In this document: piece after piece, positions 1 through 64,000 of the stretch
Numbering within the stretch: position 1 is the first letter of the stretch
How the letters are laid out: every line of letters starts with the position of its first letter
Assembly (NCBI GenBank): GCA_900498245.1
Contig: LS998015.1
Location: 256,380-320,379 of the forward strand
Direction: 5' to 3'
Source: Candidatus Zixiibacteriota bacterium
Lineage (GTDB): Bacteria; Zixibacteria; MSB-5A5; GN15; PGXB01
DNA: 64,000 nt
Program-made: the position numbers and the translations under genes
Notes under the pieces: generated by a model
Databases searched by the model: none
The model's input: only the letters and a program-made list of their open reading frames with translations
What the model was told of the DNA's origin: nothing

Positions 1-1
1 C

Positions 2-2644
2 GAGGTGGCTGATCCCTTGAGAAGGATTCCGGGGGTCGGCGCGGTACAGACCATTGGCGGATTGGAAAGACAGATTCGAGTCGAATTCGACCCGAGGAAG
101 ATTGAGGCTTACAATCTGAATCTCCAGGGAGTAATGTCGACTATTGCCAGAGAAAACGCCGATCAGCCGGTAGGCAGTGTCAAAATTAACCAGACCGAAT
201 ACATTGTACGCGTTCCGGGCGAATTCGACTCACCCGACGAGATAAGCAATGTTGTGCTGGGGGTTTACGCCGGTCGTCCCGTGTATTTGAGAGACGTTGC
301 CAGAGTCGACGACAGCTTTAAGGAAATCACTGCCATGGTTAGGTCGGAAGGCCGACAGGGTGTGATTTTCATGGTGCAGAAACAATCCGGCGCAAATAGT
401 GTCCAGATAGCAGATAAAGTGAGGGCGGAAGTCATGGCTCTCAGCAAGAATTTGCCCAGCGACGTACATTTGACCGAGGTTTATGACACATCCATTTTCA
501 TTAGAAGGTCCCTTTCCAACTTGAGTGAATCAGTGATACTTGGCGCTTTGGTCGTCCTCCTGGTGGTTTACCTGTTTCTTCGCCATATCAGGAGTAGTTT
601 CATTGTGGCCCTGACCATTCCTTTCTCGCTAATCATAGCTTTTTTTGCCTTCCTCTTGCTCAAATATACTCTCAATATGGTGTCGCTGATGAGTTTTGCC
701 ATAGCGGTAGGATTAGTGGTTGATGACGCCATAGTTGTGTTGGACAATATTACAAGGCACATAGAAAGCGGTTCAAGACCCTTAGAGGCAGCGTTATATG
801 GCACCTCCGAGGTAGGATTGGCGGTGATGGCATCGACCTTGACGGTGGTCGCGGTATTTGCGCCGATGTTATTTGCGGGGGGATTAACCGGAATCATGTT
901 TACCCAACTTGCCGCGGCAGTCATTATTATGATTCTCGCTTCTCTTTTTGCCTCGCTCACTTTGACCCCGGCACTCGCCTCGAGAATTCTGCGACGATCC
1001 GATTTGGAAATGAAGACAGAACATTCAGCGGTGATACGGCGAATTTATAATACCAGCGAACGCTGGTTCCATGCGACCGAGGAAAAATACGGAGTCCTGT
1101 TGGCATGGGCTTTGAGAAATAAAAAAAAGACGGTCCTGACGACGGCCGCGGTGTTTCTCGGTTCCCTGGCATTGTTGCCTTTTGTATCGACCGAGTTCAT
1201 TCCAGAAGGAGATAGTGGCGACGTGCAAATTAACTTCGAGATGGCTCCTGGGACACGAATGGAAACGACATCCGCGGTTGCAACGGAACTTGCAAAAGTA
1301 TTCACTGACAGTGTCCCGGAAGTAAAGCACGTGTTCTATCGCGCGGGGCAGTCCAGCACCGGAATGTCAGCTGCAATGGGGCAAGCCGGAGGCTCGCACG
1401 TTGGCATGGTCGGCGCAAAGCTTGTCGAACAGAAGTTTCGTGACAGATCGAGCGCCGAGGTGGCCGACATTATCCGGCGGTATGCCCAGACAGTCCCGGG
1501 AATCCTCAAAATGGATATAAAGGCCGGTAACCCTATGGGCAATATTCTTTTTGGAGGAGATAAACCAATAACGATCCAGATTATCGGCCATGATGTCGAC
1601 CAGACCAACGAACTGGCCGCGAAGATAAAAAGGATCGTAGAAAATACGCGTGGGGCAAAAGACGCGAAAATATCCAGGCCAGTAGGCAGGCCCGAATTGA
1701 TAATCAACATAGATAGAGAAAAAGCCGCCCTGCTTGGCACTGGGTTGGGAGATATTTCGGACGCCATAAAGACGCAAGTTCTCGGATCCGAAGCGACCAA
1801 GTATCGCGAAGCCGGAGATGAGTACCAAATCTATATAAGAGCAAAGGAGGATGCAAGGCAGAATATCGAAGATCTCAGTCGGCTCGTGATTACATCAAGA
1901 AGCGGGGCCACTGTGCGCTTGGATAATGTAGCCACAATCGTGGAATCAACTGGCCCGACGGAGATCGCGCGGAGGGATCGCGAGCGTATCGTGAAAGTCG
2001 AAGCTGAGGTATTCAAACGTCCCCTTGGCGACGTCGCGGCCGACATAGCCGAGGAGCTTACAAGAATAGAAATACCGGAAGGAATTGACGTGACTTTTGG
2101 CGGTTCGGTAAAGGAGCAAAGGGAATCATTTACCGATTTATTATTCCTTTTGATTCTTAGTCTGGTGCTTGTATATATGGTTATGGCCTCGCAATTCGAA
2201 TCGTTGCGAGACCCATTTATCATCATGTTCTCTGTTCCTTTTGCGTTTGTCGGCGTAATATGGGCCCTAATACTTACAGGCACCACCTTGAGCCTAATTT
2301 CCTTCATCGGCGTTATCATCTTGGTTGGCATTGTTGTGAAGAATGCTATCATCATGATAGACTATACCAATATTCTTCGCAGACGAGGGCTTAGTGTCAA
2401 TCAGGCTGTTCCGCTGGCCGGCAAACATCGTTTGCGACCGGTTCTTATGACAGCTCTCGCTATGATACTTGGCATGTTGCCGCTGGCATTGAGCCGCAAT
2501 GAAGGAGCAGAAATTTGGAGACCGCTCGGGATTACTGTCGTTGGCGGCCTATTGGTCTCAACGTTGGTAACATTGGTGCTTATCCCAGTAATCTATTCCA
2601 TTTTTGAAGGCAGGAAGAATCATATCCAAGGAGAAACTTCATGA
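2..2644 (+). CDS. RND-family efflux permease (AcrB/HAE1 type), 5' end outside window
   Basis: Inner-membrane proton-driven exporter of the resistance-nodulation-division superfamily. It would work with a membrane-fusion protein and an outer-membrane channel to expel drugs, dyes or lipids. The reading frame is open to the first bases, so about 160-170 N-terminal residues of the usual ~1040 are missing. Visible: porter-domain sequence, a first membrane block around residues 172-330, the conserved TM4 segment VGLVVDDAIVVLDN (about 235-248) whose paired Asp belong to the proton relay, a second periplasmic half, and a C-terminal block with GIVVKNAIIMIDYTN. The stop overlaps the start of the next small gene by 4 bp (ATGA), so the two are translationally coupled. 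The family is certain; the substrate cannot be read from the sequence. Confidence 0.95.
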   Translation, partial: EVADPLRRIPGVGAVQTIGGLERQIRVEFDPRKIEAYNLNLQGVMSTIARENADQPVGSVKINQTEYIVRVPGEFDSPDEISNVVLGVYAGRPVYLRDVARVDDSFKEITAMVRSEGRQGVIFMVQKQSGANSVQIADKVRAEVMALSKNLPSDVHLTEVYDTSIFIRRSLSNLSESVILGALVVLLVVYLFLRHIRSSFIVALTIPFSLIIAFFAFLLLKYTLNMVSLMSFAIAVGLVVDDAIVVLDNITRHIESGSRPLEAALYGTSEVGLAVMASTLTVVAVFAPMLFAGGLTGIMFTQLAAAVIIMILASLFASLTLTPALASRILRRSDLEMKTEHSAVIRRIYNTSERWFHATEEKYGVLLAWALRNKKKTVLTTAAVFLGSLALLPFVSTEFIPEGDSGDVQINFEMAPGTRMETTSAVATELAKVFTDSVPEVKHVFYRAGQSSTGMSAAMGQAGGSHVGMVGAKLVEQKFRDRSSAEVADIIRRYAQTVPGILKMDIKAGNPMGNILFGGDKPITIQIIGHDVDQTNELAAKIKRIVENTRGAKDAKISRPVGRPELIINIDREKAALLGTGLGDISDAIKTQVLGSEATKYREAGDEYQIYIRAKEDARQNIEDLSRLVITSRSGATVRLDNVATIVESTGPTEIARRDRERIVKVEAEVFKRPLGDVAADIAEELTRIEIPEGIDVTFGGSVKEQRESFTDLLFLLILSLVLVYMVMASQFESLRDPFIIMFSVPFAFVGVIWALILTGTTLSLISFIGVIILVGIVVKNAIIMIDYTNILRRRGLSVNQAVPLAGKHRLRPVLMTALAMILGMLPLALSRNEGAEIWRPLGITVVGGLLVSTLVTLVLIPVIYSIFEGRKNHIQGETS

Positions 2645-2961
2645 AAATGGTGTTTTTGACGTTCTTCGAGGGCAAGACCGACGAAGTAATCGAACTGCTC
2701 ACATCGGAGCATGTGCAGTCATATACTCATTGGCCGAAGACCCATGGTAAATCTGCTGGATTTCGACCGCGAATGGACACCGAGGTGTGGCCGGGAAATA
2801 ATGCGGTGGTTTTGTTCCCAATTGATGACAAACAACTCGATGCTCTGATGGATAACGTTCATAGATTCAATGAGGAGACGGAATATGAAGGCATTTCGGC
2901 TTTCGCGTTTAATGTAGAACGGATGGAAATAAAGAAACCTGTGGAGTCAAAGCGGTCGTGA
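2641..2961 (+). CDS. Small PII-like transporter-associated protein (PG0541-like)
   Basis: A 106-residue soluble protein with no signal peptide or membrane segment, translationally coupled to the RND permease in front (ATGA) and to the KAS III gene behind (GTGA). Its size, the VFLTFFEGKTDEVIELL start with a beta-alpha ferredoxin-like pattern, and its place after an RND gene fit the 'PG0541 family transporter-associated protein' group seen next to RND pumps in Bacteroidota and relatives. I assign this from memory of the family, not from a search. Members resemble PII-type sensors, so a role in tuning the pump is plausible but unproven. Confidence 0.55.
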   Translation: MKMVFLTFFEGKTDEVIELLTSEHVQSYTHWPKTHGKSAGFRPRMDTEVWPGNNAVVLFPIDDKQLDALMDNVHRFNEETEYEGISAFAFNVERMEIKKPVESKRS

Positions 2962-3947
2962 CTGCCCACGTAAGAGCCAGAATATTGGGTACAGGATCAT
3001 ACGTTCCTGATGAACGGCTGACTAATGCCGACTTGGAGCGAATGTTAGACACATCCGATAAATGGATTTACTCTCACACCGGCATCCGAGAACGGCGAAT
3101 TGCAGAAGACGATTGTACTACATCCGATATGGCTGTGGAAGCCATCCGGCAGGCCCTAGATATGTCGGAGTGTCTCCCCGAAGATGTTGATATGATAATC
3201 GCTGGAACATCTACGCCAGATTACCGGATGCCGTCCACAGCTTGTGTGATACAGGAGAAATTGAACTTTTCAAATGCCGGGTCATTTGATGTAGTGTCTG
3301 CCTGTACAGGTTTTCTCAATGGCCTGGTCATTGCGGGGTCACTCATTGAGTCCGGGGCATGCAAAACTATTGTCGTTGTCGGAGCAGAGAAACTGTCATC
3401 TGTTACCAACTACAAGGATCGAAACACCTGCATTCTCTTTGGTGATGGCGCAGGTGCCGTTGTGATGGCTGCCGACAATGATGGTCACGGTGTTCTATCT
3501 TCTTTCATCAAGTCTGACGGTACAAAACGCAATCTACTCTGGATTCCGGTAGGAGGTGTCGCAAATCCATATACGCCTGACTTCTCCAATGATGGTTCTG
3601 ATAAGCTAATAATGAATGGCCGCGATTTATACAGAATAGCCGTTCGTGAGATGTACAATGCTTCTGTGATAGTTGTTAAGGAAGCTGGTATTAGCCCTCA
3701 GGACATTTCATTGATCATACCCCACCAAGCTAACATCCGGATTATCGAAGGTTTGATTAAGCGGCTGGATGTCAAGATGAATAGGGTATTCGTCAATATT
3801 GACAAGTACGGAAATACGTCCGCAGCATCGATCCCAATAGCGCTCGACGAAGCCAATCGCACTGGCCGATTAAAGCCCGGAGACCTGGTGTTGATGGTCG
3901 CTTTTGGGAGCGGTTTGGTTTGGGGGGCATCAGTTGTAAGATGGTGA
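2958..3947 (+). CDS. fabH: 3-oxoacyl-ACP synthase III (KAS III, FabH-like)
   Basis: Condenses an acyl-CoA primer with malonyl-ACP to start fatty-acid synthesis, or makes a special acyl chain. The 329-residue length is normal. The Cys-His-Asn triad is complete: Cys116 in VSACTGF, His256 in IPHQANIRI and Asn286 in KYGNTSAAS. FGDGAGAVV, typical of thiolase-fold enzymes, is present. The GTG start overlaps the stop of the preceding gene (GTGA), so it is cotranscribed with the RND permease. That location, away from the usual fab cluster, together with the nearby crotonase and YejM-like genes, suggests a specialised lipid role rather than the housekeeping copy. This last point is inference. Confidence 0.9.
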   Translation: MTAHVRARILGTGSYVPDERLTNADLERMLDTSDKWIYSHTGIRERRIAEDDCTTSDMAVEAIRQALDMSECLPEDVDMIIAGTSTPDYRMPSTACVIQEKLNFSNAGSFDVVSACTGFLNGLVIAGSLIESGACKTIVVVGAEKLSSVTNYKDRNTCILFGDGAGAVVMAADNDGHGVLSSFIKSDGTKRNLLWIPVGGVANPYTPDFSNDGSDKLIMNGRDLYRIAVREMYNASVIVVKEAGISPQDISLIIPHQANIRIIEGLIKRLDVKMNRVFVNIDKYGNTSAASIPIALDEANRTGRLKPGDLVLMVAFGSGLVWGASVVRW

Positions 3948-4230
3948 AAGCGACTGTCAATGGCTCAATTTGCCCGACCGAAGAATTGCGAGGCGATAGA
4001 ATTTTAGGATGTTCATCAATAATCGCGACATTACTTGGACCGTTAGCTATATTTTGCTTTGCGAAGAATAGTAGGCCGGTCATGAGAGCAGGCCGGGAGC
4101 GGATTAGCCTGTTCTTGTCAGGGACCACGCCAAGCAAGATTGCTGTCGATGGTTTCCTAAAAATCAGTGCCAGAGTTGAAAAAGACACCGGGACGGGTGC
4201 ACGAGATATTCGCGTCGGAAAGGAATGCTT

Positions 4231-4647
4231 ATGTTCATGAATAAATTTATCGGCCAGACATACGGTATCATGAGAATCATTACCGGCTTTTTGATTCTGT
4301 GGCATGGTTCTCAAAAGCTTTTCTCATTTCCACCGCCGGGGCAAGACATTCCAGCTTTTGTTATGACAATCGCAGGTCCCATTGAATTATTTGGCGGAAT
4401 TCTCATTGCCGTGGGCCTCTGGACCCGCTATGTGGCTTTCCTGGCCAGCGGTCTCATGGCTTTTGCATACTGGATTGCCCATGGTACCCAAGCCTTTTTG
4501 CCAATTGTTAATCAGGGAGAACTCGCCGTTTTGTACTGCTTTGTATTTCTTTACATTTCGGCTAATGGCGGCGGCATTTGGAGCATTGACGCAGTTATAG
4601 CTTCTCGTGGGGGGGCACAGACCCAGAGCCCGGATGGTCGTATTTGA
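4231..4647 (+). CDS. DoxX family integral membrane protein
   Basis: About 138 residues with four hydrophobic segments and the DoxX-type features RIITGFLILWHGSQKLF near the N-terminus and GPIELFGGILIAVGLWTRY in the middle. Family members are small quinone- or redox-linked membrane proteins; the exact activity is usually unknown. An in-frame ATG at 4225 abuts the GGAAAGGA ribosome-binding site. The ATG at 4231 or 4237 has better spacing, so I use 4231. It lies 283 bp after the KAS III gene, in a stretch with no convincing gene of its own. Confidence 0.85.
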   Translation: MFMNKFIGQTYGIMRIITGFLILWHGSQKLFSFPPPGQDIPAFVMTIAGPIELFGGILIAVGLWTRYVAFLASGLMAFAYWIAHGTQAFLPIVNQGELAVLYCFVFLYISANGGGIWSIDAVIASRGGAQTQSPDGRI

Positions 4648-4840
4648 CAGTAGCATGAAGCGACACCATTGCGAAGAGGACACGGGCTTTATTTGGTGGT
4701 CGGGCAAAGATGCTTGGACGTTCGTTTGGCATCGATTGCTTTCGCTCCCAGTTAAATGGATTCGGCGGGAATAATCAGCACCGCTGACCGGTAACCATTT
4801 CGGGCGGCACTTATATTGTAAACCACGAAGGAGGTTGGTC

Positions 4841-5626
4841 ATGGATTCCAAGTCTACGAAGGATGGGTTTCAGTCGAGTAGTGATTTCTTTGATACCTAT
4901 GAATATGAGGGCGTAGGAGTGATTCATGTCAAGAGCAGAGCCTTCGACATCGCCTCTGATTTGCAATTGAAGAACGCGCTGTTTAATAAGATCAATATTG
5001 CGGGGGGGTCCTCCAGTATCCGAGTGCTTCTCCTCCTGAGTGATAATTCAATATTGGGAGAGAAGCATAATCGCATTTTCTGGAACAATGTTATTGAATC
5101 CTACGATGGCAATATGCATCTGATCCGAGAGGTGAATGCTCTGTCCCAGTACATAGAAATGATGTGCTCTTTCAGAAAAATTGTTGTCTCTGCTGTTCGC
5201 GGTTCGGTGGTGGAAACGTTCCTCGGTGTAATTCTCTCAACCGATTTCAGAGTAATCTCTGAAGATACGGTATTTTCATTTCCTTGTAGGCAATTTGGGT
5301 TGCCGCCCCAGGGAGCATTAGCCTTCCTGCTACCGCGATATATCGGTATTGCAAAAGCCAAAGGTATTCTTCTTCGCGCCGAGCCCATCTTGGCATCACA
5401 AGCATTAGCTCTTGGCCTTGTCGACAAAGTTATTCCAAATGCGAACTACGAGTCTTCATGTCTTGAGTTTGCGAAAGGTTTGACTGCTCTTCCGCCGGAG
5501 GTTGCCGGATTGACAAAACGTCTGTTTGAGTGTGACATGAAAGAACTCCATACCTATCTGGAGCTCGAAGCGAAGCTTATTGGGCCGCATAAAGTGATAC
5601 TTCCTCCGGAGGATGCCCCTTTATAA
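4841..5626 (+). CDS. Crotonase-fold protein (enoyl-CoA hydratase/isomerase family) with altered active site
   Basis: A 261-residue protein of the crotonase superfamily: the central stretch around residues 115-175 aligns with the oxyanion-hole and CoA-binding region, and ASQALALGLVDKVIP (about 184-198) is the typical later motif. The start is ATG at 4841, 6 bp after a strong AAGGAGG; an in-frame TTG at 4835 lacks this spacing. The normal glycine-rich oxyanion turn is replaced by GSVVETFLG (121-129), and the usual Pro-Glu of the second catalytic glutamate is replaced by FPCRQFG. Simple hydratase chemistry is therefore unlikely. It could be a hydrolase, a DSF-synthase-like enzyme or a non-catalytic member. 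It sits between DoxX and the YejM-like gene. Confidence 0.8.
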   Translation: MDSKSTKDGFQSSSDFFDTYEYEGVGVIHVKSRAFDIASDLQLKNALFNKINIAGGSSSIRVLLLLSDNSILGEKHNRIFWNNVIESYDGNMHLIREVNALSQYIEMMCSFRKIVVSAVRGSVVETFLGVILSTDFRVISEDTVFSFPCRQFGLPPQGALAFLLPRYIGIAKAKGILLRAEPILASQALALGLVDKVIPNANYESSCLEFAKGLTALPPEVAGLTKRLFECDMKELHTYLELEAKLIGPHKVILPPEDAPL

Positions 5627-5697
5627 TTCCCGAGCGTTTCACATGCATCCGTGACAATTAAAGCGGCAAGAATACTTATGGCGGAGACCTTTTAAAG

Positions 5698-7557
5698 ATG
5701 CAACGCGACAGCGCCCTTGCGGATTATCGCCGTCTGATTATTGCGCTCGCTCTCAATACCCCTATAATTCTGATTATATTCTTGTGGAACTTGATGCCGG
5801 TTGAGTTCAGCGTTCTAACTTGGATATACTTTATTACTGTTTCTGTCGGATACTACGTTCTGGCAATGTGGCTTGTAACCACCATTGTATTTGTGATGTT
5901 GCTCCCCTTCAGAAGAGTTGGCATTGGACTCTGTGCCGTTATGACCGGGGCTTTTGTGTATTACTTCTTGATCGACTCCTTTGTATTTCGCCTGACACGA
6001 ATGCACATTGACCCGTTTTGGATTGAATGGATCGTTTCTGATTTCGGGGCTTTTGGTATCTCCGGCGGCACTTTGCGCTCAGCCCTATTGGCTCTTCTTC
6101 TTATTGCCGCCATTGAATACGGGTTGTTTCATTATGCCTGGAGGATTACGGTTAAGAAATTCATAACAGTGTCCTTTTACACCGTCGGCATCGCCTCTTT
6201 GATAATCAGCCAAGTCATACACGCGATGGCATACGAATATAACGACGCCCGAATAACAAAATTGACTCCTTATCTACCCGTATACTATCCCGTTTCGTCG
6301 CATAATCAAGCCGCTAAATATGGTGGACGCTTGCCTATTGGAAATGATGAATCTATCGATATAGAAGGTGAAGAGGGTGACGCTGTGACATATCCACTAC
6401 GCGAACTTGAGATGGATAAGCCGGAAGGCAAACGGTTTCCGAATATCCTCGTCCTTCTCTTTGAGAGCTGGCGGTACGACATGATGAACGCCGACATTAC
6501 GCCGCATACCTATGCTCTGTCGAGAAATTCTCTGGTCTGTTCACGTCATTATTGCTCAGGTAACTCTACAGTCGCCGGCGTTTTTGGACTATTTTACGGA
6601 CTGTTTCCAACCTATTGGACAACAGTCAAAGCCAATAACAAAGCTATACATAACCCTGTTCTTATTGATGTGCTTGAGAATAATAGATATAATTATGGCG
6701 TTTTTGCCAATTCGAATTTCAAACGGCATAAGATTAAAGATGCTGTCTTCCGTGACATAGAAGTGCAGGAATCTTTTGCCGGCGAATCGAAGATAGAGCA
6801 GGACCTGGACATGACCCGCCAGTTAATTGGCTTTCTGCGCGAGCAACAGGGTAGGGAGAGGCCATTCTTTGCTTTGGGATTTTATAAATCCAATCATGCC
6901 CCGTACCTATACCCACAGACCGATACCATCTTTCGCCCGGCCGGAGATCAGAATCTCATGCGTGCTAATAGTGATACCGATCCGACGTTATATTTCAACG
7001 ACTACAAGAATGCAACACATTTCGTTGACAAGCTAATTGGGCAAGTATTGCAGGAAATAGATTCTCTTGGCCTAATGTCCAATACAATCATTATCGTAAC
7101 CACTGACCATGGCGAAGAATTTAACGATGATCGGTCAAATTACTGGGGGCATGGCACAAATTTCACTCAATTCCAAACGGTGGTTCCTTTAGTAATCTAC
7201 GCCCCCGGAAGGGAGCCACGGATGATTACCCAAATTACCTCCCATGTGGACATTGCACCAACTCTCCTACAAGAATTTCTTTTTTGCATCAATAACCCAG
7301 GAGATTATAGCAACGGCATAAATTTATACCGGGATTTTGGGGATAATCGCCCGATGGTAATCGGTAGTTATGTAAATTACGCAATAATTCTTGATGACAA
7401 TGTATATGAAATATATCCATTCCGTAGTAAGAATTACAAGTTGAGCAACATCAATAAGGATGTGGCTTTTCCGGCATACAAGGAATTGACTCCTTTAATG
7501 GATGAAATGAAACGATTCTACCGATCTAGTCAGCAATGGTCATTAGGTGGCCGCTAA
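5698..7557 (+). CDS. YejM/PbgA-like inner-membrane protein with periplasmic sulfatase-fold domain
   Basis: A 619-residue protein with five hydrophobic segments in the first ~180 residues, a linker, and an alkaline-phosphatase/sulfatase-fold domain from about 247 to 545. The motif NSTVAGVFGLFYGLFPTYW (289-307) closely recalls the YejM/PbgA family, where it forms part of the degenerate active site. FESWRYD (255-261) and TTDHGEEF (468-475) mark the metal-site strands. In enteric bacteria YejM controls lipopolysaccharide synthesis through LapB/FtsH and binds lipid A. Whether that role applies here is not known, and an active phosphoglycerol or phosphoethanolamine transferase is an alternative. 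It follows the crotonase gene by 71 bp, on the same strand. Confidence 0.82.
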   Translation: MQRDSALADYRRLIIALALNTPIILIIFLWNLMPVEFSVLTWIYFITVSVGYYVLAMWLVTTIVFVMLLPFRRVGIGLCAVMTGAFVYYFLIDSFVFRLTRMHIDPFWIEWIVSDFGAFGISGGTLRSALLALLLIAAIEYGLFHYAWRITVKKFITVSFYTVGIASLIISQVIHAMAYEYNDARITKLTPYLPVYYPVSSHNQAAKYGGRLPIGNDESIDIEGEEGDAVTYPLRELEMDKPEGKRFPNILVLLFESWRYDMMNADITPHTYALSRNSLVCSRHYCSGNSTVAGVFGLFYGLFPTYWTTVKANNKAIHNPVLIDVLENNRYNYGVFANSNFKRHKIKDAVFRDIEVQESFAGESKIEQDLDMTRQLIGFLREQQGRERPFFALGFYKSNHAPYLYPQTDTIFRPAGDQNLMRANSDTDPTLYFNDYKNATHFVDKLIGQVLQEIDSLGLMSNTIIIVTTDHGEEFNDDRSNYWGHGTNFTQFQTVVPLVIYAPGREPRMITQITSHVDIAPTLLQEFLFCINNPGDYSNGINLYRDFGDNRPMVIGSYVNYAIILDDNVYEIYPFRSKNYKLSNINKDVAFPAYKELTPLMDEMKRFYRSSQQWSLGGR

Positions 7558-7826
7558 TACTGACTTAGTTATAATATAAATTACCCTCATGAATAGAACA
7601 CCCAACTATCATGCAGTGATCCTCCCTGGTCTTTGTTGATGCCAATACTGATGAAGATTGGAATGATGTTTGTAGTAGTATTTTAAGCAATAGCGCCCCG
7701 GATGGATTATTTTATTCACACATCCGTCGATTCCTAATATAGTCCCCTAAATGACTCGTAAGCTCCCCCACATAGTAGACTGTTGTGAAGTAGAGTTTTT
7801 TGGCATATTAGAGCCAGGAGGACTCT

Positions 7827-8117
7827 ATGAAACGGTTACGATTCAGTGAGACACAGGTAGTCGGCATTCTCAAGGAGGCGGATGCCGAGATGGCAGTGCA
7901 GGAGATTTGCCGCAAGTACGGGAGCAGCGATCAGACCTATTACAATTGGAGGAAGAAATACGGCGGGCTTGAAGGGTCAGAGGTACGCCGTCTTCGGGAG
8001 CTGGAGGCGGAGAACAGCAAGTTAAAGCGGATATATGGTGAGCCGAGCCTGGAGAACGACGCCCTGAAGGATCGGGTCTCAAAAAAGCTCTCTGGCCACC
8101 GGACCGTTGCGAGGTAG
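7827..8117 (+). CDS. IS3-family transposase OrfA (DNA-binding part)
   Basis: A 96-residue protein with an N-terminal helix-turn-helix (FSETQVVGILKEADAEMAVQ followed by ICRKYGSSDQTYYNWRKKYG) and a leucine-rich coiled coil (RRLRELEAENSKLKRIY), the usual OrfA layout. It starts after a GGAGGA ribosome-binding site. Near its end it contains the A AAA AAG slip site at 8081-8087, so part of the product is expected to be the OrfAB fusion made by -1 frameshifting. Confidence 0.92.
   Translation: MKRLRFSETQVVGILKEADAEMAVQEICRKYGSSDQTYYNWRKKYGGLEGSEVRRLRELEAENSKLKRIYGEPSLENDALKDRVSKKLSGHRTVAR
8081..8087 (+). promoter_or_regulatory. Programmed -1 ribosomal frameshift site, A AAA AAG
   Basis: Six A and a G are positioned exactly as A_AAA_AAG in the OrfA frame (codons TCA AAA AAG at 8079-8087). 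OrfB lies in the -1 frame and is open through this point, so slippage joins the two into a single transposase. This is the standard IS3-family mechanism. Confidence 0.88.
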
Positions 8118-8143
8118 CCGCGTATCTGGCGGCCGCACAAAAG

Positions 8144-8944
8144 GTGTCGATAGGCTTTGCGATGCAGGCGGTGGGGATGTCCCGGGGCACCTGGTACAAG
8201 CCGCCGGCCAATCGGTTGGTGTGGGATAAAGAGGTGATTGCGGCCTTGCCCCGATTGATCGAGACGAATCATCGCTGGGGGTTCGGCCAGTGTTACCAGC
8301 AGCTCCGTTTCGCCGGTTGCTGGTGGAACCACAAGCGCGTGTACCGGGTGTATACCCAGTTGGGGTTACAACATCGGCCGAAGACCAAGAAGCAGCTGCC
8401 GAATCGTGACTATCAGCCGTTGGGTGCGCCGCGGGTAGCCAATGCGGTGTGGGCTCTGGACTTCATGAGCGACACTTTGTGTGTGGGTCGTCGTTTTCGG
8501 ATGTTCAATGTGCTGGATGAAGGGATGCGCGAGGTGCGGGCGATTGAGATTGATACATCGCTGCCGGGTAAGCGGGTGATGCGGTTCCCGCAACGGTTGA
8601 TCGTCTGGCGGGGTGTACCACAGGCGATTCGATGCGACAACGGCTCGGAGTTCTTGTCCTGGGCGCTGGTTGACTTCTGTCGGGCCTGGGGGATCGCCCT
8701 GCGGTACATCCAGCCGGGGAAACCGAACCAGAATGGCTATATCGAACGATTCAACAAGACCTTTCGGAATGATGTGTTAAACGCTTATCTGTTTGAGGAC
8801 TTAGATCAGGTGCGGGAGATCACGGCTGGGTGGCTGCGGATGCACAACGAGCAGCGTTGTCACGATGCTCTGGGCGGAGTGCCGCCGACGATCTTCCGGG
8901 AACGACAAACTGCCATAAATTTTATTTTTGAACTGTCTACTTGA
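8144..8944 (+). CDS. IS3-family transposase OrfB (rve integrase core)
   Basis: The catalytic DDE domain of the transposase. Counting from the ATG at 8144, the triad is Asp106 (WALDFMSD), Asp165 (IRCDNGSEF) and Glu201 (NGYIERFNKTF), giving the DD(35)E spacing of IS3 elements. The frame is open upstream to the slip site at 8081-8087, so the working protein is the OrfAB fusion spanning 7827-8944 rather than a product from this ATG. No internal stop is seen, so it may be active. Confidence 0.93.
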   Translation: MSIGFAMQAVGMSRGTWYKPPANRLVWDKEVIAALPRLIETNHRWGFGQCYQQLRFAGCWWNHKRVYRVYTQLGLQHRPKTKKQLPNRDYQPLGAPRVANAVWALDFMSDTLCVGRRFRMFNVLDEGMREVRAIEIDTSLPGKRVMRFPQRLIVWRGVPQAIRCDNGSEFLSWALVDFCRAWGIALRYIQPGKPNQNGYIERFNKTFRNDVLNAYLFEDLDQVREITAGWLRMHNEQRCHDALGGVPPTIFRERQTAINFIFELST

Positions 8945-9173
8945 CAGGGGAGCTTACGCGATGCCAATAATTATTAAATCTCCTGATCCCCGTCCGACTT
9001 GACCCGAGCCACAGGTTAAATACATAACGTTTTAATCAGGATTTCGTTAATGACGTTACCTGTAGCCAAGCTGTTATAATAAATGTCCCCTACCGCCAGC
9101 GACCACTGTGATAACCGTTGTCAAAACATGGCCATAAGCGAACTATGGGCGCCATGACATATTGGTATAGGAG

Positions 9174-9773
9174 TCAGTTTCGTGGAATGACACCGTGCAA
9201 AGTAAGGTCGACAATTGATTCTGCACGGCTTTGTCTGAATTTCGCATCGTTTGAAAGTCCCCAAAGCGGAGCAACCACTTTCTCCAACAAAGGAACCATG
9301 AGGTTCATGCCGATAAAGGAAATCACAAATTGTCGAGGATCCATCTCCCGCATTTGCCCGGTTTTCACCATTGCCTGTATCCTTGATACGAGCTTGCTTT
9401 TCAGACCGGATGAGGCAATCCACCGAGTAAGTGCCTCGCCGATGCGCGTGCCGCCTTCGGCCAGATCATGGAGCAACAGTCGGGGAACAAACGGATGATC
9501 GGAGAACAGCGCGCCATAAGTCTGGGCAATTGCCGTCAGGAGCTCCTCAGGGTCGGCGCACTGTTGGATCTTTTGTCCCATGGCCTCGGCGAGCATTTGA
9601 AAGAACCAATTTACAATATTGGTATAGAGAGCTTCTTTCGATCTGAAGTAGTAGTACACCATGGCTTTGTTGACGCCCGCTGCGCGAGCAATCCGATCGA
9701 CCCGAGCGCCAGCGAGCCCGTGCTCCGCAAACTCGAAACACGAGGCCTGGAAGATCGCATCTTTCTTGTTCAT
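9174..9773 (-). CDS. TetR/AcrR family transcriptional regulator
   Basis: A 199-residue repressor-type protein. The N-terminal helix-turn-helix is clear (HGLAGARVDRIARAAGV then KAMVYYYFRSKEALY), and the C-terminal ~140 residues form the variable ligand-binding and dimer domain. I chose the ATG at 9773, preceded by AAGAAGAG; a GTG at 9797 would extend it by eight residues. It lies downstream of, and on the same strand as, the efflux operon, 266 bp after tolC, so it may have its own promoter. It could control the efflux genes or the RND pump, but no operator linking them was identified. Confidence 0.88.
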   Translation of the reverse strand: MNKKDAIFQASCFEFAEHGLAGARVDRIARAAGVNKAMVYYYFRSKEALYTNIVNWFFQMLAEAMGQKIQQCADPEELLTAIAQTYGALFSDHPFVPRLLLHDLAEGGTRIGEALTRWIASSGLKSKLVSRIQAMVKTGQMREMDPRQFVISFIGMNLMVPLLEKVVAPLWGLSNDAKFRQSRAESIVDLTLHGVIPRN

Positions 9774-10039
9774 AATCTCTTCTTTCGGTAACTTCACATT
9801 GCGTGGACCTGACGCAATTTACGATACACTAACAGTACATGCAACGATTGTATCCGCCGCGCTCTAAATCGATTGGCTTCCAGGCAGAGATGATGCTGCG
9901 GCGACCATGAAGAGGCCGGACTTCACGACACCATCATCTCACGTCAGACAGCGAACACAAATCTTAAGTCAATGGCCACATGCTGATCCAGCGCGTCAAA
10001 TAGAGTCATAAGAAAACTCGCACAAATGGGCAACCCACA

Positions 10040-11341
10040 TTACCACATTCGCCTGCCAGTGGCTCTGTCAAGATTGGCAAGTCCTACCGTGTATTCATAA
10101 AGTGCACGAAGTCGAATTAGCCGGGTTTGAAGCAGGGCGGTCTGCGCATCAAGCAGTTCAACGTTGGTAATCACACCGGCTTGATAGCGAATAACAGCCA
10201 TCGCCACGGCCTGTTCAGCTTGTCGAATTTGAACCTCGGTTGTGGCAATCTTGCTTAGGCTCGTCTGGACATCCAAGAATGCTTGGCGAACATCACCGGT
10301 TATTTTGCGTATCATATCGGCAGTGTGTTGCTTTGCGGCCTCTAAGGCGGCGTGCGCCCCGGACTCTTCATATTGCGTCCGATGACCGTTGAACAGTGGC
10401 ATCCGAAATATCAAGCCTGCGTTCCAATTGAGATGTGGCTCGGCAATATTCGGGAAATACCCGTTTTTGAATCCAGAGCCGACTGCCAATGAAAGCGACG
10501 GCTTGTCCCCAAGAGACACCAGATGCGTCTGTGTGGCAGCAACCTGTTCCGCATCCCGAGCCATAACCATTTCAGGGCGCTGATTTTCTGCGGTTTGCAA
10601 AAGGGAATCGAGTTGCGGCATAGGGGTGACTGTTGCATAATCTCCCTTCAAATTGATTGGTGATGCGTCCGGCAATCCAGTCAACTCGTGTAAGATGATA
10701 ATCTGACTATTGAGCGCCCTGACGGCGTCGGTACGATCATTCGTTGCCACGGCGATGCGAACTTGAGTGGTCAGCGTATCGTAATTTGTGGCTGTGCCAG
10801 CCTGGATTTTCTTGGTGCTCACTGCCGCATGTTGCCGCAAGGCGACCAATTGTGAATCGATGACAGCAATAGTGTTCTGCAAGATCAGAGCGTTGTTAAA
10901 TGCCGAAATCGCCTGATACGCCAAAGTTAGGCGCACCAGATCTATGTTGTCCTGCGCCATCTGCCGCGACCGCTGAGCAACCGAGATTGCTGTTCTTTTC
11001 CTGCCAAAGTCATATAGGGTGTGCTCTAGATCTACCTGCACATCATAATTGTCGTTGGGAAACAGTTTCTCGGTGGCACCCCCGACTTCGAGTTTCGCTA
11101 CCGGGTCGAGGCGCGTATAGACGCCCACCAAACCGATATCCGGCCACAATGCCGCCCGGTTAACATCGACACGCGCTTCAGCCACCGTCAAGTTCTGTTG
11201 TGCCTGCATGATCTGCGGCTGATTGGTCAGCGTCAAGCGCACAACTTCATCGCGCGTCAAGGAGTCACCTGCGTTCTGAGACAGTACAGCGACTGGGACA
11301 AAGACGGCGGTCATTACCGCACAAATGATACTTCTTATCAT
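10040..11341 (-). CDS. TolC-family outer-membrane efflux channel
   Basis: The outer-membrane exit duct of a tripartite efflux pump. A 433-residue protein with a signal peptide (start MIRSIICAVMTAVFVP) and two tandem OEP repeats rich in long helices. The ATG at 11341 is preceded by GAGGAATA and lies 5 bp after the emrB stop. The longer open frame up to 11569 overlaps emrB and encodes nothing recognisable, so I rejected it. It is the last gene of the marR-emrA-emrB-tolC operon and supplies the third component of the pump. Confidence 0.92.
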   Translation of the reverse strand: MIRSIICAVMTAVFVPVAVLSQNAGDSLTRDEVVRLTLTNQPQIMQAQQNLTVAEARVDVNRAALWPDIGLVGVYTRLDPVAKLEVGGATEKLFPNDNYDVQVDLEHTLYDFGRKRTAISVAQRSRQMAQDNIDLVRLTLAYQAISAFNNALILQNTIAVIDSQLVALRQHAAVSTKKIQAGTATNYDTLTTQVRIAVATNDRTDAVRALNSQIIILHELTGLPDASPINLKGDYATVTPMPQLDSLLQTAENQRPEMVMARDAEQVAATQTHLVSLGDKPSLSLAVGSGFKNGYFPNIAEPHLNWNAGLIFRMPLFNGHRTQYEESGAHAALEAAKQHTADMIRKITGDVRQAFLDVQTSLSKIATTEVQIRQAEQAVAMAVIRYQAGVITNVELLDAQTALLQTRLIRLRALYEYTVGLANLDRATGRRMW

Positions 11342-11346
11342 ATTCC

Positions 11347-12981
11347 TCACTCTTGTATTGCTATAGCCGGCTTCGTCCCCGGTCCGCGCTTCTTTCCTTT
11401 GCGTATCCGTACGAACAGGATTGGGACTACGCCTAGCAGAATGACAGCTCCTGCCAGCAGAAACACGTCGTCGATAGCACTCACAAACGCTTGGTTTGCG
11501 ACAAATGAACCAATTTGTGCTTTGCCTCTTGCTGTCGCATCTACCAGAGTGCCGCCGGTCGTTTGCCACGCATGAAAGCCGAGCTGCCTGACCGTCCTCT
11601 GAAATGTTTCCGAATTCGTATTTATCTGCTGTCCATAGGTCGTCAGGTGAAAGATCGTCCGCCGTGTCAGGAGCGATCCGAAAAGTGCGACTCCGAAGCT
11701 GCCGCCGATCTGACGGATGACATTAAGCAACCCTGAAGCCTGTGCGATCTTGAAATGGGTGATGTTTCCTATAGCGAGCGCCGTCAGCGGTGCGAACAGC
11801 ACCCCCATCGCAAATCCACGAATCATCAAAGGCGTAGTAATTGCGTGTGACTCGGACAAGTACGATAGGGTGCTGAATTGGTAAAACGTAATGGCCATAA
11901 GCACGATTCCGATCACAATCGGAATCTTGGGCGAAAACCGCGCTGCAAATACGGCTGCCAGCGGCGCGGCCGCTGCTTGAAGCACACCCACAGGCAAAAA
12001 TACCATCCCGGCCTGCAGCGGAGTGTAACCCAAAGACTCCTGCAGATAAATGGGCAGCAGAAACGTGCTTCCAAACATACCGAGCCCGAACAGAAAGCCT
12101 ACCAAATTGCACATTGAAAAATTGACATCCTTGAACAAATCGACTGCGATGAGGGGATGCTCGACCGTGAACTCCGTGACCAGAAAAATCACCAGCGAAA
12201 CTATTGAAATGGAAAAACACGTGAGGATGTAGTTCGAAGTCCAACCACCGGTATTCCATGCCGAATTGCCGCTAGATAAAGCCAGAAGTAGAGGTGTAAG
12301 AAAACCGACCAGCGTGACAAACCCCACAGAATCGAAAGTTCGCGTGTGCGGCGTCCGATATTCGTGCAATATGACCACCGCGGCGAGAATTCCCACTATT
12401 CCAATCGGCACATTGACATCGAATACCGCATGCCACGAATAGTGATCGATCAGCCAACCACCGATGGTTGGCCCCAGCGACACCGACGCCGAGGCCGCCA
12501 TTGACCAGAAGGCCAGAGCGATTCCTCGCTTTTCCGGTGGAAATTCTCGCGTGATAATTGCCATACCCACTGGCATAAGGATTGCGGCTCCTATCCCTTG
12601 GAGAATACGAGCAGAAATCAGCATTTCAAGGCTCCATGCCAGGCTGCAGAGAAATGATGCTCCTGTGAACAATAGCAAACCACTCGTGAACACCAGCTTG
12701 TAGCCCCAGTGATCGGCTATCCAACCGGAAACAGGCAGAATAACGCCAAACGCCAAAAGATACGCCGTCATCACCCACTCTACCCTGTCGACCGAAACTC
12801 CAAATGATGCCATAAGTTTGGAAAGTGCTACGTTGACGATCGTAGAATCGAGTACGGACATGAAAGTGGCGATCATCACACCCATGAGAACCAACCATCG
12901 ATACGAAGGGTGTTCTTTTCGCAATTGGGGGTGGTCAAATAGGAGAGAATGTCGAAACCTACGCCATTTTGCCTTAAGCAT
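11347..12981 (-). CDS. emrB: EmrB/QacA-type (DHA2) major facilitator drug exporter
   Basis: A 544-residue inner-membrane drug/proton antiporter with about 14 hydrophobic segments. Family features: MIATFMSVLDSTIVNVALSK in TM1 (motif D1 region), WVMTAYLLAFGVILPVSGWI, then the motif A area GWIADHWGYK, and motif C-like SASVSLGPTIGGWLID. The ATG at 12981 follows GGAG with good spacing; the TTG at 12984 is discarded. It is 5 bp after emrA and 5 bp before tolC, so the three are tightly coupled. Substrates are probably hydrophobic drugs or uncouplers, by analogy with EmrAB. Confidence 0.94.
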   Translation of the reverse strand: MLKAKWRRFRHSLLFDHPQLRKEHPSYRWLVLMGVMIATFMSVLDSTIVNVALSKLMASFGVSVDRVEWVMTAYLLAFGVILPVSGWIADHWGYKLVFTSGLLLFTGASFLCSLAWSLEMLISARILQGIGAAILMPVGMAIITREFPPEKRGIALAFWSMAASASVSLGPTIGGWLIDHYSWHAVFDVNVPIGIVGILAAVVILHEYRTPHTRTFDSVGFVTLVGFLTPLLLALSSGNSAWNTGGWTSNYILTCFSISIVSLVIFLVTEFTVEHPLIAVDLFKDVNFSMCNLVGFLFGLGMFGSTFLLPIYLQESLGYTPLQAGMVFLPVGVLQAAAAPLAAVFAARFSPKIPIVIGIVLMAITFYQFSTLSYLSESHAITTPLMIRGFAMGVLFAPLTALAIGNITHFKIAQASGLLNVIRQIGGSFGVALFGSLLTRRTIFHLTTYGQQINTNSETFQRTVRQLGFHAWQTTGGTLVDATARGKAQIGSFVANQAFVSAIDDVFLLAGAVILLGVVPILFVRIRKGKKRGPGTKPAIAIQE

Positions 12982-12986
12982 CAAGT

Positions 12987-13967
12987 CTACTCCTGATCCC
13001 TCAATCGCACGATCACCGACATTCCCGGAAGGAAAGTTTTCTGGTCACCAGGCTTTGTCTCGCTCACTGAAATTCGCACCGGTACGCGCTGCGTCACTTT
13101 CGTAAAATTTCCTGACGCGTTGTTTGGTGCAATGAGGGAAAATTCAGAAGCAGCTGCAGCTCCGATTGACAGCACTTTGCCGGCAAACTTGTGACCGGGA
13201 AATGCATCTACTTCGATCTGAACTGGTTCACCCACCCTGATTGAGGCCAGTTTGGTCTCTTCAAAATTGGCCGTGATCCAGATATTCGACAGGTCATACA
13301 AGGTGTAGATTGGTTGTCCCGCTTGGGCAATGTCACCTGCTACAACCCACTTCTTCGCCACAATGCCTGTCTTGGGTGCGATGATGCACATGTTTCTTAG
13401 CTGGGTCTGAATGACCCCGAGTTGAGATCGCGCTGAGACTACTTGGCTGGTCGCGGCATTGTACTGCGCCTGCGTTAGCTGCATCGCCAGTCGAGCGTGA
13501 TCGTATTGCTCCTGGGTGATGACGTCCCCTTTGAACTGCTGTTCGGCGCGTTTGAAATCCTCCTTCGCCTTTCGGAGATTTACCTCCGCCACTGGAACGC
13601 TTTGTTCGATGAACTGCAACGACGCATTAGCCTGAGCTTCCTGGGCCTTGAGATCGACTGAATCGAGAAATGCCAACGGCTCGCTGGCGCGCGCCGTGTC
13701 ACCTTCTTCCTTGGCTAGTTCGACGATGCGCCCTAGAATTTTGCTACTGATTGAAATAGGGTCGCAATCTATATAGGCATCGTCGGTGGATACCCACCCG
13801 CGTAAGTAGAAGTACCAGTAGCCGGCGACAACAGCGGCCACTGCTGCCAAAACCAGCAATGCCACCATGATTCTTCTGCCATGCCCCTTTGATCCGCTCT
13901 TGACTTTAGACGGCCTGCTATTTTCCTTATTGCCATCTTCTGCTATCATGTTTAAATTATTCTCCAT
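12987..13967 (-). CDS. emrA: EmrA/HlyD-type membrane-fusion protein
   Basis: The periplasmic adaptor that links EmrB to the TolC-type channel. About 326 residues: a short basic cytoplasmic tail, one membrane anchor (IMVALLVLAAVAAVVAGYWYF), a lipoyl/barrel-sandwich half starting GWVSTDDAYIDCDPISISSK, a coiled-coil hairpin (about 95-175), and the second half with CIIAPKTGIVAKKWVVAGD, all standard for HlyD-family adaptors. The start is uncertain: a GTG at 13988, ATG at 13967 or ATG at 13949 are all possible, none with a strong ribosome-binding site. It is second in the efflux operon, 34 bp after marR. Confidence 0.92.
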   Translation of the reverse strand: MENNLNMIAEDGNKENSRPSKVKSGSKGHGRRIMVALLVLAAVAAVVAGYWYFYLRGWVSTDDAYIDCDPISISSKILGRIVELAKEEGDTARASEPLAFLDSVDLKAQEAQANASLQFIEQSVPVAEVNLRKAKEDFKRAEQQFKGDVITQEQYDHARLAMQLTQAQYNAATSQVVSARSQLGVIQTQLRNMCIIAPKTGIVAKKWVVAGDIAQAGQPIYTLYDLSNIWITANFEETKLASIRVGEPVQIEVDAFPGHKFAGKVLSIGAAAASEFSLIAPNNASGNFTKVTQRVPVRISVSETKPGDQKTFLPGMSVIVRLRDQE

Positions 13968-14001
13968 TCCAAGCCACGTTGTGAACACAGCCCATTTGGC
14001 C

Positions 14002-14463
14002 CTATCCGTCTGTGTGGCTTTTTTTCAATTGCAGCAGTTTTAGCAGTCTATTCAATCCTGTCCAGATCACGTGGATATCAGAATCCCGAAGCTCTTCAAT
14101 TTCCCGCGTAAGGAGGCCCAACATACCCATCGGGATTCTCCTAATTGTCTGGCGGCCCTTGGATGTGATGAACAACCTGATCACTCGTCGATCCGCATGA
14201 CTTCGCTTTCGCAACAGGAGGTTTTTCTTCTCGAGCCGATCGATAACACCTGTGCTGGTGCTGATGTGCAAATACATCCGTTCGCTGAGTTCTCCCATCG
14301 ATATTCCCGGGGATTCGGAGACTATCTGGAGCATGGCCGCTTGCCTAGCCGTGATCTTGTATATCTTGGACAGCCATCGAGATCTCGAACGGTCAGCGAT
14401 TACCAAAGCTCGCAACGCGCCGACGATCCCTCTGATCTGCCGCTGCCTGCTTCGACCCGTAAT
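14002..14463 (-). CDS. MarR-family regulator of the efflux operon
   Basis: A winged-helix repressor: ITARQAAMLQIVSESPGISM then GELSERMYLHISTSTGVIDR is the recognition region, and KRSHADRRVIRLFITSKGR is the typical wing with its DxR. The longest frame begins at 14589, but the operon promoter and operator lie inside that stretch (14505-14537), so translation must begin later. The best-placed candidate is an ATT codon at 14463 behind AGAGAGG, giving 153 residues, the usual MarR length. No in-frame ATG, GTG or TTG has such a site. A rare ATT start, which would limit its own synthesis, is my inference. As first gene of the operon it probably represses emrAB-tolC until a ligand binds. Confidence 0.85.
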   Translation of the reverse strand: MTGRSRQRQIRGIVGALRALVIADRSRSRWLSKIYKITARQAAMLQIVSESPGISMGELSERMYLHISTSTGVIDRLEKKNLLLRKRSHADRRVIRLFITSKGRQTIRRIPMGMLGLLTREIEELRDSDIHVIWTGLNRLLKLLQLKKSHTDG

Positions 14464-14504
14464 AAATACCTCTCTCGCATAAAATACTATTGGTACAAAA
14501 TAGT

Positions 14505-14537
14505 TCCGATAATAGCATATCGGACTTCCTAAGTCAA
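14505..14537 (-). promoter_or_regulatory. Sigma-70 promoter with overlapping inverted-repeat operator for marR-emrAB-tolC
   Basis: On the minus strand TTGACT (14537-14532) is followed after exactly 17 bases by TATTAT (14514-14509), a near-consensus -35/-10 pair. A perfect 7-bp inverted repeat TCCGATA-N6-TATCGGA (14505-14524) covers the spacer and the -10 box, where a bound MarR dimer would block polymerase. Transcription should start near 14502, just upstream of the proposed MarR start. Confidence 0.75.
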
Positions 14538-15274
14538 GGATTTCTTTGGGAAATATAACCCGCCAACAACTAACTCTGATTGTCACCATGATAACGGTTT
14601 GAGGCTACGCATTGATTCTATGCGATGGATCAAAGGAATGATCGATGAAGTCGCAATGGAATTTTGAGCCGATGATGGTTTTTGCGTGCGACAATCCGTC
14701 AAGAACTCTCGCGATTAAAGGTCTGCGTGGTAAGCGAGTTCGCTGTAATATGCTAATATACAATAAGTTGCCGACGATGAAATCGAGCTTCCGTTCCGTT
14801 GTTTTAATAGCTGATATTTCTTCGCCCGTTAAGAGCCTATTGTCTTACCGTGTTCGAGGGTGATACTATGCAAAGCCAACCACAGAAAATTACAAAAATG
14901 TCTCAAATCTGTCTCAGTAGTTGTAACTCTATGTCCTGTATCACAAAATTGGGGTTCGAATCCCCTTGGGGGCGCTAATCATTTAAGATATTATTAATCA
15001 ATAAGTTACATCGGTAATCCCCCGTTTCCTTCATAAACCCTGTGGCCCTTTCTAATCCAGAAGGACTCAAAAAGGGAAATAAATCCGAAAATTCTTAAAA
15101 ATTCCCAAACTCAGACTGCCAGATTCTGACAGTGGCCATTCTTATATTCCAGAATGGTTTTGTGTGGCAACGTTTACTTCTTGTGGCATATACGTCAATT
15201 TGAACAATTCTGAAAGGCGTTCGTCGTTAGATTAGTACTGTAAGGCATTCGATCATTCATATTAAGGAGGGGAC
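14538..15274. other. Intergenic region between efflux operon and accessory cassettes
   Basis: No convincing gene. A 72-codon frame at 14645-14863 has no ribosome-binding site or recognisable content. The stretch is AT-rich and holds the tRNA 3'-end remnant at 14949-14977. A strong AAGGAGGGG ribosome-binding site precedes the gene starting at 15275. Confidence 0.6.
14949..14977 (+). other. Isolated tRNA 3' end (T-arm plus acceptor strand), possible attachment-site scar
   Basis: GGGGTTCGAATCCCC (14951-14965) is a canonical T-arm with TTCGAAT loop, followed by TTGGGGGCGCTA, which resembles an acceptor 3' strand ending close to CCA. The preceding 80 bases show no matching 5' acceptor strand, D-arm or anticodon arm, so it is not a complete tRNA. 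Such 3' fragments are left by elements that integrate into tRNA genes. No integrase or second copy was seen in the window. Confidence 0.55.
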
Positions 15275-18200
15275 ATGTTAGCCAAGGCATTGTCCATCAG
15301 ATTTTATTTGCTAGCAATTCTGGCAGCATTAACCATTTTATTACCCAGCGTCAGCTTTGCCACCGATGACAACGACGCGCAATTTGCGACATTGAATGAA
15401 GCGGACAGCATCGGTATTGTGGTTGAGCTACTGAATGTTGCCCTAAATAGGCCAAATCAGTTCAATCTGGATATGTTGCAGCCGCTTATGGTAGAACAAG
15501 TGTATTCCTCTTTTCTCCATAACTTGGGCGGATTGAATAATAAGGGTGAAAAGAACACGGCTACTGCTGCATTAACAAGCGGTGGCAAATACACACTTCA
15601 GTTAAGGAATTTTCAAAGAACATCATATGGTTATGATGTTAATCTTCAGATTTTTCTGGAAGCAAGCGGCTACTTGCTTGAGGACAGCACCAAATTGGAG
15701 ATGAAGGCATTTGGGGGGCTTAGGAAAATTACGAACTTGACTGATTTGGTATTCAGATCGAATAAATTATCTCTTCTTGCCAAAACTATCGATTCATTAG
15801 GCGTTAAGGCAAAAGCCGCCTATCGGGTCGCCTCAAAAGCAATGATTTCACAAATTCCCCAAAGTCTGAAAATGTTCCAGGAAGAATCCATCTATAATGA
15901 CTGTGACCGATTTTCAGTCAATTATAGCCAAACGAAGTTTGAGGGCAATGTAATAATGAACAGGCCCTATGGAATCTATTCCGTTTCCTATGTAGACCCT
16001 AACCCCAGTTTCTGCAGATATTTTCTAGTTTCAACAGATGCCAACTGGGATCGCATTATAGCGACAAGATATAATCCATGCGAGTCGGGACATGATGCCA
16101 TTGCGGCAATCGGACATCATGGCGACGACAATTTCGGCTTTGCCTCTCCCATGGGGATAAGTTTTGTTAATTGGAATTGGTTTGTCGCTGATGCATATAA
16201 TGGGAGAGTCCAGGCCTATAGACTTGATAACAATGACAATTTGACTCTAGGCGGCTATTTGAATGCTGGCTTTATCACGCCTGTCGATGTTGCGGCCGCG
16301 CACGTCCCGGGATCAGGCGGATGGGGAGATTGGGTAGCCGCAGTAGATAGAGATGCCAACCGGGTCGTTATATGCTACGCTAATGATGGATCCTTTAAAG
16401 AAAGCTATTTTAGTCTCGGCTCGGGGGTCGACCAACTTCGAAAACCAACAGCCCTGGCTTTTGCCGTGAATCCCGCAACCCACTCTTATGCAAATTATCT
16501 GTATGTTGTTGACAATGGCAATAAGAGAATAGTGCTTAAACATCTGGCCTATAACTTTGAGTGGTGTACGTCGGCGCCCGGTATATTTCCCCCTGATGCC
16601 TATCTGTCTTCAATAGACGTTGATATTTTCGGGAATATATTTGTTCTCGATTCCTATAATTCCGTTTTATACCTGATGGAAAGAGACCTCTCGGGGATCA
16701 TTGCCACTTTTGGCGGAAAAGGAACCGAAGCAGGCAAATTGTTCTATCCACAGAAATTTGCTGTTTCCCATGCCTATCAAAGCACCGATACTGCTGTCAT
16801 CCCTCTTCCAATAGGCAATGCTTTTGTTACAGAACAGATGGGGCCGAATTCCGGAGTTCGAAGGTATGAACGAGGTCTTCAGATACTCTCAGATGAAATC
16901 ATTTATCATCCCAAGGCCAGCAGATTTGGCTCCGACTATCTTGAAATAAATTGGACCCAGGACAATCCTGCCGCCTGTTCCTGCTTTGTTTTCTGGACCA
17001 ACAGCGGGCTTATGTATTACTCTTATACACCTTTCAGAATGCCTGGCACCGGTGGCATTATTGTCGCTTTTCCTTCCGGTGCGGATTCCAATGGTACCGC
17101 ATATGTGAGAGTCAAAATATCTTCGATTTTCGACCCCGGAAAGTATACCGATGAATTTGAAGAAGAGCTTTATATCCAGAGGCATTCTGATTCAATATAC
17201 TCCTTGCCCCATGTCGTTATTGGAGAGCATTGGATAACGTCGTCTTGGGTAGACAATCCCAGCGGTTGTATTTATCCATCAGATATTTACTGGTATGCGG
17301 CTGTCGATGTCACCGACAACTGGAAAACCGGTTTGAGTTATAAATGGGAAAGGGCATCGACCGCACATAATTATGCTACTCCGTCATTTTATAGTTTTCC
17401 TCACCCCAATTATCTAATCGGGGACAGCGCCATAACTTATTCTCCTTTCATCTATTTTAGGATAACCGCGCCGCCAATTTCAAATAATACTCCAGTATAT
17501 CAAAATGGCGATACCGTGACTCTGCTCCAGGTTCAGTTATTTGATTCCAGCGGAGCTCATTTGCGGGGAGCGGATACGTTGCCGCCGGCAAAATTGGATC
17601 CGGATTGGGTCTATGTAAATTTCAACTATCCTTTCTATGATTCCTACTGCAATACCCCCTGCACGACCTGTGCGCCGCCGCATCCGATTGACCCCGGATG
17701 CCCCATGCTCTCTTACTGGGATGGCAAGGAATACGTTTTTCAAAATAATATTCTGCCCAAATCCGAAAGCGAAGTGACCTCATATCAAAATACCTTAGAT
17801 TTCTACCCGATTTATCTGAATGACTTTGATCGGGGCGGGGAATATAAATTTCTGATCAGTGAAGACGAGCAGGAAATCTCCCGATTGGATAATTTTGCGC
17901 TTTATGCAGTTGATATCCCGAAGAAATTCAGCCGTGTTGCTCTGAGTTCCGAGACAGGTTTGGTTGCTCTCACCGACAATAAGACTCCTCCTTATTCTGC
18001 GGTAGCAAACGGGAGTGAAAACATTTTGCCGTATCTCGAACTTGAGGACACAAAAATCTATGCATCCTACAATCCCGGGTATATGGATTTGGAGTATCGC
18101 ATAGCTGATTCTTCGAAAATTGGCAAAATAACCACTGATGAGCCGCCCGGGGGAATCGATCCTAACGACCCATCCAAAAATATCTTGAAGCCGGTGGTAT

Positions 18201-18937
18201 TTAATGACTTTCAGTTCAGCCCCAATATTATAGCAATTCTGGCTCAGGATAGCGTTGGGAGACTTCAGCCGGTGCAAAAGCTATATCCCCGCACCAAAAG
18301 GGTCCGAAAAGGGATTGATCTATCCAAATACATTTACAAGGGCGTCCTGAAGATTCGCCTGCAATGGACCCAGCAAATCGTTATTAATTCCTTGCCATAC
18401 ATAAAATTCGAAAAAACCGGCGCAATAACTCAGCAATGCCAGATGGTTCAGGCCAGCCATTCTTCTTTTGGCTCTATAAGCCAGCAATTAAGAGCGGTTC
18501 GGGACAGCGCTATCTATCTCCGCCCCGGGGAAAAGATAGAACTCACCTTCCGCGGTTCGCCGCCGGCCGATTCGATGCGACGCGTTCTTATTCTAAAATC
18601 GATCGGCAAATATGAACGATTTGGCGGCAAAACAGCGATTGTTGAGACGGCTATTCCTGACAAGTTTGCTTTTAATCAGAATTTTCCTAATCCATTCAAT
18701 CCCACCACCACTTTCCGCTTTTCATTACCGGTAAGGGCGTCAGTTAAGTTGGAGGTAATCAATATATTAGGCCAAAAAGTGGCCGTCCTGGCAGATCGAA
18801 TCTATGAGGCCGGAACATATGACATCAACTGGGACGGGATATCTTCAGAAGGTTATCCCATTACCAGCGGGGTCTATTTTGCCAAATTTACCTCAAAAGA
18901 TTTTTCATCCACAAGAAAGGTGGTGGTGGTAAAATGA
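15275..18937 (+). CDS. Large exported propeller protein with type IX secretion sorting tail
   Basis: A 1220-residue protein with a signal peptide (FYLLAILAALTILLPSVSFA). Residues about 265-540 carry NHL-like blades (for example GISFVNWNWFVADAYNGRVQ, YLYVVDNGNKRIVLKHLA, NIFVLDSYNSVLYL), suggesting a beta-propeller. A middle beta-rich part contains a Cys cluster (YCNTPCTTCAPPHPIDPGC). Residues 1123-1220 are a type A sorting domain (QNFPNPFNPTTTFRFSLP ... GVYFAKF ... STRKVVVVK), which directs passage across the outer membrane and is normally cleaved. The start follows AAGGAGGGG. The stop overlaps the next gene (ATGA). AT-richer than neighbours. The domain types are clear; the ligand or target is not. 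Confidence 0.85.
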   Translation: MLAKALSIRFYLLAILAALTILLPSVSFATDDNDAQFATLNEADSIGIVVELLNVALNRPNQFNLDMLQPLMVEQVYSSFLHNLGGLNNKGEKNTATAALTSGGKYTLQLRNFQRTSYGYDVNLQIFLEASGYLLEDSTKLEMKAFGGLRKITNLTDLVFRSNKLSLLAKTIDSLGVKAKAAYRVASKAMISQIPQSLKMFQEESIYNDCDRFSVNYSQTKFEGNVIMNRPYGIYSVSYVDPNPSFCRYFLVSTDANWDRIIATRYNPCESGHDAIAAIGHHGDDNFGFASPMGISFVNWNWFVADAYNGRVQAYRLDNNDNLTLGGYLNAGFITPVDVAAAHVPGSGGWGDWVAAVDRDANRVVICYANDGSFKESYFSLGSGVDQLRKPTALAFAVNPATHSYANYLYVVDNGNKRIVLKHLAYNFEWCTSAPGIFPPDAYLSSIDVDIFGNIFVLDSYNSVLYLMERDLSGIIATFGGKGTEAGKLFYPQKFAVSHAYQSTDTAVIPLPIGNAFVTEQMGPNSGVRRYERGLQILSDEIIYHPKASRFGSDYLEINWTQDNPAACSCFVFWTNSGLMYYSYTPFRMPGTGGIIVAFPSGADSNGTAYVRVKISSIFDPGKYTDEFEEELYIQRHSDSIYSLPHVVIGEHWITSSWVDNPSGCIYPSDIYWYAAVDVTDNWKTGLSYKWERASTAHNYATPSFYSFPHPNYLIGDSAITYSPFIYFRITAPPISNNTPVYQNGDTVTLLQVQLFDSSGAHLRGADTLPPAKLDPDWVYVNFNYPFYDSYCNTPCTTCAPPHPIDPGCPMLSYWDGKEYVFQNNILPKSESEVTSYQNTLDFYPIYLNDFDRGGEYKFLISEDEQEISRLDNFALYAVDIPKKFSRVALSSETGLVALTDNKTPPYSAVANGSENILPYLELEDTKIYASYNPGYMDLEYRIADSSKIGKITTDEPPGGIDPNDPSKNILKPVVFNDFQFSPNIIAILAQDSVGRLQPVQKLYPRTKRVRKGIDLSKYIYKGVLKIRLQWTQQIVINSLPYIKFEKTGAITQQCQMVQASHSSFGSISQQLRAVRDSAIYLRPGEKIELTFRGSPPADSMRRVLILKSIGKYERFGGKTAIVETAIPDKFAFNQNFPNPFNPTTTFRFSLPVRASVKLEVINILGQKVAVLADRIYEAGTYDINWDGISSEGYPITSGVYFAKFTSKDFSSTRKVVVVK

Positions 18938-20511
18938 GAAGAGAAATTATTTTTATTATATTATTCATTGTGCTATTTATGGCAAATTGCTCCAAAAGAC
19001 CGGGCAACGCATCAAATAATCTGGAGCCAGCTATCTCTGCGACGCCAGAGGAGCCGACCCCGATTATACCGGCCTGGCCATATATCGGAGGCTGCGCAGA
19101 TGAAATAAGGCTCCGATTTCCGGTCAAGGGCCATACCGAACTTGATTCTGGCTTTGTGTGGCTCCAGATATTAAATAATGATTCCGTTCTCATCAATAGC
19201 GAACCAACTCCGATTAATGGCAATGTATTCTCCAGATCGAATATATTTGCCTTTTTCCAAAGAAGTCAATTACCGCCAGACACCTACGATCTAATGCTCT
19301 ATATTAGCAGAAATGTGAACGATGTCGGCCAAGCGCCTACAAGAATTACCGCGGCAGGGCCATATAAATTCGCGCTGGATTATTCCCTGATTACTGACAC
19401 CTCCTGCATTAGAGATACCGTCTTTTTGGGAGATACTGTTTATTTCAGTGCCGATTCAGTAGTGACATCAGATTCTCTGGGCTACAGATGGGATATTCAC
19501 GCCAGTAGGACTTATGTAGAGGGAAATTTCTATTTCATTTATGAAATAGAGGACGCTTTTAAAAAATATACGAATAGATGCCCTAAACTGAGCACTAACA
19601 TGTTTTTTCCCCTTAAAATGTCACGTCTAGATTCTGATTCCGTAACGTGGATTGTAACGCTTACTCGACAACGACTACCAGGAGAAAATGACTATGAAAA
19701 GGCGTTTCTTTATGTCTATCCACCAAGTAAACTTGGAAATATAGACAATGATTATGACACAACTATTATAAGATGTGCCGATTCGTTTGGAATACCTCCC
19801 CAAGTGATAAAGGCTATGATCTGGCAAGAATCAAAATTTGATAATTTTTCACTTCGTTATGAGATGAACTATGATTATGACTATATTCAATCTAGAATTA
19901 AAGATACCTCGAATGCAAACGTGAACATCTACGGAAGTCATTATTTCCTCGCTGATTGGAATCTCACCGGGAGCCCAAAGGGATTTACAAAAGATGGCGA
20001 TTCTGTTGAACAGGGAGATCATGTTAACGCCTTGCAGCGGAATCCATATAATGCATTACAATTCTGGTCGGAGCCAGATGTGAATGTTGTAGACTCCATC
20101 AGGGATTATCGGATTACCGCATGGGATTTATATATAAAAAATCCCGGACAGAATTGGAGATTTCCATCCTATGACTTTGTGGCTCAAGTAATCATCTCAA
20201 GTTCATATGGTTTGATGCATTTGACCTATATGACCGCCCTTGATGAAGGATATGGTTCAAAAGACCCTCAGGATTTGGTTTTTGGAGATACTCTGGGTAT
20301 AATATGGGGGGTTAAAAGGTTGCGACATATATATTATAATTCTGCGTGGGTAAATCCCAATTATATTTGGGGTGATAAATGGAAGACAGCCATTGGCAAA
20401 TATAATGGCGGTACAAGTGTGGCTGAAACTAATGGTGTCTTCACAAACTCCAAGATTAATGATTATGTAAATTCTGTATTAACAAGAGCCGGAAATTATA
20501 GACCTTATTAA
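18934..20511 (+). CDS. Lipoprotein with C-terminal lysozyme-like (SLT) domain, cassette 1
   Basis: A 525-residue lipoprotein with the lipid-attachment Cys at 19 (LFMANCSK). An N-terminal beta-rich region of about 250 residues is followed by a transglycosylase-like domain from about 280: IPPQVIKAMIWQESKFDN contains the likely catalytic Glu299, SSSYGLMHLTYMTA matches the GLMQ-type motif, and WKTAIGKYNGGT the late motif. It probably cleaves peptidoglycan. The start overlaps the stop of the sorting-tail gene by 4 bp, so the two proteins are made together. The second cassette repeats this arrangement, which implies a functional partnership. A structural, non-enzymatic role is possible. Confidence 0.8.
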   Translation: MRREIIFIILFIVLFMANCSKRPGNASNNLEPAISATPEEPTPIIPAWPYIGGCADEIRLRFPVKGHTELDSGFVWLQILNNDSVLINSEPTPINGNVFSRSNIFAFFQRSQLPPDTYDLMLYISRNVNDVGQAPTRITAAGPYKFALDYSLITDTSCIRDTVFLGDTVYFSADSVVTSDSLGYRWDIHASRTYVEGNFYFIYEIEDAFKKYTNRCPKLSTNMFFPLKMSRLDSDSVTWIVTLTRQRLPGENDYEKAFLYVYPPSKLGNIDNDYDTTIIRCADSFGIPPQVIKAMIWQESKFDNFSLRYEMNYDYDYIQSRIKDTSNANVNIYGSHYFLADWNLTGSPKGFTKDGDSVEQGDHVNALQRNPYNALQFWSEPDVNVVDSIRDYRITAWDLYIKNPGQNWRFPSYDFVAQVIISSSYGLMHLTYMTALDEGYGSKDPQDLVFGDTLGIIWGVKRLRHIYYNSAWVNPNYIWGDKWKTAIGKYNGGTSVAETNGVFTNSKINDYVNSVLTRAGNYRPY

Positions 20512-20532
20512 CGTTTGGGAGTTGGAGGAAAT

Positions 20533-21204
20533 ATGAAAAGAATTGCATACGCTTTTATTTTTACATTGATGCTGCTAGATAACGCGAATGCGGATGGCAA
20601 TAAAATGGATACACTGATTAATAAGTATATTGATGCCTCAATTCTAATGAAGTGCGATTCCGCCCTGGCGAAGATGAGTGGATATGAGGACAGCGCTCAA
20701 GATGCGAAATTCTTTAAACCTGAAATTGCGCATTCAGGATATTTGAGAATAAAGGATACTGCCTACTACGCTTTGTTGTTCAGATGCAGCGGATTTGGTC
20801 AGTTTTTATTAATTGATTCAATTGAAAGAGATGTGGTGCGTGGAAAAATTGATATTCAAATTCCTGGAAGTGATGCTTTGTTTAATACTGCAGATATTAA
20901 AGATATAAATGGTGATAGCATACCAGAGTTGGAGTTTGCTCTTACTGCCGGAGCCCATGGATATTATGTTTGTTATCTGTCCCTGAACCTAGACAAACTG
21001 AATTTTCTCAAATATGACAACGGAGAATATCTCTTCTTTGCAATTATGGGCGGCATTGAGCTGATTCCAACCAGCAAACCAAATGTCTTTGATATCGGGG
21101 TGGGTAATTGGCTGGAGAAAGGACAGAGGGCTAATTACACTGTCTACAAATGGAATGGCAAAAACTATGAAGTCAAAGAGAATGTAGTAAAGAGTGATAA
21201 ATAA
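20533..21204 (+). CDS. Small secreted protein, paralogue of the gene at 52648
   Basis: A 223-residue protein with a signal peptide, starting at the ATG at 20533 after TTGGAGGA. No family recognised. The core has IKDINGDSIPELEF, the kind of Asp-rich turn found in calcium-binding or FG-GAP-like repeats, and ends in YKWNGKNYEVKE, common in periplasmic beta-rich proteins. It follows the lysozyme-like lipoprotein by 21 bp in the same apparent operon. The homologue at 52648 aligns start to end without gaps. From 20650 to 21125 the two are nearly identical at DNA level (about ten differences by eye) while the signal-peptide ends are clearly diverged. A periplasmic inhibitor of the lysozyme-like partner is one possibility, unproven. 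Confidence 0.75.
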   Translation: MKRIAYAFIFTLMLLDNANADGNKMDTLINKYIDASILMKCDSALAKMSGYEDSAQDAKFFKPEIAHSGYLRIKDTAYYALLFRCSGFGQFLLIDSIERDVVRGKIDIQIPGSDALFNTADIKDINGDSIPELEFALTAGAHGYYVCYLSLNLDKLNFLKYDNGEYLFFAIMGGIELIPTSKPNVFDIGVGNWLEKGQRANYTVYKWNGKNYEVKENVVKSDK

Positions 21205-21229
21205 AAGGCTCTTTACATGATCGATAATG

Positions 21230-21261
21230 AAGGCAGGAATTAACAAGTTTCCTGCCTTTTT
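21230..21261 (+). terminator. Rho-independent terminator ending cassette 1
   Basis: A perfect 10-bp stem AAGGCAGGAA (21230-21239) / TTCCTGCCTT (21249-21258) with a run of T at its 3' side, 25 bp after the stop of the small secreted protein gene. Confidence 0.85.
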
Positions 21262-21351
21262 ATAGGACCTGCAGATTGACAATTGAAAGCAATATAATGA
21301 ATGACAGACGCTCACATTAATTGTGTCTACCCCGTCATCCGCATTAGGCTG

Positions 21352-21422
21352 GTTCGAAAGTCTTCAATAAAGGGACGCCAAAGTTGATGAATCGGCGATT
21401 TCTTCCCAAATCGCCTTTTTTG
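21352..21422 (+). repeat. 71-bp repeat ending in a terminator hairpin, copy 1
   Basis: It matches 26134-26204 without gaps. I count about six differences, four of them in the hairpin loop. The hairpin GGCGATTT (21394-21401) / AAATCGCC (21408-21415) is unchanged and followed by six T. The conserved 42 bases before the hairpin make a small RNA or a 3'-UTR module possible. It lies after cassette 1. Confidence 0.8.
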
Positions 21423-21776
21423 TTGGGCTTCTCTTTTGGAGTAAACTGGTTCCGGAAGAGCCTTAGGGGCGAATAACCGCCTTTCAGGGCAAGACTCAGC
21501 AGAACATTGGAATATGGAACCGGGCGTTTCTACCGACTATTTGAGTTGAATATTAAAGAACGAAGCAGAATAGATCGGTCTCTAATAAGACAGATGAGCA
21601 TATGCCGGAATTTGGTTTTGTTGGCTCTCGGGTGAGCAACATGGTTTCGACATCGTTTACTTCGTCATTTTCCCTTTCTAAAACAATTGTCAACATATAA
21701 TATGATTATAATTGAAAGGCCTTGGATTTGGGAGCGATTGCCTCAAACTTGATGCATATCAGATATTATGACAATC

Positions 21777-21793
21777 CCCACCCGTTGGGTGGG
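21777..21793. repeat. Short palindrome CCCACCC-GTT-GGGTGGG
   Basis: A perfect 7-bp inverted repeat followed by TTACCGG. The same core and tail occur at 43471-43487, and close variants at 43036-43053 and 43508-43525. Here it sits directly against the point where homology to the sorting tail begins (21801). Confidence 0.8.
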
Positions 21794-21800
21794 TTACCGG

Positions 21801-22097
21801 GTTGAGACGGCTATTCCCGACGAGTTTGCTTTTGATCAGAATTTCCCTAATCCATTCAATCCCACCACCACTTTCCGCTTTTCATTACCGGTAAGGGCGT
21901 CAGTTAAGTTGGAGGTATTCAATATATTAGGCCAAAAAGTGGCTACCATAGCCGATCAAACTTATGAGGCTGGAACATATGACATCAACTGGGATGGAGT
22001 GTCTTCCGAAGGCTTTCCCATCACCAGCGGAGTCTATTTTGCCAAATTTACCTCAAAAGATTTTTCATCTACAAGAAAGGTGGTGGTGGTAAAATGA
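21801..22097 (+). pseudogene. Detached type IX sorting tail, remnant of a large exported protein
   Basis: This 98-codon stretch aligns without gaps to the last 98 codons of the 1220-residue protein (18641-18937; roughly 90% identical by eye) and includes FPNPFNPTTTFRFSLP, GVYFAKF and the STRKVVVVK end. The open frame extends back only to 21768, through the palindrome, with no signal peptide or passenger, so it cannot be a normal secreted product. Its stop still overlaps the next lipoprotein gene by 4 bp, as in cassette 1. It looks like the 3' stump of a former second propeller gene whose body was lost by recombination at the palindrome. Confidence 0.8.
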
Positions 22098-23932
22098 GAA
22101 AAGGCACTCTGTCATTCTTAATTTTCTGCTCACTTATGCTTTTTGTGTTAATTCAAATTGGGTGCGATACATTAACTAGCATTGCAAAGGGTATAGCATT
22201 ATGCTTGGCCGGGAATGAAAAGGCATGTAAATGCTGGGATATCTCAGCTGCGAGGCCGTGCGATAGCGATCCTAATTGGCCCCCGCCAGCTCCGGATGAT
22301 CCCGATTATCCGCCAGGAACGGGTGTGGATATAAGATGCGATGGGCCCAGTTTTAAAGCAAGGGTGTCCGGCAAATTAAGTTCTGCATCAGGTTATTTAT
22401 GGTTGGCCTTGGAAGATAAGTCCTCACAGTCATCAGACGAGATACTTTCAATAAGCCAAGCAGTTCGTGTTTCGGGGGAAACATTCACGGGATTATGGAT
22501 GCGAGTCCCGCTCGGTGGTTTGGACCTGCAGAATAAGGAATATGATGTTGGCCTATATTTTTGCAGCGCTTTGACAGATGTTGGCAGTCCGAAGAAAAGT
22601 ATTGTTAGAGATGATGGCAATCTTCATGTGACTTTTACGGAAATGCATAGAAATCTGGCCAAATTTTGGGTTTCAAAGGCCTCTTTTGACAAAGCCTTGG
22701 CAGCAAATAATGATTATTGTATATTTAATGGAGACAGTATCGAATTTACTGCAATCTGCAATGATGCTAGTTCGGATTCGCAATTTATAGAAGTTGTGGA
22801 AGGACATAGTTATTATTCAAATGGCGTTACATGGCGGGTTGAAGGGCAATTAACCCCACCTGCGGGGTCGATTTCAAGCAACGGCTTATTCATTGCTGAA
22901 TACTTGGCTGTCCATGATGGGGATTGCATGGTGATCGGGCATGACAATTCTAACGGCTTGGAAGACACAGTTGATATATTTATTTTCGATAAATGTGAAT
23001 CTAGTATTTATATTGCCGAAGGGGATAACGCTATATCACCAGGTGAATGTGTTTATATTGATTCGACTCCTCAAATGCCAGATCTTAAATTTATGCTTGA
23101 CCCGCCTAATTCAGGGGAACAATTCAGTTGGACCCTTTCAATCAAGTACAACAGGAGCGGTCGAAATGATTATAAGCAATATCACACTTTACTATATGGA
23201 AATGAAACGTGGATTCTTAGAGACAGTTTAAAAAGTGATATTATCGGGGGTGAAGCCCAAATTGCCTGTTCGAGCCTAGCAACTGGATGCATGACAGGAG
23301 AATGGTTTTCAATTAGAGGTCGTAACGCGACCGAAGCGGAAGTAGAAAGTTATATCACAAATCTCCCTGGGAATTTGTGGTATTGGAAATACGTTGCAAG
23401 GCATGAATCTGATAAACCGACGCAGGGAAGATACCATTGCCAATTTAATGAAAAAGGTGACTTCAGTTGTGACCCTTCTGATGTGCGTTATACTCCTAAC
23501 GCAAGTGGTGACAGTGGCTTTGGCATTTTTCAGTTGACTTGGTTTGACTACCCCACTAGAGTTCCAAATATTCAAGAACTATGGTCTTGGAAAGGAAATG
23601 TAAATAGCGGAACGGAATGGCTAAGACATCATCAATCCCATACCAGTGGCGCAAATGAATATATGCAGGTCGAAAGAGCGCAGGCATTATCGTTTGCAAG
23701 TGATTCTCTTCATCCTCCTATTGAGGTTTTGGGCAATGTCACTTTTCGCGATGGCACTGACAAATTTATGGAGCACGCTGTTGCAATCAAAAGATTTAAT
23801 GGAACAGGCGGAGGGGGGAATGGTCAATATTGCGAATGGGACGAGACAAATCACTCATGGGTAATTCATAAACTAAATAATTATGATCCACCATTTAATT
23901 ATGTTGAACGCGTTTGTTTGACTTACCCATAA
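22094..23932 (+). CDS. Lipoprotein with C-terminal lysozyme-like domain, cassette 2
   Basis: A 612-residue lipoprotein with lipid-attachment Cys24 (LIQIGC). A Pro-rich linker (PPPAPDDPDYPPG) and a long beta-rich region precede a lysozyme-like C-terminus: KYVARHESDKP holds the likely catalytic Glu438, GDSGFGIFQLTW is the GxxQ-type motif, and NSGTEWLRHH and AIKRFNGTGGG fit the helical rest of the fold. The layout equals that of the cassette 1 lipoprotein, including ATGA coupling to an upstream sorting tail, but the sequences are far diverged. Expected role: peptidoglycan cleavage from a lipid-anchored position. Confidence 0.75.
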   Translation: MRKGTLSFLIFCSLMLFVLIQIGCDTLTSIAKGIALCLAGNEKACKCWDISAARPCDSDPNWPPPAPDDPDYPPGTGVDIRCDGPSFKARVSGKLSSASGYLWLALEDKSSQSSDEILSISQAVRVSGETFTGLWMRVPLGGLDLQNKEYDVGLYFCSALTDVGSPKKSIVRDDGNLHVTFTEMHRNLAKFWVSKASFDKALAANNDYCIFNGDSIEFTAICNDASSDSQFIEVVEGHSYYSNGVTWRVEGQLTPPAGSISSNGLFIAEYLAVHDGDCMVIGHDNSNGLEDTVDIFIFDKCESSIYIAEGDNAISPGECVYIDSTPQMPDLKFMLDPPNSGEQFSWTLSIKYNRSGRNDYKQYHTLLYGNETWILRDSLKSDIIGGEAQIACSSLATGCMTGEWFSIRGRNATEAEVESYITNLPGNLWYWKYVARHESDKPTQGRYHCQFNEKGDFSCDPSDVRYTPNASGDSGFGIFQLTWFDYPTRVPNIQELWSWKGNVNSGTEWLRHHQSHTSGANEYMQVERAQALSFASDSLHPPIEVLGNVTFRDGTDKFMEHAVAIKRFNGTGGGGNGQYCEWDETNHSWVIHKLNNYDPPFNYVERVCLTYP

Positions 23933-23966
23933 CTATAACAGTTATGCAGATAAGGGGATATGCTTT

Positions 23967-25148
23967 ATGAAAAATCAGGTTATTTTAAAGAAATTTCGCG
24001 TCGACGCTGTATATATTATTATTGTTCTAACAATGCTGCTTTTCACGCGCGGTTGGTGCGCAAGCCAGATCTTTTTTATCTATGGCCAGCCTTGCTTTGA
24101 AAAACCAGGACACATTCCTTACCCGGTGACAATTTTCAATTTCAACGAGAGCACGAAATCACTAGACTCACTCTGGTCGCCTGAATTTCGGAGTATGGCT
24201 TGGAGCATAGATGTATATTCGAATGAAGGATATATCATCATTTCTGACGGTAATTCATATCCCAGCAGAGTGCAAATTATGCCCATGTCTTCATTTTCGC
24301 AATCAAGCGTTTTGAATACTTCCGACCTCAAAGGAATTTCAAATTATTACTTCTTTCCCGAAGAAACCGCGCCAGGCTCCTTATTGGTTTCCCATTTGAC
24401 TAATCAAACGATCTCGACAGGAGGCAATCCTTTCATCGGTACTGCATATCATTTCGATGCCAAGGGCGCGATTCAAAAATCTGCGAGCATTCCCTCAGGT
24501 GACAATGTCAGATTAGCAGGGCCAAATTCCCCCTATAGTGGTGGAGGTAGAGGTGATGTAATAAGTTTCAGGACCCTGTCAGACATACCCGCTAGGCCAG
24601 TGGGAATTGACCTCTCTTTTAGTGGGCCTCCTGTCCCCGATAGTATCGTTCAATCGAAGCAATCATATGGTTGGGTAATGATCGCCAATCAACCGCGCTT
24701 TAGGGTATTTATGTCTGTTCCGGAACGAAATGGACTAGATCAGAGGGAATTATTGATATATCGAGTCGATTCTGGTGTATGGAAGTCTTTAATGATTAGT
24801 GGGGCGGAAACATCTCCCAAATTGATTGATGGCTGGCTGGCAGGAGTAATAGCAGATTCAGACCCTGAAACAGATTTTACCATTCGTAAGGCTTTTCCAT
24901 CAATTCCTAGAGAAGATGTTGTTCTTATAAATCCCATGGAAAATCGTGAATTTGAAATTCATTTGGGCCCTTCAAGCGAAGTTCTTTGGATTGAAGGGAA
25001 TGAAGTCTATTATCGAATGGGAGAAGGTTTATATAAAGCCACAATTCAAAATGATGATTTTGTGAACAGGTCGCTGCTAATAAAAGATACCATTGTTAAT
25101 GGAATTCATTGGGCGTTCCGTGGCTCAATGGGATCCACAGGTAATTGA
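23967..25148 (+). CDS. Exported protein of unknown function, possibly beta-propeller
   Basis: A 393-residue protein with a hydrophobic signal near residues 14-32 (VYIIIVLTMLLFTRGWCA). I do not recognise the family. The sequence is a run of short beta strands with blade-like returns (MAWSIDVYSNEGYIIISDGN, YGWVMIANQPRFRVFMSVPE), so a propeller is possible. It starts 34 bp after the lysozyme-like lipoprotein, with AAGGGGATATGCTTT before the ATG, and takes the third position of cassette 2, which in cassette 1 holds the small secreted protein. Confidence 0.65.
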   Translation: MKNQVILKKFRVDAVYIIIVLTMLLFTRGWCASQIFFIYGQPCFEKPGHIPYPVTIFNFNESTKSLDSLWSPEFRSMAWSIDVYSNEGYIIISDGNSYPSRVQIMPMSSFSQSSVLNTSDLKGISNYYFFPEETAPGSLLVSHLTNQTISTGGNPFIGTAYHFDAKGAIQKSASIPSGDNVRLAGPNSPYSGGGRGDVISFRTLSDIPARPVGIDLSFSGPPVPDSIVQSKQSYGWVMIANQPRFRVFMSVPERNGLDQRELLIYRVDSGVWKSLMISGAETSPKLIDGWLAGVIADSDPETDFTIRKAFPSIPREDVVLINPMENREFEIHLGPSSEVLWIEGNEVYYRMGEGLYKATIQNDDFVNRSLLIKDTIVNGIHWAFRGSMGSTGN

Positions 25149-25248
25149 TATTGAAATTGAATATTATTATATGCAGGTTCCATAAAAATATCTTAACAAT
25201 CAATATCCTACTTACTTGTAGATTTAATTGAGAATCGGAGGGCAAAAT

Positions 25249-25782
25249 ATGTTAAGAATACTCCAAAGACTATTAGTCGTTTCCATTATTATAGTTGCAC
25301 TGATTATACCGTCAATGAGTCTGGCATTCGACGGACAAAGAAAGGGACTAAATCTGGGCGGAGGAATAGGCATCTGCCCGGCCTCCCAAATATCATATTA
25401 TGGAAGAGGCGATATCGGGGTATCGTTGGATCTATCAATTGGCTATTCTTTCGGCAATCAAAACACTTTCTTGTGGTCGGTCAAAGGGGCCATTTCGCAT
25501 TTTAGCGAGGCCGGTTCATTGGCTCATGAAATTGATGGTCTGAACTGGTACCATTATTTTAAAAAGGACACACCATCAATCTATAGCATAATGGGATTCG
25601 GTATTTCGATTTTCGGCAACTCCTGTTGGACAAGTGCACATGGAGCATGGTCTATTGTGGGTCTTGGGTATGAATTTACAAGACATTTAGCTATAAATGG
25701 ATTCTTTCTCTCTGCGGGACCAAATCACGGAGACATTCATTTTGAAAGCGCAAATATAACCATGAGTGCAATGATATATTGA
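25249..25782 (+). CDS. Small exported beta-rich protein, outer-membrane barrel-like
   Basis: A 177-residue protein with signal peptide (LLVVSIIIVALIIPSMSLAF), starting at the ATG at 25249 after GGAGGGC; the frame's earlier start at 25228 overlaps this site. The mature part alternates glycine and aromatic residues (NLGGGIGICPASQISYYGRG, IVGLGYEFTRHLAINGFFL), as in small outer-membrane barrels. Family not recognised. It is the last gene of cassette 2. Confidence 0.65.
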   Translation: MLRILQRLLVVSIIIVALIIPSMSLAFDGQRKGLNLGGGIGICPASQISYYGRGDIGVSLDLSIGYSFGNQNTFLWSVKGAISHFSEAGSLAHEIDGLNWYHYFKKDTPSIYSIMGFGISIFGNSCWTSAHGAWSIVGLGYEFTRHLAINGFFLSAGPNHGDIHFESANITMSAMIY

Positions 25783-26519
25783 TAAAACGCTTTGTAAATC
25801 CTTTCAGCCATATCTTGTGATTCCTGAAATATCCTCCAATAGCCTCCTTATACTATTATTCAAATGAAATGAAAAGGCCAAGATTTTGAAAAAGAATATG
25901 CGAAAAAGTTGACATAAAATCATATACAATAACTACAGCAAGAATCAGGTGAGATAACTTGCCTTTTTTAATTTGATGAGTTCGAAACCACTGCATTAAT
26001 TCTTCAAATTTGCCCTCAATTTCACGATCTTGCGCGATGCGGCCAATTTTATTCTTGGTTTCAGCCTTGTATCAATCGTTTGAAAGATAAAGGATTATCA
26101 GAGGCCAATTATCCTGCCTTCCGTATTAAAATAGTTCGAAATTCTTCAATAAAAGGACGCCAAAGTTGATGAATCGGCGATTTACTTCTAAATCGCCTTT
26201 TTTGATATTTCGAATCACAAAAAGAACTGCCTTGCGCCCTTCTTCTTAGGTTTATCATCGCAATCGAATGTAATGAGCGGTTCGCGCATACTCGGATAGT
26301 ATCATGGCCGCGCGGGGAAAAAGTAAAATTAGCCAAATTAATCAAGAAGCGATATTAGGGGTCATAGTAAAACTTACTGCGGGGAAATTCCGCTTTTCAG
26401 AAAATTACTACCTCTACTAATGTCATACCCCTTTGAAACTTATATCATCTTTTTCCGTCCAATTATCGGTGACTGGTTGGAGTTAGTCGACCTATTTCAT
26501 AATTGCGGGAGTGAAAAAA
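25783..26519. other. Intergenic region after cassette 2
   Basis: No convincing gene on either strand. It contains the second copy of the 71-bp repeat with terminator hairpin (26134-26204). The remainder is AT-rich with no further feature recognised. Confidence 0.6.
26134..26204 (+). repeat. 71-bp repeat ending in a terminator hairpin, copy 2
   Basis: Same repeat as 21352-21422 at a constant offset of 4782 bp. Stem GGCGATTT (26176-26183) / AAATCGCC (26190-26197) followed by six T; only the loop and two upstream bases differ appreciably. It follows cassette 2 as copy 1 follows cassette 1. Confidence 0.8.
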
Positions 26520-28994
26520 ATGAGAATCTTGTTAATTCCAGCCGGTTTAGTTCTGCTTATTCTTTTAGCCGGGCCATCGGTCCGAGCCGATTCCACCAAA
26601 GTTGAAACACAAATCATTCCGGAGTTGACGGCCTATCGGATCAATCCCCATCCCCCTGTCATCGACGGGTATCTCAACGACTCTATCTGGATTTCTCCCC
26701 ATATCGAGCAGGCTCATTTCAGACTTCAGCGCGATCCGACCGAGGGATTGCCGGTTACCGAATCGACCACGGTGGCAGTTGCCTACGACGATCAGGCGCT
26801 CTATGTCGCTTTCTGGTGCTATGACGACGAGCCGGATAAGATTGTCAGGCAATTAGTTCGGCGCGACCGGAGTTCCGAAACCGATCGCGTCACGGTCCGC
26901 ATTGATCCATTTCATGATCATCAGAACGGCAACGCCTTCGAGGTCAATGCCTCCGGTGTTCAACGCGACTGCCGCTATTATAACGAAAACAATTCCGACA
27001 TGGACTGGGACGCCGTCTGGGAAAGTGCCGTCAAGCAACAGCCCTGGGGATGGACGGCCGAGATAAAAATACCGTATTATTGCCTGCGTTTCGGAAAGGA
27101 CGATCTGCAAACCTGGGGAATAGATTTTATCCGCTATATCACCCGCAAAAATGAAATCGATGGCTGGGCGTTTACTCCCGCCGCCAACGGAGGATTTGTC
27201 TCGAATTTCGGGCACCTGAATGGGCTCAAAGGTGTCAAACCGTCGAGCCATATGGAAATTCTCCCTTATCTGGTCTCCAGTGAACTGACCGACCCCAAGA
27301 GTCCCGGCAATCCCGACGGCCGGGAATTCACCAAAAATGCCGGATTGGATCTTAAATATGGCATTGCCAGCAATCTGGTTCTCGATGCCACTTTTAATCC
27401 CGATTTCGGTCAGGTGGAACTCGATCAACCGGTGCTCAATCTGTCGACCTACGAGACCTTTTTCGCGGAAAAGCGGCCATTCTTTCTTGAAGGCGCCGAT
27501 CTATTCCAGACCGATTTTACGCTGTTCTATTCCCGGAGAATCGGGCGCTCCCCTCAAGGCTCGATAGCGGATCCGGAATATATTTATTCGATAATTTCCC
27601 CAAGAGCCACTTCCATATTGGGGGCCGCCAAATTGACCGGCAAACTTTTCAGCCGTACTTCCGTCGCCCTGCTGACCACTGTCACTCAAAGGGAGTATGA
27701 AAAATACGCCGCTCGGACCAACCTGAAACTTGATTCCACCTGGTCAGGTGATACTTTGCATACCACTGTCATTTCGGCCGATACCGTCACCCGGCGGGGG
27801 GTGGTCGAACCGGAGGCCAATTATTCGGTGCTTCGCATCAAGCAGGAATTGTTCAAGAATTCGAGTGTGGGGGCAATCGTGACGGTTGCCGATCAGAAAA
27901 ATTTCCGTCCGGCGACCACCGGCGGCATCGACTGGCGGCTCATAACCAACGATAATAATTGGGGGGCTTACGGGCAAATCGTTTTCAGCCGGGTCAATAA
28001 TCCGAAAACCGGATATGGTATCGATCTTACGCTGGAAAAACGGGGCGGAAAACATATTCGCGGCGCGGTCGGGTTGACTGTCAAAAGCCGCGACCTGCAA
28101 CTTAACCGGCTCGGCTACACCAACCGCGCCGATATAATCAGCCACAGCGCCTGGCTCCAGTATTACACTATCAAGCCGTGGTGGATATTCAAAGAATCAT
28201 ACAATAATCTGAACTTCTACCCCTCGTGGAATTTCGACGGGACCAATATCGGTTTGGGCGGCAATTTCAATACTACCGTTGTCTTTACCAATTATTGGTC
28301 GTTGGGTGGGGGGGTGGAAATCCAGGGCGAAAAATATAGTGATCTGGAAACCCGCGGCCGGGGCCTCTGGATCTGGCCGGTTCGTCCCACATTGAGCTGG
28401 TGGTTCAGTCTTAATACCGATTATCGAAAGAAACTCGGTTTCAACTGGAATCCGGGCGCCGGCTCGGATCGCGGCGGCCATTGGTGGGCTAATTATTTCG
28501 GGGCGACTCTACGCCCTCGGAGCAATATGGAATTTTCGGCCGGTATGAATTTCAAGCGGTACCGTGACATCCTGCGCTGGGTCCGAAATACAGCCGATAG
28601 TTCTGTCTTTGCCCACCTTAATAATGATGAGATTTATCTGGAGGCCTCCGCCAATGTGGTTCTCAACCGCGACCTGTCGATTCAGTTATCGGCGCAGGGT
28701 CTGGTCTCGGGGCTTGACTATAGCGGCTATCGTTATTATCGGGGAAATGGTGACTATTCACTCCCGGTCAATGGCTTCAATTCCGATTACAATTATTCCG
28801 AAATGAATTCCACTTTGCTTCTTCGCTGGGAGTACCGTCCCGGAAGCACCCTCTATCTGGTCTGGACCCGTTCCCGTCCCGACTACGATCCGACCGTGAA
28901 CGATATGGAATTTTCGCGCGATATCAAGCGCCTCTTTTCCGGAAACGCTCACAATCTCTTTCTTATCAAAACCAGTTACTGGATGAATATATAA
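26520..28994 (+). CDS. DUF5916 outer-membrane protein with CBM9-like N-terminal domain
   Basis: An 824-residue exported protein. After the signal peptide (LLIPAGLVLLILLAGPSVRA), the first ~200 residues match the CBM9-like fold found in DUF5916 proteins (INPHPPVIDGYLNDSIW, VAVAYDDQALYVAFWCYDD). The DUF5916 signature FNPDFGQVELDQPVLNLSTY and ETFFAEKRPFFLEGADLF follows, then a long Trp/Tyr-rich barrel-like C-terminus. Members are common in Bacteroidota and related phyla; the function is unknown, and outer-membrane binding or transport is assumed. The ATG at 26520 is better placed behind GGGAG than the GTG at 26511. Confidence 0.88.
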   Translation: MRILLIPAGLVLLILLAGPSVRADSTKVETQIIPELTAYRINPHPPVIDGYLNDSIWISPHIEQAHFRLQRDPTEGLPVTESTTVAVAYDDQALYVAFWCYDDEPDKIVRQLVRRDRSSETDRVTVRIDPFHDHQNGNAFEVNASGVQRDCRYYNENNSDMDWDAVWESAVKQQPWGWTAEIKIPYYCLRFGKDDLQTWGIDFIRYITRKNEIDGWAFTPAANGGFVSNFGHLNGLKGVKPSSHMEILPYLVSSELTDPKSPGNPDGREFTKNAGLDLKYGIASNLVLDATFNPDFGQVELDQPVLNLSTYETFFAEKRPFFLEGADLFQTDFTLFYSRRIGRSPQGSIADPEYIYSIISPRATSILGAAKLTGKLFSRTSVALLTTVTQREYEKYAARTNLKLDSTWSGDTLHTTVISADTVTRRGVVEPEANYSVLRIKQELFKNSSVGAIVTVADQKNFRPATTGGIDWRLITNDNNWGAYGQIVFSRVNNPKTGYGIDLTLEKRGGKHIRGAVGLTVKSRDLQLNRLGYTNRADIISHSAWLQYYTIKPWWIFKESYNNLNFYPSWNFDGTNIGLGGNFNTTVVFTNYWSLGGGVEIQGEKYSDLETRGRGLWIWPVRPTLSWWFSLNTDYRKKLGFNWNPGAGSDRGGHWWANYFGATLRPRSNMEFSAGMNFKRYRDILRWVRNTADSSVFAHLNNDEIYLEASANVVLNRDLSIQLSAQGLVSGLDYSGYRYYRGNGDYSLPVNGFNSDYNYSEMNSTLLLRWEYRPGSTLYLVWTRSRPDYDPTVNDMEFSRDIKRLFSGNAHNLFLIKTSYWMNI

Positions 28995-29022
28995 AAAATG
29001 CCGGGATCATCAGGTCCCGGCA
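28993..29022 (-). terminator. Rho-independent terminator for the minus-strand sorting-tail gene
   Basis: Perfect 8-bp stem TGCCGGGA (28999-29006) / TCCCGGCA (29015-29022). Read on the minus strand it is followed by six T (28998-28993), so it terminates the gene ending at 29044. Read on the plus strand no T run follows, although the hairpin may still help to end the converging transcript. Confidence 0.8.
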
Positions 29023-29043
29023 TCGGCTGTTATTTGCATCCAG

Positions 29044-30636
29044 TTATTTGAGGAGGATCATTTTTTTGGTCGCCGCATATTGCCCGGCGGTCAGACGGTA
29101 AAAATAAATTCCGGTCGGAAGAATCCCGCCGTTTGAATCCTTGCCGTCCCAGAAAATCGAATAGTTCCCCGCCGGCATGATTCTGTCGACCGGCACGGCT
29201 ACGGCCTCGCCCAGGAGATTGTAAATTTCTAATTTTACATGATTTCGGGATGGTACAGCATAATCAATCCGGGTTCGAAGATTGAAAGGATTAGGGGTAT
29301 TCTGATCCAGAGTATAACCGGAGGGGAGGGCATTATCGCGGCGCACGCCAATATCGGTCTGAAAAGTATCAGGAAAATTCAGAATATACTTTAAATCTGT
29401 CACCGAACTCAAGCGATCTATTCCCTGCCCGATCCCCAGTTTTATAAAAATATACTGACTGTCGCCGGCCAAAAAGGTGAACGGCCCGAAACTGCCGACA
29501 AAATGGGGATTGTCCGGAACAATTTGGAGATCCCCTGTGCTGGTTACGGGATCCCCGGGATAACTGAATTTGGTCCCATTCGCCAACGGCGTTCCGTTAC
29601 GGTTCAACCCCTGCATCAGATTATAACTCTCGCCGGTATTCTGAGGGTCATCGCCGTTGGGATAACCAACAAAACCGCTCATGCGAAGATTCTTATAATC
29701 ATGCACTACCTTCCCGAAATATACGGCCGAATCACCGGGAGAAACAACGGTCGGACCGTACGCCATTTTTACCCCTATTGCCGGCGGTTGTTTTCCATAG
29801 ACATTGTCGCTGTCGCTTCCGTTGTAGGAAAAGCTGATATCCGCAAGAGTGTCGCAGCCCGTCAGGTCGTCCTCGGTACCTCCCAGATCGGGATCAAGAA
29901 AGATGGAGATGAAGGCTTCGCTGATATCATTTCCGCCCTTGTTAAAAAGACCGAACTCCATATATATGATGCGATCCCGGGAGGGGCTATTGTAGGCCCA
30001 GGTTGACTGATGAACCTCTATTCCCAGCGGCGCACTTTCGCTTGCGACTAACGTATGCTGAGCCGGATTGGCGTCGTTGCAGACCGACCAGAGCATTTGA
30101 TCCCCTTTGAGAAGCGGCCGCCCGAACTCATCGACCGGCGCTCCCTGCGCTATCGGCCATTCGTTGTAATCAGTATTCGGATTTGATTCCATGCTGTCGG
30201 CATACAACTTATAGGTGCGGTAGATTTTTGCGGTATCGGCTTCGGGAATAAATGTCCCGCCGCTCATCGGGCCGGGCCAGTACTCTGACGCAAAATCGGC
30301 CAGAGTCACTCTGGTTTCCCCGCCGACTTTTCCCCCCACCCAGAGTCCGCCGGAATACAGGGGCGATTTTATTTCGGTTCCGTTCTTAATATCGGCGATG
30401 GAAACATAAGGATAAAATGTTCCATAATCGTAACCGAAAACCCCGCCGACATCTCTTCCGAAGAAGGCCTGATTGGTGACTATCATTAAAATATCGTTGG
30501 CGTTGATATAGGAACTGTCGTCCCATTTTAGCGTTTTAGATGCGGTCGGCGGCGCGGCCGCTATGGAACCTGCCATCAGGAGCAAAATCATGAAAAAATA
30601 AAGCGGCCTCAGGAAAATCCCATTAACAGATTTCAT
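29044..30636 (-). CDS. Exported protein with type IX-type sorting tail, unknown function
   Basis: A 530-residue protein with signal peptide (LYFFMILLLMAGSIAAA). The body is not recognised; it has TVVSPGDSAVYFGKVVHDYK and many Asn/Asp-rich loops, as in surface proteins of this lineage. The last ~85 residues form a sorting domain (DQNTPNPFNLRTRIDYAVPS ... GIYFYRL ... ATKKMILLK) that differs from the 15-22 kb tails, so the family here has diverse tails. It is preceded by AGGAGGATTAT and lies 188 bp downstream of the TonB receptor on the same strand, a pairing often seen in FCB bacteria. Confidence 0.8.
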   Translation of the reverse strand: MKSVNGIFLRPLYFFMILLLMAGSIAAAPPTASKTLKWDDSSYINANDILMIVTNQAFFGRDVGGVFGYDYGTFYPYVSIADIKNGTEIKSPLYSGGLWVGGKVGGETRVTLADFASEYWPGPMSGGTFIPEADTAKIYRTYKLYADSMESNPNTDYNEWPIAQGAPVDEFGRPLLKGDQMLWSVCNDANPAQHTLVASESAPLGIEVHQSTWAYNSPSRDRIIYMEFGLFNKGGNDISEAFISIFLDPDLGGTEDDLTGCDTLADISFSYNGSDSDNVYGKQPPAIGVKMAYGPTVVSPGDSAVYFGKVVHDYKNLRMSGFVGYPNGDDPQNTGESYNLMQGLNRNGTPLANGTKFSYPGDPVTSTGDLQIVPDNPHFVGSFGPFTFLAGDSQYIFIKLGIGQGIDRLSSVTDLKYILNFPDTFQTDIGVRRDNALPSGYTLDQNTPNPFNLRTRIDYAVPSRNHVKLEIYNLLGEAVAVPVDRIMPAGNYSIFWDGKDSNGGILPTGIYFYRLTAGQYAATKKMILLK

Positions 30637-30823
30637 AATATAATCCTCCTCTATATGGCAATATGGCTTTTTCCGTATAAAGTTTCAATTTTCAATCCAA
30701 GTCGTCAATGGCTAAAAAGAGAAGAAATGGCATAATTCCGATAAGCCGTCTTCCGACCAGTGTCCGATTGTTAAAAACCGGCGCCGGGCGGCCCGATAAT
30801 CTGAAATGATTTTTTATGTCGGC

Positions 30824-33358
30824 CTAAAATTCCGCTCTTATCCCCAGCAAAATTTGACGCGGTGCACCGTACAACAGAGGAGTTTTTTGAGCATATAAAT
30901 AGGTCGGGGCAAAAGCAGGGTCCGCCTGACTCCGGATTTGCCCTTCCGGACTCTCAAGATAGCCGCAACTGCCGGCATTTCCCGTTCCCGAATAGACATC
31001 AATTATATTTTTACGATCCAGAATGTTTTTCACCATTATAAACGGGATGACCTTTTGTTTTCCAATGGAGATCGCGAAATCGAGTTTCCCGTCTATTTGC
31101 AGATAATCCGGTTTTCTTTCGGAATTGGGTGCTCCGGTGGGAATATACTGAACCGAGGCCGTTTGGCCCACTTCATCAGAAATCTGTGTCGGCGTAAAGG
31201 GGGTTCCATCAGAATAATTAAGCAACAGACTTAGATTCGCTGGGATTGATTTTGAAATACTCTGACCATTGAATTCAAGAATAGCCGTGACCTTGTTCTT
31301 CACATCGTAATCCAGGGGTATATTATTGCTATTATTTAATCCTCCGCCCCACGTGATATAATATGATGAATTCCGCAGGTCCCGAACATTCCCTTTGACG
31401 GACTGGATATTGTAGTTAATGTCCAGCATGATGGCCTTGCCGCTGTTGAGATTAATTTCGAATTCTAGACCCTTGGCGGTGGCCATACCCAGATCGTTCC
31501 AGTAACGATATGAATTCGGGAGGGCCGTGGTACGATTGCCAATTTGCAGATTATTGTCCAGGTCTCTATAGTAGACTTGAGCGCGCAAGGTTACGCGATC
31601 GGACGGCCTTACATTGGCGCCGAGGGAAAATTCCTGCGTTTCTTCCGAATTCAATTGCGCGTAAGGCGCGATAAATGAGAACGAACCCGAATTAATATTT
31701 GCCTCGATATAATCCCATCCGGCATAGAGAAATTCAAAAGGCGGCCTCTGATAAAAATCGGCGAAATTGCAGAAGATGGTCAGTTTTTCGGATGGAGAAA
31801 ACCTTGCCGTCAGAAAGCGGCTGATATCCATATAGGTACCGGTTTTTTTCAGGTCCGATAAATCCAGAGAATTGCTGCCGGTATGATAGGGATCAAAGGG
31901 GCGGAAAGGGTCCTGAAGCCGATAGGCGTCATTATCGCGGATGTTGACCCGCAATATCGGAGACAATGACAAACCTTTCCAGTGCCATTTATATCCGGCG
32001 TAGAGAATCGCATCCGACGGTTTTTTGGCCCTATTTCTCCAATCGAGATTGTCCGATTCGTTCCCCAGGCTGTCATATCCATAACGATTTACATTCCGCG
32101 GCATATATGTTTGCGTGGCGTCCCTGTTGTCGAAATACCTGAGAGTATGTTTTTGATAATCGAATCCCGCTATCAAATAGGCATTATCATTAATTTCATA
32201 ATGCAGATCACCCTTAATTCCCAGGGTGCGGCTTTTATATTTTCGGTAGTTCTCGAAATATGATTCATAGAAGGTCACGAAAGTATCGGCAGCGGAACCG
32301 GGTTCAATCGCGGGATTGAGTTCATGGGCGAATATCGAATCGCCCTGGCTCAATAGACCGAATTTGTCGAAATCGGGATTTCGCAGGGTTCTGTGATAAT
32401 CAGTATAATCATCGAACAAAACCCCGTCACCCTGCAGGTATTTGGCGTCATGCAGGAACACCCCAAGGCGAAGATCGACCCGGTCATTTATTTGCCGATT
32501 TATAGAGACACTTAGCGCCAAATCTTTGGTGTCGTAGCGCGGAGTGTGACGAATTTGAGATGGGAAATCAGGATTGTTGAAATAGTGACGATACTCCTGC
32601 CAGCTGTCATGGCTGTAATCGATAGTCAGTCCAATATCCGTTCTCGGGTCGATCGGCACATTAAACTTTCCATCATAGGACCAACCGCTCAGCCAGTTGT
32701 CGGGGAGAGTCCGCGAATCGCCGGGCAGGGTTTCTTCTGTAATGGCCGATGGCGTCCGGTCGCCCAGCCAGCGTCGCTCGATATTTCCGGCGAAACTTCC
32801 CTTTTTCATATATGGAATCGACCCCGTGACACTCGCCGTGTACCAATTCTGATCGAAACCGGCGCCGGCAAAATTATCGCTTAATACTTCGAAGGCTCCA
32901 TGATAATCATTGGATCCGGAAATAGTCTTGTAATCAATATCGTTGCGCCGGGGATCATAGTGCAATTTGCCGCCAACCGGCCGGCGCATCAATCCCGACG
33001 GCATCGCCGTAATCGGACTCTGAAACGGAATTCCGTTCAAATAGTATTCAGTTTGATATTCGCGGTCTCCCCAGAAATGAAATTCCCGGGCATTGGGCAG
33101 ATAATTAATGCTTCCATATGAATTCGCCCAGCGGTAGGAAACGATACCCGGCTGTATTGATAATAGATCCGAGTAGGTCAGGAGGGGATAATTGAAATAT
33201 CTCGATTCGGATCCGGTGGTATCGACGCAACAGGTGCTGTCAATATTAATATTAACATCGGTTGCCGCCGATAGTCGGCCCGGCACAAACATGGCGACAA
33301 ATAATGTGACAAATAGCGAAATTAAAATAGAAAACCGATGGGGGGTAAAATACCTCAT
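30824..33358 (-). CDS. TonB-dependent outer-membrane receptor
   Basis: An 844-residue protein with signal peptide. A short plug region (YSDLLSIQPGIVSYRW, YYLNGIPFQSP) is followed by a 22-strand-type barrel rich in aromatic pairs and ending in GAPRQILLGIRAEF with the terminal Phe of outer-membrane barrels. NILDRKNIIDVYSGTG is the typical late barrel motif. No carboxypeptidase-like N-terminal domain is present, so it is a minimal receptor rather than SusC-like. I start it at the ATG at 33358, behind GAGGAGAGG, not at 33400. It imports an unidentified ligand using TonB energy. Confidence 0.88.
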   Translation of the reverse strand: MRYFTPHRFSILISLFVTLFVAMFVPGRLSAATDVNINIDSTCCVDTTGSESRYFNYPLLTYSDLLSIQPGIVSYRWANSYGSINYLPNAREFHFWGDREYQTEYYLNGIPFQSPITAMPSGLMRRPVGGKLHYDPRRNDIDYKTISGSNDYHGAFEVLSDNFAGAGFDQNWYTASVTGSIPYMKKGSFAGNIERRWLGDRTPSAITEETLPGDSRTLPDNWLSGWSYDGKFNVPIDPRTDIGLTIDYSHDSWQEYRHYFNNPDFPSQIRHTPRYDTKDLALSVSINRQINDRVDLRLGVFLHDAKYLQGDGVLFDDYTDYHRTLRNPDFDKFGLLSQGDSIFAHELNPAIEPGSAADTFVTFYESYFENYRKYKSRTLGIKGDLHYEINDNAYLIAGFDYQKHTLRYFDNRDATQTYMPRNVNRYGYDSLGNESDNLDWRNRAKKPSDAILYAGYKWHWKGLSLSPILRVNIRDNDAYRLQDPFRPFDPYHTGSNSLDLSDLKKTGTYMDISRFLTARFSPSEKLTIFCNFADFYQRPPFEFLYAGWDYIEANINSGSFSFIAPYAQLNSEETQEFSLGANVRPSDRVTLRAQVYYRDLDNNLQIGNRTTALPNSYRYWNDLGMATAKGLEFEINLNSGKAIMLDINYNIQSVKGNVRDLRNSSYYITWGGGLNNSNNIPLDYDVKNKVTAILEFNGQSISKSIPANLSLLLNYSDGTPFTPTQISDEVGQTASVQYIPTGAPNSERKPDYLQIDGKLDFAISIGKQKVIPFIMVKNILDRKNIIDVYSGTGNAGSCGYLESPEGQIRSQADPAFAPTYLYAQKTPLLYGAPRQILLGIRAEF

Positions 33359-33459
33359 TTCCACACCTCTCCTCAGAATTGATAAGTCGGCGATTTTCAA
33401 TATTTATATAAAATTTTTCCAGCAAAGCAAGGAAATTATAAAATATTGACGAGTCCTGA

Positions 33460-36147
33460 TTACTCTCCGTTCAATTCTTTCACCACCTCCACCGTCGCAT
33501 CCGAGGGATTATAGTTTACCGCGAATCCGCGCTTCTCAAAAACCGATATCATCGGGCGATTGTCAGTGGTGGTCTGCGCCACGATCCTTTTCAATTTCCA
33601 GTGCCCGGCGATCTCCATACAAAAATCGGTCAGGACGCTACCCACCTCTTTTTTCTGCCAGGCGTCCGTGATAAGGACGGCGTATTCGACCGCCTCATGA
33701 TCCGGGTCGGCAATCAGCCGTCCGATTCCAATAATCTTGCGAATACCATCCTCGACAATTTCCGCCACGATGGCAATTTCACGATCATAATCGATATAGC
33801 AAAATCGGGTCGCGACCTCGTGCGAGTTCCAGTGAAAAAAATACCGAAATCGGGAGTAAATAGACTCCTTGGAACATCCGGCCAGAAATGCCAGCCAGAG
33901 CGGCTCGTCTTCGGGCCTTATCGGCCGTAAAGTCGCCGGCATACCGTCTTTGAGTCGGACCGTCCTGACATATTTTTCGGGGTAGGGGCGAAGCGCCAGG
34001 TGAGCGTACGGTTCCGCCGAAACCGCCGTGGGATCGACAATGATGCGGGCGTCGAGAGCCACCGCATCGCGCGGTGTCACCAAGAGCGGATTAATATCGA
34101 GTTCGCTAATTTCGGGGTAATCGGCCGCCAGATAAGAGAGCCGTATCAAAAGTTCGATTAATTTGTCTATATTGACCCCCGGCCGTCCGCGGTATCCCTG
34201 CAAAAGGGGCCAGATCTTGAGCGATTCGAGCATGCGGCGCGCCAGACGTTCGTTGAGGGGCGGGAATCCCAGCGTCTTGTCTCCCAGAAGTTCCGTGCCG
34301 ATACCTCCCATGCCGACCATCATAACGGTCCCGAAAACCGGATCTTTCTTTATGCCCAGGATTAATTCGATGCCGTCGCGGGCGTCGATCATCGGCTGAA
34401 CCGTCACCCCGTCTATTCTCGCTTCGGGCCTTTTTTCCTTTATTGATGATGTCATCCGCTTGTACGTGTCCCGCACCATTATCTCATCATCAAGACCGAG
34501 CGCCACGCCGCCGACATCAGATTTGTGTGTGATATCGGGTGAATATATTTTAAGAACCACCGGATATCCGATTTCACCGGCGATTCGGGCCGCCTCGAGC
34601 GCACTCCGGGCCGGCTGCGGACGGGTGGTGGCGATGCCATATAGTTCAATCAGTTCCTTGGATATATCTTCACCGAGCAAATTTCCTTTGGCAAAATTTT
34701 CGGATGTGAATTTCTGCCTTATTTTTTCCCGATCAAGGCGAAAATCGACCGGTATATCTTTCGGTGTTTCATACAAGGTCTGCAGATTTCGCCCGTAATC
34801 GACCAGTGTCATGAAGGCCCGTATCGCCTGTTCCGGAGTCTTATAAGTGGCGACCCCGCTGTCGATCAGGATATTTGAGCCCTCGCGCATCGATTGCCCC
34901 CCCAGCCAGGCCGCCAGAATCGGCTTGGGAGAATTTTCCGCCAGTTTGCCGATAACTTTGGCCGCGGCCGTTGCATTGGTCATTGCCTGCGGCGTGAGAA
35001 TTACCAGCATGGCATCGACGCCCGGATCGGCCAGGACAATCTCGGCCGCTTTTTCGATTCTCCTGGAATTGGCATCGCCCAGAACGTCAACCGGATTGCG
35101 ATGCGACCATGATGACGGCAGGGCCTGATTCAACTGGGCCATCGATTCTTCCGAAAGCACCGCCAATTTTCCTTTCTCGGCAATCAGGGCATCGGTCGCC
35201 ATCACGCCCGGACCGCCGGCATTGGTGACAATGCCGAGATTCGCTCCTCTCGGAATCTTGTTTCGCCCGATCAATTCGGCGCAATCGAAAATTTCGCCGA
35301 TATCGTACACCCGGGCCAGCCCGATTCTCTGAAAGGCGGCGTCATAGACAGCGTCCTCCGAGGCAAGCGCTCCGGTGTGCGAAGCCGCCACCTGCGCCGA
35401 TTCGGGAAATCGTCCCGCCTTATAGGCCACGATCGGTTTGGTGCGGGCGAACGCCCGCGCCGCCGTCATGAACTGCCGGGCATGCGAAATCGATTCGATA
35501 TAGAGTATTATCGATTTGGTTTTTTCATCGGCCCCGAAATAGTCGATCAGATCGCCGAAATCGACATCGATAGTATTGCCGATGGAGACAAAATGAGAGA
35601 AACCAATTTTCCCCTCCAGCGCCCAGTCCAATATTGAAGTGCAGAGCGCTCCCGATTGCGATATAAATGCCACATTCCCGGCTTTGGGCATCGCCCCGGC
35701 AAAACTGATATTCAGATTCTTTCCGGGCGCAATTATCCCGAGGCAATTGGGCCCGATAATCCGCATCCCGTCGAAGCGGCGCGCATACTCCTTGACTTTA
35801 TCTTCCAGTAATTTTCCTTCGGTCCCCGTCTCCTTGAAGCCGGCCGAGAGAATGATAATGCCGCGGATACCTGCTTCGCCGCATTCGAGCAGAGTCTCCG
35901 GGACCTTCTCTGCCGCCGTACAGATGACTGCCAGATCGGGTACTCTGGGAAGGGTTTTGATATCAGGGTAGCAAGGGATTCCCATGACCGCTTCGCTCTC
36001 GGGATTGACAGGATAAACCACTCCCCGGAATCCGCCCCCCACCAGATTGGCCAGAACCTTTCCGCCGACACTGTTGGGATTTATAGTGACGCCGACGAGG
36101 GCGATTCTTTTGGGATTGAAAATATTATCCAGTTTATGTATATCCAT
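33460..36147 (-). CDS. ADP-forming acyl-CoA synthetase fused to a GNAT acetyltransferase domain
   Basis: An 895-residue fusion. Domains in order: CoA-binding Rossmann domain (1-~130, RIALVGVTINPNSVGGKVL), succinyl-CoA-synthetase-like domains with the phospho-His segment QVAASHTGALASEDAVYDAA, an ATP-grasp domain (about 490-705, YPVVLKIYSPDITHKSDVGG and SELDINPLLVTPRDAVALDA), and a C-terminal GNAT domain (about 725-890). The catalytic layout matches acetate-CoA ligase (ADP-forming); proteins with the extra GNAT domain resemble Pat/AcP lysine acetyltransferases that control acyl-CoA synthetases. It either makes acetyl-CoA/ATP or regulates by acetylation. The full catalytic His region suggests enzyme activity is retained. 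Confidence 0.9.
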   Translation of the reverse strand: MDIHKLDNIFNPKRIALVGVTINPNSVGGKVLANLVGGGFRGVVYPVNPESEAVMGIPCYPDIKTLPRVPDLAVICTAAEKVPETLLECGEAGIRGIIILSAGFKETGTEGKLLEDKVKEYARRFDGMRIIGPNCLGIIAPGKNLNISFAGAMPKAGNVAFISQSGALCTSILDWALEGKIGFSHFVSIGNTIDVDFGDLIDYFGADEKTKSIILYIESISHARQFMTAARAFARTKPIVAYKAGRFPESAQVAASHTGALASEDAVYDAAFQRIGLARVYDIGEIFDCAELIGRNKIPRGANLGIVTNAGGPGVMATDALIAEKGKLAVLSEESMAQLNQALPSSWSHRNPVDVLGDANSRRIEKAAEIVLADPGVDAMLVILTPQAMTNATAAAKVIGKLAENSPKPILAAWLGGQSMREGSNILIDSGVATYKTPEQAIRAFMTLVDYGRNLQTLYETPKDIPVDFRLDREKIRQKFTSENFAKGNLLGEDISKELIELYGIATTRPQPARSALEAARIAGEIGYPVVLKIYSPDITHKSDVGGVALGLDDEIMVRDTYKRMTSSIKEKRPEARIDGVTVQPMIDARDGIELILGIKKDPVFGTVMMVGMGGIGTELLGDKTLGFPPLNERLARRMLESLKIWPLLQGYRGRPGVNIDKLIELLIRLSYLAADYPEISELDINPLLVTPRDAVALDARIIVDPTAVSAEPYAHLALRPYPEKYVRTVRLKDGMPATLRPIRPEDEPLWLAFLAGCSKESIYSRFRYFFHWNSHEVATRFCYIDYDREIAIVAEIVEDGIRKIIGIGRLIADPDHEAVEYAVLITDAWQKKEVGSVLTDFCMEIAGHWKLKRIVAQTTTDNRPMISVFEKRGFAVNYNPSDATVEVVKELNGE

Positions 36148-36336
36148 ATCCTTAAATCACCTGATTTTAATTTTTCAGCCAGGGTAATTTATATCAAATG
36201 GGAGGGAAGTGTAAAATTATTTTGACAGATCGGCCCTATAATCGTCTGAACAAATAGGCAATATCCGTAAAATTGCTTGTAATATAACGGCAATTTGATA
36301 AATTATATATAGAAACGATTCAGGAGGAGACTTCCA

Positions 36337-37545
36337 ATGAGGTTATTATATAATTCTTTGCATTGGTTATTGTTAATTGCCATTATGGCATTGTTGGCCT
36401 TTGTTTCCTGCGGACGCGACGATGGGCCGGTCGGTCCCGGAACAAATTATTTTCTCCAAAAATTATTTCCCCGCAATTTGGCGGACGATATATCACCGCT
36501 GGCGAATTTCGCCTGGAGATCTTCCGACAGCATCGGCGGGGATGTCAACTATATCCTCTATCTTGATACCGTTTATCCACCGGGATTTTATGACACGGTC
36601 GGAATCGATACTTCCTATAGATTTACATCCTACGGATATTTGTGGCCCGGAAGGATATACTACTGGCAGGTAAAAGCCGTCAATGACAGCGGCAAGAAGA
36701 TTATCAGTGACATTTGGCAATTCAGCATCGACAAAAATTATATTTTCCCCATCGCCATCGGTAACCGGTGGAGCCATTTGGAATCATTCTATTATTATAA
36801 TATCAAACCGGATTCGATGCGTCCCTATTTTCTGGAACCTTCCTCTATCAGCGGTAATTGCGAAATTACGGGGGCGATCGACTTCGTTGATTCCCCTTCG
36901 GTCTATATATTTCATTACGATTGGAGTGACGGCGATTATTCGTCCGGTGAGTACAGCAAATACATGGCCAACAGGCAAACAGGACTAATTTATTACGGAT
37001 ACTCCGGCACGCCAACATGGCAGGGTCCGCCCAAGCCCGCCATAAATGGCCCTGCGGTGTATGAATTCAAGGGCCGTGCTTTTTCCTCCATTAGAAGTCT
37101 GGTAGATTTTTTTATATCCGACGAAACCGTACCGCGTGAAATGCGGCCGCAAATTTATGCCGAGGAACCTCATCCGGTGTGCGAGTTGAAATACCCCCTG
37201 AAGGTTGGCGAGGAATGGGTCTATCGAAGCCGCTCGTTGGGAGATCCCTGGGATATGAAGAAAAGGATTGTCCGGACGGTTGACAAGGCGACCAATTTTG
37301 GCACCATAAATTGTTATGAAATAAAATGGTTCTGGGATATTGATGGTGACGGCCAATGGGATATGAATATCGAGGGGTACGATTATATCTCCCCGATCGG
37401 CACCGTGGAAAGAGTCTTCAAATTTTATGGTGTGTCGATGCAAAATTACAGCGGTCAAATTTTGGCGACTTATGACTTCACTGACACCTTTGTCTTGACA
37501 TCGTACAATATCATAACTCCCGATTATGTATCGGGCGCTTATTGA
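36337..37545 (+). CDS. Lipoprotein with fibronectin-III-like domain
   Basis: A 402-residue lipoprotein with the attachment Cys at 25 (LLAFVSCGRDDGPVGPG). Residues about 40-130 look like an Fn3-type domain (SPLANFAWRSSDS, GRIYYWQVKAVND). The rest is a beta-rich domain with KVGEEWVYRS and DIDGDGQWD, features of uncharacterised lipoproteins in this lineage. The start follows CAGGAGGAG. It is divergent from the acyl-CoA synthetase gene, with 189 AT-rich bases between that must carry both promoters. Confidence 0.75.
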   Translation: MRLLYNSLHWLLLIAIMALLAFVSCGRDDGPVGPGTNYFLQKLFPRNLADDISPLANFAWRSSDSIGGDVNYILYLDTVYPPGFYDTVGIDTSYRFTSYGYLWPGRIYYWQVKAVNDSGKKIISDIWQFSIDKNYIFPIAIGNRWSHLESFYYYNIKPDSMRPYFLEPSSISGNCEITGAIDFVDSPSVYIFHYDWSDGDYSSGEYSKYMANRQTGLIYYGYSGTPTWQGPPKPAINGPAVYEFKGRAFSSIRSLVDFFISDETVPREMRPQIYAEEPHPVCELKYPLKVGEEWVYRSRSLGDPWDMKKRIVRTVDKATNFGTINCYEIKWFWDIDGDGQWDMNIEGYDYISPIGTVERVFKFYGVSMQNYSGQILATYDFTDTFVLTSYNIITPDYVSGAY

Positions 37546-37752
37546 GTAAACGAAGAGTGCTTTCTTCGACGGCACATTATAGAACATTAATTTAGTATCC
37601 CCGCGTAATCGCGGTATCTGGAAACATCTTCGAGGCCTTTTCAGCGGAAGTCTGAAACCATTCCCCTGAATTCAGATTTGTTCTTCCTTGACGCCCGCAG
37701 GGTGTTTGCCGTATTATTCTCAAATAGATTGGATTAAGATTCAGGAGGACAA

Positions 37753-38817
37753 ATGGAACAGGAATTGACTCTTTTGGAACGGCTCACACCGCCGGTCCTG
37801 ACTTTTATTATAATAGTGGTAATCGGTTTTGTGACCCAGCTTTTGGTCAACACCCGCCTGCGTAAAATCGCCGAGAAAACCCCCTGGAAAGGGGATGATG
37901 TCATTATCGAAGGCCTGCGCGGCCGCATAATCCTGTGGGCGGTAATCATCGGATTATATGCCGCCGTTCCCCTTCTTCATCTCCCTCCCGAATATCACAC
38001 TATCACTTTGAAAGCTCTTCTGGTTCTGGTTATTCTTTCTATTACCCTTACCGCATCTTCAATCGTGAGCGGATTCATACGGGTTCAATCTGGCGGGGCC
38101 AAAGGAGAGATCTTCTCCACCTCGATCTTTACCATTTTTTCGCGCATTGTCGTGATGTCCATCGGGCTTCTCGTAATCCTCCAGGCCCTGAATATTTCTA
38201 TCACGCCGATCCTGACGGCGTTGGGTGTCGGCGGCCTGGCGGTCGCCCTGGCTCTGCAGGAAACTCTCGGAAATCTTTTCGCCGGGCTCAATATTGTCAT
38301 TTCCGGAAAAATAAAGGTCGGCAATTATATCAAAATGCAGAGCGGCGAGGAAGGGTATGTGACCGACATTACTTGGCGCAGCACCACCATCAAGCAGCTA
38401 TCCAACAACTATGTGATCATTCCCAATTCCAAACTGGCGGCATCGGTTACCACCAATTTCAACCTGCCCGAGGTGGAGATGTCGGCGCTGGTCGAGGTCG
38501 GGGTGGCCTATGACAGCGACCTGGCGAAAGTCGAGAAAGTGACTATTGAAGTGGCCCGCGAGGTTCTGAAAAGTGTCGAAGGAGGGGTGGTTAATTTTGA
38601 GCCGTTTATCCGTTACCATACCTTCGGCGATTTCAGCATTAATTTCACCGTCATTCTGCGGGTCAAGGAATTTGTCAACCAGTATCTGGTGAAACACGAG
38701 TTTGTCAAACGGTTGCATAAGCGTTTCAACGATGAAGGGATTGTCATTCCTTTCCCGATACGGACCCTGGAATTTTCGCCCGGCAGCCGTCTTCTGCTGG
38801 AAAAGCCGGAAAGGTAA
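37753..38817 (+). CDS. MscS-family mechanosensitive channel
   Basis: A 354-residue small-conductance mechanosensitive channel that opens on membrane tension to release solutes. Hydrophobic segments lie at about 12-35, 55-80, 85-110 and 128-150. The pore helix and beta-domain entry are clear: LTALGVGGLAVALALQETLG then NLFAGLNIVISGKIKVGNYI, and VTDITWRSTTIKQLSNNYVI with PNS. The cytoplasmic domain ends in IPFPIRTLEF. It starts after TCAGGAGGAC. Length is typical for extended MscS members. Confidence 0.93.
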   Translation: MEQELTLLERLTPPVLTFIIIVVIGFVTQLLVNTRLRKIAEKTPWKGDDVIIEGLRGRIILWAVIIGLYAAVPLLHLPPEYHTITLKALLVLVILSITLTASSIVSGFIRVQSGGAKGEIFSTSIFTIFSRIVVMSIGLLVILQALNISITPILTALGVGGLAVALALQETLGNLFAGLNIVISGKIKVGNYIKMQSGEEGYVTDITWRSTTIKQLSNNYVIIPNSKLAASVTTNFNLPEVEMSALVEVGVAYDSDLAKVEKVTIEVAREVLKSVEGGVVNFEPFIRYHTFGDFSINFTVILRVKEFVNQYLVKHEFVKRLHKRFNDEGIVIPFPIRTLEFSPGSRLLLEKPER

Positions 38818-38883
38818 AAAAAGATTTTTCAATCCTCAAATATGGGAATTGACACGAGCGTTGGTAGTATTATTTTATAATGT

Positions 38884-39765
38884 ATGTCGGAAATAGATGA
38901 CATTCTGATACGCCAGGTGGAACTGGCCCTGATGGAAGACGTCGGGCCGGGGGATATTACCACGCTCGGATGTATTCCCGGGGAACCGGCCGAGGCCGAA
39001 ATTGTCGCTAAATCCGAGGGCGTAGTCGCCGGACTGCCCCTGGTCGAACTGGTCTTCCATCAACTGGATCAGAAAATTATCGTGGAATCGCCGTTGCATG
39101 ACGGTGGACATTTCAGCCGCGGTGACAAGGTTATTTCTATCAAAGGCAGTCGCCGTGCCATCATGACCGGCGAGCGCAGCGCTCTCAATTTTCTGGGGCA
39201 TCTTTCCGGGGTTGCGACCTTGACTGCCCGATTTGTTGAAAAAGCAAAAGGAAGCGGCGCGAAGATATTGGATACGCGCAAGACGATACCCGGGATGCGT
39301 TATTTGGAAAAATATGCGGTCACCTGCGGCGGCGGTGAAAATCACCGTTTCGGCCTTTACGACATGGTCCTCATCAAAGACAATCATATCGCATCCTGCG
39401 GCTCGATAATAAAGGCGGTGGAACAGGTCCGCGCCTTTCTTAAATCGGAGGAATTCAAGAAGCGCTTTGTGATTGACCCGGCCGAAGTCGAAATAGAAGT
39501 CGAAGTGGAAAACGAGGCACAACTCAAAGAGGCGGTCAAATGCGGTGTCAGGCGTCTTTTGCTGGATAATCAATCGATCGACGGATTATCGCGCCTTGTC
39601 AAAACCGCCCGCGCCCTCGACTCGGAAATAAAACTGGAGGCCTCCGGCAATATGACCCTCGATCGCGTGGCCGGGGTCGCCGCTACCGGTGTCGATTACA
39701 TCTCGATCGGTGCTCTGACCCACTCCGCGGCGGCGTCTGATTTTTCGCTCAGGATTGTCTCTTAA
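38884..39765 (+). CDS. nadC: Nicotinate-nucleotide pyrophosphorylase (carboxylating)
   Basis: Converts quinolinate and PRPP to nicotinate mononucleotide in de novo NAD synthesis. The 293-residue length is normal. Signature segments: ALMEDVGPGDITT at the N-terminus, ILDTRKTIPGMRYLEKYAV, CGGGENHRFGLYDMVLIKDN with the substrate-binding Arg, His and Lys, and VEVENEAQLKEAVKCG near the end. The ATG lies 63 bp after mscS. birA starts immediately after its stop, so the two form an operon. Confidence 0.95.
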   Translation: MSEIDDILIRQVELALMEDVGPGDITTLGCIPGEPAEAEIVAKSEGVVAGLPLVELVFHQLDQKIIVESPLHDGGHFSRGDKVISIKGSRRAIMTGERSALNFLGHLSGVATLTARFVEKAKGSGAKILDTRKTIPGMRYLEKYAVTCGGGENHRFGLYDMVLIKDNHIASCGSIIKAVEQVRAFLKSEEFKKRFVIDPAEVEIEVEVENEAQLKEAVKCGVRRLLLDNQSIDGLSRLVKTARALDSEIKLEASGNMTLDRVAGVAATGVDYISIGALTHSAAASDFSLRIVS

Positions 39766-40755
39766 ATGACCCTCCTTACTCCGGAAATACTGGCCGAAAA
39801 AATTCTTGAGCGGCTCCGGGCCAAACCGGGCCAATTGTATGATCCGGCCCGGCTGGGAAAATCTCTGAAAGTCACCCGCGATCAGGTTGTTTCCTCGATC
39901 GCCCTTCTGCGGAGCTGGGGGTACATAATCAAGGCCAATCATAAAAGGGAGTACCGTTTTATCGCCGCTCCGGACAGCCTTATCGCGACCGAAATCAGCC
40001 ATCGCCTGAAAACAAAATTTATCGGCAAAAGAATTTTGGCGTATCAGGCTGTCCAATCGACCAATACTATCGCCTCTCAACTGGCTGCTGCCAGGGCCCC
40101 CGAGGGAACTCTGGTCACCGCCGAGCATCAGACCCGCGGGCGGGGACGGCTCGGCCGCAACTGGTATTCGCCGGAAAAGGTCGGGCTCTACGCATCTGTT
40201 ATTCTTTATCCCAAAATTCATCCCACCGCCGCTCCTGGAATTTCTCTTATGACTGCGGTCGCCCTGGCCGATACGATTGCGTCATACGACGATATCGAAG
40301 TTAAGATCAAATGGCCCAACGACGTTCTTGTCTCCGGTCTTAAGGTGGCCGGGATCCTGACCGAACTCTCCGCCGAACTCGATATGGTGGAATATGTTGT
40401 GGTCGGGCTCGGCGTGAATATCAATCAGACCCGTGAGGATTTTCCCGCCAGTCTCAAGGCAATCGCCACCTCGGTTCGGATCGGCACCAAGGAAAAAATC
40501 CGCCGGGTGGAATTCCTGCAGAGATTCCTGGTAAATTTCGAAAAAGAATATCTTACCTTCAAAAAGTCGGGGATGAAAGAGACGCGCCGCAAAATCCTGA
40601 AATATTCCTACCTCTTCAACAAAGAAATCCGTCTGAAATTGGGTCGCAAAACCTTCTCCGGTATCGTAATAGATATAGATGAAACCGGGCGACTGGTGCT
40701 GGACACCAAAGACGGAATAATGGCGTTTAACGCCGGCGAAGTTACCACGCATTAA
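39766..40755 (+). CDS. birA: Biotin-[acetyl-CoA-carboxylase] ligase with DNA-binding N-terminus
   Basis: Activates biotin to biotinyl-AMP and attaches it to biotin carboxyl carrier protein; the N-terminal winged helix (about 1-65, GKSLKVTRDQVVSSIALLRS) suggests it also represses biotin genes. Catalytic motifs: QAVQSTNTIASQ, TAEHQTRGRGRLGRNWYSPE with GRGRLGR, KIKWPNDVLVSGLKVAGILT, and VGLGVNIN. The C-terminal SH3-like domain (SGIVIDIDETGRLVLDTKDG) is present. The ATG directly follows the nadC stop, so translation is probably coupled. Confidence 0.95.
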   Translation: MTLLTPEILAEKILERLRAKPGQLYDPARLGKSLKVTRDQVVSSIALLRSWGYIIKANHKREYRFIAAPDSLIATEISHRLKTKFIGKRILAYQAVQSTNTIASQLAAARAPEGTLVTAEHQTRGRGRLGRNWYSPEKVGLYASVILYPKIHPTAAPGISLMTAVALADTIASYDDIEVKIKWPNDVLVSGLKVAGILTELSAELDMVEYVVVGLGVNINQTREDFPASLKAIATSVRIGTKEKIRRVEFLQRFLVNFEKEYLTFKKSGMKETRRKILKYSYLFNKEIRLKLGRKTFSGIVIDIDETGRLVLDTKDGIMAFNAGEVTTH

Positions 40756-40862
40756 AAAATTGTGGCAATTTTGACCCATTGTGAATATTTTCACTTGATA
40801 TTTCGGGCCGGATTAATATATTGGTAAAGTAGATATTTTTGATACATATTGGATTGTTAAGG

Positions 40863-41243
40863 ATGTATTCGCAGAAAGTCATCGAGCATTTTCAGAACCC
40901 GCGGAATGTGGGTGAAATAAAGGACGCCGACGGGGTCGGGACGGTCGGAAACCCGTCGTGCGGCGATATCATGTCGATCTATATCAAGGTTGTCGATAAC
41001 ATTATTACCGACATAAAGTTCAAGACCTTCGGCTGCGGGGCGGCTATCGCCACCAGTTCCATCACCACCGAGATGGTTAAGGGAAAGACGGTTGATGAGG
41101 CCGAAAAACTGACCCGCAACCAGGTCGCCGAGGCGCTGGGAGGACTGCCGCCGATAAAGATGCATTGCTCCAACCTGGCCACCGATGCGCTTCGGGCCGC
41201 GATCGAGGATTATCGGGCCAGGACAAGCGGAAAAAAGGCGTGA
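40863..41243 (+). CDS. NifU/IscU-type iron-sulfur cluster scaffold
   Basis: A 126-residue scaffold on which Fe-S clusters are built before transfer. The three ligand cysteines are present: Cys33 in NPSCGDI with the stabilising Asp35, Cys58 in FGCGAAIA, and Cys102 in MHCSNLA. The start MYSQKVIEHFQNPRNVGEI matches the family, so I use the ATG at 40863, not the upstream TTG at 40839. No cysteine desulfurase gene is adjacent. The stop overlaps the GTG of the next gene (GTGA). Confidence 0.92.
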   Translation: MYSQKVIEHFQNPRNVGEIKDADGVGTVGNPSCGDIMSIYIKVVDNIITDIKFKTFGCGAAIATSSITTEMVKGKTVDEAEKLTRNQVAEALGGLPPIKMHCSNLATDALRAAIEDYRARTSGKKA

Positions 41244-41893
41244 GACCTTACGGAAAAATCGGGTTTGTTTTCTTAATTTTTCTCTTTTTGGGTTCGGGAT
41301 GTATCGAGCGGGTCGAGCGGCCCGGCAAGACCGATTTCCTCCGTTTTATGCCGCTCCACCAGTGGGACAGTTACCAGTACAGCGGGCCGATGGGGCGGGC
41401 GGTCGTCTCGGGAAATATTAACGACCTGTACACTTTTACCTATTACGATAACTCCAATCATATAATTTTCTGGCAGGACCTTCTCAAGACCGACCGCGGA
41501 ATATTCTGGAAAAACCTGGTGATCCGCAAGAAGGGCCAGCCGGCGCTCAATTTCGAGCCGGCCCTGCCGTTTTCCCCCTGGACCCGGATCGCGGGCGACA
41601 CCCTGCTTTTCTCGTCGATCGAAATCCGGAGCGATTCGGTCAATACCCATATGCATATCCAGATCGAGTACGAAATCATGGGGACCGAAATCGTCACGGT
41701 CCCGGCGGGGACTTTCACCGACTGCATCAAGATGCGCATGTCGTTCAAGTCGCTATATAACGGTGAAAAAGAATTGTTAAGCGGCGACCGCTATTTGTGG
41801 TTCGCCCATGATGTCGGTGTCGTGCGGTACGCATTCCCCGACGGCGCCGGCGAACTGCTGTCGGCCAAGGTCGACGGCAAAAACTACCCCTGA
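41240..41893 (+). CDS. Small lipoprotein of unknown function
   Basis: A 217-residue lipoprotein starting at the GTG at 41240, which overlaps the scaffold-gene stop. The signal ends in LFLGSGCIERVERPGK, with lipid-attached Cys near residue 20. The mature part is beta-rich and includes EYEIMGTEIVTVPAGTFTDC and YLWFAHDVGVVRYAF, sequences typical of uncharacterised lipoproteins in FCB bacteria (DUF3108-like appearance, not certain). Its coupling to Fe-S and repair genes is probably only transcriptional. Confidence 0.75.
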   Translation: MRPYGKIGFVFLIFLFLGSGCIERVERPGKTDFLRFMPLHQWDSYQYSGPMGRAVVSGNINDLYTFTYYDNSNHIIFWQDLLKTDRGIFWKNLVIRKKGQPALNFEPALPFSPWTRIAGDTLLFSSIEIRSDSVNTHMHIQIEYEIMGTEIVTVPAGTFTDCIKMRMSFKSLYNGEKELLSGDRYLWFAHDVGVVRYAFPDGAGELLSAKVDGKNYP

Positions 41894-41927
41894 GTGAATT
41901 TGTCTCTGGGCGTGTGAAAGGTGTTTT

Positions 41928-42140
41928 GTGACCAACATAACCAAGGATATGACTATCGGCGAAATTCTCGCGAAATGCCCGAATGCCGGGCCGGTCATCC
42001 AGAAATATTTCCACGGCGGATGCTGGCACTGCCCGGCGATCAAGATGGAGACACTCGAGATGGGCGCCCAACTGCACGGCCACGATGTCAATAAAATCAT
42101 CGCGGAACTGACCGCCCTCGTGCGGGACGGAAACGCCTGA
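41928..42140 (+). CDS. DUF1858 domain protein (redox-disulfide type)
   Basis: A 70-residue soluble protein with a GTG start. It matches the DUF1858 pattern: ITKDMTIGEILAKCPNAGPV, then the CxxC pair Cys32-Cys35 in GGCWHCPAIKMETLEMGAQ, and a C-terminal helix. Such proteins are found alone or beside hybrid-cluster and redox proteins; function is unproven. It lies between the small lipoprotein and mutM on the same strand. Confidence 0.85.
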   Translation: MTNITKDMTIGEILAKCPNAGPVIQKYFHGGCWHCPAIKMETLEMGAQLHGHDVNKIIAELTALVRDGNA

Positions 42141-42173
42141 AAAGACGCCGGTTGCCTGACAGGAACCTGATCG

Positions 42174-42998
42174 ATGCCGGAACTGCCGGAAGTTGAGACG
42201 GTGGTGCGCGGATTGCGGCGCACCGTCCTCAACCGCCTTATCGCTTCCATATATATCAATTCCCCGAAACTGGCCCGCGCCTATTTCGAAGGGGATATAC
42301 AGAGTCTTGCCGGACATAAAATTGTCGCTGTCGAGCGACGAGGCAAAAATATCCTGATAGAATTCGACGGCCATCTCACCCTCTGGGTGCATCTCAAGAT
42401 GACCGGCCACTTTTATTACCTTCCGTACGACGCTCCGACCGACAAGCATGATCATCTTATATTCTATTTCAAAGGCGGCGCCAATTCGCTCCATTTCAAT
42501 GATTACCGCCGGTTCGGATATATGCGGCTGGGGCCGACCGAAAAGATTCTGGCGCGAAAGGATCTCACGGAACTCGGACCGGAACCGCTCGAAATAAAAC
42601 TCAGGGAATTTATCGGTCTCTTCCATAGCACCAAGCGGATGATCAAGCCGGCGCTTCTCGATCAGACGTTCCTGGCCGGGCTGGGGAATATCTACACCGA
42701 TGAGGCGCTGTACCTCGCCAGAATTCATCCGCGCCGCATGACGCATACGCTCTCCGAGAAAAAACTGGCCGAACTGCACCGTATCATACAGGCGCTCCTG
42801 CGCAAGGCGATAAACAAGACCGGCACATCGGTGGACAGTTTCTCCGGGGTCGACGGCAAACCGGGCGGGTTCCAGAAGTACCTCAAGGTGTACGGCCGGG
42901 AGGGGGAGAAATGCTTCCGGTGCGGTGCGGTTATCCGGCGGGTCAAAATCGGCTCCCGCTCGTCGCATTTTTGTCCCCGTTGCCAGCGTCTGAAATAA
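42174..42998 (+). CDS. mutM: Formamidopyrimidine-DNA glycosylase
   Basis: Excises oxidised purines (8-oxoguanine, Fapy) and nicks the strand. The start MPELPEVETVVRGL carries the catalytic Pro2 and Glu3. Other features: the helix-two-turn-helix segment KPALLDQTFLAGLGNIYTDE and the C-terminal zinc finger CFRCG ... HFCPRCQ. The 274-residue length is normal. A 424-codon frame on the opposite strand across this gene is a shadow. Confidence 0.96.
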   Translation: MPELPEVETVVRGLRRTVLNRLIASIYINSPKLARAYFEGDIQSLAGHKIVAVERRGKNILIEFDGHLTLWVHLKMTGHFYYLPYDAPTDKHDHLIFYFKGGANSLHFNDYRRFGYMRLGPTEKILARKDLTELGPEPLEIKLREFIGLFHSTKRMIKPALLDQTFLAGLGNIYTDEALYLARIHPRRMTHTLSEKKLAELHRIIQALLRKAINKTGTSVDSFSGVDGKPGGFQKYLKVYGREGEKCFRCGAVIRRVKIGSRSSHFCPRCQRLK

Positions 42999-43035
42999 GG
43001 CGCCGGTCCGGGGCGACACTGACTGTTCTTATTGG

Positions 43036-43053
43036 CCCACCCCAAGGGGTGGG
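43036..43053. repeat. Palindrome CCCACCCC-AA-GGGGTGGG
   Basis: A perfect 18-base palindrome preceded by ATTGG and followed by TTATCCG, the same flanks as the copies at 43471-43559 and 21777. It lies just after mutM. Confidence 0.75.
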
Positions 43054-43470
43054 TTATCCGATTTTTATCCGCCATAACTCCTTGTCCCGCAAAGAGGATA
43101 AGGAAACGAAGCCGTTTGAAAATTCCATTTATGATGTTGAAAGATATGGGGATACGAGGAATTTGGGTTTGTTGTGTCAAAAAAAAAAGTGGTTCCTTTT
43201 TTCGCATATTTTCCCACAAGTCATTAATAGTGTGTGAATTACAGGAATATTTAGGTGCGGAAAACGGCGCAAAAACGGGTATATATAATGAGGGGCCGGG
43301 AATTGGAAAAATAAGGGTCATAAATATAGATCTCTCCTACCTATATACCCGGCGGACCAGGACACACCAAAGTGGTGACAAAATTGCGATGACGCAGGGA
43401 TTAATAGGGGCCGTCAGGAAAGGGTTTCTGAAGGCGCAATGGAATGGACGGATCAGGCAGTATGAAATTT
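43054..43470. other. Intergenic region between palindromes
   Basis: No gene I can support. Open frames here (for example 43032-43631 on the plus strand) run through the palindromes and have no ribosome-binding site or recognisable content. Confidence 0.5.
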
Positions 43471-43559
43471 CCCACCCGTTGGGTGGGTTACCGGCATTTC
43501 CAATTGGCCCACCCCAACGGGTGGGTTACCCATTTACCACCCGGGGTTGGGTTACCGGA
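43471..43559. repeat. Cluster of three CCCACCC/GGGTGGG palindromes
   Basis: CCCACCCGTTGGGTGGG (43471-43487), CCCACCCCAACGGGTGGG (43508-43525) and a degenerate copy ending GGTTGGGTTACCGG (43537-43559) follow one another, each with a GGTTACC-type tail. They flank the small AT-rich membrane-protein gene on its 3' side. Confidence 0.8.
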
Positions 43560-43576
43560 TTTATGATAATGTCAAG

Positions 43577-43948
43577 TTATCTCGTTATTATGAGAAGTGC
43601 TTCAATAATGGCAATAATAATAATTGAATAAAGAAGCGGCAATTTGTGCCTTGACCTATATCTTCCTTCGCTCCAATCGCTGACAAAAGCATCCTTGTTG
43701 GTTCTGCATTTATGCGCAAGATAATACAACACCAATGTTACTATAATTCCGCTAATCAAAGCCAACGGTTCTGCGAGAGGTGTTATGTATGACATTACAT
43801 TATTCCAGAAAATTAGAATGCTTTGCCGTATACCAAAAAAACGAGGTCTGATAGTAAGATAAATCAGCAAAACCCAACCTGCGGCAAGCCAAAAAAGCCT
43901 TGTCATCCATATGTCAAATATATGTTGCCGCTGGTCTTCGTCAATCAT
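43577..43948 (-). CDS. Small two-helix membrane protein, unknown function
   Basis: A 123-residue protein from the ATG at 43948 (MIDEDQRQHIFDIW). Three hydrophobic stretches are visible (WLAAGWVLLIYLTI, LALISGIIVTLVLYYLAH, LPLLYSIIIIAIIEALLI), so it has two or three membrane helices. The family is not recognised. It is AT-richer than mutM and the methyltransferase either side and is bounded by palindromic repeats (43471-43559 and 44000-44144), so it may be a transferred cargo gene. No strong ribosome-binding site is seen, which lowers confidence. Confidence 0.5.
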   Translation of the reverse strand: MIDEDQRQHIFDIWMTRLFWLAAGWVLLIYLTIRPRFFGIRQSILIFWNNVMSYITPLAEPLALISGIIVTLVLYYLAHKCRTNKDAFVSDWSEGRYRSRHKLPLLYSIIIIAIIEALLIITR

Positions 43949-43999
43949 AAAGATCAATACATTCTCATGTCATTTATCGTTTAAACCAATAGAACCGTA

Positions 44000-44144
44000 T
44001 GTCAAGACCCCGATTGGTTGGGGCGGGATGCGGCGTGGCGATGGACTTGACATCAGTCATATCATTATAAAGCAATTTAAAGTTGGGATGTCAAGACCGC
44101 TGGCCCGTTTCGAACCTTCCGCACCAATCAGGGCCTTGGTCTAC
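44000..44144 (-). repeat. 147-bp palindromic element family, diverged inverted copy
   Basis: Its sequence matches the reverse complement of the element at 52479-52625 along its whole length, with scattered differences. It contains GTCAAGACCCCGATTGG at one end, CCAATCAGGGCCTTGGTCTAC at the other, and internal GACTTGAC and GTCAAGACCGC motifs. It is older than the two near-identical copies near 53 kb. Confidence 0.75.
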
Positions 44145-44164
44145 TCCTAAGCTGTGCATGTAGT

Positions 44165-44700
44165 GCATAATGTCGAAACCCCGTCGTTCCGGCCAAAGCC
44201 GGACTCGGGGGAATTTCGACCTACAAATGAGGGAATTTCCGTCAGGAGGGACTCCTGACGGCGCGGTAAAAATTTCGACGGGCAGACGAAGCGTCTGCCG
44301 CGCACGGGTTGCGTAGGGTAAAGAAATGGCGGAACCGCATGACTTCGTCCGGGGTTCCGCCCTACAGAGCCACAAATCAAGATGTCGGAACCGCGGGGGT
44401 TCCGACCTACATTAAAGGGGTGGACGGGGCCGGCGGTTGTCGGGCCGCGCGGAATCATGTATGGACCCTCGGGCAGATGTGGACATCTGCCGCGCACAAA
44501 GCGGGCAGATAGGATATATGTGGCGCACGAAGCACCCCCAAACCCAAAAGAGCCGCCACACCCGTCCCGAAGTTTGGGGGTGGCACCCGTTGAAGAATAG
44601 AGTGTCGAAACCACAAGGGTTTCGACCTATAATACTGCCGCGCACGGAATGGGCACGAAGAGGGCACGGCACGCCGTGCCACTACGAAAGAATGGCGGAA
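44165..44700. repeat. Array of mixed palindromic hairpin repeats
   Basis: About 530 bases made largely of short hairpins. One type ends in (G)ACCTAC or CCCTACA: 44172-44224, 44328-44366 (GGCGGAACC/GGTTCCGCC), 44385-44410 (TCGGAACC/GGTTCCGA) and 44604-44629 (GTCGAAACC/GGTTTCGAC). A second type is followed by GCGC: CCGTCAGGAG/CTCCTGACGG near 44240-44262, GGCAGAC/GTCTGCC near 44281-44300, and GGCAGAT/ATCTGCC near 44470-44492. A third is the larger CACCCCCAAAC/GTTTGGGGGTG (44533-44583), repeated at 53568. No gene is present; unequal units and lack of spacers exclude CRISPR. Confidence 0.8.
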
Positions 44701-44709
44701 CCGCTAATA

Positions 44710-45261
44710 TCAGGTGCGCTTGAAGGTGTACACACTGTTGCGCTTGCCTGCCAGCGTGAATAGATGCGATTGCAGGATTGATTTCGGCAACAGGCCGGGA
44801 ACCGGGGGCCATACCGCCAGGGTACCATCGGGTTTAAGCACCCGGTGCAATTCCGCCAGAAGACGGTGCAAAGGAAGCATCGGCGCCGGTATCACCCCGA
44901 ATAAGAGAACGGTATCAAAGCTTCCGTCATTGAAGCCGGTATCGAGGGCGTCGGCCTTGATGACGCGGACATTTGTCAATCCGGCGGCCCGCACTCTCTT
45001 AGTCACGAATTCGACCGATTCGGACAAAATATCGATGGCGGTCAAAGAGCCGCGTTCCCCAACCATACCGGCCGCGGGGACAGTGAAATATCCGGTTCCG
45101 CACCCGATTTCCAGAACCGACCGGCCGGGTTGAATATCGGCGGCGGCGAGAATCCGGGCCGGGCCGAAGAAGCGGTAGCGGAACCTGCTCTCCATCACCG
45201 CTCCCAGTATTTTCAGGGCAACTTTTCCGACTTTGGTTTTGGCGAATGTTTCCGTGTTCAT
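44710..45261 (-). CDS. Class I SAM-dependent methyltransferase
   Basis: A 183-residue Rossmann methyltransferase. SAM-binding motif I is RSVLEIGCGTGYFTVPAAG, motif II acidic residue is in LTAIDILSESV, and DALDTGFNDGSFDTVLLFGV with LHRVLKPDGTLAVWPP are the later motifs of the UbiE/Coq5-like group. I start it at the ATG at 45261 behind GAGGTCTTG; a TTG at 45267 would add two residues. Substrate unknown. It follows mntP on the same strand with 18 bp between, so they are probably cotranscribed. Confidence 0.9.
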   Translation of the reverse strand: MNTETFAKTKVGKVALKILGAVMESRFRYRFFGPARILAAADIQPGRSVLEIGCGTGYFTVPAAGMVGERGSLTAIDILSESVEFVTKRVRAAGLTNVRVIKADALDTGFNDGSFDTVLLFGVIPAPMLPLHRLLAELHRVLKPDGTLAVWPPVPGLLPKSILQSHLFTLAGKRNSVYTFKRT

Positions 45262-45279
45262 ATTCAAGACCTCAATTTA

Positions 45280-45846
45280 TCATACGGCGATATGGTCGAG
45301 TAGGATCTTGAGGCCGATGCCGATCAGGATCAGGCCGCCGAGGAGTTCCATCCGCCGTCCGAAAATCTGCCCGAGTTTTCGCCCGAATAAAAGCCCGACC
45401 AGGGTCATCCCGGCGGCGACAATCCCGATTACCAGACTGGCGGAAAAAATCCGGGTGTCGATCATCGCGAGACTCAGGCCGACCGCGAGGGCATCGATAC
45501 TGGTGGCGAGCGACAGCATGATGAGGGTCCAGCGGCGGGTGGGATCTTTGAAAGCATCCGCGAGATCGTCTTTGTGAGAGAATGATTCGTAAATCATTTT
45601 CCCGCCGATGACGGCGAGGAGGACGAATGCCACCCAGTGGTCGAAATCGCGGATATAGACGGCGATCCGGCTCCCGGCGAACCAGCCGATAATCGGCATC
45701 AGGAACTGGAAGAGGCCGAAATGGAAAGAGAGGCGGAAGGTTGGGCGGAAGGTCAGTTTTTGGAGACTGGCCCCGACCGCGATGGCGACCGCAAAAGCGT
45801 CCATCGCCAGCCCGAAGGCAATGCCGATGATTTCTATGATATTCAT
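45280..45846 (-). CDS. mntP: Manganese efflux pump MntP
   Basis: A 188-residue inner-membrane protein with six hydrophobic segments and the duplicated motif of the DUF204/MntP family: IAFGLAMDAFAVAIAVG in TM1 and LATSIDALAVGLSLAMID in TM4, each with the conserved Asp needed for Mn2+ export. It protects against manganese excess. I saw no yybP-ykoY-type riboswitch in the short leader. Confidence 0.93.
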   Translation of the reverse strand: MNIIEIIGIAFGLAMDAFAVAIAVGASLQKLTFRPTFRLSFHFGLFQFLMPIIGWFAGSRIAVYIRDFDHWVAFVLLAVIGGKMIYESFSHKDDLADAFKDPTRRWTLIMLSLATSIDALAVGLSLAMIDTRIFSASLVIGIVAAGMTLVGLLFGRKLGQIFGRRMELLGGLILIGIGLKILLDHIAV

Positions 45847-45935
45847 GGTTTCAAATCTATCGGGCTATTATGGCAGAAACGGGACGGTTTGGCAACAGGA
45901 TTTGTTACCGGGGCGGGCCGGTCAGGAGGATATAT

Positions 45936-46760
45936 TTAGAAGCGGCCAATAAGTCCCCCCGCGAAACCGACTTCACCCACGCCGGCGACCCGGCCGTAGC
46001 GGAACGCGCCGCTAATATGGAGATGTTTGTCGAGCGGAATCTGGGACTGGAGCATGAAGCCGGGAGAGTCGTATATCCCGCCCCCGACCCCGACATAGAT
46101 GGTGAGATTCTGGCGGGTGACAAAGCCGAGGCCGATATCATAATAACCGCCGCCGGAAACAAGCGGGGTGTTCTCGTTGAAACTGGTGATGAAATAGGCG
46201 CGGCGCATGTCGCCGATCCGGGCGTGGAAGGAGCCGTCGGCCACCAGACTGTTTTCATCGGGGGAGAGTTTTTCGGGACGTTTCCCGGTGATATAACCGA
46301 AACCGATGCCGACCATTCGGTTTTCGTAACTGATGCTCGGGTTGACATAATGGAAGCGGATGGTGGACGGTTCCGACGGTATGATATAACGGTTGTTGTA
46401 CTCATCATAGGCGCGGATCGGGTAACGGTAATCGGAGCGCCATTCGCCGTAGCGGAAACCGATCACCACAGGGGAATTGGCGCGGGGCGGGACGGCGACA
46501 TGGATGCCGACCGCGTAATCGTTGAAATCGTTCTTGGTGGCGCCGATCGGGCCGTTGCATCCCCGGATGACGGAAGCGTACTGCCCGGCGCCGATATGCC
46601 CGGTGACGACGACACTGGTGGACTCGGGATCGTTCTGATAGATGCCGACGGGGAGGACGAGGATGACGCCGAAACCGACCGCATGTTTCAGGCGGCGCAG
46701 GAATTTGGGTAAGAAATTATCGGCCCGCAACCGGAATTTTTCGGTAATGAATTTTGACAT
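45936..46760 (-). CDS. Probable outer-membrane beta-barrel protein, unknown family
   Basis: A 274-residue protein after a perfect GGAGGAGAT ribosome-binding site. The N-terminus has a basic segment and a moderate hydrophobic stretch (HAVGFGVILVLPVGIY), which may be an atypical signal. The rest alternates polar and aromatic/Gly residues (SPVVIGFRYGEWRSDYRY, GGGYYDIGLGFVTRQNLTIY, GAFRYGRVAGVGEVGFAGG) and ends in Phe, as barrels do. No family recognised. Confidence 0.7.
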   Translation of the reverse strand: MSKFITEKFRLRADNFLPKFLRRLKHAVGFGVILVLPVGIYQNDPESTSVVVTGHIGAGQYASVIRGCNGPIGATKNDFNDYAVGIHVAVPPRANSPVVIGFRYGEWRSDYRYPIRAYDEYNNRYIIPSEPSTIRFHYVNPSISYENRMVGIGFGYITGKRPEKLSPDENSLVADGSFHARIGDMRRAYFITSFNENTPLVSGGGYYDIGLGFVTRQNLTIYVGVGGGIYDSPGFMLQSQIPLDKHLHISGAFRYGRVAGVGEVGFAGGLIGRF

Positions 46761-46830
46761 ATCTCCTCCCTATATCATACAATTTGGACAAATCGAAATA
46801 AATAGATCCTGAAACTATATTTCTCCCATT

Positions 46831-48078
46831 TTACGGTGTATAGTGCACGGTGGCTCCTTTTGTCTCGAGCGCCGGGATCTGGACGGTTTTGGCGTTATCC
46901 GAAAGAGGATTGAATTCCAGATAAACATTATCACCGCTGCCGATACCGGAATTATTCACCAGCGGCGCGAGATCGGTGATCTGGTTCCACTGCAGGTTGA
47001 CGATATTCAGACCGGTCATGGTGGAAAGGGCGGTGATAGTACTGATATTGTTGGATGCAAGACTCAGTTGCACGAGACTGTCAAGGCTTCCGAGGGGGGT
47101 TATGTCGGCAATATCGTTGTCGGAAAGAATGAGGTTGAATAATTTATTAAGCCCGGAGACGGCGCTGATGTCGGAAATATTATTATCGAAAAGAAAAAGA
47201 AAGTGCAGGTCGGTCAACCCCGAAAGCGGGCCAATGTTGGTGATATTATTCGAGCCGAGTTCGAGTTCCTCGAGGTTGGTCAGGCCGGCCAGCGGAGTGA
47301 GGTCGGTAATGGCATTGCCGGTCAGGTAAATCCGTCTTATGCCGTGCAGATTTTGAAGGGGCGAAAGGTCGGCGATCTGATTGTCATACAGGGTCAGGGA
47401 CTGGAGATGGTTCAAATCGGCGAGGGGAGCGATACCGGTGATGTTGTTATGACGAAGGTTCAGCGAATTCAGGGCGATACAGGCCTCCAGACCGGTAAGG
47501 TCGGAAATCCCGGCGCCGGTATCGGAAAACTGAGTGATAGAGAGCAGGTCGGAATTATAGATATCGCCGGTCGGTTTACCGATGGCGGCTCTGATACCGG
47601 CCCGCAGGGCGGCATCGGGAAAATTGACGACCAGATTCTGGTTGGTGGTGGCGCTGTCGAGATTGGAAAGGGGGGACCATTTGTCCGATGGGCTCTTGGC
47701 TTTGAGGGCGAAACAGTACAGGGTGCCCGGGGTCAGGCCGGTGACAAGCATGCTCTGGGGAAGGCCCGGGAAATTGGGTCCCGGGGGATTGGCGGCGGAA
47801 GTCGCCGTGCCCCAGTTCTGTTCGGTAATCATGAATTCGGCGTAACGGACGCTGTAGGCATCGGCATTGCCAGGCTGGCCGCTGTCGCCGGGAGCGGTCC
47901 ACGCCAGCGTGACGGTGGTTGCGGTGACTTCGGTAATCTCCAGATCATCGACGGCCGGCGGCGCCGGCTCATCATCGTTGTCCACGCCCGATCCGCCTTT
48001 GGAGCAGGCGAGCATAGTCAAAGCGATACAAAGGGTCAGAATTAGAAGCAATTTGAAAGAGTTGCGCCCGGAAAACAT
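46831..48078 (-). CDS. Lipoprotein with Fn3 domain and leucine-rich repeats (internalin-like)
   Basis: A 415-residue lipoprotein with attachment Cys near 25 (IALTMLACSKGG). Residues about 40-130 form a fibronectin-III domain (LEITEVTATTVTLAWTAPGD, GTLYCFALKAKSPSDKW). From about 185 on there are ~22-residue leucine-rich repeats of the internalin type (LNLRHNNITGIAPLADLNHL, LFLFDNNISDISAVSGLNKL), nine or so units, then a short cap. It is likely a surface protein-binding module. Start behind GGAGGATT. It is divergent from the DinB gene. Confidence 0.88.
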   Translation of the reverse strand: MFSGRNSFKLLLILTLCIALTMLACSKGGSGVDNDDEPAPPAVDDLEITEVTATTVTLAWTAPGDSGQPGNADAYSVRYAEFMITEQNWGTATSAANPPGPNFPGLPQSMLVTGLTPGTLYCFALKAKSPSDKWSPLSNLDSATTNQNLVVNFPDAALRAGIRAAIGKPTGDIYNSDLLSITQFSDTGAGISDLTGLEACIALNSLNLRHNNITGIAPLADLNHLQSLTLYDNQIADLSPLQNLHGIRRIYLTGNAITDLTPLAGLTNLEELELGSNNITNIGPLSGLTDLHFLFLFDNNISDISAVSGLNKLFNLILSDNDIADITPLGSLDSLVQLSLASNNISTITALSTMTGLNIVNLQWNQITDLAPLVNNSGIGSGDNVYLEFNPLSDNAKTVQIPALETKGATVHYTP

Positions 48079-48250
48079 ATAATCCTCCGCACCAAGGGTG
48101 TTAAAAAGAGCTTTTATTTAATCCCGCAAGACGTTATGATATGTTTGTAAAAGACCTTTCCGTGCCCGTGTAAGTCTATAATAAAATACAGCCGAGGGAC
48201 GAATTTAGCAACGGCAAAATGGACAAAATTATCTTTCAAGGAGAAATACC

Positions 48251-48730
48251 ATGACCAGAAAAGACCATCTTCTTTATATGCTTAAAACCAATCAGTTCGT
48301 GATCAAGAAACTTCTCGACGATATCACTGAGGAAGAATCGATGATCCGCGGGGAGGGCGGGTTCAACCATATCCGGTGGCTCACGGGGCACTTATACGGG
48401 AGCGACGGTTACAGTTTTTCGCTTCTGGGGGTCGAAGACGAGGCGACGGGCAAATACAGCAAGATATTCGGCGGGGGATCGGTGGTATCCGACGATCCGG
48501 CGGTGTATCCGTCGATGGCGGACATTCGCGATCGTCTCTACAAATCGCACGACAAACTGATGGAGGTAATTGAAGCGGCGCCGGACGGGGATCTGGAGAA
48601 AGAAATCGGCGGGGAGAGAAAACAGCCGGTCTGGCAGGGATTGACCTTTTTGGCGATGCATGAGTTTTATCATGCCGGGCAGATCGTGCATATCCGCAAG
48701 ATGCTGGGCCGGTCCCGGCCGTTTGCATGA
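48251..48730 (+). CDS. DinB family protein
   Basis: A 159-residue four-helix-bundle protein of the DinB/YfiT superfamily. The metal-binding histidines are visible: HIRWLTGHLYGSDGY early and LAMHEFYHAGQIVHIRKMLG late. The superfamily includes metal-dependent thiol-transfer enzymes and damage-inducible proteins; the substrate here is unknown. It starts after CAAGGAGAAATACC and is followed by a methyltransferase gene 62 bp later. Confidence 0.88.
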   Translation: MTRKDHLLYMLKTNQFVIKKLLDDITEEESMIRGEGGFNHIRWLTGHLYGSDGYSFSLLGVEDEATGKYSKIFGGGSVVSDDPAVYPSMADIRDRLYKSHDKLMEVIEAAPDGDLEKEIGGERKQPVWQGLTFLAMHEFYHAGQIVHIRKMLGRSRPFA

Positions 48731-48792
48731 TGAGGTACAGGTATTTAATATGAGAGTATGATGATTTAGGGATATTTTTGGAGGGAATAAAT

Positions 48793-49593
48793 ATGGATCT
48801 GCGTGTAAGTTACAATGATAATCCAATTATGGCGGAATTGTATGATTTGGTTCCGGCGTATCGGGATCGTCCCGATAAAGATTTTTATCTCAAGTGCGCG
48901 GCCGCTGCCAAAGGCAGAATTCTGGAATTGGGATGCGGGACGGGGCGGATTCTGGCGCCGATCGCGGAAGCGGGGTATCCTGTCACCGGGCTCGATATGT
49001 CGGAACATATGCTGGCCAAATGCCGCCGCAAACTGGAAGCGCTCGGTAAGGACCGGACAGAGCAGGTCCAACTGGTCCGGGGGAACATGGCTGATTTCCA
49101 GTTCGACGGCAAGTTCGGGCTCACAATCATTACGTTTCATGCTTTTCAGCATTTGATTACAATGGAACAGCAAATGGCCTGCCTTGGATGTATCAACCGT
49201 CATCTGGAATTGAACGGCAGATTGATATTCGATGTTTTTTTCGTGGATTTCAAGAGAATCAATAATCCTCTCTTTCTCGAGGAGATGGAAATGTACGGCA
49301 AAACGGTCCTTCCCGACGGCCACCGGCTGAAGGCGAACAGCCGTATTGCCGGGTTTCATCCGGCCGAGCAGTACAATGATATCGAGATGATTTACTATCT
49401 CACTAATCGGGACGGACGATCCCAGCGGGTGGTGCATGCCTTCCCGATGCGGTATTTTTTTCGATACGAAGTGGAGCATTTACTGGAGCGGTGCGGGTTT
49501 CGGGTAGCGGGGCTTTATGGGAAATTTGACGAATCACCGCTGGCGGATGACTCGCCGGAGATGATTTTCGTGGCAGAGAAATATAGGGAGTAA
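48793..49593 (+). CDS. Class I SAM-dependent methyltransferase
   Basis: A 266-residue methyltransferase from the ATG at 48793, 7 bp after GGAGGGA; the frame's TTG at 48778 lies upstream of this site. Motif I is GRILELGCGTGRILAPIAEA, followed by VTGLDMSEHMLAKC and NGRLIFDVFFVDF. The C-terminal part (FPMRYFFRYEVEHLLERCGF) resembles methyltransferases with an extra beta subdomain. Substrate not known. Confidence 0.9.
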   Translation: MDLRVSYNDNPIMAELYDLVPAYRDRPDKDFYLKCAAAAKGRILELGCGTGRILAPIAEAGYPVTGLDMSEHMLAKCRRKLEALGKDRTEQVQLVRGNMADFQFDGKFGLTIITFHAFQHLITMEQQMACLGCINRHLELNGRLIFDVFFVDFKRINNPLFLEEMEMYGKTVLPDGHRLKANSRIAGFHPAEQYNDIEMIYYLTNRDGRSQRVVHAFPMRYFFRYEVEHLLERCGFRVAGLYGKFDESPLADDSPEMIFVAEKYRE

Positions 49594-49668
49594 TTTTTGT
49601 GACAGATGTACCGCAGAGTCACAGCCCGTCCATTGGCCGGGCCAAAAACCCGCGCAACTTGAAAAGTG

Positions 49669-49709
49669 TGGCTGAACCGCAAGACTTCGTCTGGGGTTCC
49701 GCCCTACAA
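49669..49709. repeat. Hairpin repeat GGCTGAACC ... GGTTCCGCCCTACA
   Basis: Same family as 44328-44366 and 53502-53540: a 9-bp stem (one mismatch here), a GCAAGACTTCGTCTGGG loop with its own GACTTCGTC inner stem, and a CCCTACA end. It lies between two convergent genes and may serve as a terminator, though no T run follows. Confidence 0.8.
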
Positions 49710-49714
49710 CTTGC

Positions 49715-52183
49715 TTAAGGACAATTAAGAGCCGGCCCGTTCTTATAAATGCGGTTGATTATGCCAGCGACATCTATAATATTAATGCCTCCCGAATTAT
49801 TCACATCGCATGCCTGAAGATGATTTGGTGCTGGTCCGTTCTTATACAAATAATTCAATAAATTGGCAATGTCAAGGATGTTCAAGATGCCATTATCATC
49901 GACATCGCCGCAGATGTAAGAATTCTTCGTCCATCGGGCCAAATAGGCGGAGACTTTTTCCCCTGCAATCGTAAAATATCCTCCGGCAATCAATTTGCCA
50001 TTATACACTGAAAGGGCAAGAACAGAGTCATCTACCCCAGAACCCAAGCTTGAGCAAACTGATCCGTCCCAGGAGAGTATGTAATTAACCGTATCATAAT
50101 AATTTGTACTTGCGAATCTGCCGCCCACAATTAATTTACCATCATAGACTGCCAAGGCTTCAATAGTGTTGTTTACCCCGCATCCGATTCCTGACCAGCT
50201 GTTTCCATCCCAGGACACAGGCCAGTTATATCCATAGCCGGTAATTACCGCAATCAGTTTCCCATCATATACGGTTAAGGCATGGACAACGCCACCCATT
50301 CCCGATCCCAGAGCCGACCACCCCATGCTATCCCAGGACGCTATGTACTCCGCTGCCACGCCACCGGCTGTTTTGAATGAGCCAGCCGCGATCAGTTTCC
50401 CGTCGTAGACCGTTAATGCATAGACGTTGTTACCCATTCCCGACCCTAGCGGAGCCCACCCTGCCCCATCCCATGATGCAATGTATTTTGCTGACACGCC
50501 ACCAGCCGAACTGAAATTGCCCCCCGCGATCAGTTTTCCGTCGTAAACAGTTAGCGCAGAAACCGTGCTACCGGTTCCCAACCCCAGCGGAAGCCAACCC
50601 ACCCCGTCCCATTTTGCAACGTTACTTGTCACCGCACCACCAGCAATTGAGAAGAATCCGCCTGCAATTAATTCTCCGTTGTACACTGCCAGGGCGAAGA
50701 CTGTGTTGTTCATTCCTGTTCCTAGAGGCGACCAGGCGCTCCCATCCCAGGCCGCTATGTAATTTGCCGCTGTTCCGCCGATAGCTGTGGAATAACCCCC
50801 TGCTATTAGTCTTCCGTTGTAAACTGTTAGGGCACGAACAAAGCACTGATTAAAGCCCCCTACGCCTGGCGCAAGTGCCAGCCAATTAATCCCATTCCAA
50901 GATGCTATAGAATTCGCGGCCGCGTCTCCAGCCACAGTGAAATCCCCGCCAGTTATTAGCATCTCGTTATATGTGACCAGCGCTCTAACCTTTACGCCAA
51001 TGATGCCGGACCCCAGCGGTGACCAACTGTTCCCGTCCCATGAAGCTATGCGATGCCCCTCAATGCCTCCAGCTGTTGTAAAAGTGCCCCCCGCTATCAG
51101 TCGCCCGCCATATTCGGCAAACGCGTAGACGACGCTGTTCACTCCGGATCCCATCGGCGACCAACTATTCCCATCCCAAAAAGCTATATGATTCGCTTCA
51201 ATGCCCCCGGCCGTCGTGAAGAAGCCCCCGGCTATCAGATTGTTATCATAAACTGTAAGAGCGGAAACCTCACTATTCATTCCCGAATCAAGCTGAGACC
51301 AATTGCTTCCGTCCCAAGACGAAATGTATTTCGCCGCCGTTTCCCCGGCCGTTGTGAAATTCCCACCCGCTATTAATTTCCCACCGTATTCGACCAGAGC
51401 AGAGACGGAGTGATATTGGTCGCTAATTCCCAATCCCAACGACGCCCAGCTTGTTCCGTCCCACGAAGCTATATTCATCGCCGCAGTACTAATACCATTT
51501 GCCGTCGCAAATTGCCCTCCTGCTATTAATTTTCCGTCATACACGGTCAGTGCGGCAATAGCTGGATTGCTGCTTATTCCACCCACTCCACCACCAACAG
51601 GTGACCAATCGGTTCCATCCCAAGATGCTATACAATTGACATTTATGCCTCCAGCAAGACCAAAAAATCCGCCTGCTATTAATTTCCCATTATAGACTGT
51701 GAGCGCCAACACGGTGGGGTAAGATCCTCCCTCTATACCAGATCCCAGCGAAAACCAAGATGAACCATCCCAGGCAGCAATATTATTAGCAATTATATTA
51801 CCAGCGATTGTAAATCTGCCTGCAACAATGAGTTTCCCGTCGTAAAAGGTCATTGCGCGAACTTCACCGTTAATGCCCGGTATACTGGGAGAGATGCTAT
51901 TGTCCCAATAGATATCGTCGGGATTGTCAGCAGGATTGGCAGGAGAAGCGGGGCTGAACACAGGCTGGCCTGTGGCCGGGTCAATGGTCGATTTAAAACC
52001 TTTTATGTCCAATGAGCCCTGGTAGCCCGACTTCCGGGCGGCTTCCAAATCAAATTGGCCGTCAGGGGTAAGAAAAGACTTTACACTCGGGATGTTTTTC
52101 GGTCCTGTTTCTCCAAAGGCGAGGCAAAAAGATATCAAAACCATAAAAATGGTTGCAGTAATGCAAATAGCACTCTTGATCAT
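49715..52183 (-). CDS. Large exported WDG-repeat protein with dockerin-like C-terminus
   Basis: An 822-residue protein with signal peptide (ICITATIFMVLISFCLAFG). Residues about 110-745 consist of some sixteen ~40-residue repeats of the form VYDGKLIAGGxFxTAGG...IASWDGxxWSPLGSGM, a kelch/propeller-like repeat; sixteen blades could make two or more propellers. The last ~70 residues hold two EF-hand-like units (GDVDDNGILNILDIANLLNY and CDVNNSGGINIIDVAGIINR), the dockerin type I pattern. No sorting tail is present, so the dockerin-like end may serve for anchoring instead. Function unknown, probably adhesive or surface-exposed. Confidence 0.85.
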   Translation of the reverse strand: MIKSAICITATIFMVLISFCLAFGETGPKNIPSVKSFLTPDGQFDLEAARKSGYQGSLDIKGFKSTIDPATGQPVFSPASPANPADNPDDIYWDNSISPSIPGINGEVRAMTFYDGKLIVAGRFTIAGNIIANNIAAWDGSSWFSLGSGIEGGSYPTVLALTVYNGKLIAGGFFGLAGGINVNCIASWDGTDWSPVGGGVGGISSNPAIAALTVYDGKLIAGGQFATANGISTAAMNIASWDGTSWASLGLGISDQYHSVSALVEYGGKLIAGGNFTTAGETAAKYISSWDGSNWSQLDSGMNSEVSALTVYDNNLIAGGFFTTAGGIEANHIAFWDGNSWSPMGSGVNSVVYAFAEYGGRLIAGGTFTTAGGIEGHRIASWDGNSWSPLGSGIIGVKVRALVTYNEMLITGGDFTVAGDAAANSIASWNGINWLALAPGVGGFNQCFVRALTVYNGRLIAGGYSTAIGGTAANYIAAWDGSAWSPLGTGMNNTVFALAVYNGELIAGGFFSIAGGAVTSNVAKWDGVGWLPLGLGTGSTVSALTVYDGKLIAGGNFSSAGGVSAKYIASWDGAGWAPLGSGMGNNVYALTVYDGKLIAAGSFKTAGGVAAEYIASWDSMGWSALGSGMGGVVHALTVYDGKLIAVITGYGYNWPVSWDGNSWSGIGCGVNNTIEALAVYDGKLIVGGRFASTNYYDTVNYILSWDGSVCSSLGSGVDDSVLALSVYNGKLIAGGYFTIAGEKVSAYLARWTKNSYICGDVDDNGILNILDIANLLNYLYKNGPAPNHLQACDVNNSGGINIIDVAGIINRIYKNGPALNCP

Positions 52184-52478
52184 TCAATCCTCCGCGAAAC
52201 TCAAATTGAAATTGTTTTGATGATAGGTAACAGATACGCTTTTTTGAAATGACATTGTCCATCGATGTGCTGACACCAAAAACATCCAAAATATCCTTCT
52301 ATAAGGCTGTCTGAACCATCTCGGCGAATGCCGATGTGCTCGATGGACCCTTTAAATATAAGGATTTCGGATAAATTAACAACAAAAAATGGGGAGACAA
52401 ACCTATTATCTTTATATGTGGAATATACCCCTGATGTGACCACTGATAGATCTTGGATACCCGCACATTTAGCAATTT
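52184..52478. other. Intergenic stretch before the repeat-bounded gene
   Basis: No gene supported. AT-rich, and includes the promoter region of the minus-strand WDG-repeat protein. Confidence 0.5.
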
Positions 52479-52625
52479 TAGGTCAAGACCCTGATTGGTG
52501 TGGCGGGGTTGAAACGGGGTAGCGGTCTTGACATTCCATTTTTAAAGTGCTTAATATTAAAATGATTGGTGTCAAGACCGCCGCCACGTCGCATCCCATC
52601 CCGACCAATCGGGGTCTTGACCTAC
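52479..52625 (+). repeat. 147-bp palindromic element, left copy
   Basis: Ends form 20-bp terminal inverted repeats (TAGGTCAAGACCCTGATTGG against CCAATCGGGGTCTTGACCTA, one mismatch). Inside, the same nine-base word recurs in alternating orientation: GTCAAGACC at 52482, GGTCTTGAC at 52524, GTCAAGACC at 52571, GGTCTTGAC at 52613. So it is two hairpins joined by an AT-rich centre. It has no coding capacity. A near-identical direct copy lies at 53320-53466. Confidence 0.88.
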
Positions 52626-52647
52626 GGGTTCCTTAAAAAGAGGAGAT

Positions 52648-53310
52648 ATGCTTAGATATATATCGGCCCTAATATTCGCAGTGTTTCCCCTGGTCAATGC
52701 GAATGGTGATGGCAACAAAGTGGATTCGCTAATTAATAAGTATATCGATGCCAATATTCTGGCGAAGTGCGATTCCGCCCTGGCGAAGATGAGTGGATAT
52801 GAGGACAGCGCTCAAGATGCGAAATTCTTTAAACCTGAAATTGCGCATTCAGGATATTTGAGAATAAAGGATACTGCCTATTACGCTTTGTTGTTCAGAT
52901 GCAGCGGATTTGGTCAGTTTTTATTAATTGATTCAATTGAAAGAGATGTGGTGCGTGGAAAAATTGATATTCAGATTCCTGGAAGTGTAGCTTTGTTTAA
53001 TACTGCAGATATTAAAGATATAAATGGTGATAGCATACCAGAGTTGGAGTTTGCTCTTACTGCCGGAGCCCATGGATATTATGTTTGTTATCTGTCCCTG
53101 AACCTAGACAAACTGAATTTTCTCAAAGATGACAAAGGAGAATATCTCTTCTATGCAATTATGGGGGGCATTGGGCTGATTCCAACCAGCAAACCAAATG
53201 TCTTTGATATCAGGGTGGGTAATTGGCTGGAGAAAGGACAAAAGGCCAATTACAGTCTGTATAAATGGAACGGCGAATGTTATGAGTTCAAAGAAGACGT
53301 GATATATTGA
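52648..53310 (+). CDS. Small secreted protein, orphan paralogue of the gene at 20533
   Basis: A 220-residue protein with signal peptide (SALIFAVFPLVNANG), start ATG behind AAAAAGAGGAGAT. Codon for codon it aligns with 20533-21204 at an offset of 32115 with no gaps. From 52765 to 53240 it differs at only about ten positions, whereas the first 39 codons are clearly diverged. It contains the same IKDINGDSIPELEF motif. It stands alone, without a lysozyme-like partner, between two direct copies of the 147-bp element. A mobile or orphan immunity gene is one reading. Confidence 0.78.
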   Translation: MLRYISALIFAVFPLVNANGDGNKVDSLINKYIDANILAKCDSALAKMSGYEDSAQDAKFFKPEIAHSGYLRIKDTAYYALLFRCSGFGQFLLIDSIERDVVRGKIDIQIPGSVALFNTADIKDINGDSIPELEFALTAGAHGYYVCYLSLNLDKLNFLKDDKGEYLFYAIMGGIGLIPTSKPNVFDIRVGNWLEKGQKANYSLYKWNGECYEFKEDVIY

Positions 53311-53319
53311 AGAGCAATT

Positions 53320-53466
53320 GTAGGTCAAGACCCTGATTGGAGTGGTGGGGTTGAAATGGGGTAGCGGTCTTGACATTCCATTTTTAAAGTGCTTAATATT
53401 AAAATGATTGGTGTCAAGACCGCCGCCGCGCCGCATCCCATCCCGACCAATCGGGGTCTTGACCTG
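53320..53466 (+). repeat. 147-bp palindromic element, right copy
   Basis: Same length and orientation as 52479-52625, with about seven differences by eye, and the same four nine-base words. With the left copy it brackets the 52648-53310 gene exactly: 22 bp upstream of the start and 9 bp after the stop. Confidence 0.88.
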
Positions 53467-53501
53467 CGGTTGCACGTTCGCAATTAGATTCAGATATGTT
53501 T

Positions 53502-53678
53502 GGCAGAACCGCAAGACTTCGTCTGGGGTTCTGCCCTACAAGTTGTTGAAGCGGATAAAAACATAATCACCCCCAAACCCCATAGAACCCCATCTTCCCC
53601 TCCCAAAGTTTGGGGGTGGCACCTAAAAGATCAGGCGAGAGAAGAGGAGGACCGTCAGGAGAGACTCCGACGGCGCAT
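53502..53678. repeat. Hairpin repeats of three families
   Basis: Three units in a row: GGCAGAACC/GGTTCTGCC with CCTACA end (53502-53540), the larger CACCCCCAAAC/GTTTGGGGGTG hairpin (53568-53621), and CCGTCAGGAG...CTCCGACGGCGC (53651-53677). All three have relatives in the 44.2-44.6 kb array, in the same general order of types. Confidence 0.8.
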
Positions 53679-53720
53679 TTAATTCTTGACTATAGCAACC
53701 AATCTCATTTATTAGAGTCA

Positions 53721-54119
53721 ATGTGTAAGTCGTTGAAAAGAAAATGTCTCTGTTCCCTCTCGATACCTATTGCACTAATAGTAATATTGGTGATATTAAC
53801 TGCGTCATTAGACTCTTGCGTTGCCACTAATTGCTATAATGCCTTCAAATTTCATTATAAAAATTCAAATTACTTTGCTTCATATCTTGTAAAGCCACAA
53901 TGGGAAAAGGCGATTAACGTTGCGGATAGCGCCTTTGCGACTGAAGATATGAAAGATAGAAGTTTTCGAAAGTTGATTCTTCCTGATGACGACAGAGAAT
54001 CGATACAGGTGGAGTACATACCTGTAATTGATTCAAATTATAATATCTCGGGTCAGGGGATAATATACACGATCTCATTGAAAAATAATAAGATTACAAA
54101 AACCGTAAAATTTCCCTGA
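53721..54119 (+). CDS. Small lipoprotein-like protein, tandem paralogue 1
   Basis: A 132-residue protein from the ATG at 53721 with a hydrophobic N-terminus (IPIALIVILVILTASLDSC) that may end in a lipid-attached Cys. The mature part (KPQWEKAINVADSAFATED, SIQVEYIPVIDSN, YTISLKNNKI) parallels the next gene's product, so the two are diverged tandem copies. No known family recognised. AT-rich. The upstream open frame to 53610 runs through repeats and is not used. Confidence 0.6.
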   Translation: MCKSLKRKCLCSLSIPIALIVILVILTASLDSCVATNCYNAFKFHYKNSNYFASYLVKPQWEKAINVADSAFATEDMKDRSFRKLILPDDDRESIQVEYIPVIDSNYNISGQGIIYTISLKNNKITKTVKFP

Positions 54120-54148
54120 TTATAAGATGAAATGAGGTTTTTTGATAA

Positions 54149-54532
54149 GTGAAATTAATTAAGTGTTCGATATTTTATTTATTTACTGTAATTACCGTCG
54201 GTGGATGTTGTTTCATTAAATGGCCAATGAATAAATTGGGGCTTAAGGTTCGCCCCACTCCCATATTTGTATGCATCCCCGACGACTTTTATGTATATGG
54301 CGGCCCCAAACCAGAGTGGTCTATTGCCGTGACAAAAGCCGACAGTGTATTTCGCCTTAATACAAGTGAAGTTTCCAAATATAAAAGAAGAACAGCCCGG
54401 ATGGATAATCTACTGATTGTGGAATACTACCCGCAATATGAACCAGATTCCGGCGTCATACGCGAATTTTCATTCCATATCCGAATGTCCCTTAAAGATA
54501 ATTCAGTTATCGGCGCGTATTGGGGCAGTTGA
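54149..54532 (+). CDS. Small lipoprotein, tandem paralogue 2
   Basis: A 127-residue protein with GTG start and a lipobox TVGGC (attachment Cys at about 20). The pattern KPEWSIAVTKADSVFRLN ... LIVEYYPQYEPDSG ... IRMSLKDNSVIG matches the previous protein at corresponding points (W, A, ADS.F, VEY.P, SLK.N), which indicates a shared ancestor. Function unknown. It starts 29 bp after the first copy. Confidence 0.62.
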   Translation: MKLIKCSIFYLFTVITVGGCCFIKWPMNKLGLKVRPTPIFVCIPDDFYVYGGPKPEWSIAVTKADSVFRLNTSEVSKYKRRTARMDNLLIVEYYPQYEPDSGVIREFSFHIRMSLKDNSVIGAYWGS

Positions 54533-54807
54533 ATTCCTACCTTGCCCTTTACCTCTTCTTGTTGGTACCCGGCCGAAGTCCCCTCTGCCGCGAGGGGTTA
54601 TTGCGATAAAACCCCGCTCTGCGAAAATATCACTCTTTGTCGTCTGAAATTTAATCCTTGTTCCTCGGGCGGGAATGTGGTAAGTTGGCCACATATAGGT
54701 TGGATTTGGTTCAGGCGCGGTTATTGTCAAAATATGACACTCGACAGGGCCGCCAGAGCGGCCATCGACAAAAATATCAATCATATAAAGCCCCAAAGGA
54801 GAAGAAT
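54533..54807. other. Leader of the sugar-transport operon
   Basis: 275 bases with no gene. CCCCTC-N6-GAGGGG near 54581-54598 can form a hairpin. The promoter of the transporter operon should lie here, but no box pair was clear enough to call. Confidence 0.4.
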
Positions 54808-55755
54808 ATGCTCAGGAGGATTCTAGGTTCGGCGCTGATTTTGACACTCTTAGCGGCCCTGTTCGGGTGCGGCAAAAGCGAAAAAGAGGCCCAGGCCGTA
54901 AACGAAAAAAAGGCCCCGGCCAAGATGACGATCGGGGTTTCGCTTCTGACCCGGACCCACCCCTTCTACCAGGATCTGGAAGCCGGCCTCAAGGAAGCCG
55001 CCGACGCCGCCGGATATGAACTTCTGATCACCGCCGGGGAGTTCGATGTCGCCCGGCAGAAAGACCAACTGCAGGATTTCATTGTCCGCAAGGTGAACGC
55101 CATAATTGTCTGCCCCTGCGATTCCAAATCGATTGGGACCGCCATAAAGGCGGCCAATGACGCCGGAATCCCGGTGTTCACGGCCGATATCGCCTGTCTC
55201 GCCGAGGGGGTGAAAGTGGTGACGCATGTGGCCTCGGATAATGTCGCCGGGGGACGTCTCGCGGCGCAGGCCGTGGCCAAGGCGATAAACAATACCGGCA
55301 AGGTGGCCATAATCGACCATCCCGAGGTGGAGTCGGTTATCGCGCGGGTGAAAGGGTTCGAGGAAGAACTGGCCAAATATCCTGACATCAAAATGGTGGC
55401 GAAACTGTCCGGCCACGGTGTCAAGGATCAGGCGTTTCGCACCATGGAAGATATTCTTCAGGCGCACCCGGATCTGACGGCGGTGTTCGGTATCAATGAT
55501 GATTCGGCCCTGGGAGCGCTGGCGGCGGTGGAGAAAGCGGGCAAACTGGGGGCGGTGACGATAGTCGGGTTCGATGCCGTACCGGAGGCGCGCGAAGCGA
55601 TCAAGGCCGGGAAAATCTACGCCGACGTGATTCAGCAGCCGAAAGTAATCGGGCAGAAGACGATCGAGGCGGTGCAGACCTATGTTTCGGGCGGGACCGT
55701 CGAGCCGGTCATCCTGATTCCGTGCGCGTTATTTACAAAGGACAATGCCATTTAA
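54808..55755 (+). CDS. Sugar ABC transporter substrate-binding lipoprotein (RbsB-like, CUT2)
   Basis: A 315-residue periplasmic-binding protein of the type I sugar fold, lipid-anchored at Cys21 (LAALFGCGKSEKEA). Typical segments: IGVSLLTRTHPFYQDLEAGL, DQLQDFIVRKVNAIIVCPCD, GIPVFTADI, VASDNVAGGRLAAQ, VFGINDDSALGALAAVE, VTIVGFDAVPEAREAIKAGK, and VIQQPKVIGQKTIEA. I start at the ATG at 54808 behind AAAGGAGAAG; the longer frame to 54658 has no support. It delivers a monosaccharide to the ATPase/permease encoded next. The stop overlaps the ATPase gene by 11 bp. Confidence 0.93.
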   Translation: MLRRILGSALILTLLAALFGCGKSEKEAQAVNEKKAPAKMTIGVSLLTRTHPFYQDLEAGLKEAADAAGYELLITAGEFDVARQKDQLQDFIVRKVNAIIVCPCDSKSIGTAIKAANDAGIPVFTADIACLAEGVKVVTHVASDNVAGGRLAAQAVAKAINNTGKVAIIDHPEVESVIARVKGFEEELAKYPDIKMVAKLSGHGVKDQAFRTMEDILQAHPDLTAVFGINDDSALGALAAVEKAGKLGAVTIVGFDAVPEAREAIKAGKIYADVIQQPKVIGQKTIEAVQTYVSGGTVEPVILIPCALFTKDNAI

Positions 55756-57250
55756 TAATAATGACATCTCCGCGACAACCCCGCTTCTGCGGCTGAAGGG
55801 AATTCGCAAGGAGTTTCCCGGTGTGGTCGCGGTGGCGGACGGTTCTCTCGATTTGTACCGTGGGGAGATTCACGCTCTGGTCGGCGAGAACGGCGCGGGG
55901 AAAAGCACCTTGATAAAAGTCCTAATGGGGGTGCATAAGGCCGACCGGGGCGAGATTGTTCTTTCCGGAGAGAAGGTGCATTTTGATTCTCCGATCGACG
56001 CACACCGGGCGGGAATAACGACTATTTACCAGGAATTCACTCTGGTGGGGACGCTGTCGGTCCGGGCCAACCTGCTTCTGGGGCAGGAGAAGACCAGAAA
56101 AGGGATCATCGATAATAATTATGAATCGGAGTCGGCCCGCAGAATTTTCGAGCAATTGGGAATTAAAATTGATCCGGAAAAGAGGGTTGACCAACTGACG
56201 GTCGCGGAACAGCAGATGGTCGAAATCGGGCGGGCGCTTCTTTTCGACGCCCGGGTGCTGGTCATGGATGAACCGACGGCGGCCCTGACACCGCGGGAAG
56301 TGCAGACTCTTTTTGGAATCTTGCGGGGGCTGACCGCCAATGGTATCGGGATAATTTTTATCAGTCATCGTCTGGAGGAAATTTTCGATATCGCCGATCG
56401 GGTCACGGTGATGCGCGACGGGCGGACGATCGAAACCAGGCCGGTTAAGGAAATAAATAGAAAGAGATTGATTGAACTGATGGTGGGACGTCCGATTGAG
56501 GATGAATTCCCGCGCCCGGAGCATAAAATCGGCGAGGTACGGCTCAGAGTGCAAAATTTGAGCGGTGAGAAATTAGAGAATCTTTCTTTCGAGGTCCGGG
56601 GCGGGGAAATTCTGGGATTGGCCGGCCTGATGGGAGCGGGACGGACCGAAGCGGCGCGTCTTATTTTCGGCGCCGATAAAAGCACCGGGGGAGAAATTGT
56701 TCTCGACGGGAAAAATGTTTCGGTCCGATCGCCGCGCGACGCGATACGAAACGGCATTTCGCTTCTGACCGAGGATCGCAAGGGGCAGGGACTGGTGCTT
56801 AAATTGTCGGCGCGCGACAATTTTTCGCTGGCCAATCTGAAATCATGGTCGCGCCTGGGATGGATCGATCAAAAACAGGAGACGGCCCGTTTTTATGAAC
56901 GGGTTAAAAATCTGAATATAAAAATTTCTTCGGCGGAGCAGAAGGCCGAAGATCTTTCCGGCGGCAACCAACAGAAACTGCTCGTGGCGCGGTGGCTCGA
57001 AACCGATTCACAGGTGGTTATATTCGACGAGCCGACCCGGGGGATCGATGTTGGCGCTAAATACGAGATGTACCTTCTGATAAATGAACTGGCGGCGATG
57101 GGCAAAGCGATCGTGGTCATATCATCGGATTTGCCGGAAGTACTGGGAATCAGCGACCGGATAATCGTGATGAAAGAAGGAAAAATCGCCGGGGAGATAA
57201 TCGATGTCAGAAAAGCGTCGCAGGAAGATGTCATGGCACTGGCGGTATGA
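55745..57250 (+). CDS. Sugar ABC transporter ATPase with two ABC domains (RbsA/MglA-like)
   Basis: A 501-residue protein of two fused ABC domains, as in CUT2 transporters. The first has Walker A GENGAGKST (about 47-55), signature LTVAEQQMVEIGRAL and Walker B VLVMDEPTAAL. The second has a degenerate Walker A GLMGAGRTE, signature LSGGNQQKLLVARWL and VVIFDEPTRGID, the usual asymmetry in which the second site is weakened. It powers uptake of the sugar bound by the lipoprotein before it. The start overlaps that gene; the permease follows after 3 bp. Confidence 0.95.
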   Translation: MPFNNNDISATTPLLRLKGIRKEFPGVVAVADGSLDLYRGEIHALVGENGAGKSTLIKVLMGVHKADRGEIVLSGEKVHFDSPIDAHRAGITTIYQEFTLVGTLSVRANLLLGQEKTRKGIIDNNYESESARRIFEQLGIKIDPEKRVDQLTVAEQQMVEIGRALLFDARVLVMDEPTAALTPREVQTLFGILRGLTANGIGIIFISHRLEEIFDIADRVTVMRDGRTIETRPVKEINRKRLIELMVGRPIEDEFPRPEHKIGEVRLRVQNLSGEKLENLSFEVRGGEILGLAGLMGAGRTEAARLIFGADKSTGGEIVLDGKNVSVRSPRDAIRNGISLLTEDRKGQGLVLKLSARDNFSLANLKSWSRLGWIDQKQETARFYERVKNLNIKISSAEQKAEDLSGGNQQKLLVARWLETDSQVVIFDEPTRGIDVGAKYEMYLLINELAAMGKAIVVISSDLPEVLGISDRIIVMKEGKIAGEIIDVRKASQEDVMALAV

Positions 57251-57253
57251 GAA

Positions 57254-58633
57254 ATGGGCAATCGGGAAAAAGATAAGAATAGATTCAACAGTCAGGGGAA
57301 ATTCCGCCGCTTTGTTTCCGATTACGGAATGCTCGCGATACTTATCCTGCTGGTCATTCTTTTTTCCATTTTAACCGTGCAGGAACAGCATCCGACCGGA
57401 ACGAAGGCGGCCGAAAAGATTTTCAATAAATTAAAAAAAGGAAATGTTTCGCTTGCCGGCGCCTGGGTCATAGCCCGCGATAATGCAGAAGACAGTCTCT
57501 TTGCCGGAAAACTCGCAAGTCTTTTCGAGAGCGCCGGAGCCGGGAAGGTCCAGATCATACAGGGGGAACCGTCATTTATAAAGGCGCGGATGACGGCGCT
57601 GTCCGATTCGGGCTGGTCCCCGCAATATTTGATTACCACCGAAAATTACCTTCCAGTGGTGCAGAATATCCAGTCGCAGTTTGCGTCGATAGCCGACCGG
57701 CCCCTCTTTACGCCGCCGTCGGAGCGGTGGCCGACCTTTCTTCTGGCCGACAACCTTCGCAATGTGGCCAACCAGATTACGGTGATAGCGATTATCGCCA
57801 TCGGCATGACGATGGTGATAATCACGGCGGGGATCGATCTTTCGGTGGGGAGTTTGATCGCGCTGTCGGCGGTTCTGGCGGCCTGGCTGATTGGCAAAAT
57901 GGGAGGAGCGGGGGCGTCCGGTGCGGTGATGATTTTCTGCAGTCTGATCGCCATGGCGATCTGCGGTGCGACCGGGGCGTTCAGCGGGCTGATGATCACC
58001 CGTTTCCGTATTCCGCCTTTTATCGCCACGCTGGCGATGATGCAGGTTGCGGCGGGAGTGGCGTATATTATCTCGCAGGGGAAACCGATTTATCAACTTC
58101 CGGAAAATTTCATTCTTCTCGGCCGCGGCGCAGAACCGTTTTTGAAGATTCCTTACGCGGTTATCCTGATGGTAATTTTGTATATTCTGGCGCAACTGGT
58201 GATGTCGCGGACGACCCTGGGGCGGTACATCTATGCGGTCGGGGGGAACATGGAAGCGGCGCGGCTGGCGGGGATCCGGGTCAACGGCATACTATTTTTT
58301 GTTTATACTCTCTGCGGAATACTGGCCGGTCTGGGCGGGATAATTATGGCGTCGCAGTTGCGAAGCGGGGCCCCGACCTACGGCCTGACCTATGAATTGT
58401 ATGTAATCGCGGCGGTGGTGGTCGGGGGAACCAGTTTGAGCGGGGGCGAGGGGCGGATATTCGGAACCCTGATCGGGGCCTTCATTATCGCCGTCATACA
58501 GAACGGGATGAACCTGACCAATGTCGAGACCTATACGCAGAAGGTAGTTCTTGGTCTGGTTATTTTGGGAGCGGTACTTCTGGATCGGATGAAACAGCAG
58601 GGATTTAAGATAAAATTCTTCAAGAGTATTTAA
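57254..58633 (+). CDS. Sugar ABC transporter permease (RbsC-like) with extra periplasmic domain
   Basis: A 459-residue permease of the CUT2 family. The C-terminal ~310 residues are standard (VIAIIAIGMTMVIITAGIDL, RIPPFIATLAMMQVAAGVAY, AVGGNMEAARLAGIRV, VVGGTSLSGGEGRIFGTLIG). Between the first membrane helix (about 24-44) and the next (about 172) lies a ~125-residue soluble insert (NVSLAGAWVIARDNAEDSLF, TALSDSGWSPQYLITTE) absent from RbsC (about 320 residues in E. coli). I recall comparable inserts in some Planctomycetes permeases, from memory only. It may help dock the binding protein or sense ligand. Confidence 0.92.
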   Translation: MGNREKDKNRFNSQGKFRRFVSDYGMLAILILLVILFSILTVQEQHPTGTKAAEKIFNKLKKGNVSLAGAWVIARDNAEDSLFAGKLASLFESAGAGKVQIIQGEPSFIKARMTALSDSGWSPQYLITTENYLPVVQNIQSQFASIADRPLFTPPSERWPTFLLADNLRNVANQITVIAIIAIGMTMVIITAGIDLSVGSLIALSAVLAAWLIGKMGGAGASGAVMIFCSLIAMAICGATGAFSGLMITRFRIPPFIATLAMMQVAAGVAYIISQGKPIYQLPENFILLGRGAEPFLKIPYAVILMVILYILAQLVMSRTTLGRYIYAVGGNMEAARLAGIRVNGILFFVYTLCGILAGLGGIIMASQLRSGAPTYGLTYELYVIAAVVVGGTSLSGGEGRIFGTLIGAFIIAVIQNGMNLTNVETYTQKVVLGLVILGAVLLDRMKQQGFKIKFFKSI

Positions 58634-58660
58634 CGGATTATTAAAAAGAGGAATTGGTGT

Positions 58661-61600
58661 ATGCGCAAATATTTGGCAGTACTTCTTGCCGCCGCGGTGA
58701 CGGCGCTGACGATGGCGAACGGTTTCGCCCAGAGCGACGAGCCGGTTCAGAAACCGCGCCGGTTGTATGTGGTCGGGGTCTCGCATCTCGACACGCAGTG
58801 GCGCTGGACAATTCAGAATACGATCGACGAATATATCCCCAACACGTTCCGGGATAATTTCAAACTGATGGACTTGTACCCCAATTATGTTTTCAGTTTC
58901 GAGGGGGCCTTCAAGTACATGCTTTATAAGGAGTACTATCCCGAAGAGTACAAGCGCCTGAAGCCGTATATCGACCGGGGACAATGGCGGCTGGCCGGGT
59001 GCTGGGTCGATCCGGTCGATGTGAATATGCCGTCGATGGAGTCACTGGTGCGGCAAGCGCTATACGGCAACGGATATTTCAAAGAGGAATTCGGGAAGAC
59101 GAGCAAGGATATCCTTCTGCCGGACTGTTTCGGTTTCGGCTACACGTTGCCATCGATCGGCGCCCATTGCGGAATCAAGAGTTTTTCGACCCAGAAACTT
59201 TCCTGGGGATCGTCGGTGGGGGTGCCGTTCGATATCGGGCTGTGGGAAGGGATCGATGGCTCGACGCTGGTATCGGCCTTAAATCCGGGGGCTTATGTTA
59301 CCCAGATCAAGGCCGATTTGAGCCGTGACACGCTCTGGCGGGCGAAAATCGACAGCCAGGGGGCGCGGAGCGGCCTCTATGCCGATTATATGTATTTCGG
59401 GACCGGCGATGTCGGCGGGGCGCCCGATTCCCTGTCGGTCGATTGGCTGGCCAAATCCGAAAAGAGCGAAGGCCCGCTTACCGTGAAAAATATCGGGTCC
59501 GACGATCTGGCCGATTTGATTCCTCAAGACAGTACCATTCATCTCCCACGGTACAAAGGGGAACTTCTGATGACCCGTCACGGTGTCGGGTGCTACAGTT
59601 CCCAGGCGGCGATGAAGCGCTGGAACCGGAAAAATGAACTTCTGGCCGAGGCCGCCGAAAAAGCGGCGGTTCTTGCGGTGCTGAATACGGATTATAAGTA
59701 TCCGGGCGAGGCCTTCAAGGAGAACTGGATCCGCTTTTTGTGGCACCAGTTCCACGACGATCTGACCGGCACCAGCATTCCCGAGGCGTATCAATTCTCG
59801 TGGAACGATGAAATCCTCTGCCAGAATCGTCTCGGCGCCATTCTGGAAAATGCGTCCGAGGCGGTTTCATCGGCTCTCAACACAAAGGTCAAAGGAACCC
59901 CGATCGTGGTATATAATCCTCTGGCGGTCGAGCGCGAAGATGCGGTCGAGGCGACCGTTGTTTTCGACGGCCCGGCCCCCTCGGCGATACAAGTTTTTGA
60001 CCCGTCAGGGAAGGAAACCCCGTCACAAATTCTGGCATCATACGGTGACAGTCTGAAAATATTATTTCTGGCCAAGATACCGTCGGCGGGATACGGGGTG
60101 TTCGATGCAATCCCGGCCAAAGGCGCTTCGAAATTTAAAAATACTCTCAATATCTCAAATCAGGTGCTGGGCAGCGAGCGGTATGTCGTGAGTATCGACA
60201 GCACCGGGGATATATCCGATATCTATGACAATTTACTGAAACAGCATCTTTTGTCGTCGCCGCTTCGCTGGCAACTTCTGCATGACAAACCGAAACAATG
60301 GCCAGCCTGGGAAATTCAGTATGATGATATCATCGCCGCGCCGGTCGGTTATGTCGGCGGAAAACCGGAAATCCGGATTCTGGAATGGGGGCCGGTGCGG
60401 GCCAGTCTGGAAATTATTCGTCATGAAGGAGAATCGGAATTCAAGTCGGTCATCAGTCTTTATTCAGGCGGAGCCGCGGATAGAATCGATATCGCCAACG
60501 AGGTCGATTGGTACGAAAAAGAGACCCTCCTGAAAGCGGCGTTCAAATTCAATTCATATAGCGACAGTGTTACCTACGATTTGGGTCTGGGAACAATCAA
60601 GCGCGGTTTGAATCAGCCGAAACTGTACGAGGTCCCGGCTCAGGAATGGGCCGATATGACTTCGCAGGATGGCCGGTACGGCGTGACGGTTATGAACGAC
60701 TGCAAGTACGGTTGGGATCATCCCGATTCGGCCACTTTGCGCCTTTCGCTCATTCATACGCCGGGCGTGTATGACTCCTGGTCGTGGGTGGGGGATCAAA
60801 GTTCGCAGGATCTGGGGCACCACCAATTTGCCTATGCCATCATGGCCCACGGCGGCGACTGGCGCGACGGCGGCGCGGTCGAGGCGGCGGCCCGTTTCAA
60901 TCAGCCGCTTATATCATTCCAGCCGTCGAGCCATGCCGGAGCGCTCGGCCGGGAAGTTTCAATTGTCAGTGTCGGTCATGGCAAAGACAAAAGGGAGAAG
61001 CCATCGATCCTGGTTAGCGCCATGAAAAAATCAGAAACAGGGGACGCTCTAATTATCCGGGTGCGCGAGTTAAACGGAACGGGAGCGGAAGAAATTTCGG
61101 TGCAGTTTATTCGCCCGGTGATTGAGGCATACGAAGTCAACGGGCTGGAAGAAAAAATCGGCCCGGCGGAAGTTCTTAAGGGACAACTTCTGGTATCGCT
61201 CTCTGCGTATCAGCCGAAAGCGTACGCGGTGCGGCTCGGGGGGAATTCGCCCCAAGTGAAATATGCGGGGGAATACGCCTCGGTGGTTTTACCGTACAAT
61301 CTCGACGGGGTAAGTTATGATGACAACCGGAAGGACGGCGATTTCGACGGTCAGGGGCACACGCTGGTCGGGGAGTTGCTCCCGGATACGGTAAATTATC
61401 TGGGAATACCGTTTGTCACCGGCCCCAAGAATGCCGGAGCCAAAAATGTATTGAGTTCGCAGGGACAAAAATTGGAGATTCCGGCGGGTTCATACAATAG
61501 GCTGTATATCCTGGCGGCGGCGGTCGGCGGCCCGGCGCGGGGTCTGTTTGAATTGACAGGGGCAAATAAAAAGACAGTGGATTCCGTCTGGGTGCCCGAT

Positions 61601-62608
61601 TACGCCGAATTTCTGGGGCAATGGAACAATCGGCTGGTTTTCGGCGGTCTGGCGGAAAACAAGGGGGAAATCGAACCGTCATACATAATTCAAACTCCGG
61701 TCGCCTGGACCGGCACACACCGTCACAACGATAGCGCCAATGGAGCATATCAATACACCAATATGTTCTGTCTGGAGTTGGCTCTTCCGGAAGGTAACGC
61801 AACGGTGCAACTGCCGGATAATCCAAGAATCAAAATCATGGCGGCGACGGCCGGAGTCGAACGTGATGCCGTATTCCGTCCGGCGACGGCTTTGTCCGAC
61901 CGAGCGAATAATTCTTTCGCCCGGATAAAAGCGGAGCGGAAAAGTTTTATCGATTCCCTGATGGTGCAGATGGACAGCCCCGTTCCCGGCGGGACTATTC
62001 GGTACACGCTTGATTCGGGTGAGCCGACAGAAAACTCTCCGCTTTATGCCGGTCCGGTTACCGTCAAGGAGACGACCACTCTTAAGGCCCGCTCTTTTCT
62101 GCCGGGGACCGATGACAGGCATGTAACAGAGGTCACATTTAAGAAACTGGCGCCGCGCGATCCGGTGACGGTAAAGAAGCCGGTGCCCGGCCTCAAGTGC
62201 ATTTATTACGAAGGGGAATGGCAGAGACTGCCGAATTTCGATTCGCTGACCGCGGTCAAGGACACGGTCTGGAGCACGGTGGCGATTCCCGGCTTTGCCC
62301 GTCCCGAGGATTACGCCTTGGTTTTCACCGGATTTGTCAAGGTCCCGACCGACGGATTGTATGACTTCTTTATCGGGTCCGATGACGGGAGCCGCCTGAT
62401 GGTCGACGATTCCGCGATCGCTGATAATGACGGGATTCACGGCGATGGCGAAGTATCATGCGAGGTTGCCCTGAAGGCGGGACTTCATCCGATTAGAGTA
62501 TTCATGTTCCAGGCCAAGGGCGGGCAGGCGCTTTCGCTATCGTACCGGGGTCCCGGTATCAAGAAGCAGTCGGTGCCGCCGGAAGCGTTTTTTCATCCGG
62601 GTAAATAG
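58661..62608 (+). CDS. Secreted GH38 alpha-mannosidase-like enzyme with CHB_HEX_C and PA14 domains
   Basis: A 1315-residue exported glycosidase. Signal peptide 1-23. GH38 catalytic domain from about 34: GVSHLDTQWRWT carries zinc ligands His42 and Asp44, LPDCFGFGYTLPSIGAHCGI the nucleophile/zinc residue Asp155, and LWHQFHDDLTGTSIPEAY is the later motif. Middle beta domains follow. About 1090-1165 is a chitobiase C-terminal-type domain (GTIRYTLDSGEPTENSPLYA), and the last ~145 residues are a PA14 domain (VPTDGLYDFFIGSDDGSRLM), a likely glycan-binding end. It would release mannose from glycans for the ABC transporter just upstream. Cotranscribed, 27 bp after the permease gene. Confidence 0.93.
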   Translation: MRKYLAVLLAAAVTALTMANGFAQSDEPVQKPRRLYVVGVSHLDTQWRWTIQNTIDEYIPNTFRDNFKLMDLYPNYVFSFEGAFKYMLYKEYYPEEYKRLKPYIDRGQWRLAGCWVDPVDVNMPSMESLVRQALYGNGYFKEEFGKTSKDILLPDCFGFGYTLPSIGAHCGIKSFSTQKLSWGSSVGVPFDIGLWEGIDGSTLVSALNPGAYVTQIKADLSRDTLWRAKIDSQGARSGLYADYMYFGTGDVGGAPDSLSVDWLAKSEKSEGPLTVKNIGSDDLADLIPQDSTIHLPRYKGELLMTRHGVGCYSSQAAMKRWNRKNELLAEAAEKAAVLAVLNTDYKYPGEAFKENWIRFLWHQFHDDLTGTSIPEAYQFSWNDEILCQNRLGAILENASEAVSSALNTKVKGTPIVVYNPLAVEREDAVEATVVFDGPAPSAIQVFDPSGKETPSQILASYGDSLKILFLAKIPSAGYGVFDAIPAKGASKFKNTLNISNQVLGSERYVVSIDSTGDISDIYDNLLKQHLLSSPLRWQLLHDKPKQWPAWEIQYDDIIAAPVGYVGGKPEIRILEWGPVRASLEIIRHEGESEFKSVISLYSGGAADRIDIANEVDWYEKETLLKAAFKFNSYSDSVTYDLGLGTIKRGLNQPKLYEVPAQEWADMTSQDGRYGVTVMNDCKYGWDHPDSATLRLSLIHTPGVYDSWSWVGDQSSQDLGHHQFAYAIMAHGGDWRDGGAVEAAARFNQPLISFQPSSHAGALGREVSIVSVGHGKDKREKPSILVSAMKKSETGDALIIRVRELNGTGAEEISVQFIRPVIEAYEVNGLEEKIGPAEVLKGQLLVSLSAYQPKAYAVRLGGNSPQVKYAGEYASVVLPYNLDGVSYDDNRKDGDFDGQGHTLVGELLPDTVNYLGIPFVTGPKNAGAKNVLSSQGQKLEIPAGSYNRLYILAAAVGGPARGLFELTGANKKTVDSVWVPDYAEFLGQWNNRLVFGGLAENKGEIEPSYIIQTPVAWTGTHRHNDSANGAYQYTNMFCLELALPEGNATVQLPDNPRIKIMAATAGVERDAVFRPATALSDRANNSFARIKAERKSFIDSLMVQMDSPVPGGTIRYTLDSGEPTENSPLYAGPVTVKETTTLKARSFLPGTDDRHVTEVTFKKLAPRDPVTVKKPVPGLKCIYYEGEWQRLPNFDSLTAVKDTVWSTVAIPGFARPEDYALVFTGFVKVPTDGLYDFFIGSDDGSRLMVDDSAIADNDGIHGDGEVSCEVALKAGLHPIRVFMFQAKGGQALSLSYRGPGIKKQSVPPEAFFHPGK

Positions 62609-62988
62609 ACCTTAGATTTGGCCAAATAAGGGCATTTCGATTCGGAAATATTCAATCCGGACCGGGGTGCCCATTTTTTTATAATTCGGGTCATTTTCAT
62701 CCGCAATCACCCGATAAAAAATTATTGGGCGCCGATTTTCGAGGACAATTCCGAAAATTAAATCCTTGTTCCGACGAAACACTTTTTACGGGTGCAGGTT
62801 GCCTGACAGAAAACGGCGTTTCAATCTGAAACGGTCTCTTTCACCGGCTATTCCGAAATCATCGGATCGAAATTGATATAGGGAAATTTACAGATTTTGC
62901 GGGCTAAAGATGTTTAAGTCCCCCGCTGTTTCGGCCGATAAAAATATCTAAAAGGGACAAGGCTAAAGGCTTTAAAAATAACCGAGTT
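62609..62988. other. Intergenic region before the beta-helix gene
   Basis: 380 bases without a gene. Contains a possible weak terminator (GGGCA near 62629 ... TGCCC then seven T near 62669-62679, long loop) after the mannosidase gene and the candidate promoter at 62915-62941. Confidence 0.5.
62915..62941 (+). promoter_or_regulatory. Candidate sigma-28 (FliA-type) promoter
   Basis: TAAG (62915-62918), 15 bases, then GCCGATAA (62934-62941). The -10 box is a perfect match to the sigma-28 consensus GCCGATAA and the spacing equals the known TAAA-N15-GCCGATAA; only the last base of the -35 box differs. It lies 48 bp upstream of the beta-helix gene start. Confidence 0.5.
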
Positions 62989-64000
62989 ATGACTTCCAGG
63001 CTTCTAAAAATAATTATTCTTTTTCTGACGATAGTGGCGCCTGCCGGCGCCACCGTCTATTATGTATCGCCGACCGGTGATGATGCCGCCAGTGGACTAA
63101 CACCGTCGGACGCCTGGTTATCAATCGATAACTACAGTGCTCGTATGGAACCGGGGGATACGGTAAATATCCTGCCCGGAACATATGAGATAACAAAAAT
63201 GATCGATATAAAGGCCCGCGGCACAGGGTCGGCTCCCGTAGTCTATCGAGGATTCGGCGGACGGCCCCTGATTACCGGAACGGTGACCGATGATCCATGG
63301 CTGCTGCTGGAAGAATCTTGCGTCATAGTTGAAAATATAGAAATGGCCGGCGCCGTCAAAAGCGGCATTTTTATTAAAAAGGATTCCAGTATTGTCACCG
63401 ACTGCTATTTGCATGATATTGGAACGGTTGCCATTCGCGTGGACGGCTCTTATAATCTGGTGCAGAGAAATGTCATTGCCCGTGCCAAATCATACGGAAT
63501 TTATAATATAAAAGGAGCCAAATATAACCGCTTTTACGGTAATACCGTCTATGATGCTCTTTCGGGGGTAAGTATTCAGGTTAATGAGGCAACCGCGCGC
63601 ATCATAAACAATGTCGCCGTATCATGCAATCTCGGTATCGCCGGGGTCGCGGGAAATATCTGCGCCTTCAATCTTCTCTGGGACAATAAATCCGGACAGT
63701 ATTTCGGCGGGGCGGTCGATTCCGCGGGGGGAACGATTGCCGACCCGCTCTTTGTCGATACCGCTTCGGGTGATTTTCATCTTAATTTCGGATCCCCGGC
63801 CATCGACGCCGGCATGAATCTCGATTACGTCTATACCGGACTGCGGCCCGACATCGGGGCCCTTGAGACCGGCGAACTGACTCGGTTGGAGATTGTACCG
63901 TCACGAGATACGCTCTGCGCCGATTCCGCATATCAGTTCGATGTTATCGCTTATGACAGCGCCGACGGTCCGGCACCGAGGGGAAACCTGCTGTGGTCGC
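62989..64000 (+). CDS. Exported right-handed parallel beta-helix protein, 3' end outside window
   Basis: The frame is open from the ATG at 62989 to the window end (337 codons). Signal peptide LKIIILFLTIVAPAGA. The mature start VYYVSPTGDDAASGLTPSDA is the usual opening of pectate-lyase-like beta-helix proteins, followed by GDTVNILPGTYEI and helical turns rich in N-x-V/I (VENIEMAGAVKSGIFIKKDS, YNRFYGNTVYDALSGVSIQV). After ADPLFVDTASGDFHLNFGSP and PAIDAGMN, the typical end of such helices, an Ig-like domain begins (TRLEIVPSRDTLCADSAYQF). It may bind or cleave polysaccharide, in line with the adjoining mannosidase and transporter. Confidence 0.85.
   Translation, partial: MTSRLLKIIILFLTIVAPAGATVYYVSPTGDDAASGLTPSDAWLSIDNYSARMEPGDTVNILPGTYEITKMIDIKARGTGSAPVVYRGFGGRPLITGTVTDDPWLLLEESCVIVENIEMAGAVKSGIFIKKDSSIVTDCYLHDIGTVAIRVDGSYNLVQRNVIARAKSYGIYNIKGAKYNRFYGNTVYDALSGVSIQVNEATARIINNVAVSCNLGIAGVAGNICAFNLLWDNKSGQYFGGAVDSAGGTIADPLFVDTASGDFHLNFGSPAIDAGMNLDYVYTGLRPDIGALETGELTRLEIVPSRDTLCADSAYQFDVIAYDSADGPAPRGNLLWS

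Follow-up and report, generated by a model that had tools for sequence, protein, structure and literature searches.

Why would a bacterium carry two copies of one protein sorting tail in succession, each overlapping the start of a different lipoprotein gene? The arrangement lies in a window of 64,000 nt (the whole stretch of DNA analyzed) from Candidatus Zixiibacteriota bacterium (GCA_900498245.1, contig LS998015.1, positions 256,380-320,379, forward strand). A first-pass annotation had described two tandem cassettes, each joining a cell-surface propeller to a lysozyme-like lipoprotein, and had proposed a peptidoglycan-remodelling or antagonism module. We consider it fairly probable that this is a polymorphic-toxin-like locus of exchangeable cassettes, in which a T9SS-sorted NHL propeller is the fixed component and a translationally coupled lipoprotein with its immunity-like gene is the exchangeable one.

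Results

One propeller gene is followed by two lipoprotein cassettes

The elements of the earlier description were all found: the units lie in tandem and have sorting tails, lipoboxes, ATGA overlaps, genes for small exported proteins and a closing repeat. The features, in window coordinates, are as follows.

15275-18937, + strand: NHL beta-propeller protein, 1220 aa, exported, with a C-terminal T9SS type A sorting tail (TIGR04183 and NHL profile matches); the fixed component
18641-18940, + strand: arm 1, the proposed 5' recombination arm, comprising the tail and the first bases of the lipoprotein 1 gene (DNA self-comparison)
18934-20511, + strand: lipoprotein 1 (class A), with lipobox, common N-terminal domain, predicted SLT-type transglycosylase C-terminus and ATGA overlap with the tail stop (motifs, profiles)
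20533-21204, + strand: sm1, the small exported protein paired with class A and immunity-like in character; a TTG at 20515 is an alternative start
21232-21262, + strand: intrinsic-terminator-like hairpin 3' of sm1, read from the letters; its 9-nt loop is outside the limits of the terminator scan
21328-21422, + strand: copy 1 of the 3' flank repeat, with an intrinsic-terminator-like hairpin at its end (stem 21394-21415)
21768-22097, + strand: orphan sorting-tail ORF, 109 aa, lacking a signal peptide and containing arm 2 (21801-22100)
22094-23932, + strand: lipoprotein 2 (class B), with lipobox, common N-terminal domain, lysozyme-like motifs and ATGA overlap (motifs)
23967-25148, + strand: p6, exported partner of the class B lipoprotein (homologues directly 3' of class B lipoproteins in two other genomes)
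25246-25782, + strand: p7, small outer-membrane beta-barrel-like protein (homologues near partner genes in genome G039)
26110-26204, + strand: copy 2 of the 3' flank repeat, with an intrinsic-terminator-like hairpin at its end (stem 26176-26197)

The claim of two propeller-lipoprotein cassettes did not hold. There is one propeller gene and two interchangeable cassettes, the second unit having the tail only, with neither signal peptide nor propeller. PADLOC gave no match of note to known defence systems.

The family profile of the propeller protein matches the NHL propellers Thin/TRIM71 (E 1e-31), and no TANFOR domain was reported in it by Pfam and NCBIfam scans. The type A sorting domain (TIGR04183, curated cut-off 23 bits) scores 35.1 bits in unit 1 and 46.3 bits in unit 2. 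The T9SS translocon SprA is also present in the genome, as a 1960-aa frame that matches SprA_N with E 7e-30. From the sorting domain and the presence of SprA, the propeller protein is a predicted T9SS cargo. ATGA coupling of tail and lipoprotein was found at 13/14 junctions; in arm 1, the codons for the tail end (...VVVK) also carry a GGTGG stretch just 5' of the lipoprotein ATG. Tail coupling is one variant and is not universal, since the other families of this taxonomic class have the genes in the opposite order, often with a propeller that has no sorting tail.

The terminator-ended closing repeat, given earlier as 71 bp, measured 72 nt at 93% identity (95 nt at 84%). With only two copies in the 3.5-Mb genome, a mobile or attC-like repeat family was ruled out. 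A structured RNA was likewise rejected: copy 1 gave a z of -0.4 against shuffles and copy 2 a modest -1.7, the clear structure being the terminator hairpin, and a comparison with Rfam returned no match.

The two lipoproteins carry different putative catalytic domains

The glutamates singled out by the first-pass annotation, E299 and E438, do sit in catalytic-type motifs. In lipoprotein 1, E299 is the glutamate of WQES and is accompanied by SYGLMH and YNGG. The Pfam SLT score of this protein (19.8 bits) falls just under the cut-off of 21.3, and the class A family profile matches SLT70 and MltC with E values of 6e-5 to 1e-3, in agreement with the muralytic role first suggested. Taking together the SLT profile, the catalytic glutamate and the GLMQ-like and YNGG motifs, lipoprotein 1 is a predicted GH23/SLT lytic transglycosylase. 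It had no match in plasmids.

Lipoprotein 2 has the motif order HES...GFGIFQ...FNGTGG, E438 being the glutamate of HES, and this order is conserved in its homologue as HET...GFGIYQ...YNGASG. These motifs make it a candidate for a lysozyme fold. The protein had no family match and no PDB match, its C-terminus gave a weak profile match to class A with no clearly detectable common C-terminal domain, and the domain was not found in viral contigs. AlphaFold models of the whole protein and of the C-terminal domain, built on a two-sequence alignment, had pLDDT values of 29 and 33 and were discarded as uninformative. Of the two lysozyme-like C-termini proposed earlier, that of lipoprotein 1 is thus backed by profiles, as SLT-type, and that of lipoprotein 2 at motif level.

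Sorting-tail DNA is duplicated in front of different cargo

The segment 21801-22100 is a 92% (91.7%) DNA copy of 18641-18940, extending over 300 bp in the same frame, with an arm 2 tail of 98 residues. What was copied is the 3' end of the first gene, and the copy ends a few bases from the lipoprotein start codon. There are 59 matches to the tail in the genome and all except the two copies show at most 49% protein identity; this is therefore a specific duplication, closer than the resemblance that sorting tails have by chance. Other Zixibacteria also have duplicated arms that stop where the lipoprotein gene starts, namely G015 (335 bp, 91.9%), G067 (405 bp, 86.4%) and G039 (603 bp, 94.7%), and single arms were found in two further genomes (G024 and G020). 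The cargo differs between the duplicated arms in all four genomes, and proteins behind near-identical arms are only about 24-34% identical. The four arm pairs contain no stops and have dN/dS values of about 0.06-0.25, from which we infer that the orphan tails were recently the ends of working genes. Accidental local copying of the tail, followed by decay, would suit the finding that the window's genome has no more than two copies of the arm. Yet such an accident is already disfavoured by the recurrence of the same boundary in G015, G067 and G039, and neither the lack of stops, nor dN/dS values well below 1, nor the distinct intact cargo behind each arm is what it predicts, so that we regard it as highly improbable.

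In a tree, the arms of one genome are sisters with 100% bootstrap whatever their cargo, whereas the cargo groups across genera. The orphan lipoprotein 2 and p6 match a cassette that is loaded in G061 (lipoprotein 2, 48% over 301 aa). Polymorphic toxin systems are recognized in part by free-standing cassettes able to recombine with their main locus, and the orphan cassette appears to be such a unit. Arm duplications, arm/cargo discordance, cargo classes and effector-partner adjacency together point to cassette exchange. A search for an empty site via the downstream DUF5916 gene led, in a same-genus genome, to entirely different neighbours (ABC-transporter-like genes) and to no clean empty site.

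Cargo classes have their own exported partners

The co-occurrence proposed from the window extends well beyond it: the series of tail gene, ATGA overlap, lipoprotein gene and gene for a small exported protein is found repeatedly across Zixibacteria. At least four cargo classes were distinguished: A (SLT transglycosylase), B (lysozyme-like), C (no recognized family) and D (archaemetzincin-like, from a sub-threshold match with HExxH). The exported partner is class-specific and lies next to the effector: class and partner match at 6 loci for A, 3 for B, 8 for C and 4 for D (21 in all), a raw locus count that ignores genome kinship. Partners within class A resemble one another only weakly (16-25% identity), so the pairing in this class rests partly on position.

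An N-terminal domain is common to classes A, B and C, whose C-termini have no match to each other. An HMM built from class C alone ranks lipoprotein 2 (E 1e-4) and lipoprotein 1 (1.4e-3) first among non-C proteins, and 0/2000 shuffles of each protein reached its real score. Neither class D nor the class B homologue L012_2 gave a significant match to the domain. The two lipoproteins had been described as alike in architecture and little alike in sequence; the likeness holds for the N-terminal domain, at about 25% identity, and does not clearly extend to the C-termini. A conserved N-terminal part with variable C-terminal domains is also a criterion of polymorphic toxin systems, and one to which these lipoproteins seem to conform.

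The variety of cargo bears on two other explanations. One, suggested by the first-pass annotation, is that the lipoproteins clear a way through the producer's own peptidoglycan for its T9SS or propeller protein; class A does have MltC and SLT70 among its relatives, and those enzymes work on the wall of the cell that makes them. However, the same slot also holds metzincin-like or unassigned lipoproteins, so the system is not specifically muralytic, the distribution is patchy (the propeller gene is absent from the same-genus genome G001) and the window's genome already has three ordinary SLT proteins. We find this role very unlikely; remodelling was too narrow a label, and antagonism, the other half of the original suggestion, would fit better. 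The second explanation, to which we give equally little credence, is that the lipoprotein is swapped by recombination as surface variation against phages or grazers, with enzymatic activity secondary. A loaded gene with truncated cassettes and homology arms does recall pilE/pilS-type variation (PMC3848433), but here the cargo consists of different protein families with dedicated partners, not of variants of one protein, and catalytic motifs are kept where recognizable.

The occurrence of effectors and partners was compared in class C. The partner adjoins the effector in 12/13 assessable loci, and there are 53 partner matches in 33 of 132 Zixibacteria genomes compared with 17 effector matches in 14 genomes, some partners forming effector-free arrays of two to four genes. 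As the effector rarely occurs without the partner while the partner is often alone or arrayed, the partner behaves as immunity genes do. The effector of class C, the commonest class, had no Pfam or PDB match and none in phages; 'enzyme' is a candidate label, and the invariant Q and E may point to glutamic peptidases of the neprosin/eqolisin type. An unlikely, though not negligible, alternative is a surface degradation kit, in which the propeller binds substrate, lipoprotein hydrolases digest dead or prey cells as food, and the partners shield the producer's envelope as chaperones or inhibitors of a pro-peptide-like kind. The recognizable classes are hydrolases, many T9SS cargoes are digestive enzymes, and the weak PepSY (peptidase-propeptide) matches in 2/10 class C partners and FG-GAP-like hints in partners would suit folding helpers. 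Such a kit, however, predicts neither orphan tail fragments with cargo nor enzyme-free lone partners and arrays.

Discussion

Under cassette exchange, the reading we prefer, the fixed part would be the NHL-propeller protein, sent to the surface by its type IX sorting tail, and the exchangeable part an outer-membrane lipoprotein, possibly displayed next to the propeller, with a common N-terminal domain and a variable, potentially toxic C-terminus aimed at the envelope. The cognate exported partner would most likely be the immunity protein of the lipoprotein. The last codons of the tail would hold the translation-start context of the lipoprotein, so that a cassette could work wherever it is joined to a tail. 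Conserved tail DNA, in some genomes along with the post-cassette repeat, may provide the homology that lets a cassette be displaced, reloaded or passed from one strain to another. Within the window, the cassette loaded behind the propeller gene would be the SLT one, with the lysozyme-like cassette kept as an orphan in reserve; since the orphan is preceded by two terminators and has only a tail fragment in front of it, expression of its effector is improbable. If switching takes place today, recombination of one 300-bp arm with the other would remove the SLT cassette and bring the second into its place in frame.

Similar logic is known elsewhere. CDI (cdiBAI) and Rhs loci carry orphan toxin/immunity modules that are interchanged by recombination (PMC3150448), and as in the Zixibacteria locus a full-length carrier gene is followed by a module that opens with a piece of the conserved carrier sequence, without the carrier's export start, and continues with a different effector and a downstream gene. 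In those systems, however, the effector is the C-terminal domain of the carrier, whereas here it is a separate, overlapping lipoprotein gene and looks envelope-directed; the carrier is an NHL propeller with a T9SS tail, and neither CdiB/two-partner secretion nor Rhs repeats were seen, so the locus lacks the CdiA or Rhs carrier with C-terminally fused effector that would place it among them. Meningococcal TpsA/tpsC/IORF islands also have truncated, signal-less cassettes interspersed with immunity genes, for which collection of immunity genes was the proposed benefit (PMC3848433), but they rely on two-partner secretion and fuse the cargo to TpsA. The gene layout also matches that of myxobacterial SitBAI, with its overlapping order of SitB accessory, SitA lipoprotein toxin and SitI immunity (PMC5562445): a lipoprotein with a type II signal, an overlapping upstream gene and a downstream partner, and, as in SitA, a common N-terminus with a differing C-terminus. 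In contrast, SitB is a predicted outer-membrane barrel, no sorting-tail arms are described, and SitA toxins are as a rule nuclease-like and reach other cells through TraA-dependent outer-membrane exchange. The TANFOR polymorphic toxins of Bacteroidetes have a proposed T9SS link in common with our locus, and the toxin is sometimes encoded in the next gene, followed by immunity; the text of that paper does not contain the word lipoprotein (PMC7073777). Finally, the partner-only arrays resemble the effector-free immunity gene arrays left by successive displacement in the Vibrio cholerae T6SS (PMC5361080), although T6SS delivery differs.

A bolder proposal, which we hold tentatively and at slightly less than even chances, is that this is an undescribed class of interbacterial weapon in Zixibacteria: an NHL propeller displayed through the T9SS would act together with translationally coupled, lipid-anchored envelope hydrolases, effector/immunity cassettes would be swapped by recombination in sorting-tail DNA, and at least one new effector family (class C) would be paired with a PepSY-like immunity protein. 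If true, this would extend cassette-swapped polymorphic weapons to Zixibacteria, a phylum for which the literature searched describes none, and a type IX sorting tail would be both export tag and recombination arm. It would also define four effector/partner pairs, some of new families, and offer hypotheses of function for lipoprotein and exported 'hypothetical' families in many Zixibacteria genomes.

Organization of the two units and origin of the second sorting tail

The window lies in a 3.5-Mb genome assembled as one contig, in which the T9SS translocon gene SprA was also found.

Features of the two units (window coordinates)
15275-18937: propeller gene, encoding an exported protein of 1220 aa with a C-terminal T9SS type A sorting tail
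18641-18940: arm 1, the propeller gene 3' end together with the initial bases of the gene for lipoprotein 1
18934-20511: lipoprotein 1 (525 aa)
20533-21204: small exported partner of lipoprotein 1
21328-21422: repeat copy 1 (95 bp)
21768-22097: orphan sorting tail (109-aa ORF)
21801-22100: arm 2
22094-23932: lipoprotein 2 (612 aa)
23967-25148: p6, exported partner of lipoprotein 2
25246-25782: p7, exported protein
26110-26204: repeat copy 2

A profile of the propeller-protein family matched structurally characterized NHL beta-propellers (E 1e-31), and the sorting tail scored 35.1 bits against a cut-off of 23. The propeller-gene stop overlaps the start of lipoprotein 1 as ATGA. Next come the small exported protein, then a terminator-like hairpin, and finally the 95-bp repeat, which ends in a terminator-like hairpin of its own. 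Unit 2 runs from the orphan tail through ATGA, lipoprotein 2, p6 and p7 to repeat copy 2, and we found no further copies of the repeat in the 3.5-Mb genome. Translated on the minus strand, both copies give a similar 30-residue peptide with a terminal stop (KRRF..KSPIHQLWRPFIE.FRT), either the remnant of a gene or a chance likeness.

The first-pass annotation had described tandem cassettes; both units are indeed present, but the second has neither a propeller nor an export signal. Its tail is a 92% DNA copy of arm 1 with the frame kept. Among 59 matches to this tail in the genome, protein identity reached at most 49% outside the arm 1/arm 2 pair, which indicates that the copying is peculiar to these two. 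Since two terminator-like hairpins separate the units, the unit 2 effector, lipoprotein 2, is suggested to be normally silent, and its partners might be expressed from putative internal promoters.

Conservation of the layout in other Zixibacteria genomes

We followed the sequence downstream from propeller-gene relatives in further genomes of the order, most of them draft assemblies with some loci cut at contig ends. The tail stop overlaps the lipoprotein start in seven genomes (G061, G037, G075, G011, G015, G039 and G067), with ATGA in 13 of all 14 junctions inspected, orphan arms counted. In G004 a dockerin-like end replaces the tail, and a lipoprotein and partner still lie downstream. Tail arms are duplicated with differing cargo in G015 (335 bp, 91.9%), G067 (405 bp, 86.4%) and G039 (603 bp, 94.7%; two contigs with different downstream genes, sharing an additional 182-bp, 89% stretch 3' of the cassette), each copy stopping no more than about six bases from ATGA. 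Additional arms in G024 and G020 are joined to class C lipoproteins. Lipoproteins 3' of near-identical arms are just ~24-34% identical to each other. More distant families of the class have the order lipoprotein-partner-propeller, with classes A and D preceding the propeller gene, and their propellers often carry a dockerin-like end and no sorting tail.

Cargo classes and a shared lipoprotein N-terminus

Cassette classes
A (lipoprotein 1): SLT-type transglycosylase lipoprotein and its exported partner
B (lipoprotein 2): lysozyme-like lipoprotein (putative fold, by motifs) with a p6-type partner
C: unassigned lipoproteins that share invariant Q and E residues, with a partner family of their own (weak PepSY matches in 2/10 partners)
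D: HExxH lipoprotein (sub-threshold archaemetzincin match, 25 bits) with an exported partner bearing TPR-like repeats

Class-matched partners were found in 21 loci (A 6, B 3, C 8, D 4); random dealing would give such matching about once in 1e10, a figure that ignores relatedness of the genomes and is qualified by the strong divergence of class A partners. When an HMM built from only the class C region 3' of the lipobox was run against 405 proteins, lipoprotein 2 (E 1e-4) and lipoprotein 1 (E 1.4e-3) ranked immediately below the class C members, and none of 2000 shuffles of either attained the real score. The two also match each other in the region after the lipobox. Because of this ranking, the shuffles and the mutual match, classes A, B and C look like a single lipoprotein family with exchangeable C-termini.

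Evidence for exchange and for possible partner immunity

In the arm tree, both copies of a genome are sisters (100% bootstrap) irrespective of cargo, as seen for classes A and B in the window's genome and for D and C in G039. Cargo groups the opposite way: the window's orphan lipoprotein 2 and p6 are related to the cassette loaded behind the propeller gene in G061 (48% over 301 aa for the lipoprotein). The arm pairs have dN/dS of ~0.2, 0.25, 0.1 and 0.06 and no stops, which indicates that the orphan tails were ends of working genes until recently; one G024 arm has a stop.

For class C, a phylum-wide search returned 17 matches to the effector, spread over 14 genomes, against 53 to the partner in 33 genomes. 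After loci cut by contig ends were left out, the partner adjoins the effector in 12 of 13 assessable loci, G077 being the exception; one of the 12, in G053, combines a disrupted effector with two intact partners. Partners often occur without an effector, forming arrays of two in G064 and G041, of three in G036 and of four in G062. Immunity genes of CDI and T6SS loci show the same asymmetry (PMC3150448, PMC5361080), which here points, circumstantially, to immunity.

Possible mobile elements and neighboring genes

A 25-nt copy (96%) of the tRNA-Glu(TTC) 3' end lies at 14951-14975, which is 300 nt 5' of the propeller gene. The intact tRNA and an adjoining tyrosine-integrase-like gene lie ~20.7 kb upstream (genome 250622-271354; stretch L199, 5523-5600 and 5734-6750). 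The intervening region looks like an integrated element with efflux pumps, the cassette locus being just beyond its right end. Judged by eye, a class A lipoprotein in G026 (L010, 11192-13243) carries an in-frame fused integrase-like N-terminal sequence, and an integrase-like fragment without a Pfam match lies just past the class B cassette in G061 (L012, 84-317), which would place cassettes close to mobile-element genes. A toxin-antitoxin-like nucleotidyltransferase-HEPN pair adjoins cassettes in G067 (L052, 11456-12479) and G020 (L183, 1-967); its DNA is 90% identical over 1106 nt between these different genera, which suggests that array DNA was exchanged recently. The small, outer-membrane barrel-like p7 recurs at L167 6651-7196 and L050 6132-6686, beside a class C partner that stands alone and close to a class D cassette in G039. 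In G083 (L089, 3-1728), two tandem class D partners precede a propeller gene, right where the examined stretch begins or ends.

Comparison with known systems and proposed mechanism

The locus shares its working principle with CDI/Rhs orphan modules (PMC3150448), tpsC cassettes (PMC3848433) and V. cholerae immunity arrays (PMC5361080), and its carrier-lipoprotein-immunity order resembles myxobacterial SitBAI (PMC5562445). Membership in CDI or Rhs was ruled out on the carrier and on effector fusion. Among open-licence papers, we found nothing on Zixibacteria and T9SS and nothing relevant on Zixibacteria with toxin and immunity.

At the level of sequence, our comparisons show a fixed propeller gene, a lipoprotein gene that overlaps it and is thereby translationally coupled, interchangeable cassettes of lipoprotein and partner, and flanking repeats. 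The lipoprotein would be placed in the outer membrane close to the propeller, its C-terminus would harm the envelope of neighbors and the partner would protect the producer, while cassette 2 may be loadable through recombination of the 300-bp arms.
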